A stretch of DNA of 40,938 nucleotides, from NCBI GenBank assembly GCA_949296855.1, contig CASFRN010000067.1:1-40938 (forward strand), read 5' to 3'. The notes under the pieces were generated by a model. It saw nothing but the letters and a program-made list of their open reading frames with translations, ran no database searches and was not told the DNA's origin. The DNA is from an uncultured Bacteroides sp. Lineage in GTDB: Bacteria; Bacteroidota; Bacteroidia; Bacteroidales; Bacteroidaceae. The position numbers and the translations under genes are program-made. Positions 1-40,938 of the stretch are shown piece after piece. How positions within the stretch are numbered: position 1 is the first letter of the stretch; each line of letters starts with the position of its first letter.

Positions 1-17
1 AGCGGCATCATGAAAAG

Positions 18-39
18 CGCAGATTCACGCAGGTTGAAT
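18..39. repeat. copy of a dispersed cgcagatt-type repeat
   Basis: This 22-nt stretch differs by one base from 35009-35030 in the nrdD-nrdG spacer. Both consist of 10-bp steps ending in cgcagatt. It lies beyond the 3' end of cydB at the window edge, so its left limit is unknown. I see it as a dispersed intergenic repeat; no function is implied. Confidence 0.6.
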
Positions 40-60
40 GAAGAATTATCCGCCTTCCGA

Positions 61-142
61 TGAAGATGCCTTCATCCGCCGTCGAAGGTATCTTCATCGC
101 TTAACGAAGGTACCTTCATCGGGCGATGAAGGTATCTTCATC
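61..142. repeat. four-unit 22-bp tandem dyad array (array A)
   Basis: Four near-identical 15-mers of the type gaaggtaycttcatc start at 62, 84, 106 and 128, exactly 22 bp apart. Each is an inverted repeat built on GAAG/CTTC, with dyad centres at 67.5, 89.5, 111.5 and 133.5. The seven bases between cores are not conserved. The rest of the 231-bp stretch downstream of cydB shows no gene. See arrays B, C and D for the same period with other sequences. Confidence 0.85.
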
Positions 143-231
143 AGATAGTGCCTGTATTAAGGTTTAAAAGAGCCGTGAATAAGACTCAATATATACACGA
201 ACATGACTAGCACCCTGTTTAAAAACGCTTT

Positions 232-1383
232 TTAATAAGCATGTCCGTCTTCTTTCAATTCTTTCTTTGTTATTGGTTTCCGGTCGATTGCCCTCCAAGC
301 GTAAACGATGTAAGCCAATACAAAGGGAACTAAAATCGAAACATACGCCATCGTTTTCAAAGTAAACTCACTGGAACAACTATTTGCCAACGTCAACGAA
401 CTTTGCAAATCGGTTGCAGACGGATAGTAAGCTGTATGATTATAACCAACACACAACAATAATGCCAGGACAGTCAACACCGTACCGACACCTGCAAACC
501 AAATGCCTTTAGTATAAGCCGAAGACAAGATACTTTTTGCCAAACCAAACAAAACACCGACAACACCCATCAAAAACAAAACAAGCAATAACGGCATTGC
601 CAAGAAATTATGCCAATATTTAAACGGTTCCATTACAATAGCTTGCGTCTCCGGATTGACCGCAAAACCATCTTTCAGCAACGTTCGGATAACAAACGCC
701 AAAAAGAAAAGCAGGAACGGAACCGCATCGGTAATCAGCTGGCGACGGCAACGCGGTATCAGTTCTTCGTCGCGGATATTGTTGATGAAATACAAATTGC
801 CTAACAAACGTGCCAAGAAAAAAACAGCAAACCCCAAAACTATATTCCAAACGTCAGCAAACGCATCCAGCCCGTGCCATCCGTTTGCCCAACGGCTGAT
901 AACCGGCATCACAGAATCTGTCATATTCGCCTTGTCGACAATGAAGTTCGAACCATTAAAGAAGGTAGCCACAGCCGCTCCCAACAAAACCGGGCCTACG
1001 ATTCCATTAATGACCAAGAAATACTGATAAACCCGTTTGCCCAACAGATTTCCCAGTTTTGACTGAAATTCATAAGATACAGCCTGCACCACGAAACTGA
1101 ACAGGATAATCATCCACAACCAATACGCGCCACCAAAGCTGGTGCTGTAAAACAACGGGAAAGACGCAAAGAAAGCCCCTCCGAAAGTAACCAACGTAGT
1201 GAAAGTAAACTCCCATTTGCGTCCGGTAGAGTTGACCAACAACATACGTTCTTCATCGGTCCGCCCTAAACGGAACAACAACGAATTGCCGCCCTGCACA
1301 AAAAGCAGGAATACCAACAAGGCTCCCAAAAGGGATACCAGAAACCACCAATAGTTTTGTAAAAACAGATATGTAGTATCCAT
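232..1383 (-). CDS. cydB: cytochrome bd ubiquinol oxidase subunit II
   Basis: The 383-aa product is the CydB subunit of the bd-type quinol oxidase, an inner-membrane enzyme that reduces O2 to water using quinol. In Bacteroides it supports nanaerobic respiration and oxygen removal. The N-terminus (YLFLQNYWWFLVSLLGALL) and the conserved GRTDEER and KWEFTFTTLVTFGGAFFA segments are typical. About nine hydrophobic segments run through the protein, and length fits the family. The ATG at 1383 lies 42 nt after the cydA stop, so the two are co-transcribed on the minus strand. The stop codon overlaps a small A5-GCG-T5-type palindrome (221-233) that might help termination, but it is weak. Confidence 0.96.
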   Translation of the reverse strand: MDTTYLFLQNYWWFLVSLLGALLVFLLFVQGGNSLLFRLGRTDEERMLLVNSTGRKWEFTFTTLVTFGGAFFASFPLFYSTSFGGAYWLWMIILFSFVVQAVSYEFQSKLGNLLGKRVYQYFLVINGIVGPVLLGAAVATFFNGSNFIVDKANMTDSVMPVISRWANGWHGLDAFADVWNIVLGFAVFFLARLLGNLYFINNIRDEELIPRCRRQLITDAVPFLLFFLAFVIRTLLKDGFAVNPETQAIVMEPFKYWHNFLAMPLLLVLFLMGVVGVLFGLAKSILSSAYTKGIWFAGVGTVLTVLALLLCVGYNHTAYYPSATDLQSSLTLANSCSSEFTLKTMAYVSILVPFVLAYIVYAWRAIDRKPITKKELKEDGHAY

Positions 1384-1425
1384 AATGAATTGTTTTTGTG
1401 ATAAATTAATCCGTTAACTGTAAGT

Positions 1426-2925
1426 TCACTCTTTCTCTTCGGGACCTTTCTGAATGGCCTTCAGCATAATACCGATTTCGGCTATCAACAATATCGTAAA
1501 GAGAATAAGGAAAATAAAGAATGTAGTCACCACAGAGCCTGTCTCCAATCTCGATACAGCCGCATCGACAGGAAGCAAATCTTGAATAGTCCAAGGCTGG
1601 CGACCCACTTCGGCTACCACCCATCCCGCCTGACTGGCAAGATAAGCCAAAGGAATACTGCCCAATGCAACATAATGCAACCAATTCACTTTCGACAACT
1701 TACGCCTCCATGCCAAGAACAGAACCAAAGCAAAAAAAGCGATAAAATACATCCCTAACCCCACCATTACGCGGAAAGCCCAGAACGAAAGCCAGACATT
1801 AGGCACTAACGAATTAGGGTCGTCAATATATCCATAACCAAAATACTTCATATTCTCATCGATTATCTGGCGCGCCGATGCCATCTTCGCCTCATCACCA
1901 GCTTGCTTGGCTTCCCGATAATCCGCCAATGCCGCAATAGCTTTCTTTCCGTTCGCTATCTTATCGACGGCAGAAAGTGCCTTGGTATTATCCGGCAAAA
2001 CGTATCCTCCCAAAAGGAGGTCATTGATTCCGGGCACATATCCGTCGACATCACGCGTAGCCAGAAAAGACAACATCAAAGGAATCTTTATTTCGCCTAC
2101 TACCGTCAGAGGTTCACGCGTTCCGCCATCGTATAAGGCTTCCATCGCAGCCAGTTTCATCGGCTGGCATTGAGCCACCTGATAAGCGGACTTATCGCCC
2201 GTCATCGCCGTCACCAATGCAGCAAACAATCCGACAGCCGCCGCAATCTTCATGCTTCCTACGGCAAATTCTTTTTCTCGTTTGCGCAACAAGAACCAAG
2301 CACTTACCCCAATGACGAACACTGCCCCCAGCATCCAACTGCTCAGAACAGTATGGAAAAATTTAGTTACCGCCACAGGAGAAAACGCCACCGCCAAGAA
2401 GTCGACCATTTCATTGCGCACCGTATCAGGATTGAATTCCATCCCCACCGGATATTGCATCCACGAGTTCGCCACCAATATCCACCAAGCCGAAAAAGTA
2501 GCTCCTAATCCTGTCAGCCACGTAGAAGCCAAGTGGAATTTCTTGCTGACTTTATTCCAGCCGAAAAACATCACCGCCACAAAAGTCGCTTCCATAAAAA
2601 AAGCTACGATGCCCTCTATTGCCAGCGGAGCACCGAATATGTCTCCTACGAACCAAGAATAATTGCTCCAGTTGGTACCGAACTGGAATTCCAAAATCAA
2701 TCCCGTAGCCACACCTACCGCAAAGTTAATTCCGAACAGCTTCATCCAAAACTTGGCAGTCCGTTTCCAAAACTCATTCCCTGAGACGACATACAAGGTT
2801 TCCATCAAGCCCATAATCACCGCCAGCCCCAATGTAAGGGGGACAAACAGCCAATGGTACATAGCGGTCAAGGCAAATTGCGCCCTCGACCAGTCAATCA
2901 TTGAAGTGTCAATACTTTCTAACAT
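1426..2925 (-). CDS. cydA: cytochrome bd ubiquinol oxidase subunit I
   Basis: The 499-aa product is CydA, the haem-bearing subunit that oxidises quinol and reduces O2. His24, in the segment MYHWLFVPLTLGL, corresponds to the high-spin haem b595 ligand region. The motif GRQPW near residues 441-445 is the CydA signature next to the quinol site. The quinol-loop segment VGEIKIPLMLSFLATRD is also visible, and multiple membrane helices are evident. It lies between a DUF4492 gene (25 nt upstream) and cydB (42 nt downstream), the usual Bacteroidetes order. No clear TAnnTTTG promoter was found immediately before cydA, so transcription probably begins upstream of DUF4492. Confidence 0.97.
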   Translation of the reverse strand: MLESIDTSMIDWSRAQFALTAMYHWLFVPLTLGLAVIMGLMETLYVVSGNEFWKRTAKFWMKLFGINFAVGVATGLILEFQFGTNWSNYSWFVGDIFGAPLAIEGIVAFFMEATFVAVMFFGWNKVSKKFHLASTWLTGLGATFSAWWILVANSWMQYPVGMEFNPDTVRNEMVDFLAVAFSPVAVTKFFHTVLSSWMLGAVFVIGVSAWFLLRKREKEFAVGSMKIAAAVGLFAALVTAMTGDKSAYQVAQCQPMKLAAMEALYDGGTREPLTVVGEIKIPLMLSFLATRDVDGYVPGINDLLLGGYVLPDNTKALSAVDKIANGKKAIAALADYREAKQAGDEAKMASARQIIDENMKYFGYGYIDDPNSLVPNVWLSFWAFRVMVGLGMYFIAFFALVLFLAWRRKLSKVNWLHYVALGSIPLAYLASQAGWVVAEVGRQPWTIQDLLPVDAAVSRLETGSVVTTFFIFLILFTILLIAEIGIMLKAIQKGPEEKE

Positions 2926-2950
2926 ACGCTTCTTATTTTTATTATTTAAA

Positions 2951-3172
2951 TTAATGATTAATCGAACGGTCTATCAGCTCCTGCCCCACATAGTCCTGCT
3001 TTTCTTGCGTGTTTTTCCCTTTCAGGAACGAAGGAAAGAAAAAAATTTTCAAGATAAAAAACATAACAAAGAGCTTTATCAGAATCAGCGTCCACAATGT
3101 CCGTCCGATAGTCATTGAACGGAAGCCGTCCCGATAAAATTCCCATATCCGAATGAATTGCCTTTTAATCAT
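2951..3172 (-). CDS. DUF4492 small membrane protein linked to cydAB
   Basis: A 73-aa protein with a basic N-terminus (MIKRQFIRIWEFYRDGFRSM), one strongly hydrophobic segment around residues 26-48 and a charged tail. It matches DUF4492 as I know it: a short one-helix protein encoded directly before cydA in Bacteroidetes and some Campylobacterota. By position it may be an accessory or assembly subunit of the bd oxidase, like CydX in Proteobacteria but unrelated in sequence. That role is inference. It is the first gene of the minus-strand operon and diverges from the efflux operon at 3322. Confidence 0.85.
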   Translation of the reverse strand: MIKRQFIRIWEFYRDGFRSMTIGRTLWTLILIKLFVMFFILKIFFFPSFLKGKNTQEKQDYVGQELIDRSINH

Positions 3173-3262
3173 GGTTCTATTTTTATAATGATTACAAAGA
3201 AATATCTTTTATCGGTAAAAAGCAAGCCTTTATCCACAGAAATTCTCCGTTAATCTAAATCA

Positions 3263-3294
3263 TTTGCCCGTCTTATCGGTGATTTATACCTTTG
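3263..3294 (+). promoter_or_regulatory. Bacteroides-type promoter of the efflux operon
   Basis: TTTG at 3263-3266, a 20-bp spacer and TACCTTTG at 3287-3294 match the -33 TTTG and -7 TAnnTTTG consensus of the Bacteroides primary sigma factor. Transcription should begin near 3301, about 20 nt before the TolC start. Confidence 0.8.
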
Positions 3295-3321
3295 CATACA
3301 TCAAACTAAACGAATAAATAT

Positions 3322-4674
3322 ATGAATTTACGGACAATATGCATGGGTACGATTCTATCAGCAGCCATCCCATTTTACGCCCAAAACACCATCGGCGGGA
3401 AAAAATGGACTCTGAAAGACTGCATTGACTATGCACTTGAGCAAAACATCCAATTGCAACAGAACAAGATTTCACTGCAAGAGAGCGAAATCGACATCAA
3501 GGACGCACGGGCCGACCTGTTTCCGAGCCTGTCGTTCAGCACCGGCCACAACATGGTGAACCGTCCTTATCAGGAACAGAGCGCGACGGTAAGCGGAACG
3601 GAAATCATCAGCAGTAACGAGAAAACCACTTACAACGGTAATTACAGCCTCAGCGCACAGTGGACACTTTGGAACGGAGGCAGAAGGCTGAACAACCTGA
3701 AGCAACAGAAAACCAACCGTGACATCGCACGCCTCACCGTCACGGAAACGGAGAACAACCTACAGGAACAGATAGCCCAGCTTTTCATACAGATATTATA
3801 TGCCGATGAATCCATACAAATCAACAAGGGCACATTAAAAGTGAGCGAAGCGACTTATAAAAGAGGGCAAGAACTGTTCGCCGAAGGAAGCATCTCAAAA
3901 GCCGACCTGGCGCAATTGGAAGCTCAGGTAAGCAACGACAAATACCAAGTAGTCACCGCCGAAAGCAGCTTACGCAACTACAAGCTGCAACTGAAACAAC
4001 TGCTGGAACTGGACGGCACGGCAGAATTCAACCTGGAATTGCCCCAACTCGATGATGAAAACGTGATGAAAACGTTGCCTAACCAAGCCGATGTCTATCA
4101 AACCGCCCTTGCCGTCCGCCCCGAAATCCAAAGTGGACGGTTGAGCATCGAAAACGCCAAATTAAGTATCTCCGCAGCCAAAGCGGGATACTATCCCACC
4201 ATCAGCCTGTCGGCATCCAGTGCCAGCACAAGCAACAGCGCTAGCACCAACAACTGGGCACAGCAGATGAAATACGGATGGAACAACATGATTGGAATCA
4301 ACCTGAGCATCCCTATCTTCGACAACCGTCAGAACAAGACCAACGTGCAAAAGGCACGGCTGCAATACAGTACTACCCAATTAGACTTAGTGAATAAGCA
4401 AAAAGAACTGTACAGCACGATAGAAAGCCTGTGGCTGGATGCATTGAACGCCCAGCAACAATATGCGGCAGCCGAAACAAAAGTGAAAAGCAGCCAAACC
4501 AGTTTCGATATGGTGAGCGAACAGTTCAACTTAGGCATGAAGAACACGGTGGAACTGCTCACCGAAAAAAACAACCTGCTGAGCGCCAAACAGGAATTGG
4601 TGCAAGCAAAGTATATGGCCATCCTGAACCGTACACTGTTAGACTTTTATGCGGGAAATAACATCGAATTATAA
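3322..4674 (+). CDS. TolC-family outer-membrane efflux protein
   Basis: The 450-aa protein begins with a signal peptide (about residues 1-20, ending FYAQ). It then shows the duplicated outer-membrane-efflux-protein pattern: long amphipathic helices such as WTLKDCIDYALEQNIQLQQNKI and a second half with the same layout. Proteins of this family form trimeric channels through the outer membrane and periplasm. It is the first gene of an operon with a MacA-like adaptor (15 nt downstream) and MacB-like ABC subunits, so it is the exit duct of a tripartite exporter. The substrate cannot be read from sequence. The start is fixed by the promoter at 3287-3294. Confidence 0.93.
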   Translation: MNLRTICMGTILSAAIPFYAQNTIGGKKWTLKDCIDYALEQNIQLQQNKISLQESEIDIKDARADLFPSLSFSTGHNMVNRPYQEQSATVSGTEIISSNEKTTYNGNYSLSAQWTLWNGGRRLNNLKQQKTNRDIARLTVTETENNLQEQIAQLFIQILYADESIQINKGTLKVSEATYKRGQELFAEGSISKADLAQLEAQVSNDKYQVVTAESSLRNYKLQLKQLLELDGTAEFNLELPQLDDENVMKTLPNQADVYQTALAVRPEIQSGRLSIENAKLSISAAKAGYYPTISLSASSASTSNSASTNNWAQQMKYGWNNMIGINLSIPIFDNRQNKTNVQKARLQYSTTQLDLVNKQKELYSTIESLWLDALNAQQQYAAAETKVKSSQTSFDMVSEQFNLGMKNTVELLTEKNNLLSAKQELVQAKYMAILNRTLLDFYAGNNIEL

Positions 4675-4689
4675 AACAAAACAACTAAT

Positions 4690-5913
4690 ATGAAGAATAA
4701 AAAAACAATCATCATAGTCGCCGCCATCATTGCGGCGATTATCGCAGCGTGTTGGATATTCGGCGGGGCTAAATCCAAAAGCCAAGTCGACTTCGCTACC
4801 GAAACAGTAAAGAGAGGCAATGTAAGCAACTCCATTACAGCCACAGGCACCATCGAACCGGTCACTGAAGTGGAAGTCGGCACGCAAGTGTCGGGCATCA
4901 TCGACAAGATTTACGTGGATTACAATTCAATTGTGAAACAAGGAGAAGTAATCGCCGAAATGGACCGGGTGACCCTGCTTAGCGACCTACAGTCGGCACA
5001 AGCCACCTACAACGGCGCCAAGGCCGAATACGAATACCAAAAGAAACTGTACGAACGTAACCAGAAGCTGCACGAGAAGCAACTCATCAGCGACACCGAC
5101 TACGAACAGTCCACCTATGACTACCAACGTGCGAAGAGCACGTATGAGCAAACTCAAGCCGAACTGTCGAAAGCCGAGCGCAACCTGTCGTACGCCACTA
5201 TCACCTCACCGATAGATGGCATCGTCACCAGCAAAGACGTAGAAGAAGGACAAACCGTAGCTTCCGGCTTCGAGACACCGACCCTCTTCACTATCGCAGC
5301 CGACCTGACCCAAATGCAAGTAGTGGCTGACGTAGACGAAGCCGACATCGCCGGAGTGACAGACAGCGCACGGGTCACATTCACCGTCGACGCTTACCCT
5401 AACGATGTGTTCGAAGGGAAAGTGAAACAAGTCCGTTTAGGCAGCGTGAACAGTAGTTCCAGCAGTTCGACCTCATCAAGCAGCAGTTCGACGGTCGTCA
5501 CTTACGAAGTGGTCATTACGGCCGACAACCCCGACCTGAAGCTGAAACCACGCCTCACAGCCAATGCGACCATTTACACACTGACACGCGAGAACGTGCT
5601 GACCGTCCCCACTAAGGCGTTGCGCTTCACGCCGAATAAAGACATTGCGGGCGGACGCGTCATCCAAGACTGTGCGGGCGAACACAAAGTATGGACTCTG
5701 GAAAACAACACGTTCGTCGCCCATCCCGTAAAGCCAGGACTTAGCGACGGCGCATTCATCGAAGTGGAAGGCATCAGTGAAGGTACAGCCGTAGTGACCG
5801 AAGCCGTCATCAAGAACGCCATGCCCGAAATGGCAGGAAACGATGGAGGCGGCGAACGCAGCCCGTTCATGCCAGGGCCTCCGGGAAGAGACAACAAGAA
5901 AGACAAGAAATAA
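4690..5913 (+). CDS. MacA/HlyD-type periplasmic adaptor
   Basis: A 407-aa membrane-fusion protein. It has an N-terminal membrane anchor (about residues 6-24), a barrel-sandwich lipoyl half (GTQVSGIIDKIYVDYNSIVKQGEVIAEMD), a coiled-coil hairpin (about 95-168), the second lipoyl half (SPIDGIVTSKDVEEGQTV) and beta-barrel domains. Such adaptors join a MacB-type ABC transporter to TolC. Residues 255-267 are a serine-rich run broken by one Thr, between two beta-barrel strands; the codons vary, so it is not a simple DNA repeat. The C-terminus is Gly/Pro-rich and then Lys-rich. It lies 15 nt after the TolC gene and 27 nt before the ATPase. Confidence 0.93.
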   Translation: MKNKKTIIIVAAIIAAIIAACWIFGGAKSKSQVDFATETVKRGNVSNSITATGTIEPVTEVEVGTQVSGIIDKIYVDYNSIVKQGEVIAEMDRVTLLSDLQSAQATYNGAKAEYEYQKKLYERNQKLHEKQLISDTDYEQSTYDYQRAKSTYEQTQAELSKAERNLSYATITSPIDGIVTSKDVEEGQTVASGFETPTLFTIAADLTQMQVVADVDEADIAGVTDSARVTFTVDAYPNDVFEGKVKQVRLGSVNSSSSSSTSSSSSSTVVTYEVVITADNPDLKLKPRLTANATIYTLTRENVLTVPTKALRFTPNKDIAGGRVIQDCAGEHKVWTLENNTFVAHPVKPGLSDGAFIEVEGISEGTAVVTEAVIKNAMPEMAGNDGGGERSPFMPGPPGRDNKKDKK

Positions 5914-5940
5914 GTGTAACTCAACGTAATTCTCGGGAAA

Positions 5941-6693
5941 ATGAACAAGATAGTCATTGAATTACAAAACATAAAGCGCAACTTTACGGTCGGCAACGAG
6001 ATTGTCCATGCACTGCGGGGAATATCGTTCACGATAAAGCAAGGAGAATTCGTTACCATTATGGGGACCTCCGGTTCCGGCAAGTCCACCCTGCTGAACA
6101 CGTTAGGATGCCTCGACACGCCTACGAGCGGAGAGTACTACTTAGACGGCGTATCGGTACGCACAATGAGCAAGCCTCAACGCGCCGTCCTGCGCAACCG
6201 GAAGATAGGATTTGTTTTCCAGAACTACAACCTGCTGCCCAAGACAACGGCGGTTGAAAACGTAGAGCTTCCGCTAATGTACAATCCGTCGGTCAGTGCA
6301 GCCGAACGAAAAAAAAGAGCCGTCGAGGCACTGGTAGCCGTAGGCTTGGGCGACAGGCTGGAACACAAGTCGAACCAAATGTCGGGCGGACAAATGCAAC
6401 GTGTAGCCATCGCCCGCGCATTGGTCAACAACCCAGCAGTCATCCTTGCCGACGAAGCGACGGGAAATCTCGACACACGGACTTCGTTTGAAATCCTTGT
6501 ACTGTTTCAAAAACTCCATGCCGAAGGACGCACCATCATCTTCGTCACACACAATCCTGAACTCTCGCAATACAGCAGCCGGAACATCCGCCTACGCGAC
6601 GGACACGTGATAGAAGACACAGTAAACCCACACATCCTCTCGGCAGCAGAAGCACTCGCAGCTTTGCCCCAAAACGATGAAGACAATGCTTAA
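5941..6693 (+). CDS. MacB-type ABC transporter ATPase
   Basis: A 250-aa nucleotide-binding subunit of the MacB/LolD class. Walker A is GTSGSGKST (42-50), the Q-loop is FVFQNYN (91-97), the signature is MSGGQ (147-151), Walker B is VILADE (167-172) and the switch His lies in FVTHNPE. In E. coli MacB the ATPase and permease are one chain; here they are separate genes, as is common in Bacteroidetes. The permease follows after a 163-bp spacer that contains a dispersed repeat. Expected role: ATP-driven mechanotransmission that moves substrate from the periplasm through the MacA and TolC partners. Confidence 0.95.
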
Positions 6694-6751
6694 ACCCGAA
6701 CAACCAATCAGGTTTAGCTAATGCACAACATTTAAAATAAGAAAACGCATC

Positions 6752-6787
6752 ATATAAGCCAATTATGAACAGTAACTTATAATAATT
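6752..6787. repeat. AT-rich dispersed repeat in the ATPase-permease spacer
   Basis: The segment atataagccaattatgaac and the bases after it recur, with a few differences, at 35081-35114 in the nrdD-nrdG spacer. Read on the minus strand it contains TTAATTATT and CTGTTCATAATT, which relates it to the 14-bp repeat at 26748-26791. The rest of the 6694-6856 spacer shows no gene and no clear promoter. Confidence 0.6.
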
Positions 6788-6856
6788 AAAAACGTATATA
6801 ACCCTCTTCAGAAAACCTGGTGATTCGGAAAGAATCATTTATAAAGAAAAAATAAA

Positions 6857-8077
6857 ATGAACGGAACAAACCTATTCAAAATAGCGCTTCGCGCACTGGC
6901 TAACAACAAACTGCGCGCCTTCCTCACGATGCTTGGCATCATCATCGGCGTGGCATCGGTGATAGCGATGCTTGCCATCGGACAAGGATCGAAGCGAAGC
7001 ATCCAGCAGCAAATCTCAGAGATGGGTTCGAACATGATTATGATTCATCCGGGAGCGGAAATGCGGGGCGGCGTGCGGCAAGACCCTTCCGCCATGCAGA
7101 CCCTGAAATTGGAGAACTACGAAAAACTGCGCGACGAATGCATCTACGTCGCCGCCATCAGCCCCAACGTGTCTTCCTCCGGACAACTCATCGCCGGCTC
7201 GAACAACTATCCGTCATCAGTGACCGGATGCAGCAATGACTATCTGGAGATACGCCAGCTCACAGTGGAACAAGGCGAGACTTTCAGTGATAACGACATC
7301 CGCACAGCGGCTAAAGTCTGCATCATCGGGCAAACGATTGTAGAAAACCTGTTTCCGGACGGTACAGACCCCATCGGCAAAGTCATCCGATGCAACAAGA
7401 TTCCGCTCCGCGTCATCGGCGTGCTGAAGTCGAAAGGATACAACTCAATGGGACAAGACCAGGACGACATCGTGCTGGCTCCCTACACCACGGTGATGAA
7501 ACGCCTACTGGCACAGACCTACCTGAGCGGCATCTTCGCGTCCGCCCTGACCGAAGACATGACCGAAGAAGCCGTGGACGAAATCACTACTGTCCTGCGC
7601 CGGGAGCACAAGCTAAAAGCGACGGACGACGATGACTTCACTATCCGCACCCAACAAGAACTCAGTTCAATGCTGAACACCACGACCGACTTGATGACCA
7701 CACTCTTAGCATGCATTGCCGGCATCTCGCTGGTGGTGGGCGGCATCGGCATCATGAACATCATGTATGTCTCGGTAACCGAACGCACGCGGGAAATCGG
7801 GTTACGAATGTCTGTAGGCGCACGGGGAATCGATATACTTTCACAGTTCCTTATCGAGTCGGTCCTCATCAGCATTACAGGAGGGCTGATAGGTGTAATC
7901 ATTGGATGCGGCGCCAGTTTCATCATCAAGACTGTTGCGCATTGGCCCGTATTCATCCAACCGTGGAGTGTATTGCTCTCTTTTGCGGTCTGCACATTCA
8001 CTGGCGTTTTCTTCGGCTGGTATCCCGCCAAGAAAGCCGCCGACCTCGACCCGATAGAAGCTTTACGCTATGAATAA
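6857..8077 (+). CDS. MacB-type ABC transporter permease
   Basis: A 406-aa permease with the MacB layout: a first membrane helix (about 20-42, in LRAFLTMLGIIIGVASVIAMLAIG), a large periplasmic domain to about residue 275, and a C-terminal FtsX domain with three helices, including ISLVVGGIGIMNIMYVSVTERTREIG. It ends with the usual PIEALRYE tail. It should work with the ATPase at 5941-6693 as a dimer coupled to the adaptor and outer-membrane channel encoded upstream. This is the last gene of the efflux operon; a terminator follows at 8153-8195. Confidence 0.94.
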   Translation: MNGTNLFKIALRALANNKLRAFLTMLGIIIGVASVIAMLAIGQGSKRSIQQQISEMGSNMIMIHPGAEMRGGVRQDPSAMQTLKLENYEKLRDECIYVAAISPNVSSSGQLIAGSNNYPSSVTGCSNDYLEIRQLTVEQGETFSDNDIRTAAKVCIIGQTIVENLFPDGTDPIGKVIRCNKIPLRVIGVLKSKGYNSMGQDQDDIVLAPYTTVMKRLLAQTYLSGIFASALTEDMTEEAVDEITTVLRREHKLKATDDDDFTIRTQQELSSMLNTTTDLMTTLLACIAGISLVVGGIGIMNIMYVSVTERTREIGLRMSVGARGIDILSQFLIESVLISITGGLIGVIIGCGASFIIKTVAHWPVFIQPWSVLLSFAVCTFTGVFFGWYPAKKAADLDPIEALRYE

Positions 8078-8152
8078 ACTTTACTTCGATTTTAGTCCGA
8101 GCTTGTGAAAGTTCGTCTAAAATAACTTTGTTCTTCATAACTTTGGTTTCTT

Positions 8153-8195
8153 GATCCGGTTGCCTAAGGATTTTATCCCAGCAGCCGGATCTTTT
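8153..8195 (+). terminator. intrinsic terminator of the efflux operon
   Basis: gatccggttgc (8153-8163) pairs with gcagccggatc (8181-8191). This 11-bp stem has one G-U pair and a 17-nt loop, and is followed by TTTT. It lies 76 nt after the permease stop and just before the promoter of the kinase gene. Confidence 0.7.
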
Positions 8196-8207
8196 GAAAA
8201 AACACAT

Positions 8208-8215
8208 TATCTTTG
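8208..8215 (+). promoter_or_regulatory. -7 element before the histidine kinase
   Basis: TATCTTTG matches TAnnTTTG and lies 22 nt before the ATG at 8238, which supports that start over an in-frame ATG at 8151. No good -33 TTTG is present. Two further matches, TAACTTTG at 8123-8130 and 8138-8145, lie upstream of the terminator. Confidence 0.55.
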
Positions 8216-8237
8216 TCCATCATTTACCATACCTGCC

Positions 8238-9296
8238 ATGAAACAAACCACCGACATACCCCGCCATACGTTAGTAGTGCTGATTCACATCATCTGCTGG
8301 GGGCTGTTCTTCGCCTTCCCGATTTTCTTCGCCCAGCGCAGCAACGGCACGATAGACTGGGATGCCTTCCTGCATCACAGCATCTTCCCCCTGTCTTCGT
8401 TCCTTATCTTTTATCTCAATTATTTCATCCTTGTCCCTCTCCTCCTCTTCAAAGAACATACACGACAATTTCTGTTAGCCAACCTGGCTATCGTCCTCAT
8501 CATGACGTTAGGATCCCGCTACCTGAACAATGCGCTGTTTCCTCCCCCTATCTTCTTCGACCGCCCGCTTCCGCCCCAATACATCTTTTACCTGCGCGAT
8601 GCGGCAGGTCTCGTTTTCGCAGCAGGACTGAGCGTAGCCATCCGCATGAGCATCCGGTGGAGCCAAGCGGAAGCCGAACGGCGAGAAGCGGTAAGAAGCC
8701 GCACCGAAGCCGAATTGAAAAACCTGCGCAACCAGTTGAACCCCCACTTCCTGCTGAATACACTGAACAACATCTACGCACTGATAGCCTTCGATACCGA
8801 GAAAGCGCAACAGGCGGTACAGGAACTGAGCAAACTGCTGCGCTACGTCCTCTACGACAACCAGCAGATGTTTGTCCCGCTGTCGAAGGAAATCGATTTT
8901 ATCCGGAATTACATCGAACTGATGCGCATCCGCGTATCTCCGCAAGTCGATATACAAACCTCTTTCCACATCAAGCCCGAAAGCCAGACACCTATCGCGC
9001 CGCTCATCTTCATCTCCTTGATAGAAAACGCGTTCAAGCACGGTATCTCACCTACCGAACCCAGTTTCATCAACATCGCCATCACCGAAAACGAGAAAGA
9101 AGTCTGCTGCACGATACACAACAGCAACTATCCGAAAACCCGTGCAGACAAAAGCGGGTCGGGCATCGGACTGGAGCAAGTAAGCAAACGCTTGGAACTG
9201 CTCTACGCTAAACGTTACCGCTGGAAACGATCATTATCGGCCGACGGAAAGGCATATACCTCTTCGTTGTGCATCCAATTACCTCATTCTGTCTAA
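8238..9296 (+). CDS. LytS/YehU-type sensor histidine kinase
   Basis: A 352-aa membrane kinase. Four hydrophobic segments occupy roughly residues 11-140. They are followed by a coiled linker and a His_kinase domain of the LytS type: H-box QLNPHFLLNTLNNIY with His170, N-box LIENAFKHG (about 262-269) and G-box GSGIGL (307-312). It should autophosphorylate and pass phosphate to the response regulator encoded 19 nt downstream. It has no extra sensor domain beyond the membrane region. I chose 8238 rather than the upstream ATG at 8151 because a TAnnTTTG promoter and a terminator lie between them. Confidence 0.93.
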   Translation: MKQTTDIPRHTLVVLIHIICWGLFFAFPIFFAQRSNGTIDWDAFLHHSIFPLSSFLIFYLNYFILVPLLLFKEHTRQFLLANLAIVLIMTLGSRYLNNALFPPPIFFDRPLPPQYIFYLRDAAGLVFAAGLSVAIRMSIRWSQAEAERREAVRSRTEAELKNLRNQLNPHFLLNTLNNIYALIAFDTEKAQQAVQELSKLLRYVLYDNQQMFVPLSKEIDFIRNYIELMRIRVSPQVDIQTSFHIKPESQTPIAPLIFISLIENAFKHGISPTEPSFINIAITENEKEVCCTIHNSNYPKTRADKSGSGIGLEQVSKRLELLYAKRYRWKRSLSADGKAYTSSLCIQLPHSV

Positions 9297-9315
9297 CCCT
9301 AAAAAAGAAACCTCT

Positions 9316-10038
9316 ATGAATCTGCGCTGCACCATCATCGACGATGAGCCTTTGGCTTTAGGACTATTGGAAAGTTATGTGAAGAAAACCCCCGTACTGA
9401 CCTTGTGCGGCACTTATTCGAGTGCCGTACAAGCGATGGAATCGTTGCCCGAAAACCCTGTCGACCTCCTGTTCCTCGACATCCAGATGCCCGAACTGAA
9501 CGGTCTGGAGTTCTCGCGGATGGTATCTGCCGATACCCGCATCGTCTTCACCACCGCTTTCGACCAATACGCACTCGACGGATACCGGGTCAACGCACTC
9601 GACTACCTGCTGAAACCCATCAGCTATGCCGACTTCATGGAAGCCGTCAACAAAGCCGTCCGATGGTTCGAATTACAACAAAAGGCCGAGTCCGTCCCCT
9701 CTTCCGAAAACACGGGGAAATACATCTATGTAAAAAGCGATTACAAACTGATACAAATAGAATTAAACAAGATATTATACATCGAAGGCTTGAAAGACTA
9801 CATCAAGATTCACTTGGAAGGAGCAGAAAAACCCGTCTTGTCACTCATCAGTATGCGGGCTATGGAAGAGAAGCTGCCGGCCAGCCAATTCATACGTGTA
9901 CACCGCTCGTTCATTGTGCAAAAACAAAAAATAAAAATCATCGACAAAGGACGCATCGTATTCGGAAAAGATTACGTACCTGTCTCCGACAGTTACAAAC
10001 AAGAGCTACAAAACTATGTTAACGAACATATTGTTTAA
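9316..10038 (+). CDS. LytTR-family response regulator
   Basis: A 240-aa regulator with a receiver domain (about 1-115) and a LytTR DNA-binding domain (about 135-240; YIYVKSDYKLIQIELNKILYI). Receiver residues visible are Asp9/Asp10, phospho-acceptor Asp55 in LFLDIQMPE, Thr79/80 and Lys100 before PISY. It forms a two-component pair with the kinase at 8238-9296. The target genes are not evident; the adjoining efflux operon is a reasonable candidate, but no LytTR site was identified there. Confidence 0.94.
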   Translation: MNLRCTIIDDEPLALGLLESYVKKTPVLTLCGTYSSAVQAMESLPENPVDLLFLDIQMPELNGLEFSRMVSADTRIVFTTAFDQYALDGYRVNALDYLLKPISYADFMEAVNKAVRWFELQQKAESVPSSENTGKYIYVKSDYKLIQIELNKILYIEGLKDYIKIHLEGAEKPVLSLISMRAMEEKLPASQFIRVHRSFIVQKQKIKIIDKGRIVFGKDYVPVSDSYKQELQNYVNEHIV

Positions 10039-10097
10039 GCAAGTTACGATTTTTAATTTTCTTTAACATGTAAATAGTGTGTTTTTCCTGTAATACG

Positions 10098-10129
10098 TTT
10101 GTCACTTCTAAATATATGGCTTATATTTG
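10098..10129 (+). promoter_or_regulatory. promoter of a short noncoding unit
   Basis: TTTG at 10098-10101, a 20-bp spacer and TATATTTG at 10122-10129 form a full Bacteroides consensus promoter. No open reading frame begins downstream before the terminator at 10209-10250. Confidence 0.75.
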
Positions 10130-10135
10130 CCGTGT

Positions 10136-10250
10136 ACATAATAACAACAGAAGTTGTGAAACTTCTTATTGAATAGTTTAGTTAAGTCTAGTTTAGTTTT
10201 TGTGTTGTGATACTCCAACCATTAGAGAATGGGTGGAGTATCTTTTTTTT
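10136..10250 (+). ncRNA. candidate small RNA with intrinsic terminator
   Basis: A predicted transcript of about 115 nt from the promoter at 10098-10129. It has a 5' hairpin (agaagtt 10149-10155 with aacttct 10160-10166), an AU-rich unpaired middle with TAGTTTAGT at 10174-10182 and 10189-10197, and a terminator. The terminator pairs gatactcca (10209-10217) with tggagtatc (10234-10242), extended by CC/GG past a bulge and followed by eight T. There is no plausible ORF. I do not recognise the family. It could instead be the 5' leader of the LuxR-type gene at 10398, but that gene has its own -7 element at 10367. Confidence 0.65.
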
Positions 10251-10366
10251 ATTCAACAAGCTCGATAATGTAGCAATACAGGAACAATAGAAGTTTTTCA
10301 TACTGATTTATAACCATACATTATCAAAAACACAATCATTTAATTGCTGTTCGAAAGGGCATTGCT

Positions 10367-10374
10367 TATTTTTG
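10367..10374 (+). promoter_or_regulatory. -7 element of the LuxR-type regulator
   Basis: TATTTTTG matches TAnnTTTG. ATTG at 10343-10346 lies 20 bp upstream as a partial -33. The ATG at 10398 is 23 nt downstream. Confidence 0.6.
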
Positions 10375-10397
10375 CAACCATATAAACAGAATCATAT

Positions 10398-11147
10398 ATG
10401 GTAGAAATAGATGATAGATTGAGTAAAAAATTCCATCAACAAATGGATGGAGTATATGCACAAGACGAAGAAGAACGTCTGTGTCTTGTCGCACAGTCAT
10501 ATTCTATTTGTGAGAATTCCATTGCCGTATTAAGCAATCTACGTACCGATAAAAGCCATATTTTCTTCGGAAAGTCTTGTGAGATATTGGGATTGGGCAA
10601 ATCAAATACGACTCAGACGGTTGATTCTGTATGGGAAGAAGATATTTTCAATCGGATTCATCCAGATGATTGGAAAAAGCGTTGCCTGCAAGAACTGACT
10701 TTTTTCCGTATGGTGTCTTCATCTCATGTGAAAGAAATGTTTTCATGGTACCTTGAGAACACAATGAGAATGTGTGGGAAAAACGGGGAATATAACTATT
10801 GGAGGCATCGTATCTTTTATTTCTCAGGGAGCGGCCAGCAAGGGATTAGTTATGCTCTTTGCCTCTACAACTTGACACCCGAAGACAGTGGAGGGGCTTA
10901 TCTGATAAATACAATGACGGGAGAAAAAAAACTTCTTGTGATTGATGAGAACCATATTCTTTCTGAACGTGAGAAGTTCATTTTGCAGATGATACAAAAC
11001 GGGAAATCCAGTAAAATGATTGCAGACAGACTGGAAATAAGCAAACATACCGTAGACCGCCACAGGCAGAATATCATTGCCAAACTACGGGTGAATAACA
11101 CCACCGAAGCATGTCATCAAGCAAAAAGATTGGGATTGATTGATTAA
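10398..11147 (+). CDS. PAS-like/LuxR-type transcriptional regulator
   Basis: A 249-aa protein ending in a LuxR/GerE helix-turn-helix (about 187-245; LSEREKFILQMI ... SSKMIADRLEISKHTVDRHR). The first ~165 residues resemble the PAS-like sensory region of Bacteroides regulators of this class: FFGKSCEILGL, a DDWKKR segment after IHP, and a WRHRIFYF strand. I infer a cytoplasmic one-component regulator. The DUF1349 lipoprotein gene starts 25 nt downstream, so the two probably form an operon. The ligand is unknown. Confidence 0.8.
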   Translation: MVEIDDRLSKKFHQQMDGVYAQDEEERLCLVAQSYSICENSIAVLSNLRTDKSHIFFGKSCEILGLGKSNTTQTVDSVWEEDIFNRIHPDDWKKRCLQELTFFRMVSSSHVKEMFSWYLENTMRMCGKNGEYNYWRHRIFYFSGSGQQGISYALCLYNLTPEDSGGAYLINTMTGEKKLLVIDENHILSEREKFILQMIQNGKSSKMIADRLEISKHTVDRHRQNIIAKLRVNNTTEACHQAKRLGLID

Positions 11148-11172
11148 TCGAATAACCATAACATTTATAATT

Positions 11173-11925
11173 ATGCAAAAAGAAGTATTAGTTTTATCCG
11201 CGTTGATGCTGGCGGGGACATTCGTATCATGCGGTGGCAATCAACAACAAGACAAAAAGGAAATGAAACAAGAAATGACAACGGAATCAAATGACACGAT
11301 TATGAAAAAGTTTACAAAAGAAAACCTTTATTGGGTGCGTGAGCCTAAACGCTATTCAATCACCGATTCGGTTATTACTATTGAAACAGAACCGAATACA
11401 GACCTTTGGCAACGTACATATTACGGATTCAGCAATGACAATGCACCTGTACTGCAAATGAAAACTGCACGAAAATATTTTTCGTTCACGGTCAAGACCT
11501 CATTTAACAGTTCCGCACTATTCGACCAATGTGGTATTGCCATATATTTGGACAGCGACAATTGGATGAAAGCATCCATTGAGTATGAAAATGAAGAATA
11601 CCAGCGGTTGGGCAGCGTGGTCACGAACAATGGCTATTCAGACTGGGCTACCCACGACATCCCCTCATCCATACGTGAAATGTGGTATCGGTTAAGTCGC
11701 CGCGAAAGTGATTATTATATAGAAACAAGTCTCGATGGCATCAACTTCAAGCAGATGCGTTCTTTCCATTTATTTCATGGTGATGGTGAAATATCGTTCG
11801 GCATCTATGCTGCCAGCCCCGTAAATCATTCATTTACAGCTAAATTTACAGAAATGAAAATGGAAGACTGCAAATGGGAAGCATGGTCTTCTGAGAAAAC
11901 AGGATTCAGTCAAACAAAGAAGTAA
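11173..11925 (+). CDS. DUF1349 lipoprotein (concanavalin-like fold)
   Basis: A 250-aa lipoprotein. MQKEVLVLSALMLAGTFVSC has a lipobox ending at Cys20, followed by a Gln/Lys-rich linker. Residues from about 50 form a DUF1349 domain, the family sometimes annotated as regulation of enolase protein 1, with a beta-sandwich fold. FDQCGIAIYLDSDNWMKASIEY and DISFGIYAASP-like strands fit it. Proteins of this family often bind carbohydrate, but no function is shown here. I chose the ATG at 11173 over the one at 11140 because it gives a clean signal peptide and removes overlap with the upstream regulator. Confidence 0.8.
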   Translation: MQKEVLVLSALMLAGTFVSCGGNQQQDKKEMKQEMTTESNDTIMKKFTKENLYWVREPKRYSITDSVITIETEPNTDLWQRTYYGFSNDNAPVLQMKTARKYFSFTVKTSFNSSALFDQCGIAIYLDSDNWMKASIEYENEEYQRLGSVVTNNGYSDWATHDIPSSIREMWYRLSRRESDYYIETSLDGINFKQMRSFHLFHGDGEISFGIYAASPVNHSFTAKFTEMKMEDCKWEAWSSEKTGFSQTKK

Positions 11926-11938
11926 TATAAACACCACA

Positions 11939-12049
11939 ATGAAAAAATACATTTTTACAGCCATATCTGCTATTATGATAGCGACCTGCGCCAACAAAAG
12001 AGCAGATGAGATTACAAAAGTTGCAGAAAGCTCCAAATTAAAAGAATAG
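11939..12049 (+). CDS. 36-aa putative lipoprotein
   Basis: An ATG 13 nt after the DUF1349 stop opens a 36-codon frame: MKKYIFTAISAIMIATCANK followed by a short Lys/Glu-rich tail. The N-terminus looks like a lipoprotein signal with Cys17. A mature part of about 20 residues is very short, so it may be a small secreted peptide or the remnant of a longer lipoprotein gene. I do not recognise it. Its spacing and strand place it in the operon with the two genes upstream. Confidence 0.45.
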   Translation: MKKYIFTAISAIMIATCANKRADEITKVAESSKLKE

Positions 12050-12068
12050 GTATTAGTTTCCATATTCA

Positions 12069-12122
12069 GTACAGATGCCGTAACCGCTTAACCGGTTGAG
12101 AAAAGTGTAAAGGCATCTGTAC
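12069..12122. terminator. hairpin between convergent genes
   Basis: gtacagatgcc (12069-12079) and ggcatctgtac (12112-12122) form a perfect 11-bp stem with a 32-nt loop; the loop contains aaccggtt. It lies between the 36-aa gene and the convergent glf. T-tracts are poor, so termination is likely but not certain. Confidence 0.5.
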
Positions 12123-12158
12123 CAATATGATTCTTCAAAAACATCTTTAACCTTCATG

Positions 12159-13292
12159 TCACTTGAAACAATTCAAGGCCTTTTCCACAATGTGATGCAT
12201 GTCGTAGTATTTGTATTCAGCCAGTCTTCCTCCAAAGATGACATTTGTTTCCTTATCGGCTAACGCTTTATACTTTAAATAAAGCGTATTATTCTTTTCA
12301 TCGTTTACCGGATAATAAGGCTCGCTTCCCTCCGACCATTCCGAACTATATTCTTTCGAAATGACCGTCTTCGGGCATTGCTCCACCTCGGCTCCGAACA
12401 TTTCGAAATGCTTGTGCTCGATGATTCGCGTATAAGGCACTTCACGCTCGGTATAGTTCACCACGGCATTCCCTTGGTAATTGGGCATATCCAACGTTTC
12501 GGTTTCAAAGCGCACGGTGCGGTATTCCAATTTGCCGTATTGATAACCATAAAACTCATCAATTGCCCCGGTAAAGACAATTTTATCCGCCAAGGCTTCC
12601 AATTCTTCCCGATGTGCAAAGAAGTCGCATGCCAATCGGGTATCCACCCCTTCCAGCAAACGCTCTATCAGCACATTATATCCGCCGATAGGGATGCCTT
12701 GGTATTTATCGTTGAAATAATTATTATCGAACACCATCCGTACCGGAAGACGCTTAATGATAAACGCCGGAAGCTCTGTACATTTCCTGCCCCATTGCTT
12801 CTCGGTATATCCTTTTATCAAAGCCTCATAAATGTCTTTCCCAATCAGCAACTGAGCCTGTTCTTCCAAATTACGCGGTTCGGAAGCCCCTTGCTCCTTC
12901 ATGCGTGATACCGCCTCGGCTCTTTGCTCATCGAGCTTGGCTTTTGCCTCGGCTGGAGTTGTCACGCCCCACATCTGATAGAACGTATTCATATTGAAAG
13001 GCAAATTGTACAGCCTTCCTTTATAATTCGCTACGGGCGAATTGGTATAACGGTTGAACTCGACTATCGAGTTCACAAAATCCCATACTTCTTTATTAGA
13101 CGTATGGAAAATATGTGCGCCGTATTTATGCACATGAATGCCTTCCCGGTCTTCACAATAAAGATTCCCGCCCAACTGAGGGCGTCTGTCTATGACAAGG
13201 CATTTCTTGCCCTGCCGTTCCGCCTTATAAGCAAACACAGAGCCGAACAGCCCTGCGCCTACAATCAGATAATCATACGATTTCGGATGCAT
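12159..13292 (-). CDS. glf: UDP-galactopyranose mutase
   Basis: A 377-aa flavoenzyme that interconverts UDP-galactopyranose and UDP-galactofuranose for cell-surface glycans. The N-terminal Rossmann motif VGAGLFG (11-17) is followed by VIDRRPQLGGNLYCEDREGIHVHKYG, characteristic of Glf; KYGAHIFHTSN and GYTEKQWG segments complete the identification. Length fits the family (about 370-390 aa). A TTG-initiated extension to 13319 is possible, but the -7 element at 13325-13332 would leave no leader, so I use the ATG at 13292. It stands alone, with no glycosyltransferases beside it. Confidence 0.95.
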   Translation of the reverse strand: MHPKSYDYLIVGAGLFGSVFAYKAERQGKKCLVIDRRPQLGGNLYCEDREGIHVHKYGAHIFHTSNKEVWDFVNSIVEFNRYTNSPVANYKGRLYNLPFNMNTFYQMWGVTTPAEAKAKLDEQRAEAVSRMKEQGASEPRNLEEQAQLLIGKDIYEALIKGYTEKQWGRKCTELPAFIIKRLPVRMVFDNNYFNDKYQGIPIGGYNVLIERLLEGVDTRLACDFFAHREELEALADKIVFTGAIDEFYGYQYGKLEYRTVRFETETLDMPNYQGNAVVNYTEREVPYTRIIEHKHFEMFGAEVEQCPKTVISKEYSSEWSEGSEPYYPVNDEKNNTLYLKYKALADKETNVIFGGRLAEYKYYDMHHIVEKALNCFK

Positions 13293-13324
13293 ATTTGTCT
13301 TTTTATAAATTAAATCCAATCATT

Positions 13325-13332
13325 CAAAGATA
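13325..13332 (-). promoter_or_regulatory. -7 element of glf
   Basis: The minus-strand reading is TATCTTTG. It lies 32 nt before the glf ATG at 13292 and 11 nt after the end of tilS, giving glf its own promoter. Confidence 0.6.
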
Positions 13333-13343
13333 CGGAATATTTT

Positions 13344-14636
13344 TCAATCCTGCAAATCCTCTTTTTCCACCCAAAGCAACATCACCTTGCGGGTATCCCC
13401 CGTTACACAGAACCGATTGTCTATGCGTTCGTTTACCAGCCAAATAATATCTTCTCCCGAACAAACTACATACTGGTTTTCCTTATCGAAACGGGAGAAT
13501 TTCCGGTCGCGCAGATAATCACGCACCTTCTTAAATCCGCGCATCCCGAACGGGATAAACTTATCTCCCGCTTGCCATTTGCGTAGCGTCAAAGGTCCGG
13601 TCACTTTCGAAGCGTCCAGACAAGCGATATGCACATCATACGGTACTTGAAAACCGTCCTTTATTTCTTTTATCTCCCGATGCAACACCCAAGCCGGAAT
13701 TTCTTCTTCACGCTTCTTGACAATCAAACAATTGCGGTCGCGAAGAACCACGTAATCAGGAGAATAGAACATCCTGCCCGATTCCGCGCCGAGGCTACGG
13801 AAAATATCGCGCAATTGTGAGGCATTGAACCCCAACGGGTGAAGCAATTCGAACAACACCGCTTGCGGAGCCGTTTCCTCACGCAGGCGGGTGATAAGAA
13901 TACGCCCTTCCTTATCTTTTACCCGGGAACAGGCTTCCTGCATTGCCTTACGGTACACCGCATCCACTTCGGAAAGCCTTCGCGCCGTTTCGGCTATTGT
14001 TCCGCAAACCGAAGGATTGATTTCCTTCATCATCGGTATCAGATTCAGACGCAGCTTGTTACGGGTAAATTCATCCTTCAGGTTCGTGCTGTCCGTCACA
14101 TAATCTTGCCTCAACGACGCCAGATAAGCCAAAATATCGGTTCTGCTTTCATCTAACAACGGGCGGACTATCCTTCCGTTTTTCGGAGCAATCCCCTTTA
14201 GCCCCTGAATGCCTGTACCGCGAATCAAGTTCAACAAAAAAGTCTCTACGCTATCATCCCGGTGATGGGCTACCCCGATAACTTGTGCCCGCTCTTGTCT
14301 ACGGATTTCTTCAAACCATGCATAACGCAAATCCCGGGCAGCCATTTCTATCGATACGCGATGCGTTTCCGCATAACTTTCCGTATCAAAACCCTTCACC
14401 CGTAAAGGCACATGCAGTTTCGAGCACAACGCCCTCACGAAAGCCTCATCCCTGTCAGACTCGTTTCCGCGCAAATGGAAATTGCAATGGACCGCCACAC
14501 ACGCATATCCCCCGGCAAGCAATACACGCAACAAAGCCACCGAATCGGCTCCGCCGCTCAGTGCCACCACGATTTTATCATTTTTGGCAAACAAGTCCTT
14601 TTCGTGGATATACCGGATTACGTTTTGTTGAAACAT
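13344..14636 (-). CDS. tilS: tRNA(Ile)-lysidine synthase
   Basis: A 430-aa enzyme that converts C34 of the CAU-anticodon tRNA-Ile to lysidine using ATP and lysine. The PP-loop motif SGGADS lies at residues 27-32. ESDRDEAFVR, HHRDDSVETFLLNLIRGTG and the C-terminal domain (LRKWQAGDKFIPFGMRGFKKVRDYL) are typical. The only ATG before the PP-loop in this region is at 14636. A full promoter (-33 at 14668-14671, -7 at 14641-14648) lies directly before it, which implies an almost leaderless mRNA. An extension to 14696 would cross that promoter. Confidence 0.95.
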   Translation of the reverse strand: MFQQNVIRYIHEKDLFAKNDKIVVALSGGADSVALLRVLLAGGYACVAVHCNFHLRGNESDRDEAFVRALCSKLHVPLRVKGFDTESYAETHRVSIEMAARDLRYAWFEEIRRQERAQVIGVAHHRDDSVETFLLNLIRGTGIQGLKGIAPKNGRIVRPLLDESRTDILAYLASLRQDYVTDSTNLKDEFTRNKLRLNLIPMMKEINPSVCGTIAETARRLSEVDAVYRKAMQEACSRVKDKEGRILITRLREETAPQAVLFELLHPLGFNASQLRDIFRSLGAESGRMFYSPDYVVLRDRNCLIVKKREEEIPAWVLHREIKEIKDGFQVPYDVHIACLDASKVTGPLTLRKWQAGDKFIPFGMRGFKKVRDYLRDRKFSRFDKENQYVVCSGEDIIWLVNERIDNRFCVTGDTRKVMLLWVEKEDLQD

Positions 14637-14640
14637 ATCA

Positions 14641-14671
14641 CAAAGATACACATTATAACCGAAGAAACAAA
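14641..14671 (-). promoter_or_regulatory. tilS promoter abutting the start codon
   Basis: On the minus strand TTTG (14671-14668), 19 bp, then TATCTTTG (14648-14641). The -7 element ends 4 nt before the ATG at 14636, so transcription would begin at or within a few bases of the start codon. Confidence 0.7.
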
Positions 14672-14720
14672 CGGCTATCCGGATAATAAGCGACATGCAT
14701 CTAAGTGAGTTTCCCCTCTC

Positions 14721-14820
14721 ACCCGTATGAAAAGCCTATCCTACCCGTATGAAAAGCCCAACACATCTATATGCAGAAAAGAATGTAACCAATTGCGGAG
14801 AAAAATGCAACCAGCTTGCG
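14721..14820. repeat. 22-bp period repeats between tilS and feoAB (array B)
   Basis: acccgtatgaaaagcc occurs at 14721-14736 and exactly at 14743-14758, period 22. A second pair, aatgtaaccaattgcg at 14782-14797 and aatgcaaccagcttgcg at 14804-14820, again starts 22 bp apart. A degenerate atgcagaaaag near 14771 continues the first series. The repeats fill most of the divergent spacer between tilS and feoAB, upstream of the feoAB -33. Confidence 0.75.
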
Positions 14821-14845
14821 TTTTATTTAAAAACAATCTAAATAA

Positions 14846-14877
14846 CTTGCATAGCAGAAATCTATCTTATATCTTTG
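14846..14877 (+). promoter_or_regulatory. promoter of feoAB
   Basis: CTTG at 14846-14849 (a one-base variant of -33), a 20-bp spacer and TATCTTTG at 14870-14877. The ATG at 14896 is 18 nt downstream. An in-frame ATG does not exist upstream, and a start at 14875 would overlap the -7 element. Confidence 0.7.
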
Positions 14878-14895
14878 CGCAAAAATAATACAACC

Positions 14896-17379
14896 ATGAG
14901 ATTATCAGAACTGAAAACAGGTGAAAAAGGAGTCATCATCAAGGTGATGGGACACGGAGGATTCCGCCGGCGCATCATCGAAATGGGCTTCATCAAAGGG
15001 AAAACGGTAGAGGTTCTTCTGAACGCTCCGCTAAAAGACCCTATCAAGTATAAGATAATGGGATACGAAATCTCCCTGCGCCGCCAAGAGGCGGAAATGA
15101 TTGAAGTGGTGGGCGAAGAAGAAGCACGTGCTTCGATAAAGGAAACCGAAGTGCTTAACCCCATAGCCGAAGACATTCCCGTATCGGACGAAAAATTGCG
15201 AGAAATAGCGCAAGGCAAGCGGCGCACCATCAATGTGGCACTGGTAGGAAACCCGAATTGCGGGAAAACTTCGCTCTTCAACATCGCTTCGGGAGCGCAT
15301 GAACACGTGGGAAATTATAGCGGCGTGACGGTAGATGCCAAGGCAGGGCATTTCGAGTTCCAAGGCTATCACTTCCGGTTGGTGGATTTGCCGGGCACCT
15401 ATTCGCTCTCGGCATATAGCCCCGAAGAACTTTACGTAAGGAAACACATCATCGACCAGACTCCCGATGTCATTATCAACGTGGTAGATGCGGGAAACTT
15501 AGAGCGCAACCTGTACCTCACCACCCAACTCATTGATATGAACGTGCGCATGGTGGTGGCGCTCAATATGTATGATGCATTGGAACATAGCGGAAACACA
15601 CTCAACTACAAAGCCTTAGGACAATTATTGGGCGTGCCCATGGTGCCTACCGTGAGCCGAACGGGACGAGGCATAGATACCTTGTTCCATGTCATTATCG
15701 GGCTTTACGAAGGTGCCGACTTTATGGGGCAGAAAGAAGAAATACAAGATGAAGCCTTGCGCGAGTTCCGCAAATGGCACGACCAATATGTGCCCGACCA
15801 TAAATTCGGAAGCAAAGACGAAGAAGTACACGAGTCCGTTGACGCCAAAAGCTATATCCGCCACATCCACATCAACCACGGCCCGGAACTGGAACGGAGC
15901 ATCGACGCGGTAAAGAAAGAAATCTGCAAAAACGAAAACATCCGCCACAAATACTCCACCCGTTTCCTTGCCATCAAGCTCTTAGAGAACGATAAAGACA
16001 TTGAGCAACACGTGATTTCCACCTTGCCCAATGGTGCGGAGGTCATCAAGATACGCGACAAGGAAGCCGAACGCATCCGCCAGGTGATGAACGAGGATAG
16101 CGAACAAGCCATCACCGATGCCAAATACGGCTTCATTTCGGGCGCATTGAAAGAAACATATACGGAAAAGAGCCAGGACACCGAAGCCTTTACCCGCGTG
16201 GTAGACAGCATCGTGACCCATAAGATTTGGGGATTCCCTATTTTCTTCCTCTTCCTGTATATCATGTTCGAATGTACCTTCACCTTCGGGGCTTACCCGC
16301 AAGAATGGATTGAGTGGCTGGTAGGAGCTATCGGTTCATTAGCAGAGACTTACATGCCTGCTGGTCCGCTCAAGGATTTGGTTATCGACGGTATCATCGG
16401 AGGTGTGGGAGGCGTCATCGTATTCCTGCCCAACATCCTGTTGCTCTACATCTTCATCTCGTTTATGGAAGATACGGGCTATATGGCACGTGCGGCGTTC
16501 ATCATGGATAAAATCATGCACAAAATGGGCTTGCACGGCAAATCGTTCATCCCGCTTATCATGGGCTTCGGATGCAACGTGCCCGCCATTATGGCTTCGC
16601 GTATCATCGAGAGCCGCAAGGCACGTCTGGTCACCATGCTCATCAATCCGTTGATGTCGTGCAGTGCCCGTCTGCCTATCTACTTAGTATTGATTGGCGC
16701 CTTCTTCCCCAACCGTGCCAGCTTAGTATTACTTTCGCTTTATGCCATTGGCATCTTGCTGGCGGTGCTCATGGCACGCATTTTCAGCAAGTTCTTAGTA
16801 AAAGGCGAAGACGCTCCATTCGTTATGGAACTCCCCCCCTACCGCATGCCTACGGCAAAATCGGTTGCCCGCCATACGTGGGAGAAAGGGGCGCAATACC
16901 TCAAGAAAATGGGAGGCATCATCATGATAGCATCTATCATCATCTGGTTCTTAGGATATTATCCGAACCATAACGCCTACGAAACCACCGCCGAACAACA
17001 AGAGAATTCTTATATCGGGCAAATAGGCAAAGCCATTGAACCGGTTATCGAACCCTTAGGATTCGACTGGAAAATGGGCATCGGGCTTTTATCGGGTGTA
17101 GGAGCGAAAGAATTAGTAGTTAGTACCTTAGGCGTTCTTTACACCAATGAGGAGGACATCGAGAATGTCAATCTCTCCGAACGCATCCCCATTACGCCTT
17201 TAGTAGCCTTCGGCTATATGCTTTTCGTGCTCATCTATTTCCCGTGCATCGCCACGATAGCGGCTATCAAGAACGAATCTGGAAGCTGGAAATGGGCAGC
17301 CTTCGCCGCTTGTTACACCACGGCATTGGCATGGGTCGTATCGTTCCTGACGTATCAGATTGGGAAATTATTTATCTAA
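14896..17379 (+). CDS. feoB: fused FeoA-FeoB ferrous iron transporter
   Basis: An 827-aa fusion. Residues 1-75 are a FeoA SH3-like domain (MRLSELKTGEKGVIIKVMG). Residues from about 112 are the FeoB G-domain, with G1 GNPNCGKTS (119-127), G3 DLPG (164-167), G4 NMYD and G5 SRTG. The helical membrane core follows, with both Gate motifs (CNVPAIMASR and NPLMSCSARLPIYLVL). It imports Fe(II) across the inner membrane under anaerobic conditions. FeoA-FeoB fusion is usual in Bacteroides. The small Cys-rich gene 11 nt downstream completes the operon. No classical Fur box was identified in the spacer. Confidence 0.96.
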   Translation: MRLSELKTGEKGVIIKVMGHGGFRRRIIEMGFIKGKTVEVLLNAPLKDPIKYKIMGYEISLRRQEAEMIEVVGEEEARASIKETEVLNPIAEDIPVSDEKLREIAQGKRRTINVALVGNPNCGKTSLFNIASGAHEHVGNYSGVTVDAKAGHFEFQGYHFRLVDLPGTYSLSAYSPEELYVRKHIIDQTPDVIINVVDAGNLERNLYLTTQLIDMNVRMVVALNMYDALEHSGNTLNYKALGQLLGVPMVPTVSRTGRGIDTLFHVIIGLYEGADFMGQKEEIQDEALREFRKWHDQYVPDHKFGSKDEEVHESVDAKSYIRHIHINHGPELERSIDAVKKEICKNENIRHKYSTRFLAIKLLENDKDIEQHVISTLPNGAEVIKIRDKEAERIRQVMNEDSEQAITDAKYGFISGALKETYTEKSQDTEAFTRVVDSIVTHKIWGFPIFFLFLYIMFECTFTFGAYPQEWIEWLVGAIGSLAETYMPAGPLKDLVIDGIIGGVGGVIVFLPNILLLYIFISFMEDTGYMARAAFIMDKIMHKMGLHGKSFIPLIMGFGCNVPAIMASRIIESRKARLVTMLINPLMSCSARLPIYLVLIGAFFPNRASLVLLSLYAIGILLAVLMARIFSKFLVKGEDAPFVMELPPYRMPTAKSVARHTWEKGAQYLKKMGGIIMIASIIIWFLGYYPNHNAYETTAEQQENSYIGQIGKAIEPVIEPLGFDWKMGIGLLSGVGAKELVVSTLGVLYTNEEDIENVNLSERIPITPLVAFGYMLFVLIYFPCIATIAAIKNESGSWKWAAFAACYTTALAWVVSFLTYQIGKLFI

Positions 17380-17390
17380 GAGATTAAACT

Positions 17391-17564
17391 ATGAACCTAC
17401 AAGATATCCTTGTTTATATCATCGTGCTGCTCTGCGTTGTCTACGCAGGGCGGCACTTCCTGAAGTTCTTTAAGAAGAAAAAAACGGGAGAAAACAGTTG
17501 TGGATGCGGGTGTGCGGGATGTGCAGGATGCCCGAAAGAAAAAGGCAGGAAAGCGGATTTATAA
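17391..17564 (+). CDS. FeoB-associated Cys-rich membrane protein
   Basis: A 57-aa protein: a membrane helix (about 5-20), a basic stretch (RHFLKFFKKKK) and a Cys cluster CGCGCAGCAGCP (38-49), then KEKGRKADL. This matches the FeoB-associated Cys-rich membrane protein family found just after feoB; a role in iron handling or as an Feo accessory is inferred from position. It starts 11 nt after the feoAB stop. The last 11 codons and the bases beyond the stop recur 1289 bp downstream at the end of the DUF1016 gene. Confidence 0.88.
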   Translation: MNLQDILVYIIVLLCVVYAGRHFLKFFKKKKTGENSCGCGCAGCAGCPKEKGRKADL

Positions 17565-17567
17565 ACC
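17527..17567 (+). repeat. direct repeat flanking the nuclease gene, copy 1
   Basis: The 41 bases from gatgcccgaaagaaaaag onward cover the last codons and stop of the Feo-associated gene. They match 18816-18856 at 37 of 41 positions with no gaps, in the same reading frame. Weaker similarity continues downstream to a TAnnTTTG box that lies 61 nt after the first base of the stop codon (62 nt in copy 2). Confidence 0.85.
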
Positions 17568-17622
17568 AATACATCCTGAAAATTAAAGCCTTTAAAAAGA
17601 AGCGTCAAACAAAAGATTTTAT

Positions 17623-17630
17623 TACTTTTG
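17623..17630 (+). promoter_or_regulatory. -7 element of the DUF1016 gene
   Basis: TACTTTTG fits TAnnTTTG and lies 38 nt before the ATG at 17669. A clear -33 is missing. Its distance from the preceding stop is nearly the same as that of the -7 element before the TPR gene (18913-18920). Confidence 0.5.
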
Positions 17631-17668
17631 TTGTCTAATGTTATAATAACGTCGATTCAGCGATAACC

Positions 17669-18853
17669 ATGGAAAAGAAACCAATGATAGTAAATAGCCA
17701 CGATGTGGTTTGTGATGCAGAATATACGATGTGGGTGGAAAACATAAAACAATCTTATCGCTCCGCCCAAGCAAACGCTACCCTAAGGGCCAATTATGAA
17801 AAGCTAAAATGGAATTGGAATATGGGTGGGGAATTAGTTATTCGCAAAGCAGAAGAACGTTGGGGTAGCGGCGTTGTGGAACAAATTAGCCTTGACTTAC
17901 AAGCTGAATTTCCTGGGAACAAAGGACTTAGTGCCGACAATCTATGGGCGATGAAACGTTGGTATTCATTCTATGCGGACAAGATACGCAATGAAAAACT
18001 TGTACGCAGCGTACAAGAATTATACAGAGTTGATAAAGAAGAAAATACATTAGGAATCGTTTCATTCCCTGATATATTCAGCCTTATCCCATGGGGATAT
18101 CATCTCGACATTATTAGATTGACGAACACATTGCCAGAAGCTTTGTTTTATATCAAGAAGGTGATAAATGAAGGTTGGAAGCGACCGGCATTGCAACGCT
18201 ATTTAAAATCCAAGTTATATGATAAACAAGAAGGTGCAATAAGTAATTTCAAAGAACAACTACCTGTACATCAAGCTGAACTTGTACAAGAAATCACAAA
18301 AGAAAATTATGACTTCGGATTTGTAGAACTGCCTCCAGATTATACGGAATTAAATCTTGAAATAGCTTTAGAAAAACATATATCCCGTTTTTTGATGGAA
18401 CTTGGAAATGGCTTTGCGTTTATAGGCAGGCAAAAAGAAATTATAGTAGATGGAGTTAGCCGAAAGATCGACATGCTGTTTTACCATGTGCGCTTACATT
18501 GCTATATTGTTGTCGAATTAAAAGCGGTTAGGTTTGCGCCTGAGTTTGCAGGAAAACTTAACTTTTATGTAAATGCGGTAAACGAAATTTTGCGTGGCAA
18601 AAACGATAATCCCACAATAGGGCTACTTATTTGTAGTGATATGAAACAAACTGAAGTTCGATATAGCTTTAAAGGATTATCAACTCCTATTGGTGTAGCA
18701 ACTTATGACAATGTACAGATTGCCGATATTGAACGTGAATTGCCAAGCATAGAACAGCTTCAACAAAAAATTAAACAATTAGAAATGCAGATAAAGGCTC
18801 ATTCACCAAACAGTCGATGCCCGAAAGAAAAAGACAAAAAGGCGGATTTATAA
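17669..18853 (+). CDS. DUF1016 PD-(D/E)XK nuclease (YhcG type)
   Basis: A 394-aa protein with an N-terminal DUF1016 helical domain (about 18-165; NWNMGGELVIRKAEERWGSG, LSADNLWAMKRWY) and a C-terminal PD-(D/E)XK nuclease domain. Candidate catalytic residues are Asp268 in RKIDMLFYH and the Glu283-Lys285 pair in VVELKA. Relatives occur as solitary genes or near restriction systems, with suspected roles in DNA repair or defence. The locus is lower in GC than feoAB. The final residues CPKEKDKKADL (384-394) are not family sequence but an in-frame copy of the preceding gene's C-terminus, which suggests the gene arrived by an insertion that duplicated its target. Confidence 0.88.
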   Translation: MEKKPMIVNSHDVVCDAEYTMWVENIKQSYRSAQANATLRANYEKLKWNWNMGGELVIRKAEERWGSGVVEQISLDLQAEFPGNKGLSADNLWAMKRWYSFYADKIRNEKLVRSVQELYRVDKEENTLGIVSFPDIFSLIPWGYHLDIIRLTNTLPEALFYIKKVINEGWKRPALQRYLKSKLYDKQEGAISNFKEQLPVHQAELVQEITKENYDFGFVELPPDYTELNLEIALEKHISRFLMELGNGFAFIGRQKEIIVDGVSRKIDMLFYHVRLHCYIVVELKAVRFAPEFAGKLNFYVNAVNEILRGKNDNPTIGLLICSDMKQTEVRYSFKGLSTPIGVATYDNVQIADIERELPSIEQLQQKIKQLEMQIKAHSPNSRCPKEKDKKADL

Positions 18854-18856
18854 ACC
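18816..18856 (+). repeat. direct repeat flanking the nuclease gene, copy 2
   Basis: 37 of 41 bases match 17527-17567. Here the repeat supplies the last codons and stop of the DUF1016 gene. The unit between repeat starts is 1289 bp and holds just that gene. Confidence 0.85.
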
Positions 18857-18912
18857 GGAGTTAATCCTGAGTTAATCTGCGTTTAGCTTTCAAGGAAGTC
18901 AGGTGATTTCCG

Positions 18913-18920
18913 TATCTTTG
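18913..18920 (+). promoter_or_regulatory. -7 element of the TPR gene
   Basis: TATCTTTG lies 17 nt before the ATG at 18938. TTTC at 18888-18891 is a weak -33. Confidence 0.6.
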
Positions 18921-18937
18921 CGGAAACCAAAGACAAA

Positions 18938-20743
18938 ATGAAGATTCATACCCTCTTATATATACTCATCAGCCTGATAATGGCGTACCTGTTTCAAGGA
19001 TGCAAACACGCTACAAAAGAAACACCCTTACCGGAATTAACACAAGCGGAAGCGGTGATGTTCGAGCGTCCCGATAGTGCGCTGCATATCCTCGAAACCA
19101 TGCAAAAGCCTGACGCAAGCCACGGGGAGCAACACGCCTTGTGGTGCCTCTTGGTGACGCAAGCCCAATACAAGCAGAGCTTTACGTTCCATTCCGATTC
19201 GCTTATCCGCATCGCTTACGAATACTACCGCCCTACCGATAATGCCCGGCGGAAAGCCCTATCGGCACTCTACATGGGCAATGTCAACTACGAGCTGAAG
19301 CATATCACGGAAGCCATGAACTATTTTTTAGAGGCTAAAGCGGATATGGAGAAAACCAATGACTACAAGTTGGGCTACTTGGTCATGTCTTCCTTAGGCA
19401 ACCTGTATGTGTACCGCGACCTGACCGATTATGCTTTGGAAACCTTTCAAGAAGCCTACGATTATGCCGTAAAGGATTCTTGCAAGCGGTATGAAATTTC
19501 TTCTTTAAAATATTTAGGCAGAGCGTATGCTGTAAAAGGAAATTACGAGCGTGCCATTCATTCCTACAATCAAGCCATTCAGATACGAGACAGTATACAC
19601 GAAACATTCCATTCGTTAGAAGGCGAGTTAGCAGATGTTTATCTCACTTTAGGAGAATATGAAAAGGCATTGGCTTTAGAAAAACAAGGAATAAAAAACG
19701 ATACTACTTCCGCCCAAGATTATTATGGAATAGGAAAAATTTTTCTCTATTTAGAGAAATATGATTCAGCTTATCATTATTTGAATAAAGCCCTGTATAC
19801 TTCCAATGTATATACGCTTGCAGGAGTGTACGATGCCTTACTATTCCTAAGCCACCAACCTGCTTACCGGAAATATATGGCTGACTTTTGCGATTCTTTG
19901 CTATTTTATCAGGATTCTGTATATGCATTGAATAAAAGTGAAACCATCATTGCCTACAAAGAAAAATACAACCATCAAAAACTTATCAATAAAAACCAAC
20001 GATTAACCTATCAAACTACACGCTTGTTTTTATTGAGTATCATTGCCATGCTCTGCCTGACCGGAGTAATCATTTATTTTTATCTGTATCGGAAAACAAT
20101 GATACGCCGGAAGAATGCCGAATTGAATCGCTTAATCTCACAAGTGAACGACAACAAACGGCTCATTGCCCAAAACAATACCTACATTGCAGAATTGGAA
20201 AGACGAATGGCTGAAAATCAAGAAGCCGCCGAACAAAAGGAAGAGCTACAAGAAAACCTTGCATCACTACAGGAAGAAAACCAAACCCTGCACCAAACCA
20301 ACGAACGGCTGCAAAACGAAATAGCCATACATAAATCAACGCCTAAAACAGACTCGAATACCGAAGAATTAAACCAACTGAAGTCACACAGAGACCAGCT
20401 GTCTACGCTGGTACTCGAAACTCACCCTTATCTCACCGCACTGCATCAAAAGCCCGTATGCCTGAACGATGCGGAACGAAGCCACATCTGCCAATTTACC
20501 GACACGATTTATGCCAACTTCAGCAAACGCTTGCTTACGGCTATTCCCTCTTTAAGCGAATACGAGGTGCTGTTTTGCTGCCTGATAAAACTGCATTTTT
20601 CTGTTAGCGAGATTGCTACACTCTTAGCCATTTCGCCCGCTTCGGTCTCTACTTCCAAATCCCGACTGAAAAAGAAAATCTATACACACCTTAAGCTTTC
20701 TTCCGAAAAAAAGAGCTTCGACAACTGGATTTGGAAGTTCTGA
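18938..20743 (+). CDS. membrane TPR protein with C-terminal HTH
   Basis: A 601-aa protein. The N-terminus carries a lipoprotein-like signal (LMAYLFQGC, Cys22). Tetratricopeptide-like repeats fill about residues 60-320 (e.g. LGRAYAVKGNYERAIHSYNQAI). A membrane helix lies near 360-382 (LFLLSIIAMLCLTGVIIYF), then a long coiled coil (about 390-470). A C-terminal winged or LuxR-like helix-turn-helix (SVSEIATLLAISPASVSTSKSRLKKKI) ends the chain. This is the Bacteroides architecture in which a periplasmic TPR sensor is joined through the membrane to a cytoplasmic DNA-binding domain. The DUF3244 gene downstream is a frequent neighbour. Its ligand and targets are unknown; regulation of the downstream genes is inferred. 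Confidence 0.8.
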   Translation: MKIHTLLYILISLIMAYLFQGCKHATKETPLPELTQAEAVMFERPDSALHILETMQKPDASHGEQHALWCLLVTQAQYKQSFTFHSDSLIRIAYEYYRPTDNARRKALSALYMGNVNYELKHITEAMNYFLEAKADMEKTNDYKLGYLVMSSLGNLYVYRDLTDYALETFQEAYDYAVKDSCKRYEISSLKYLGRAYAVKGNYERAIHSYNQAIQIRDSIHETFHSLEGELADVYLTLGEYEKALALEKQGIKNDTTSAQDYYGIGKIFLYLEKYDSAYHYLNKALYTSNVYTLAGVYDALLFLSHQPAYRKYMADFCDSLLFYQDSVYALNKSETIIAYKEKYNHQKLINKNQRLTYQTTRLFLLSIIAMLCLTGVIIYFYLYRKTMIRRKNAELNRLISQVNDNKRLIAQNNTYIAELERRMAENQEAAEQKEELQENLASLQEENQTLHQTNERLQNEIAIHKSTPKTDSNTEELNQLKSHRDQLSTLVLETHPYLTALHQKPVCLNDAERSHICQFTDTIYANFSKRLLTAIPSLSEYEVLFCCLIKLHFSVSEIATLLAISPASVSTSKSRLKKKIYTHLKLSSEKKSFDNWIWKF

Positions 20744-20841
20744 AAAGCAATGTACAGATTGAACAACTCAATTCACCCATAACATTTTGATTTACAGCAC
20801 TGTTTTTGCTTACCATGTTAAACTGAAATCAAGGTCACTTT

Positions 20842-20873
20842 CTTGTTGGTTTTATTCATTGTATCTAACTTTG
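20842..20873 (+). promoter_or_regulatory. promoter of the DUF3244 gene
   Basis: CTTG (20842-20845), 20 bp, TAACTTTG (20866-20873). The start codon at 20896 is 22 nt downstream. The 152-bp spacer shows no terminator for the TPR gene. Confidence 0.65.
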
Positions 20874-20895
20874 CAACAAACCAAAACGAAAAAAA

Positions 20896-21273
20896 ATGAG
20901 AAAAATGAAACTATTGATTGCAAGTTTATTGATTTGCTGTATGCTTCCTGCTTATGGTTATCATAAAAAAGATAATAAACCAACGCATTTTAACGGAAAC
21001 TGGGAAAGCGAAAACAAAGAACGTAACCTTACAAAACTTCCCATATCCGGCAAAATAACAAATGGTCTTCTTATCTTGACTAATAGCCAACCGGATAGAA
21101 CTCTATATCTCGAAATTCGAGATGCACAAGGCATTTCTATCTTGACAAAGGAAGTACGCCAAGAGAACTCAGCTTATATAATTATTCCGTTAGATACATT
21201 ACAAGACGGTGAAGAATATACCCTTATTCTTACCAGTTCAATCGAAGGCGACTACTTAAGTACAATTTTCTAA
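20896..21273 (+). CDS. DUF3244 secreted protein
   Basis: A 125-aa protein with a signal peptide ending near MLPAYGY (about residue 22) and one immunoglobulin-like DUF3244 domain. The pattern is repeated beta strands: LPISGKITNGLLILTNSQP, LYLEIRDAQGISILTKEV, YTLILTSSIEGDYLSTIF. Proteins of this family are common in Bacteroides next to TPR regulators, and their function is not established. It has its own promoter and is followed at 37 nt by another small exported protein. Confidence 0.78.
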   Translation: MRKMKLLIASLLICCMLPAYGYHKKDNKPTHFNGNWESENKERNLTKLPISGKITNGLLILTNSQPDRTLYLEIRDAQGISILTKEVRQENSAYIIIPLDTLQDGEEYTLILTSSIEGDYLSTIF

Positions 21274-21310
21274 TTCAAACACATTATTATTTAAACCAAA
21301 CATTCATTTT

Positions 21311-21574
21311 ATGAAAACAAAGAATTTACTTATTGCAGCATTAAGCAGCATTATTACAGGTTTTAGTATGACTTCCTGCAACAATGAAGTTCCAAACACT
21401 TCCAGTTCATCTGACGAAGCTTCATCAAGAAGTTTACAAACAGAAGAGGTTCAAAGCGTTTCTTTTATTTACAAAGGCAAAACGTATGAATCTGATTATT
21501 TCATGATTAATGATTCTACTATTGGTTACATGAATCCTGAAGTTGAAGAATTAGCAGAAAGTTTTATAGGATAA
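21311..21574 (+). CDS. 87-aa putative lipoprotein, unknown function
   Basis: MKTKNLLIAALSSIITGFSM ends in a lipobox-like TSC at residues 21-23. A Ser/Glu-rich linker follows, then about 40 residues with VSFIYKGKTYESDYFMINDS. I do not recognise the family. The compact C-terminal part resembles the start of a longer beta-rich domain, so the gene could be a truncated version of a larger lipoprotein or a stand-alone small one. Same strand and close spacing suggest co-expression with the DUF3244 gene. Confidence 0.6.
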   Translation: MKTKNLLIAALSSIITGFSMTSCNNEVPNTSSSSDEASSRSLQTEEVQSVSFIYKGKTYESDYFMINDSTIGYMNPEVEELAESFIG

Positions 21575-21676
21575 CCTCAGTAAAGATAACAATACAATCG
21601 TTTGCATATTAAAAATAAGCTAATGCTTTATTTACGCATAACATTAATCCCATAACAATTACTGAATTTATCCCTT

Positions 21677-22246
21677 ATGACAAAGAATATATTAATATGG
21701 GCTTTGCTTTTTCTTTTCTGCTGTTCCAAAGGATATGCTCAAAAAGGCGAATACCAAATCTCCATACAAAGCGGCTACGAAAACTTTCCTCGTTTTTTTA
21801 ACGACGGATACAATTTTGCGCTCAATTTTAAGCATTACGTAAACAACAGAATGTACGCCGTTGCCAACTTCCATACAGGATTAGCTAATATGCGGCGTGA
21901 AGGGCAGATTCTGTCTAATTCCCAAAAGCATTATAATTTAGACAACAAACTCCGTGACTATATGCTGGGCTTCGGAATAGGTGGAGATATATTCCGTAAA
22001 AACCGTCACATCGTTTATGCGCAAGCAACGGCAGGATTGGGCACAAGGGACCGGAAAAGAGAAACCATCGGAGAAGACGGAAACGAAGTTAGCTACACGA
22101 GCAACCGGACAACATTTGCTCTATCTTTCTCTGCCGGATACGATTACCTGTTAACTGATTGGTTTACCATCGGCATAAACTATACGGGATATCAAATTGG
22201 GCGTTATAAAAACACATGCAACTTGAAATTAGGAGTCAACTTCTGA
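21677..22246 (+). CDS. outer-membrane beta-barrel protein
   Basis: A 189-aa protein with a signal peptide (MTKNILIWALLFLFCCSKGYAQ, cleavage after about 22). The alternating strands typical of a small eight-stranded barrel follow: YAVANFHTGLANM, DYMLGFGIGGDIF, TFALSFSAGYDYLL, and the terminal NLKLGVNF ending in Phe. An outer-membrane location is inferred from this pattern; the specific role is unknown. A poorly resolved 102-bp spacer precedes it, with no clear promoter. Confidence 0.75.
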   Translation: MTKNILIWALLFLFCCSKGYAQKGEYQISIQSGYENFPRFFNDGYNFALNFKHYVNNRMYAVANFHTGLANMRREGQILSNSQKHYNLDNKLRDYMLGFGIGGDIFRKNRHIVYAQATAGLGTRDRKRETIGEDGNEVSYTSNRTTFALSFSAGYDYLLTDWFTIGINYTGYQIGRYKNTCNLKLGVNF

Positions 22247-22298
22247 CTATACCTAACTAATGAAAACTATTAATTAATGCGATTTTAAACATAAAAGC

Positions 22299-22724
22299 GT
22301 GAAAACCAAAACGCTAATTTTAGGTATGCTTGCGATAGCAAGCGTACCTTTTACATCTTGCTCACAAGATGATGATAATTATGAAGATACAAAGGTTGAA
22401 TTCGATTTAAAGAAAGGACAAAATAAAATAGAAATTCCGCATCTGAAACCTTATGGCATGAATGATAAAACAACTTCATTCTGTGCATTTACATTGCAAG
22501 ACACACAGAATTTTTTCGAATTGTTTGAGGATGACAATTATAAAAGTCTGTGTTTCTCTTTCTTAGTCACAATGACAACAAATGTCGGTTTCATTCAAGG
22601 AGAAAAAGGATTGGTTACAGGCGGTATGTTTTGCTGTCCTGACCTTAAAAACATTCACGTTAAAGGAACCAAACGTTCATCGTGGAATGACCGGATTACC
22701 TCGGTAAGAATCACACAACAGTAA
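22299..22724 (+). CDS. small lipoprotein, GTG start
   Basis: A 141-aa protein opening with GTG (KTKTLILGMLAIASVPFTSC, lipobox ending at Cys21), then an acidic linker and a roughly 115-residue Cys-containing domain. I see no ATG that would keep the signal peptide, so GTG is the best start. The family is not recognised; the domain is beta-rich (LDLKKGQNKIEIPHLKPYG-like strands). It lies between two barrel proteins on the same strand. Confidence 0.6.
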   Translation: MKTKTLILGMLAIASVPFTSCSQDDDNYEDTKVEFDLKKGQNKIEIPHLKPYGMNDKTTSFCAFTLQDTQNFFELFEDDNYKSLCFSFLVTMTTNVGFIQGEKGLVTGGMFCCPDLKNIHVKGTKRSSWNDRITSVRITQQ

Positions 22725-22730
22725 CCTACA

Positions 22731-22772
22731 ATGAATTTGTGTATCTATCAAAAAAAGAATCCACAAATTCAT
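22731..22772 (+). other. hairpin after the small lipoprotein gene
   Basis: atgaatttgtg (22731-22741) and cacaaattcat (22762-22772) form a perfect 11-bp stem with a 20-nt A-rich loop, 6 nt after the stop codon. No T-tract follows, so it may be an mRNA 3'-end stabiliser or a weak terminator. The rest of 22773-22985 shows no gene. Confidence 0.45.
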
Positions 22773-22985
22773 CATATGACAGGGACAAGGTAGAAATGAT
22801 TATCAAGGATTTTATAGAATATTGTTTAATTTTCACCACAAATTAGGGAATAATATCCTCGTTGATATCACTCTACTTTGCTCTCCTTTACATTTAATGC
22901 ATTTTATACAAATCAAGCATGGTTGAGAAAGTCCAAAAAAACTTATACAATTCCAATAGATGGACAACCTATCCTACACATTGCC

Positions 22986-22993
22986 TATCTTTG
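22986..22993 (+). promoter_or_regulatory. -7 element of the porin-like gene
   Basis: TATCTTTG lies 27 nt before the ATG at 23021 and inside an in-frame extension to 22919, which rules out that longer start. Confidence 0.6.
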
Positions 22994-23020
22994 CCACGAT
23001 ATCAATCTAAAAAATTAGCT

Positions 23021-23710
23021 ATGAGAACAAAGTTATTTTTTTGCGCCTTGCTATTAGGCGCATGCACGCTAAGCGTGAGCGCACAAAACGTAACCTTGTC
23101 GCCCGAAGCGGGTATTTCAATGTTAAGAAGACCTCCGTACGGAGAAGACTGGAGACCCTCAGCCAAAGTGGGAATCTCTGCTGACTTCAACCTGACCAAG
23201 CATTTCTCCATCGAATCGGGACTGTTTTATACCTTCCGCCACTACAAGATTGATGACGGAGGAATCTACAGCAACGAGGATGCCCGATGGGTGGAAACCG
23301 TTTCACGAACCCGCCATTTCCTCCAGCTGCCTGTCCTCGCCAAATTCCACTGGCAAGTCAATAAGGACACCAAAGTGTTCTTCGGCGTAGGGCCTTACAT
23401 CGGGGTATGCCTGAAGACCAAACTGGACGGAAACCAACGGCTCATCGAAGGCACGTTCCCCAACACGATGCAGCAATATTACGACGGATTTGTCTACGGA
23501 GAAGACGAATGGGGCAACTCGAACCTGTTCCTGTACGACAAAGACAACAAATTCGACTGGGGCGTAGCAGCGAACATCGGCGTAGAAGTCCGCAACTGGT
23601 ATACAAAGCTGCAATACGACCTCTCGCTGGGCAAGGAAGGAAAAGGGGGCGTAATCGGTGCCAACTATCATACGCTGACGCTCTCCGCAGGGTATAAATT
23701 CCATTTATAA
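23021..23710 (+). CDS. porin-family outer-membrane beta-barrel protein
   Basis: A 229-aa protein. The signal peptide MRTKLFFCALLLGACTLSVSAQ is followed by barrel strands: KHFSIESGLFYTFRHYKI, HFLQLPVLAKFHWQV, FFGVGPYIGVCLKTKL, WGVAANIGVEVRNWYTKLQY, and a closing YHTLTLSAGYKFHL. This matches the outer-membrane protein beta-barrel (porin-type, PorT-like) families of Bacteroidetes. GC is higher than in the small genes upstream. It ends 98 nt before a long bidirectional hairpin and converges with the RNF operon. Confidence 0.8.
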   Translation: MRTKLFFCALLLGACTLSVSAQNVTLSPEAGISMLRRPPYGEDWRPSAKVGISADFNLTKHFSIESGLFYTFRHYKIDDGGIYSNEDARWVETVSRTRHFLQLPVLAKFHWQVNKDTKVFFGVGPYIGVCLKTKLDGNQRLIEGTFPNTMQQYYDGFVYGEDEWGNSNLFLYDKDNKFDWGVAANIGVEVRNWYTKLQYDLSLGKEGKGGVIGANYHTLTLSAGYKFHL

Positions 23711-23729
23711 TATCGAAAATCCGGTTGCG

Positions 23730-23789
23730 AAAGTATCCAATAATAAACAGCCCACGATTATTGGATAAATGGCAAAGTATCCAATAATA
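23730..23789. repeat. alternating 22-bp dyad array (array D)
   Basis: TATCCAATAAT occurs at 23734-23744 and 23778-23788, with its inverse ATTATTGGATA at 23757-23767. The two successive dyads have centres at 23750.5 and 23772.5, 22 bp apart. The forward copies extend to a 16-bp match, 44 bp apart. It lies between two convergent transcription units. Confidence 0.75.
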
Positions 23790-23807
23790 CTTGGGCAACT
23801 CACCAAT

Positions 23808-23872
23808 GATGTGCTTTTTATAAATGCAGAGACGCAGAAGCGCGGGATCTCTGCGTTTATAAAAAGCACATC
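23808..23872. terminator. 25-bp bidirectional terminator hairpin
   Basis: 23808-23832 pairs with 23848-23872 over 25 bp with a single T/C difference (a wobble pair on one strand), around a 15-nt loop. It starts gatgtgctttttata. It lies between the convergent barrel gene and rsxA, with T-rich sequence outside on the plus side, so it can serve both units. Confidence 0.75.
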
Positions 23873-23897
23873 TTCTTTGATGCACACGAAAATCTGC

Positions 23898-24497
23898 TTA
23901 CAGCCCGAACAAAGAAGCAAGCCCCTTGTCTACTCCGGAGAATCCCATGAACGCCATGGCAAGCAGACCGGCGGTAACTAAGGCTATGGACATGCCCTGC
24001 ATGCCTTTCGGGATGTTGACCATGCTCAACTGCTCGCGGATGCCCGCAAAGACTATCAGGGCAAGCGCAAAACCCAAGGCGGTAGAGAAAGCGTAGACTA
24101 CGCCCGTCAGCAAATCGAAGTCTTTCTGAATGACCAAGATTGCCACACCCAAGATACAGCAGTTGGTGGTAATCAGCGGCAGAAACACGCCCAACGCCTG
24201 ATACAAGGCGGGCGACACCTTCTTCAGGATGATTTCCACCATCTGCACCAAAGCGGCGATGACGAGGATAAAAGCGATGGTCTGCAAGTAAGCAAGCCCG
24301 AAGGGATCGAGCACAAACTTCTGGATGACGTAGGTGACGATGGTGGAGAGCGTCAGCACAAAGGCTACGGCAGCTCCCATACCCATAGCGGTCTCTACTT
24401 TCTTCGACACACCCAAGAACGGGCAGATGCCGAGGAATTGCGACAACACAATGTTGTTCACAAAAATGGCGGTGATAAATATCAATATGTATTCCAT
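23898..24497 (-). CDS. rnfA: RNF complex subunit A
   Basis: A 199-aa membrane protein of the RnfA/RsxA/NqrE family with six hydrophobic helices. NNIVLSQFLGICPFLGVSKKVETAMGMG is diagnostic, including the Cys that helps hold the intramembrane Fe-S centre with RnfE. RNF couples electron flow between ferredoxin and NAD+ to ion pumping. This is the last gene of the minus-strand rseC-rnfBCDGEA operon and lies 19 nt after rnfE. Confidence 0.96.
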   Translation of the reverse strand: MEYILIFITAIFVNNIVLSQFLGICPFLGVSKKVETAMGMGAAVAFVLTLSTIVTYVIQKFVLDPFGLAYLQTIAFILVIAALVQMVEIILKKVSPALYQALGVFLPLITTNCCILGVAILVIQKDFDLLTGVVYAFSTALGFALALIVFAGIREQLSMVNIPKGMQGMSIALVTAGLLAMAFMGFSGVDKGLASLFGL

Positions 24498-24516
24498 ACT
24501 CTTTCGTTTTAAAAGG

Positions 24517-25101
24517 TTATGCTTTTCTCAACCGGTTGACAATGGCAATGAGGTATCCCAAGGCGATAAAGGCTCCCGGCGCCAGCACGAAGACCAGCAT
24601 GCCGTATTGCTCGGGCATAATGGAGATGCCGAACAATTTGCCTGTGCCCAAGAACTCGCGCACACCGCCCAGCAAGGTCAATGCGATGGTGAATCCCAGT
24701 CCGATACCCAATCCGTCGAAAAGAGAAGCCACCGGAGAGTGCTTGCAGGCAAATGCCTCGGCACGCCCCAGCAGGATGCAGTTGACCACAATCAGCGGAA
24801 TGAACAGACCCAACGTGGCATAAAGGCCTGGCACATAGGCTTGCATCAGCATCTGCAGGATGGTGACAAACGAAGCGATGACCACCACGAAGATAGGGAT
24901 GCGCACCATGTCGGGCACAAGGTTCTTGATGGCAGAGATGGCGAAGTTCGAACAGATCAGCACAAACATCGTAGCCAGCCCCATGCCCATACCATTGAGA
25001 GCGGACGAAGTAGTGCCCAGCGTAGGACACATACCCAACAAGAGGACAAACGTAGGGTTCTCTTTGACAATTCCGTTTATCAATACTTTCAAGTTATTCA
25101 T
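24517..25101 (-). CDS. rnfE: RNF complex subunit E
   Basis: A 194-aa membrane subunit of the RnfE/RsxE/NqrD family, paralogous to RnfA with inverted topology. ENPTFVLLLGMCPTLGTTSSALNGMGMG carries the conserved Cys, and IPLIVVNCILLGRAEAFA the second. Length fits the family. It lies 18 nt after rnfG and 19 nt before rnfA. Confidence 0.96.
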   Translation of the reverse strand: MNNLKVLINGIVKENPTFVLLLGMCPTLGTTSSALNGMGMGLATMFVLICSNFAISAIKNLVPDMVRIPIFVVVIASFVTILQMLMQAYVPGLYATLGLFIPLIVVNCILLGRAEAFACKHSPVASLFDGLGIGLGFTIALTLLGGVREFLGTGKLFGISIMPEQYGMLVFVLAPGAFIALGYLIAIVNRLRKA

Positions 25102-25119
25102 AATCTGCTCCTTTCTTGA

Positions 25120-25725
25120 TTAATGTTGGGGCGACGCACCGCTGGTGCCGTCCACTTGTTCGTTCATATAAGCAGCGTATGCAGCATTTACCGTCTGCAG
25201 GAAGGCTCGCGAAGTGATGGTCGATGCGGTAATGGCATCTATCTCGCCTCCGTCCTTGCTCACGCTCAACGGCTTTTCGCCAGGATTTTTCCCGATGATA
25301 TCCCCTTTGGCTCCCTTCTTGAACCAATCGGCTGCCTTTGAACCCAATCCCGGTGTCTCGGCATGACTCAGCAGGGAATAATCGATGATGTTCCCTTCGG
25401 TGTCGAAACCTACCAATACGGTCAACGCACCTCCAAACCCGTTGGCGGAAGCCTCTACGGCAGCCCCTATCGGTTCGCCCCCTTTGGTGGCGGGATATAT
25501 CTTATAGGCTGTTCCATCAACTTCCACCGTCTCCGCCTCTTCGGCAGGATTGTTGTCGAATCCGGGCACCACCACCGCGATGGCATCACTTAAAGCCTTG
25601 GCGTTGGCTTGCGCTATCGGGTCTGCCGTAGCCGCATTCACCCAGCCTAACAGCCCGCCGGCAAGCACAGAGAATCCCGTGAGCGACAAGACCATGTTCT
25701 TCAATGATGATTCTAACTTTTTCAT
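25120..25725 (-). CDS. rnfG: RNF complex FMN-binding subunit G
   Basis: A 201-aa protein with one N-terminal membrane helix (about 12-30) and an FMN-binding domain. GYVVEVSANGFGG-like residues appear as AAVEASANGFGGALTVLVGF, and SLLSHAETPGLGSKAADWF is conserved. The covalent flavin Thr lies in DAITASTITSRAF near residue 170. The start overlaps the rnfD stop as ATGA, so translation is coupled. The C-terminal tail NEQVDGTSGASPQH is a short extension beyond the domain. Confidence 0.95.
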   Translation of the reverse strand: MKKLESSLKNMVLSLTGFSVLAGGLLGWVNAATADPIAQANAKALSDAIAVVVPGFDNNPAEEAETVEVDGTAYKIYPATKGGEPIGAAVEASANGFGGALTVLVGFDTEGNIIDYSLLSHAETPGLGSKAADWFKKGAKGDIIGKNPGEKPLSVSKDGGEIDAITASTITSRAFLQTVNAAYAAYMNEQVDGTSGASPQH

Positions 25726-26729
25726 TTCTTCAATACCTCCCCATAACGTTTAGGTTTACAATACGTGTTGATGAGCGGCGTAAAGGCGTTCATAATCAAG
25801 ATAGCGAACGACATGCCTTCGGGATAAGCGCCGAAGGTGCGGATTACTACGGTAAGGAATCCGATGGCCACGCCATAGATAATCATTCCCTTGTGGGTCA
25901 TCGGCGAAGTGACATAATCGGTCGCCATAAAGATAGCTCCCAACATCAAGCCGCCTGTGAGAAGATGGTATACTGGAGAAGCGTAAACCGGATTAGCCAG
26001 GTGCATCAAGCCGGAAAACACGAATACAGTAACGAGGATAGACACCGGAATGTGCCACGAGATGATTTTCTTCCACAACATATAGACCAATCCCAATAAC
26101 AAGGCACCCGCACTGATTTCGCCCAAACATCCGGCTCCCATCTGGCAACTGTCGGGGATGCCGATCAAGAGGCTCAAGCTGCTTGGCAGGCCGCCCAATA
26201 CGGAAACGTCGCCCGTCTTGACGGCTTGCTTCATCAATGCCAGCGGGGTAGCTCCGGTTTCGGCATCAAGATAAGCGCCCCACTGACCCGCCTGAGGCCA
26301 CGAAGTCATCTGCACGGGAAAAGAAATCAAGAGGAACACACGGCCTATCAACGCCGGATTAAACGGGTTGCATCCCAATCCGCCGTAAGTCATCTTACCG
26401 ATGCCGATAGCCACCAACGCACCAATGATGACAATCCATACAGGCAAGTTGGAAGGCAGGTTGAAAGCCAGCAGCACACCGGTCAGAGCAGCGGAACCGT
26501 CCATGATGGTAGTAGCTTCGCGCTTCAGGATGTATTTCGTGATAGCCCATTCGAAGAAAAGACACGCCGCCACCGAAGTCAGGGTGACGACAACAGCCCC
26601 CAATCCGAACACAAAGAACGATACAAGCAGAGCAGGCGTCAGCGCAATCAAGACACCATACATATTCTTCTGTATGCTGTCGCCGCTATGCACGTGGGGC
26701 GATAAAGATACGATTAGTTTATTTGCCAT
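25722..26729 (-). CDS. rnfD: RNF complex subunit D
   Basis: A 335-aa membrane subunit of the RnfD/NqrB family. The covalent FMN motif is TGAT (158-161) in DAETGATPLAL, with Thr161 the expected attachment site. SPHVHSGDSIQKNMYGVLIAL at the N-terminus and GGLGCNPFNPALIGR are typical. I use the ATG at 26729; a TTG four codons upstream is possible. The 3' end overlaps rnfG by four bases, and a 65-bp spacer with 14-bp repeats separates it from rnfC. Confidence 0.96.
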   Translation of the reverse strand: MANKLIVSLSPHVHSGDSIQKNMYGVLIALTPALLVSFFVFGLGAVVVTLTSVAACLFFEWAITKYILKREATTIMDGSAALTGVLLAFNLPSNLPVWIVIIGALVAIGIGKMTYGGLGCNPFNPALIGRVFLLISFPVQMTSWPQAGQWGAYLDAETGATPLALMKQAVKTGDVSVLGGLPSSLSLLIGIPDSCQMGAGCLGEISAGALLLGLVYMLWKKIISWHIPVSILVTVFVFSGLMHLANPVYASPVYHLLTGGLMLGAIFMATDYVTSPMTHKGMIIYGVAIGFLTVVIRTFGAYPEGMSFAILIMNAFTPLINTYCKPKRYGEVLKK

Positions 26730-26747
26730 AACCGTTGACAATAAAAA

Positions 26748-26791
26748 TCACTGTTAATTATTCACTGTTAATTGTTCACTGGTATAATTGT
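26748..26791. repeat. 14-bp tandem repeats in the rnfC-rnfD spacer
   Basis: TCACTGTTAATTAT (26748-26761), TCACTGTTAATTGT (26762-26775) and a longer variant TCACTGGTATAATTGT (26776-26791) follow one another. The same TTAAYTRTTCAYTR pattern recurs in the nrdD-nrdG spacer at 35145-35165. Confidence 0.75.
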
Positions 26792-26794
26792 CCG

Positions 26795-28132
26795 TTACTT
26801 CTTGGCATTCCGCGCACGGATAACCGCGCCGACCTTGCCTTTTCCCAAACGGACGTTGTCGAGTATCGGACGATGCGAAGGACACGTGAACTGACACGAG
26901 CCACACTCGATGCACGACATAATCATTTCGCGCTCCACCCGTTCCCAGTCGGCGTGCGCCGAGCAAGTGGCAAGCAAATAAGGCTCCAGCCCCATCGGGC
27001 AGACACTCACACACTTGGCACACCGGATACACGGTTGGGGAGCGGTGCGTTTCGCTTCCTTGACGTTCATCAGCAAAACGCCCGAACTTCCTTTGCAGAT
27101 GGGCACATCGGCATTCATCAACGCCTTGCCCATCATCGGCCCTCCCCCGATTATCTTGCCCGTATCTTCGGGCATTCCTCCGGCAGCCTCTATCAATTGG
27201 CTCATCGGCGTACCCATGCGGGTCAGGAAATTGGAAGGGTTCTTCAACGACTTGCCCGTGACGGTCACAATGCGTTCGAAGAGCGGTTTGTGCTTTTGCA
27301 CCGCCTCGTAAACAGCATATACCGTACCTACATTTTGTACAATGGCACCAACGTTAATAGGCAATGCGGGAGGCGCAGACACCTGACGTCCGATAACGGC
27401 ATCAATCAACTGCTTTTCGCCTCCTTGCGGATATTTCACCTTCAAGGGAACCACCTCGATGCCCGGATAGCTTGCGGCTTTACCGCCCAGCAAGCGGATG
27501 GCATCGGGCTTGTTGTTTTCAATGGCAATATAGGCACGATTCACCTTCGCCGCCTTCATCAAGATGCTTACGCCCGCCAATATCTCGTCGGGCTTCTCCA
27601 ACATCAGCCGATGGTCGGCGGTAAGATAAGGCTCGCACTCCACCGCGTTTACAATGACGCATTCCGCCTTGCATCCCGGAGGGGGAGTCAGCTTGACGTG
27701 TGTGGGGAAGCAGGCACCTCCCATTCCCACAATGCCCGCATCTTTAATTCGAGCTACAATCTCTTCGGGAGTGAGGGCGCATTCTTTTACCAATGTACCG
27801 CTACGGTCTATAGACTCCTCCCATTCATCGCCTTCCACATCAATATAGATAGCGGGCTTGCGATAGCCGCTGGCATCGATGACGGCATCTACCTTGTTCA
27901 CTTTCCCCGACACGGAAGAATAGATGGATGCCGAAACAAACCCTCCCGCCTCCGCTATCTTAGTGCCGACCTTCACCACATCGCCTTTCTTTACGATAGG
28001 CGTGGCGGGCGCGCCGATATGCTGCGACAAGGGGAACACGGCTTGCCGGGGAAGGGCAAGCGGCTCGATAGGCTTACCCGCCGACAATTTGTTTTCTGCC
28101 GGATGTACTCCGCCGATTCTAAATGTCTTCAC
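26795..28132 (-). CDS. rnfC: RNF complex subunit C
   Basis: A 445-aa peripheral subunit that handles NADH/NAD+ electrons. It has an N-terminal RnfC barrel-sandwich domain, a flavin/NADH-binding domain (GIVGMGGACFPTHVKL, near 215-230) and two 4Fe-4S motifs, CIRCAKCVSVCP and CIECGSCQFTCP, near 370-420. The start is GTG, overlapping the rnfB TGA as GTGA, so the two are translationally coupled. The C-terminus lacks the long Ala/Lys-rich extension of E. coli RsxC. Confidence 0.96.
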   Translation of the reverse strand: MKTFRIGGVHPAENKLSAGKPIEPLALPRQAVFPLSQHIGAPATPIVKKGDVVKVGTKIAEAGGFVSASIYSSVSGKVNKVDAVIDASGYRKPAIYIDVEGDEWEESIDRSGTLVKECALTPEEIVARIKDAGIVGMGGACFPTHVKLTPPPGCKAECVIVNAVECEPYLTADHRLMLEKPDEILAGVSILMKAAKVNRAYIAIENNKPDAIRLLGGKAASYPGIEVVPLKVKYPQGGEKQLIDAVIGRQVSAPPALPINVGAIVQNVGTVYAVYEAVQKHKPLFERIVTVTGKSLKNPSNFLTRMGTPMSQLIEAAGGMPEDTGKIIGGGPMMGKALMNADVPICKGSSGVLLMNVKEAKRTAPQPCIRCAKCVSVCPMGLEPYLLATCSAHADWERVEREMIMSCIECGSCQFTCPSHRPILDNVRLGKGKVGAVIRARNAKK

Positions 28133-29025
28133 TTTATCTGTTGTTTTAAGGGTTCTACTTCAGGTTGGGCAGTCGCTTGGACGGACTCCGCTTCCAGCTT
28201 CACTTTGCGTGGCGGGAAATTGACGGCGACGATGGCACCCTGCGGGCATTCCATTTCACACTTACGGCACGACTTGCACTTGGCCGGGTCAATATATGCC
28301 AAGTTATTCTCCAAGGTGATGGCTCCGAAAGGACATACCTTTACACACTTGCCGCATCCGATACAAGCGGCGGTGCAAGCTTTCCGGGCCACGGCTCCTT
28401 TGTCTTTGTTGACACACTGCACATACACGCGACGGTTGTTCTTACCTTTGGGACGAATCTCAATGATATTCCGCGGGCAAGCCTTGGCGCACGCCCCGCA
28501 CGCCGTACATTTCTCTTCATCCACTTCGGGCAATCCCGTTTCAGGGTTCATGCGGATTGCGCCGAACGGACATGCCGACACACAATCGCCGCACCCCAAG
28601 CATCCGAAGAAACATCCCGTCTCACCCCCGCAAACAGAATGAGCCACTGCACACGAGCGCACCCCGTCGTATTGCGTAAGTTTCGGGCGATTGGCACATG
28701 AGCCGTTACACCTCACCACCGCCACCTTAGGCTCGGAAGCCTCGACTTTCAGCCCTAAGATATCGGCCACTTTCTCCATCGTAGGTTGTCCGCCTACCGG
28801 ACAGAGTTTTCCTTCCAACGAACCGGCTTTCACGCACGCGGCGGCAAAACCGGAACATCCGGGATACCCACATCCTCCACAGTTGGCTTGGGGCAGCACT
28901 TCGGCCACCCGAGCTATCCGCGGGTCTTCATACACGGCAAATTTCTTCGAAGCCACATACAGGATAACGGCAGATACCAATCCGATGACTCCCAATGAAA
29001 TTACCGCTACTAAAATCAGATTCAT
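28129..29025 (-). CDS. rnfB: RNF complex ferredoxin subunit B
   Basis: A 298-aa iron-sulfur subunit that accepts electrons from ferredoxin. One N-terminal membrane helix is followed by the RnfB 4Fe-4S domain (NCGGCGYPGCSGFAAAC, about 48-64) and several ferredoxin-type motifs (CLGCGDCVSACPFGAI, CTACGACAKACP, CIGCGKCVKVCPFGAI, CKSCRKCEMECPQGAI). It is longer than E. coli RsxB (192 aa) because of the additional ferredoxin domains, as is usual in anaerobes. It lies 23 nt after rseC. Confidence 0.96.
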   Translation of the reverse strand: MNLILVAVISLGVIGLVSAVILYVASKKFAVYEDPRIARVAEVLPQANCGGCGYPGCSGFAAACVKAGSLEGKLCPVGGQPTMEKVADILGLKVEASEPKVAVVRCNGSCANRPKLTQYDGVRSCAVAHSVCGGETGCFFGCLGCGDCVSACPFGAIRMNPETGLPEVDEEKCTACGACAKACPRNIIEIRPKGKNNRRVYVQCVNKDKGAVARKACTAACIGCGKCVKVCPFGAITLENNLAYIDPAKCKSCRKCEMECPQGAIVAVNFPPRKVKLEAESVQATAQPEVEPLKQQIK

Positions 29026-29048
29026 AAGTATAAAGTTAGTTGTTGATA

Positions 29049-29468
29049 TTATAATACTGTTTCCAAGGTAAAGACAAACGAACGGCCAATCCGCTTACGG
29101 CATATATATATAATAAGGTAATAGGGAACCAATGCACCGAGAGCTATAAAGGCAGCCCCGGCTTCACTTCCCGTCAAACGCAAACCGATAACAAGCCCCA
29201 CAAGCAGAATCAAAAAAGGAATCACGAAAGCAAGCAAAACCGCTTTCATGCCCATCGAAGCGGTAGCTACAATCCATACTTGCTCGCCTACCTGATACGG
29301 CACGCCTTCCCGATTGTACACATCGATAGTCTTTTCTTTCGATTCTGAAACGCGGCAATGCGCTTTCGCGCCACAAGAAGCACAAGCGGAAGTCTGCGTG
29401 ATTCTCACTTTCAAGCGAGAACCGTCTATACTTTCCACAATACCCAGGTGTTTTATGTTGTTCGTCAT
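29049..29468 (-). CDS. rseC: RseC/SoxR-reducing-system family protein
   Basis: A 139-aa membrane protein of the RseC_MucC family. The N-terminal part has the Cys motif CASCGAKAHC, a beta domain and two helices (AVLLAFVIPFLILLVGLVIG, AFIALGALVPYYLIIYI). RseC-like genes lead the rnf operon in Bacteroides, and a role in RNF assembly or tuning is inferred. I use the ATG at 29468; an ATG at 29486 or a TTG at 29501 would sit at or inside the promoter. The promoter is at 29499-29506. Confidence 0.88.
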   Translation of the reverse strand: MTNNIKHLGIVESIDGSRLKVRITQTSACASCGAKAHCRVSESKEKTIDVYNREGVPYQVGEQVWIVATASMGMKAVLLAFVIPFLILLVGLVIGLRLTGSEAGAAFIALGALVPYYLIIYICRKRIGRSFVFTLETVL

Positions 29469-29498
29469 ATTTTGCAAAGTCAACATTACAATATGAGG

Positions 29499-29506
29499 CA
29501 AAAATA
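29499..29506 (-). promoter_or_regulatory. -7 element of the rseC-rnf operon
   Basis: The minus-strand reading is TATTTTTG, 30 nt before the chosen ATG at 29468. No strong -33 TTTG was found. Confidence 0.55.
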
Positions 29507-29658
29507 CGATAAAATTTAGTTTATAAATAAAATTAACGGGGATTTATCTGCTAAAAAAAGTAAAATCGGAAAGGTACAAACTATTTCTCCCGACACATCG
29601 TGCTTCGCATAGGCTCATCAAACGCAAAGACACTTCCCTACAATAATAGTTTCCGGTT

Positions 29659-29720
29659 GTTTTCACAGGATGAAACACTTGTTTTCACCAGTCGAAACTA
29701 AAATTTTCCCGCATGAAAAC
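29659..29720. repeat. three-unit 22-bp dyad array (array C)
   Basis: gttttcacaggatgaaac (29659-29676), gttttcaccagtcgaaac (29681-29698) and ttttcccgcatgaaaa (29704-29719) are three dyads of the TTTTC..GAAAA type. Their centres are at 29667.5, 29689.5 and 29711.5, exactly 22 bp apart. The third shares CCCGYATGAAAA with array B. The array lies about 170 bp upstream of the rseC-rnf promoter and next to a minus-strand terminator. The rest of 29507-29658 shows no gene. Confidence 0.8.
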
Positions 29721-29763
29721 AAAAAGGACATCCGGCCACATCACCCAACGTGACCCGATGTCC
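29721..29763 (-). terminator. intrinsic terminator of the minus-strand lipoprotein gene
   Basis: On the minus strand ggacatcgg (29763-29755) pairs with ccggatgtcc (29735-29726) with one bulged base, followed by TTTTTG. It lies 32 nt after the lipoprotein stop at 29795. Confidence 0.7.
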
Positions 29764-29794
29764 CATATATGCATTATATCCACGGTCTTCTATA

Positions 29795-30631
29795 TCATTC
29801 TTCCGCCTGTTCCGCTTCCTCTACCTTACGGGTTACAAACTTCAGCTTCAGATTGGCCTCATTCTGTTGCTTGCGGATTTCTTCCATCGCCGAAAGGATA
29901 CGCGCCAAATCACTGACCGCGGCTACAGCCTTTACATCATCGCGCCGCATCGTGGTCCGATAATTCCGGTCTCCGATAAACTCCAAACGGAAAAGACGTT
30001 TATCGCGATTGGCTACGATAAAAGCGGCCACTCCCCCATCATCTTTACCGACACGGTAATCGGCTTTCTCGATAGGACGCCCTAAATCGGTTGTCTCATA
30101 ACTATCCGGCGACGGCTGCGTTTGAGCAAACGTATCCCCATCGACACTGACTTTTACCGCCGTATGATGAATGCTTCCCCCGGCACAATAGATGGAAGTA
30201 AGCGACATCTCGCCCCGTTCGTTCACCTGTGCGCGAAGGAACGAACGCCCGATGTTCTTTTCCACCACCTGCGTAGGATAGAAATAATTGCCTATCTCCT
30301 GGTAAGCGGTATCTTTTTCTAATACAAATTGCCCCTTGACCGAGTCGAGCGCTTGCCGCTTCACCTGCATCATGCTATCCAGATAGGCGAGCGTCTTACG
30401 CTGCTCGTGCAAATCTACCTGCTGCATCAGACGGATGCCTGCCTTACGCACCTCTACCGCTTTGGGATAAAGCGTACGGATACTGTCTATCTGCAACTTA
30501 GCCAAGCTATAGTTCTCCGAAGCGAAAGACGCTTCCGCCCGCTGAAACAATGCCTCGGCTTTCTTCGAATCGCCGTTGCATCCCGAAAGGAATGCCAACA
30601 AACATACGGCTGTCCCGATTATCTTTTTCAT
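29795..30631 (-). CDS. putative lipoprotein with coiled-coil/TPR-like N-terminus
   Basis: A 278-aa lipoprotein: MKKIIGTAVCLLAFLSGC gives a lipobox at Cys18, then a helical repeat-like stretch (SKKAEALFQRAEASFASENYSLAKLQIDSI) and a beta-rich middle. The C-terminus is a charged coiled coil ending in Glu-rich sequence. I recognise the pattern from Bacteroides hypothetical lipoproteins but can assign no function. The start at 30631 is set by the -7 element at 30671-30678; a start at 30673 would overlap it. It stands alone between the rnf operon and cca. Confidence 0.75.
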   Translation of the reverse strand: MKKIIGTAVCLLAFLSGCNGDSKKAEALFQRAEASFASENYSLAKLQIDSIRTLYPKAVEVRKAGIRLMQQVDLHEQRKTLAYLDSMMQVKRQALDSVKGQFVLEKDTAYQEIGNYFYPTQVVEKNIGRSFLRAQVNERGEMSLTSIYCAGGSIHHTAVKVSVDGDTFAQTQPSPDSYETTDLGRPIEKADYRVGKDDGGVAAFIVANRDKRLFRLEFIGDRNYRTTMRRDDVKAVAAVSDLARILSAMEEIRKQQNEANLKLKFVTRKVEEAEQAEE

Positions 30632-30670
30632 ACGTATTGGTTTTATTCCATATCTTGACAAATCACGAAA

Positions 30671-30678
30671 CAAAAATA
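30671..30678 (-). promoter_or_regulatory. -7 element of the lipoprotein gene
   Basis: The minus-strand reading is TATTTTTG, 39 nt before the ATG at 30631. The -33 is unclear. Confidence 0.5.
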
Positions 30679-30721
30679 CAATTTAATCGGTTCATATCCG
30701 CTAAAGCTCCTGTTTTTTTTG

Positions 30722-30729
30722 TAATTTTG
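30722..30729 (+). promoter_or_regulatory. -7 element of cca
   Basis: TAATTTTG fits TAnnTTTG and lies 54 nt before the cca ATG at 30784. The -33 region is T-rich but has no TTTG at the right distance. Confidence 0.5.
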
Positions 30730-30783
30730 CACCCTATTTACAGGTTTTGAACACAAAAGACGAAACGAAAACGCATAGAGACG

Positions 30784-32202
30784 ATGAATCTGAAAGAACA
30801 TTTTACCGACAAAATATTCAAACTGATTTCTAAAACCGCCGACGAACTGGGACTGGAATGTTATGCCGTAGGAGGCTACGTGCGCGACATATTCCTCAAC
30901 CGCCCCTCGAAAGACATCGACATCGTGGTGATAGGCAGCGGTATCGAAGCAGCAAAAGCCTTTGGCAAGAAGTTAGGGCCGAAAGCGCACGTATCTGTAT
31001 TTCATAACTTCGGAACTGCACAAGTGAAGTTTTTCGAAACAGAAGTGGAATTCGTAGGAGCACGCAAAGAATCGTACAGCCACGACAGCCGCAAACCCAT
31101 CGTAGAGAACGGCACGTTGGAAGACGACCAAAACCGGCGCGACTTCACCATCAACGCAATGGCGGTATGCCTGAACCAAGCTCGCTTCGGCGAATTGGTA
31201 GACCCATTCGGCGGACTGGAAGACCTGAAGCAACGCATCATCCGCACTCCGCTCGATCCGGACATCACGTTCAGCGATGACCCATTGCGCATGATGCGGT
31301 GCATCCGTTTCGCCACCCAGCTGAATTTCTACATCGAAGACGAGACTTTCAACGCTTTAGAACGCAACCGCGAACGAATCAAAATCATCTCGTACGAACG
31401 CATCAAGGACGAACTGAACAAAATCCTACTCTCTCCCGTACCATCGAAAGGTTTCGTCGACTTAGACCGCTGCGGCCTATTAGGACTGATTTTCCCAGAA
31501 CTGACCGCCCTGCAAGGGGTAGAAGTACGCAACGGACGCGGACACAAAGACAACTTTTACCATACTTTAGAGGTGGTAGACAACATCGCAAAAGTATCGG
31601 ATAACCTTTGGCTACGCTGGGCCACCCTGCTGCACGACATCGGCAAGCCGCGCACCAAACGCTGGGACCCGCGTTTAGGGTGGACTTTCCATAACCATAA
31701 TTATGTAGGAGAAAAAATGGTGCCCGAAATCTTCCGCCGGATGAAATTGCCGATGAACGAAAAGATGAAATACGTACAAAAGCTGGTAGGGCTGCACATG
31801 CGCCCCATCGTGATAGCCGATGACGTAGTGACCGACTCGGCAGTACGCCGCCTGCTTTTCGAAGCCGGAGATGACATCGACGACCTGATGACGCTCTGCG
31901 AAGCGGATATCACATCGAAGAACGAAGCACGCAAACAGCGTTTCCTTGACAACTTCAAATTGGTACGCCAAAAGCTGAAAGACTTAGAAGAGAAAGACCG
32001 CATCCGCAATTTCCAACCTCCAGTAGACGGAGGGGAAATCATGCGTGTCTTCAATCTGCATCCGTGCCGGGAAATAGGCGAGCTGAAAAGTGCGATAAAA
32101 GACGCCATCCTCGACGGAATCATCCCCAACGAACACGATGCCGCCTTCCGCTTCATGCTGGAGAAAGCTGAAGAAATGGGGATGAAGCCGGTAAACTTAT
32201 AA
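30784..32202 (+). CDS. cca: CCA tRNA nucleotidyltransferase with HD domain
   Basis: A 472-aa class II nucleotidyltransferase of the CCA-adding enzyme/poly(A) polymerase family. The head domain shows YAVGGYVRD (28-35) and the catalytic DID (44-46), then RRDFTINAMA and a DPLRMMRCIRFATQL neck. A C-terminal HD domain is marked by LLHDIGKPRTKRW. It completes or repairs the 3' CCA of tRNAs in the cytoplasm. The HD domain fits the bacterial CCA+HD form. The gene is followed by competing hairpins and a 365-bp spacer before nrdD. Confidence 0.95.
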   Translation: MNLKEHFTDKIFKLISKTADELGLECYAVGGYVRDIFLNRPSKDIDIVVIGSGIEAAKAFGKKLGPKAHVSVFHNFGTAQVKFFETEVEFVGARKESYSHDSRKPIVENGTLEDDQNRRDFTINAMAVCLNQARFGELVDPFGGLEDLKQRIIRTPLDPDITFSDDPLRMMRCIRFATQLNFYIEDETFNALERNRERIKIISYERIKDELNKILLSPVPSKGFVDLDRCGLLGLIFPELTALQGVEVRNGRGHKDNFYHTLEVVDNIAKVSDNLWLRWATLLHDIGKPRTKRWDPRLGWTFHNHNYVGEKMVPEIFRRMKLPMNEKMKYVQKLVGLHMRPIVIADDVVTDSAVRRLLFEAGDDIDDLMTLCEADITSKNEARKQRFLDNFKLVRQKLKDLEEKDRIRNFQPPVDGGEIMRVFNLHPCREIGELKSAIKDAILDGIIPNEHDAAFRFMLEKAEEMGMKPVNL

Positions 32203-32204
32203 AG

Positions 32205-32263
32205 AGACACCCCAACCAAACGACGGGTGTCTGTCTGCGTTAATCCACACAAGCCAGACACCC
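32205..32263 (+). terminator. two mutually exclusive hairpins after cca
   Basis: agacaccc (32205-32212) can pair with gggtgtct (32225-32232). The latter, extended to gggtgtctg (32225-32233), can instead pair with cagacaccc (32255-32263), so the shared middle arm can form only one hairpin at a time. Neither is followed by a strong T-tract. The remaining spacer 32264-32525 shows no gene. Confidence 0.5.
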
Positions 32264-32525
32264 ATTCCTGTAAAAATACAAACTAAACGAAAACATTGGC
32301 CACCATACGAAACACACCGCTTATTTTCAGGGAAAACCTCCAATCTACCGCAGAAAGGGAAAAGATGTGAAAAACCATTGAATTATCCAACAAGAAAAGT
32401 TGATTATAAATTAAGTTTCCCAACAAATGCAGTTATAAGCACCCGTAGAGCCATTTTTTATTTCTAAAGTTATCCAATTTAGACAACTCGCGAAAAATTG
32501 ATTTTCACCGAATGCGCCAAATCAT

Positions 32526-32533
32526 TACCTTTG
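32526..32533 (+). promoter_or_regulatory. -7 element of nrdD
   Basis: TACCTTTG lies 34 nt before the ATG at 32568. The -33 is weak (ATTG at 32497-32500 is too far). No NrdR box was recognised. Confidence 0.55.
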
Positions 32534-32567
32534 CAAACGTTTGTTCAACCCCCTAAAACCAAAACCT

Positions 32568-34955
32568 ATGAACGTAGCTGACATTTGCATCATCAAACGG
32601 GACGGAAAGCGGGAAAGCTTTTCGGCATCCAAGATTTCGAACGCCATCGGGAAAGCCTTTCAGGCTACCGGAATAGAGTCGCACGAACGGCTAATCGATG
32701 AAATCACCCAACGGGTCATTGACCGTTTCGACCATCCGACTTTGAACGTGGAAGAAATTCAAGACCTCGTAGAGAACGAACTGATGAAAGTGCAGCCCGA
32801 AGTGGCGAAAAAATACATCATCTACCGCCAATGGCGGAACACCGAGCGTGAACGCAAGACACAAATGAAACACATTATGGACGGAATCGTAGCGATAGAC
32901 AAAAACGATGTAAACCTGAGCAACGCCAACATGTCGAGCCATACACCCGCCGGACAGATGATGACTTTCGCTTCGGAAGTCACCAAAGACTATACGTATA
33001 AATACCTCTTGCCCAAGCAATATGCAGAGGCACACCGTATGGGAGATATCCACATCCATGACTTGGATTATTATCCTACCAAGACTACCACATGCATCCA
33101 GTATGATTTGGACGACTTGTTCGAGCGCGGCTTCCACACGAAGAACGGAAGCATCCGCACGCCCCAGTCTATCCAAAGCTACGCCACGCTGGCGACCATC
33201 ATCTTCCAAACTAACCAAAACGAGCAGCACGGAGGTCAGGCTATCCCTGCCTTCGACTTCTTCATGGCGAAAGGTGTATTGAAAAGCTACCAAAAAGCTA
33301 TCGTGACAGGCATCGCTTTCTATATGGAAATGAAAGGAAATGCTGTCGATGAAAAAGCTTTAGCGGCGCAAGTGCACACCCATTTGGTATCCATCGAACC
33401 AGCAAAAGAAGCTCAGACTACATTCCTTGCCGCACTGGCAGGCCAAAGCATCTTACTCAGCGAGGAAGAGTTGGCTCATATCCTGCACTCCGCCCACAAG
33501 CAAGTGCGCAAAGACACGCACCAAGCTATGGAGGGATTCATCCACAACCTGAACACGATGCACTCACGCGGAGGCAATCAGGTGGTGTTCAGTTCCATCA
33601 ATTACGGAACGGACACCTCCCCCGAAGGACGGATGGTCATCGAAGAGTTGCTAAAAGCCACGGTGGAAGGACTGGGTACACAAGGAGAAGTGCCGGTATT
33701 CCCCATCCAAATCTTTAAGATAAAGGACGGCGTATCCTATTCGGAAGCCGACTACCAAAAGGCGATAACCAACTTTGAAGCGGCCCTGAACGGAGGAATG
33801 ATTTTCGAGACTCCCAACTTCGACCTCTTCCTGAAAGCCTGCCGCACCACGGCCAAAGCCCTCTTCCCTAACTTCATGTTCCTCGACACTCCGTTCAATC
33901 GGAACGAAAAGTGGGACAAGAACGACCCGAAACGGTACCGCTACGAACTGGCGACCATGGGATGCCGCACCCGTGTGTTCGAAAACCTGAACGGCGAAAA
34001 GACCAGCTTGGGGCGAGGCAACCTTTCGTTTACTACAATGAACCTGCCCCGCCTTGCCATCGAAGCACGCCAGGAAGCGGAACGCACGGTAGGAACCCAA
34101 AATCAGGAAATGACGGAACAATGCGCCAAGAAATTGTTCCTGCAATCGGTACACCGAATGGCGGAATTCATCGGCGAACAACTGTATGTGCGTTACCAAT
34201 ACCAACGCACCGCCCTCGCCCGCCAATTCCCCTTCATGATGAGCAACGACGTATGGAAAGGCGGAGGCAAATTGACCCCGAACGATGAAGTGGGTGACGT
34301 TCTGAAACAAGGCACCTTGGGCATCGGCTTCATCGGCGGACACAACGCGATGGCAGCCCTCTACGGAGAAGGGCACGGGCACAACCGCAAGGCATGGAAT
34401 ACGCTCTACGAAGCGGTAGAGGAAATGAACCGCGTAGCGGATAAGCTGAAACTGAAATACGGCTTGAACTATTCGGTATTGGCAACGCCTGCCGAGGGGC
34501 TTTCGGGACGGTTCACCCGCATCGACCGCAAGAAATACGGCATCATACCCGGTGTGACCGACCGCGATTATTACGTCAACTCATTCCACGTAGATGTGAA
34601 AGAACACATCAGCATTGTGGAAAAAATCAAGTGCGAAGCCCCTTTCCATGCCTTGACCCGCGGCGGACACATCACGTATGTAGAACTGGACGGCGAAGCG
34701 CAAAAAAACGTGCGCGCCATCGCTAAAATCGTCAAGGTCATGCACGACGAGGGTATCGGATACGGTTCCATCAACCATCCGGTAGACACCTGCCATAATT
34801 GCGGCTATCGGGGAGTCATCTACGACAAGTGCCCGATATGCAACAGCGAGAACATCCTCCGTATGCGACGCATCACCGGCTATCTTACCGGAGACCTGAA
34901 CAGTTGGAATTCGGCCAAACGCGCCGAAGAACGCGACCGCGTAAAACACCATTAA
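32568..34955 (+). CDS. nrdD: anaerobic ribonucleoside-triphosphate reductase
   Basis: A 795-aa class III reductase that makes deoxyribonucleotides without oxygen. Residues 1-95 are an ATP-cone (CIIKRDGKRESFSASKISNAI). The catalytic barrel contains HIHDLDYYPTKTTTC. The C-terminal zinc site is CHNCGY...CPIC, and the glycyl-radical segment RRITGYLTGDLNSWN places the radical near Gly771. NrdG, encoded downstream, forms the radical. The ATG at 32568 begins the ATP-cone; a TTG at 32541 would be too close to the -7 element. Length fits the family. Confidence 0.97.
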   Translation: MNVADICIIKRDGKRESFSASKISNAIGKAFQATGIESHERLIDEITQRVIDRFDHPTLNVEEIQDLVENELMKVQPEVAKKYIIYRQWRNTERERKTQMKHIMDGIVAIDKNDVNLSNANMSSHTPAGQMMTFASEVTKDYTYKYLLPKQYAEAHRMGDIHIHDLDYYPTKTTTCIQYDLDDLFERGFHTKNGSIRTPQSIQSYATLATIIFQTNQNEQHGGQAIPAFDFFMAKGVLKSYQKAIVTGIAFYMEMKGNAVDEKALAAQVHTHLVSIEPAKEAQTTFLAALAGQSILLSEEELAHILHSAHKQVRKDTHQAMEGFIHNLNTMHSRGGNQVVFSSINYGTDTSPEGRMVIEELLKATVEGLGTQGEVPVFPIQIFKIKDGVSYSEADYQKAITNFEAALNGGMIFETPNFDLFLKACRTTAKALFPNFMFLDTPFNRNEKWDKNDPKRYRYELATMGCRTRVFENLNGEKTSLGRGNLSFTTMNLPRLAIEARQEAERTVGTQNQEMTEQCAKKLFLQSVHRMAEFIGEQLYVRYQYQRTALARQFPFMMSNDVWKGGGKLTPNDEVGDVLKQGTLGIGFIGGHNAMAALYGEGHGHNRKAWNTLYEAVEEMNRVADKLKLKYGLNYSVLATPAEGLSGRFTRIDRKKYGIIPGVTDRDYYVNSFHVDVKEHISIVEKIKCEAPFHALTRGGHITYVELDGEAQKNVRAIAKIVKVMHDEGIGYGSINHPVDTCHNCGYRGVIYDKCPICNSENILRMRRITGYLTGDLNSWNSAKRAEERDRVKHH

Positions 34956-34994
34956 GCAATTAAGTAAGTGTACAAAATTAAGTGATATGATGAA

Positions 34995-35062
34995 GAAACG
35001 CAGATTTTCGCAGATTCACGCAGATTGAATTTATTATTTGCGAAAATCTACGTGAATCTGCG
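34995..35062. repeat. 10-bp step repeat forming a hairpin in the nrdD-nrdG spacer
   Basis: Three 10-bp steps of the form nncgcagatt run from 34997 to 35026. cgcagattcacgcagatt (35009-35026) pairs with 35045-35062 over 18 bp with one mismatch around an 18-nt loop. The same 22-nt core occurs at the window start (18-39). Confidence 0.7.
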
Positions 35063-35080
35063 TTTCCCAACAGACACTTG

Positions 35081-35161
35081 ATATAAGCTTAATTATGAAC
35101 AGCTACTTAATAATGAATAGTCCATAGCGGTGTATTCCCTTCCTTAACTATTCATTATTAA
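35081..35161. repeat. dispersed AT-rich repeat with a 15-bp inverted repeat
   Basis: 35081-35114 resembles 6752-6787 with a few changes. ttaataatgaatagt (35107-35121) is inverted exactly at 35147-35161, and 35145-35165 repeats the 14-bp unit TTAACTATTCATTA. The element lies inside the nrdD-nrdG spacer (34956-35180), which has no gene and no clear promoter. Confidence 0.7.
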
Positions 35162-35180
35162 CTATTAACCTTCAAGAGCC

Positions 35181-35651
35181 ATGCTCCATTATCTATACAC
35201 ATACCCCGAAACCATTGTGGACGGCGAGGGCATCCGGTTTTCCATTTACCTTGCCGGATGCAGCCATCATTGCCAAGGATGCCATAACCCCGAATCCTGG
35301 AATCCTTTGGCTGGTTCTCCTTTAACCGATACGGTGATTGACGATATGATTGCTCAAATCAACGCTAACCCCCTATTGGACGGCATCACTTTTTCCGGAG
35401 GAGACCCGTTCTATAATCCGGAAGCCTTCCTACCCGTTATCCGGAAATTCCACGAACAAACCGGACTGAACATTTGGTGCTACACCGGATACACCTACGA
35501 AGAATTGCTCGCCGACCCGCTCCGCCATCCCATTCTTACTTACATCGATGTTTTAGTGGACGGCAAGTTCGACAAGTCGCTTTACTCTCCACGCCTGGAA
35601 TTCCGCGGAAGCAGCAACCAGCGAATCCTGAATCTAAAAGGAGCGTTTTAA
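35181..35651 (+). CDS. nrdG: anaerobic ribonucleotide reductase activase
   Basis: A 156-aa radical-SAM enzyme that installs the glycyl radical on NrdD. The cluster-binding motif CSHHCQGC gives Cys27, Cys31 and Cys34. The SAM-binding GITFSGGDPFYNPEA motif follows. It begins just after DGEGIRFS, typical of activases. It is the partner of nrdD, 225 bp upstream, although the spacer holds repeats and a hairpin. Confidence 0.96.
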   Translation: MLHYLYTYPETIVDGEGIRFSIYLAGCSHHCQGCHNPESWNPLAGSPLTDTVIDDMIAQINANPLLDGITFSGGDPFYNPEAFLPVIRKFHEQTGLNIWCYTGYTYEELLADPLRHPILTYIDVLVDGKFDKSLYSPRLEFRGSSNQRILNLKGAF

Positions 35652-35862
35652 CAATTCAGACAAAGCACACACATTAAAGTTGCGTTTTAAGCAAGTACAA
35701 TCTGAAGAATAGAATCTGCCTTTCTCTCATAAACGCACACCGTTATCGTACACGAAATGCCATTTTCGCAATATAAAAGCCTATTTCTAGACATATTACA
35801 AGACTTATGAGATGATTTACATCAAGAAATATAGCATTTTTTATAATAATTCCATCATGCTT

Positions 35863-35893
35863 ATTGCATATACAAGAAAAAGCCATACCTTTG
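35863..35893 (+). promoter_or_regulatory. promoter of a noncoding transcript
   Basis: ATTG at 35863-35866, 19 bp, TACCTTTG at 35886-35893. No protein gene begins downstream before the terminator at 36186-36220. The 35652-35862 stretch after nrdG shows nothing else. Confidence 0.65.
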
Positions 35894-35899
35894 CATTGT

Positions 35900-36220
35900 G
35901 GTTGTGAAACCAGTAAGCACAAACTAATAGGTATTAGACAACATATAATAACATTAAGAAGGTAAAAGATTCAAAGCAAAAGAAAAAGGTATTAGATTAA
36001 GGTATTTAGATGTTTTTGTTTTTTAGGTATTAGTAGAAAAGGTTAGTTTTCAGGAATTACATCCAATAGGTGAAATTAGTTTTGCTTTGAGGTAAAAAGA
36101 AAAGGTAAAAAGGATAACAACAAACACAAACAACTGAATGAAGATGAGACAAGAACCCTATTAATGGGGGTTCTTTCAGAAGTCGGCGGTGTTCATAAAC
36201 AGATGAATATCGCTTTTTTT
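35900..36220 (+). ncRNA. candidate noncoding RNA with nine GGT-type motifs
   Basis: About 320 nt between a Bacteroides-type promoter and a strong terminator (36186-36196 pairs with 36203-36213 over 11 bp, including two wobble pairs, then seven T). A further hairpin aagaaccc/gggttctt lies at 36151-36175. The A-rich body carries GGTATTAG-like motifs starting at 35930, 35961, 35988, 36001, 36026, 36041, 36069, 36091 and 36104. No ORF longer than a few codons is plausible; the only ATG-led reading in the 3' part is MKMRQEPY. I do not recognise the family. It may be a regulatory RNA or a leader whose gene has been lost. Confidence 0.65.
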
Positions 36221-36253
36221 ATGTCTGCACGCCAAAGAAAATATACTAAAAAA

Positions 36254-36283
36254 CCGGAACTATGCATCACACACAGATTCCGG
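36254..36283 (-). terminator. terminator of the GH18 gene
   Basis: On the minus strand ccggaa and ttccgg (36283-36278 and 36259-36254) form a short stem with an 18-nt loop, followed by T-rich sequence. It lies 82 nt after the GH18 stop. The stem is only 6 bp, so efficiency is uncertain. Confidence 0.45.
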
Positions 36284-36364
36284 CTTTCTCACTTTATTTA
36301 TCTATTAAACAACAGGTAGAGAGTATTTACATATCTCACGCCATACAAAGCAACTTATTTATCG

Positions 36365-37813
36365 TCATTTACTTCCAGACAAAACAGAAGACTTTACAGG
36401 AACCATTCCGGTACGTGCATACACATACCCTGTCCATTCTACGGTCTGCCCATCCCATAAAATCTTCGCTACTTGATTGAACTCTTTGGTGTACACCCTG
36501 TCCGACTTCAAGTCATAAAACGCAAAATAGCCGTATTTCCCGTCTTTCACTTTCTTTAAATATTCCTCGTTGACAGAAACCGCCTTCATACCGCCCGTAG
36601 CGTCTAATCCGCTCAACGTTATGGCATACGGAGCTTCGATAGAATTACTCAGTTCTTGCTGCCTATATTCATCAAAAGCACCATACGCTCCATATACGGC
36701 ATAATCTATCAAGTCCTCCACATGCGCTCCAGCCGGCTGGTCATCATCGGTATACCAATAGATACCGAAAGTACTTTCACCTTTCGGCAACAATTCACGG
36801 CAGGCTTCCATTAACTTGGTATAATTAGCGCTCGTGCATTCACCAGCCGAGGCCACGACATTCGGCCCCGATACCGCACTTCCCTTGAAATTATTTTCCG
36901 CATACGATGAATACTCATCATCAAAGTCAAAGCCATCGAAACCGTAAATGTCTGCATACATTTTCAACTCTTTGGCAAATGCCTTTGCGCCTTCCTCACT
37001 CAGGCTACGCATCCCAGCATCGTCATGATTACCCAGTATAGACAAATGTACCTTGATGCCTTTCGCCTGCAACGGACGGATGATTTCATCGGCATGACGC
37101 AAGACAAAAGCCACTTGGTCATTACAATGGATATAAGGTTTTCCCTCCGGATTAAGGTTTATATTCGCCGCAAACACACTCACTATATCAAAAAACGGCT
37201 TACCGTCCGATAAAGTATATTCTCCCGCATTCAACGGATTCTCATTGTTTACCTCTATATAACATAAGTTCTTCAACGGTTTATCATACACCGGGACATT
37301 CATCTCAGCTACCCGGTAAACAAATGGTTCACTCTTTATGCCACATTTCCCGAAAGTAGCTGTAATAGCCACGGCATCACCGTTTCCACCCGCCGGGATA
37401 CGTACCGCTACATAATCCGACCGACACTGACCTGCAGGGATAACCGCTTTCCCGCCATTAGCCAACTCCGCTCTGCTATACGTGGCATAAGCACAATCAT
37501 TCGCTTCATTATAATCTGCCAATGCCGCATCACTGATTGCAAAAGCCACCTGCATATCCGTATCCGCAGCCTCAGGCAACTCAACGCAAACATAGCCTGT
37601 GGCTTCCCTGCCATTGCGCACAGTCAGTGTAGTACCCATCCCGGCACCAGCGGCCGAACGAACCACACCTGTCACGGCATCCGCGTCATCCATCCAAACA
37701 TTCTCCACTTCGACACATCGAGATTCCGCTACCGCAAATTGGCACGGCATCACGGCAAGCGTAGACAACGCCCATACCCGAAATAAAAATCCACAAGATT
37801 TTCCGCTTCTCAT
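36365..37813 (-). CDS. GH18 endo-beta-N-acetylglucosaminidase-like protein with DUF1735 N-terminus
   Basis: A 482-aa secreted protein: signal region to about residue 30, a DUF1735 immunoglobulin-like domain (about 40-170; FAISDAALADYNEANDCAYATYSRAEL), then a GH18 domain. The catalytic motif DGFDFDDE spans 293-300 with Glu300 as the expected acid. Its short-loop sequence (GIKVHLSILGNHDDAGM) resembles EndoF/EndoH-type enzymes that cleave the chitobiose core of N-glycans or related GlcNAc linkages. No lipobox is seen, unlike many surface GH18 lipoproteins. It lacks SusC/SusD neighbours, so it is not in a complete utilisation locus here. Confidence 0.88.
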   Translation of the reverse strand: MRSGKSCGFLFRVWALSTLAVMPCQFAVAESRCVEVENVWMDDADAVTGVVRSAAGAGMGTTLTVRNGREATGYVCVELPEAADTDMQVAFAISDAALADYNEANDCAYATYSRAELANGGKAVIPAGQCRSDYVAVRIPAGGNGDAVAITATFGKCGIKSEPFVYRVAEMNVPVYDKPLKNLCYIEVNNENPLNAGEYTLSDGKPFFDIVSVFAANINLNPEGKPYIHCNDQVAFVLRHADEIIRPLQAKGIKVHLSILGNHDDAGMRSLSEEGAKAFAKELKMYADIYGFDGFDFDDEYSSYAENNFKGSAVSGPNVVASAGECTSANYTKLMEACRELLPKGESTFGIYWYTDDDQPAGAHVEDLIDYAVYGAYGAFDEYRQQELSNSIEAPYAITLSGLDATGGMKAVSVNEEYLKKVKDGKYGYFAFYDLKSDRVYTKEFNQVAKILWDGQTVEWTGYVYARTGMVPVKSSVLSGSK

Positions 37814-37872
37814 ACTCGTTTTTTAAGGTCTCACATTAAGTTAGGGTTAGTTTATTAAAATACTTTTGCTAC

Positions 37873-37887
37873 ATCTACGTCGTAGAT
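37873..37887. promoter_or_regulatory. palindromic operator candidate upstream of GH18
   Basis: ATCTACG and CGTAGAT flank one T. It lies about 60 nt before the GH18 start on the minus strand. The 37814-38009 spacer shows no gene; a TAGGTTTG (minus strand, near 37908-37915) could be a -7 element but has no good -33. Confidence 0.4.
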
Positions 37888-38009
37888 AAACAAAATCATT
37901 TATATAACAAACCTATAAGGCAAAACACTTACCCGTATTCCCGTTTTTTTTCATTCTCTACTAGTGAACTGGAGCCTACGAAATAAAGTTATATATAATA
38001 GGTATAGGG

Positions 38010-38047
38010 AAATCCCCTGCAAACAGTGACAAGTTTGCAGGGGATTT
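38010..38047 (-). terminator. 15-bp hairpin after the AraC remnant
   Basis: aaatcccctgcaaac (38010-38024) pairs exactly with gtttgcaggggattt (38033-38047) around an 8-nt loop, directly beyond the stop at 38051-38053 of the AraC remnant. Confidence 0.65.
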
Positions 38048-38050
38048 TCG

Positions 38051-38269
38051 TTACCCCCGCACCTTCTGGTAGTATTCCGACGGCGTAACGCCCTCCTGCT
38101 TCTTGAACATCCGGCTGAAGTGCTGGGGATATTCGAAGCCGAGGCGGTCGGACACTTGGGAGACGGTTTCCCCTGCCGCAAGGCCGTTCTTGGCAAGCTG
38201 GATGACGAACAGGCGGATGTGGTTGCTCGCCGCGTCTCCGGTGGTTTTCTTGATGACATTCTTTACCAC
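38051..38269 (-). pseudogene. 3' remnant of an AraC-family regulator
   Basis: About 65 codons match the end of an AraC-type DNA-binding domain: VIKKTTGDAASNHIRLF, then LGFEYPQHFSRMFKKQEGVTPSEYYQ with the second helix-turn-helix. The first half of that domain and the whole sensory domain are missing. The sequence breaks at about 38260, where the nitroreductase reading frame ends. A GTG at 38269 could open the frame, but the product would lack a complete DNA-binding domain, so I call it a truncated remnant. The junction marks a past deletion or recombination. Confidence 0.75.
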
Positions 38270-38895
38270 TTTCCTTGATGTATCCTGTCTTTGATATTGA
38301 TTGCTTTCTGGCGGGGCAGGAAGGCATTAGGAGCAGGGTAGCCGATGCTGAGAAGACAGATGAATTCGTAGCCCGCAGGTGCACCCACGATTTCCTTTAT
38401 CTTTTCAGCTTCATCGGCTACTGGGATGTGAAACGTGGCTCCCAGCCCTTCGGCAGTGGCGGCAAGCAGCATATTCTCCAAGGCGCACCAAGCAGAGGCA
38501 AAGTAGTTGAGCGAACTTTGCTCTGTGGGCTTCAGCAGAGGAACTGTCAACTGGCGATAGAAAGGCAGGATAAGCAGCCCGCTTTCTATTAACATCTTTT
38601 GTTGTCTGGGTAATGCCTTTTCAAACATTTCCATTTTGTCTTTGTCGCCAGACTCGTCCACTTCGCTCACCAGTTCCTTGAATGCTGGCATATTCTTTGC
38701 CAACGGCGCGATGACTTTGGCTATGTCCTCTTTCCCGCGCACTACCACAAACTCAAACTGCCGTAAATGGTCGTTGGTCGGGGCTTTGAATGCTGCACTG
38801 ATTACACGGTTCAGAATCTCGTCACTTACTTTCTCATCGGTGAAGTCGCGATAGGTGCGACGCTTCTCCAAAACTTCATATAAATCCATATTCAT
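38263..38895 (-). CDS. nitroreductase-family flavoprotein
   Basis: A 210-aa protein of the FMN-dependent nitroreductase family. EKRRTYRDFTDEKV carries the FMN phosphate-binding arginines. The middle has SAWCALENMLLAATAEGLGA, and the tail GYPAPNAFLPRQ is typical of short-chain nitroreductases. It would reduce nitro compounds or quinones with NAD(P)H; the physiological substrate is unknown. It is transcribed divergently from the AraC regulator at 39008, with the intergenic region holding direct repeats, so it is likely that regulator's target. Its 3' end abuts the AraC remnant. Confidence 0.88.
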   Translation of the reverse strand: MNMDLYEVLEKRRTYRDFTDEKVSDEILNRVISAAFKAPTNDHLRQFEFVVVRGKEDIAKVIAPLAKNMPAFKELVSEVDESGDKDKMEMFEKALPRQQKMLIESGLLILPFYRQLTVPLLKPTEQSSLNYFASAWCALENMLLAATAEGLGATFHIPVADEAEKIKEIVGAPAGYEFICLLSIGYPAPNAFLPRQKAINIKDRIHQGKW

Positions 38896-38918
38896 TCGTT
38901 GTTTAATGTTTACGCAAG

Positions 38919-38999
38919 CAAAGTTAGGGTGTTTAATTGTATCTGATTTGCTTTATTGTATGATAGATTTGTCGTAGATTTGTATCTGCTTATACAAAC
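38919..38999. promoter_or_regulatory. divergent promoter region with TTGTATCTG repeats
   Basis: On the minus strand TAACTTTG (38926-38919) precedes the nitroreductase. On the plus strand TAGATTTG occurs at 38964-38971 and 38975-38982 before the AraC gene. TTGTATCTG is repeated at 38937-38945 and 38980-38988, about four helical turns apart. TTTGTAT (38979-38985) and ATACAAA (38992-38998) form a dyad. This is a plausible operator for the adjacent AraC protein. Confidence 0.5.
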
Positions 39000-39007
39000 A
39001 GATTCTT

Positions 39008-39871
39008 ATGGATGATATTGTAATACCTTACTGCGTTCCGGAACAAGAAGAACATTCGTTTTTCTTCATTGACCAACGCATCAAGATAGAACTCGAAGCT
39101 AAATTGCACCGGCACGAGGCGTGGGAGTTGTATTATGTCGTACACGGTTACGGAAACCGAATGGCGGGCGATACCCTTCAGCCCTTTACTGCCGGCGATG
39201 TTGCCTTATTGCCTCCGTCCATGCCTCATCGCTGGATTTACGAGCCTGAGTCAGCGGATGCGGACGGTTGTATCCGCTACTTGATGGTTGCCTTCAGTCC
39301 CGATTTGATACAACGGTGCATCAGTGTGTTTCCCGAAGTGAGGAACAGGCTTTCTGGTATGGCGTTTCCTGCAAATGCGATGACGTTCGGTTCCCGGAGT
39401 TCTGCCATTATCCGCAAAGCCATGTTTGATATGAATGGCATGGACGAGTTGGGGCGTTTATGCGAAATGCTGCGTCTGCTTCCTTTCATCTTTACGACCT
39501 CCGACTATTCTTTTGCCGGAAAACCTATGCGCATAGAGCGGGACGTGCGCCGGATGCTGCACATCAACACTTATGTAATGGCACATTATGTGCATCCCAT
39601 TGCGTTGGACGACATTGCCGCCGAGGTCGGAATGAACCGTTCGGCTTTCTGTTCCTACTTCAAGCAGAAAAAAGGGATGACCTTCTCGCAATTTGTTACT
39701 CAATATCGGCTGAACACGGCTTGTGAGCTATTGAAACATTCACAAAAGTCGGTGTCCGAAATATGCTATCTTGTAGGCTTTAATGATGTGCCGCATTTCG
39801 TGCGGGTATTTACAAAGGAAAAAGGAATGCCACCGGGGAAGTTCCGAAAGGTACATACTGCCATCAAATAG
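39008..39871 (+). CDS. AraC-family transcriptional regulator
   Basis: A 287-aa protein with an N-terminal cupin (LHRHEAWELYYVVHGYGNRM, FTAGDVALLPPSMPHRWIY) and a C-terminal double helix-turn-helix (about 185-285; IALDDIAAEVGMNRSAFCSYFKQKKGMTFSQFVTQYRLN and VSEICYLVGFNDVPHFVRVFTKEKGMPPGKFRK). The cupin has HRHE-type residues near 37-40. It is divergent from the nitroreductase and followed by a CMD gene and a flavodoxin, a set that suggests control of a redox or oxidative-stress response; the ligand is unknown. Confidence 0.92.
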   Translation: MDDIVIPYCVPEQEEHSFFFIDQRIKIELEAKLHRHEAWELYYVVHGYGNRMAGDTLQPFTAGDVALLPPSMPHRWIYEPESADADGCIRYLMVAFSPDLIQRCISVFPEVRNRLSGMAFPANAMTFGSRSSAIIRKAMFDMNGMDELGRLCEMLRLLPFIFTTSDYSFAGKPMRIERDVRRMLHINTYVMAHYVHPIALDDIAAEVGMNRSAFCSYFKQKKGMTFSQFVTQYRLNTACELLKHSQKSVSEICYLVGFNDVPHFVRVFTKEKGMPPGKFRKVHTAIK

Positions 39872-39937
39872 CAACAAATCCGTAAAAATGGTACGCTTTC
39901 CCCATTTATGGTTACAACGTTCTTCCTTGTTCCAGTG

Positions 39938-39945
39938 TAACTTTG
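39938..39945 (+). promoter_or_regulatory. -7 element of the CMD-flavodoxin unit
   Basis: TAACTTTG lies 22 nt before the ATG at 39968. No -33 TTTG is present at the right distance, which would fit an activator-dependent promoter. Confidence 0.5.
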
Positions 39946-39967
39946 TATCGGACAAAAGAGAATAACC

Positions 39968-40798
39968 ATGAGGAAAGCAATCGTAATAATCGCTCTCGCA
40001 CTGGCAGGAAGCCTGTCCGCGACGGCACAAACAACAGACAATATGAATAGAATCGAAGTATGCAAGCAGAATTATCACACCCTGTTCGGCGGTGAAGCCC
40101 TGACCGGACAGGGCACAGACCCGGAAATGATGGACATCCTCCAGAAGTTCATCTTTGGTGAAGTATTCCAGACGGGCAACCTTACGCTGAAACAGCGCGA
40201 AATGATTACCTGCATCACCCTTGCTACGATGCAGACGCTCCCGCAACTGAAAGCCCATGCAGGTGCGGCACTCAATGTGGGCGTCACCCCGGAGGAACTG
40301 CGCGAGGTGATGTATCTTACCGCCCCGTTCATCGGCTTTCCCAAGATGCTGAATGCCGTGGGCGCGGTGAACGAGGTGTTCAAGGAGCGTGGCATCTCCC
40401 TGCCTTTGGAAAAGCAAGGCACGGTAACAGAAGAAACACGCCACGAGACGGGCAAAGCCATTCAGGACAAGCTCTATCCCGGCGGCATCGCCTCGGTGAT
40501 GGAAGGCGTGCCCGGCAACATGGGCAAGGACGTGGAGCAGTTTCTCACGGACTATTTCTTCGGCGAGATATACAGCCGCGGCGCACTCGACTTGCCAACG
40601 CGCGAGTTGTTGGGCTATTGCGTATTGACCACCTTGGAAGCCGAGAGCCAGCTCCATTCGCACTATCACGGAAACATCAACGCCGGCAACTCGCCCGAAA
40701 CATTGACCGCTGCCGTCATCCAGTGCCTGCCCTACATCGGCTTCCCTGCCGCTATCAAGGCATTGCGCATCATCAAAGAGGAATATGCCATAAAATAA
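39968..40798 (+). CDS. secreted double carboxymuconolactone-decarboxylase-domain protein
   Basis: A 276-aa protein with a signal peptide (MRKAIVIIALALAGSLSATAQ) and two CMD/AhpD-like domains: about 45-130 (LTLKQREMITCITLATMQTLPQLKAHAGAALNVG) and about 180-270 (LDLPTRELLGYCVLTTLEAESQLHSHYHGNINAG). The AhpD CxxC pair is absent. Proteins of this group are linked to peroxide or quinone chemistry in Bacteroides loci. GC is clearly higher than in the rest of the window, suggesting a different origin. The next gene begins 7 nt downstream, so they are co-transcribed. Confidence 0.85.
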   Translation: MRKAIVIIALALAGSLSATAQTTDNMNRIEVCKQNYHTLFGGEALTGQGTDPEMMDILQKFIFGEVFQTGNLTLKQREMITCITLATMQTLPQLKAHAGAALNVGVTPEELREVMYLTAPFIGFPKMLNAVGAVNEVFKERGISLPLEKQGTVTEETRHETGKAIQDKLYPGGIASVMEGVPGNMGKDVEQFLTDYFFGEIYSRGALDLPTRELLGYCVLTTLEAESQLHSHYHGNINAGNSPETLTAAVIQCLPYIGFPAAIKALRIIKEEYAIK

Positions 40799-40805
40799 CT
40801 GATTT

Positions 40806-40938
40806 ATGAACAAGATTATGTTGACATTGGCAGCGGTAATGACCATGAGCTTTGCCGCCTGCGCCCAAAACAAAGGAGAAAAGAATATGCAAACCGAAAA
40901 CAAACCGTTGGTCGTGTATTTTTCCGCCACCGGCACGA
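40806..40938 (+). CDS. flavodoxin-like lipoprotein, truncated by window end
   Basis: Only the first 44 codons are present. MNKIMLTLAAVMTMSFAAC has a lipobox ending at Cys19, followed by a polar linker and KPLVVYFSATGT, the start of a flavodoxin FMN phosphate loop. An exported flavodoxin-like protein is a common partner of the CMD and nitroreductase genes in Bacteroidales. The 3' end lies outside the window. Confidence 0.75.
   Translation, partial: MNKIMLTLAAVMTMSFAACAQNKGEKNMQTENKPLVVYFSATGT

Follow-up and report, generated by a model that had tools for sequence, protein, structure and literature searches.

A solitary DUF1016/YhcG nuclease gene, probably inserted at the 3' end of a FeoB-associated gene of a Bacteroides sp. 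with a 41-bp target duplication

IS elements and transposons carry a transposase and terminal inverted repeats, and the target duplication that they leave is usually much shorter than in the events considered here. Free-standing homing endonuclease genes are not expected to duplicate their target and are found at the same site in relatives. Another mode of gene movement, insertion with long target duplication, is said to have been inferred around 2000 from restriction-modification (RM) genes, for which it has reportedly been described by Nobusato et al. 2000 and Furuta et al. 2010. It is treated for RM genes in passages of PMC3031569, PMC1643837, PMC3154945, PMC4978471 and PMC3874152. According to the passages of PMC3874152, the duplications measure on the order of 100 bp, and individual component genes of some RM systems are apparently mobile. 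The passage of PMC1643837 treats RM cargo as frequently associated with long target duplication but not as part of its definition. DUF1016 genes are already known as cargo of mobile elements (a passage of PMC4316617). The literature excerpts retrieved contained neither a resolved mechanism for this mode of movement nor a report of solitary DUF1016 genes acquired through it, and no biochemical test of the DUF1016/YhcG family.

The locus described here lies in a window of 40,938 nucleotides (the whole stretch of Bacteroides DNA that was analysed) and appears to represent an insertion with long target duplication that has a lone DUF1016 nuclease as a new cargo (Table 1). As in the RM cases, a small unit is missing from the empty site of a relative, the target repeats are long and variable and differ by site (here 41, 49 and 125 bp), and no classical mobile element acts as carrier. 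By contrast, the cargo is a lone DUF1016 nuclease unaccompanied by a methyltransferase, its hosts belong to the Bacteroidales and, in one case, to the Lachnospiraceae instead of Helicobacter, and the right end falls inside a reading frame, the duplicated tail becoming the C-terminus of the protein. No match to transposase or integrase families was obtained among the 14 window proteins scanned with Pfam (4 + 10 proteins).

Table 1. Features of the locus, in window coordinates
Feature	Position	Strand	Basis
Fused feoAB gene for ferrous iron transport (left outer flank)	14896..17379	+	Pfam FeoA, FeoB_N, Gate, FeoB_C
FeoB-associated Cys-rich membrane protein gene (target), intact	17391..17564	+	Pfam PF12669, 3.4e-11; orthologs in G026, G021, G018
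Repeat copy A, 3' end of target gene	17527..17567	+	Repeat alignment; comparison with G026
Insert, 1248 bp, one gene	17568..18815	+	Missing at the G026 site
Non-coding lead of the insert, with TAnnTTTG-like box (17623-17630, by eye)	17568..17668	+	Unlike the TPR-gene upstream region
Solitary DUF1016/YhcG PD-(D/E)XK nuclease gene, 394 aa	17669..18853	+	Final 11 codons and stop within copy B
Repeat copy B, in frame	18816..18856	+	Runs on into the right flank as at the empty site
Native TPR-gene upstream region, with TATCTTTG box (18913-18920)	18857..18937	+	Also present in G026, at the empty site
Intact TPR gene (right outer flank)	18938..20743	+	Profile scan

The two copies of the direct repeat, 17527-17567 and 18816-18856, are identical at 37 of 41 positions, with no gap and a spacing of 1289 bp. 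The codon phase is the same in both copies, and the reading frame in each ends in TAA, at 17564 and 18853, respectively. The repeat, its frame and its spacing had been described in an earlier sequence-only reading and were reproduced by alignment. The gene at 17669-18853 is the sole gene between the copies. The repeat is absent elsewhere in its own genome, where a 161-base query around the first copy retrieves two places only. Local alignment between the flanks scores 35.5, against a maximum of 21.5 over 1000 shuffles, and a score of at least 30 is reached by 2 of 1405 mismatched pairs of DUF1016 loci.

Past the 41 bp, the similarity downstream of the copies falls to the level of chance in comparisons with shuffled sequences (local p 0.38, global p 0.32). 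Likewise, 116 of 198 real upstream regions of the congener G026 match the upstream region of the TPR gene as well as, or better than, the lead at 17568-17668 does. The weaker downstream similarity proposed earlier, and with it a repeat of about 100 bp that includes a duplicated promoter, is rejected by the shuffles and by the real upstream regions. TAnnTTTG-type boxes do follow both stops, as had been noted, but their first bases lie 59 and 60 nt past the last base of the stop and not at the 61 or 62 nt first given. The corresponding place in G026 fits the downstream box too, which indicates that this box came with the TPR gene; the equal spacing of the two boxes is, therefore, no evidence for duplication. 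The proposal that the duplication gave each gene its own promoter fails on the same grounds, since the TPR-gene box also fits in G026 and the two upstream regions are dissimilar.

A search for the empty site was carried out in 61 genomes of the genus, including the window's own (G000), with at most the four best candidates scored in each, and the flanks were found directly adjacent without the nuclease gene in G026 only. This congener has feoAB, the Cys-rich gene, the TPR gene and one copy of the repeat, and its feo-associated gene passes through this single copy into the TPR gene (locus L006). By BLAST, window positions 17386-17543 (82% identity) and 18816-20796 (81%) hit overlapping ends of one continuous stretch of G026, to which the end of feoAB (17100-17373) is 83% identical. 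The joined window flanks align with this stretch from end to end, the upstream region of the TPR gene included, with a single 9-bp gap that lies inside the target gene. An empty site had been suggested as a check in the sequence-only reading, which took the locus for a stand-alone PD-(D/E)XK gene inserted with duplication of about 40 bp of target and sparing of the host gene; G026, with one repeat copy and both neighbouring genes, backs that reading.

Comparison of copy A, copy B and the G026 copy over the 41 sites shows agreement of all three at 29 sites, whereas at 8 sites A and B agree with each other against G026. Only copy A is like G026 at 1 site and only copy B at 2 sites, and all three differ at 1 site. 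The agreement of A and B against the empty site suggests that one copy was derived from the other close to this lineage and not from a distant donor, and modestly favours a local duplication. The polarity of the event, insertion at feo, is suggested by the one empty-site genome together with the rarity of the nuclease gene.

The surroundings of the empty site vary among relatives. In G021, a nearer relative with 93% identity over feo, the feo-associated gene is kept and a different TPR gene follows downstream, and in G018 an additional gene stands ahead of the TPR gene. These differences in gene order mark the end of the feo-associated gene as a place of frequent order change. The order at this place (loci L005, L007 and L006) is altered differently in G021, in G018 and in the window, and the 3' end of the feo-associated gene may be a rearrangement hot spot.

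The protein matches DUF1016_N (E 5.9e-27; 94.9 bits, cut-off 32.8) and YhcG_C (E 6.6e-51; 172.7 bits, cut-off 32.5) in Pfam, and its best matches in PADLOC are the PDC-S02 models (top E 6.5e-118). It thus shares with the DUF1016/YhcG family (COG4804, PF06250; PADLOC candidate PDC-S02) the full two-domain match and the presence of the E, D, E and K residues. The predicted catalytic E-D-ExK residues, E244, D268, E283 and K285, are invariant in 38 chosen full-length sequences and follow the catalytic motif of the family as given in a passage of PMC1189080. The YhcG domain is related there to Holliday-junction-resolvase-like PD-(D/E)XK enzymes, and a recombination role for a YhcG-type enzyme is thinkable, no more. 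A sequence search found no relative of solved structure (best E 0.4). Values of dN against four relatives are 0.10-0.14, while saturation of dS prevented the calculation of a ratio; the protein looks to be under purifying selection.

The nuclease gene differs from its surroundings in composition (GC 37.3 and GC3 31.1, against 49.6 and 61.5 for feoAB) and is sparsely distributed. Among 110 DUF1016 loci fetched from the genus, the sole one above 51% protein identity is that of G050 (79%), which sits at another locus. A family sample of 399 genomes, with at most the four best candidates per genome, gave 7 genomes with a match at E of at most 1e-100, its own included, the matches in the others being 46-80% identical. 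The low GC and the patchy spread indicate a recent arrival of the gene. Ancestral presence at the feo locus followed by precise loss in G026 is very unlikely. Such a loss, if it took place by recombination between the repeats, would account for the single copy in G026, and the adjacent empty site comes from a single genome, the nearer G021 being different downstream. However, the only close relative among the fetched loci of the genus, in G050, sits elsewhere, for another insertion (L103, below) three relatives are without the gene at the site, and the origin of the repeat itself would still need explaining.

The five nearest relatives found (L063-L067) are all at other loci. The DNA that they have in common with the window gene sets in at approximately the start codon and ends 6-69 nt short of the stop, and L063 and L064 have 137-139 bp of upstream DNA in common as well. 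When the lead at 17568-17668 was compared with the upstream DNA of L063 and L064, shuffles gave local p values of 0.01 and 0.018 and global p values of 0.046 and 0.014, respectively. Among 198 real upstream regions, 34 were as good as L063 and 26 as good as L064 (10 for L066, 34 for L067 and 90 for L065), and a shared upstream origin of the lead with L063 and L064 is weak once this comparison is made.

The last residues differ among the window gene and its closest homologs. The right end of the insert falls 38 bp inside the reading frame of the nuclease, whose own stop was cut off by the insertion and whose last eleven codons and stop are given by the duplicated tail. Apart from these eleven borrowed C-terminal residues, the window protein fits the DUF1016/YhcG family throughout.

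We further searched for empty sites at seven DUF1016 loci (the window, L065, L103, L067/G050, L066, L063 and L114), with the best 2-4 candidates scored per genome, by which further empty or filled sites may have escaped; L064, L072, L123, L200 and L053 were left out. The window, L065 and L103 gave positive empty sites. Because L065, L103 and L114 had been picked for having repeats, three of seven is no rate. No informative empty site was found for L063, L066 and L114. In G050, the close relative of the window gene replaced about 1.5 kb of other genes between flanks shared with G003, G004, G005 and G052, and this locus has no flanking repeat.

The L065 protein is 82% identical to that of the window. 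Its gene is flanked by a 49-bp repeat that is present as a single copy in its relative G448, with which the joined flanks are continuous. The repeat copies differ at 4 of 49 sites, and weaker similarity continues past them up to the start codon, the downstream neighbour being another DUF1016 gene. By eye, the duplicated 49 bp (3867-3915 of L065) can fold into a hairpin whose stem is about 15 bp long.

The third insertion, L103, comes from a member of the Lachnospiraceae and carries a DUF1016 gene with an internal stop. Its repeat corresponds to a single 125-bp copy in G622. In two further relatives, too, the flanks adjoin each other and one partial copy is present: the two flank matches share an 81-bp overlap in G643, and G631, whose flank genes are neighbours, matches the repeat region over 78 bp. 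The repeat covers the stretch in which a methyltransferase-like gene, at its end, overlaps the start of the gene that follows (identities by eye), so that the duplication kept both reading frames.

The direct repeats at the three sites (41, 49 and 125 bp) are unrelated in sequence. The inserts extend 101, 85 and 323 bp upstream of the start codon, and their right ends lie at -38, +54 and +21 bp from the stop, respectively. No significant terminal inverted or direct repeats were detected on the three inserts (terminal inverted repeat score p 0.18, 0.83 and 0.29), and the three have no common target sequence or insert end. The right ends of the window and L103 inserts align with a score of 18, above 1000 shuffles; the alignment probably reflects AT-rich coding sequence and was left unused. 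Variable lengths, unrelated targets, variable insert ends and the lack of terminal repeats argue against a transposase, an integrase or fixed-site homing. The insertions share with IS elements and transposons the duplication of the target, but have no transposase and no terminal inverted repeats, and the duplication is longer and variable. They share with homing endonuclease genes the placement of a single nuclease gene between genes, but the sites differ among relatives and the target is duplicated.

The term homing-type, used in the sequence-only reading, does not fit relatives that sit at unrelated sites with different duplicated sequences. Integrative element, offered there as well, does not apply in the usual sense, given the absent integrase, the undefined insert ends and the G050 replacement without a repeat. 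A site-specific element that uses the 3' end of the target gene as its attachment site, recreated on insertion, would account for the restoration of the host gene 3' end by the duplicated stretch, as attachment sites often do. It is, nevertheless, extremely improbable and largely refuted, there being no constant attachment core and no integrase in the 1248-bp unit or the scanned neighbours, while the repeats of the relatives are unrelated in sequence and length and the insert ends vary.

The direct repeats could also have come from a small DNA circle that carried the nuclease gene with target-tail homology from a related strain and was integrated by a single homologous crossover. An earlier excision would have supplied the homologous piece, direct repeats of this length allow circular excision, and the repeat differences would reflect divergence of donor and recipient. 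Indeed, with 4 differences over 41 sites in the window and 4 over 49 in L065, the copies are more divergent than is expected of a fresh duplication. We consider this origin rather unlikely. The copies agree against the empty-site relative in a split of 8 versus 3 in the window (5 versus 4 in L065, hardly different), which points to a local or near-strain source, and 41-49 bp is short for a RecA-type crossover. Moreover, the search for a circle, plasmid or phage that carries a close relative was negative: the matching records, 457 of plasmids and 15 of phages, all stay below 60% identity, and viral contigs yielded no relative. A donor sequence of the insert was not found.

In Escherichia coli K-12, yhcG has no comparable repeat, the longest direct repeat between its upstream flank and the gene or the downstream flank being 17 nt. 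The yhcG locus is variable among the 60 genomes listed of 5,365 with a match. Inside the yhcG frame (L296, 4629-4733), three copies of a 27-nt near-palindromic motif occur with a spacing of 39 nt, and a fourth copy, 89% identical to the reference copy, lies 14 nt past the yhcG stop (5469-5495).

To what extent flanking repeats are a general property of DUF1016 genes was assessed on 118 non-redundant loci, out of 173 with flanks, with 242 neighbouring genes and 195 random genes of G026 and the window as controls. The filters, which retain near, complex, non-paralog flanking repeats, were chosen after the first results. At a score of at least 25, filtered repeats flank 7 of 118 DUF1016 genes; among the controls they flank 3 of the 242 neighbouring and 4 of the 195 random genes, or 7 of 437 when these are pooled. 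The corresponding counts are 9, 9 and 5 at scores of at least 20, and 6, 3 and 4 at scores of at least 30. The pooled Fisher p at 25 is 0.015; it is 0.037 without the window and 0.11 against random genes alone. The unfiltered data show a weak excess (p 0.06-0.14 over the score range 20-30; in a separate comparison at a score of 30, 10 of 118 DUF1016 loci versus 6 of 175 controls, p 0.07). A first run at a score of 18 had given 10 of 103 DUF1016 loci versus 7 of 233 neighbouring genes.

Inspection covered the DUF1016 loci and was not applied likewise to the controls, and it left L114, L117 and L097 doubtful among the seven positives. The filters also removed genuine cases, namely L065 (paralog filter, its neighbour being a DUF1016 gene) and L103 (distance filter). 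L220, which is one of the 118 loci and has the highest raw score, is mostly masked N. By eye, L097 resembles a terminator hairpin and L127 a short repeated motif, and L117 is situated between related kinase genes. The L114 repeat belongs to a dispersed intergenic family: the stretches 3829-3982 and 5280-5440 of L114 hit many places, in both orientations, in related genomes.

Ten control genes with repeats were scanned with Pfam, and the proteins named among them are C-5 DNA methylase, phage integrase, PIN-domain, PLD-like, RhuM and ParB proteins. As defence- and mobility-type genes among the controls also have repeats, the pattern is not specific to DUF1016. Flanking repeats around DUF1016 genes are, at best, modestly enriched and are not diagnostic. 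The search of other DUF1016 genes suggested earlier thus yielded L065 and L103, confirmed against empty sites, but no general property (7 of 118 versus 7 of 437).

These data bear on the question of whether the nuclease spreads itself. Paired staggered nicks 40-125 nt apart near gene ends, repair that copies the gene in and fill-in that duplicates the target would make it a one-gene selfish element, resembling but distinct from a homing endonuclease. The invariance of the PD-(D/E)XK residues across the 38 chosen sequences, the three independent one-gene insertions with duplications and the moderate, filter-dependent excess of flanking repeats at DUF1016 genes are all consistent with such a role. 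We regard it as unlikely because some other genes, those named above, show the same pattern, the target sequence and insert end are not common to the insertions, the G050 relative came by replacement, and L103 has an internal stop and yet a duplication, as expected for a passenger. The broader proposal, that DUF1016/YhcG nucleases are minimal one-gene mobile elements that make widely staggered breaks near gene boundaries and have their own gene copied in, is improbable to a similar degree. If true, a duplication of 40-125 bp would preserve both neighbours and could even provide the new gene with a stop codon or a promoter, and this transposase-free spread would be common to Bacteroidales and Lachnospiraceae.

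The reading that we favour, and hold to be probably correct, is that a horizontally acquired solitary DUF1016 gene was captured at the 3' end of the target gene via break repair, with duplication of 41 bp. The nuclease gene would have been captured at a break whose ends were staggered over a long distance, or by a switch of template while a break was repaired, and fill-in of the stagger would yield the direct repeat with neither transposase nor integrase being used. Selection would retain those events whose duplication spares host genes, and the cargo may be maintained as a defence nuclease; these two steps are the least certain.

The locus illustrates well, in a gut bacterium, a type of gene movement that is known but poorly understood, and two related genes landed alike elsewhere. 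A candidate defence gene can enter a core locus harmlessly in this way, taking its C-terminus from a neighbour. With one 1.2-kb nuclease gene as the whole cargo and empty sites sequenced in relatives, it comes close to the smallest possible test case; it offers defined duplications of 41, 49 and 125 bp and, in the window copy, catalytic residues that appear intact. It would allow one to ask directly whether the nuclease brings about its own capture or is carried along passively when breaks are repaired.

Additional structures were observed at other loci. Long imperfect direct repeats flank a ParB protein gene in L066 (562-2301; 365 aligned bp) and a PIN-domain protein gene in L140 (2089-3468; 115 aligned bp), and both genes are further candidates for insertion with target duplication. 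In L072, the 3' part of the upstream gene (3565-3774) repeats beyond the DUF1016 gene (5194-5310) in blocks of 71 and 45 bp that are 94% and 98% identical, with about 94 bp absent between them in the second copy. Many split DUF1016 matches (PF06250) were found in G027; they break at position 39/40 of the profile, and several of them lie at the ends of contigs. G008 has two adjoining DUF1016 parts near the same place. These splits may reflect an exchange of 5' and 3' halves between DUF1016 genes or assembly breaks at shared sequence.
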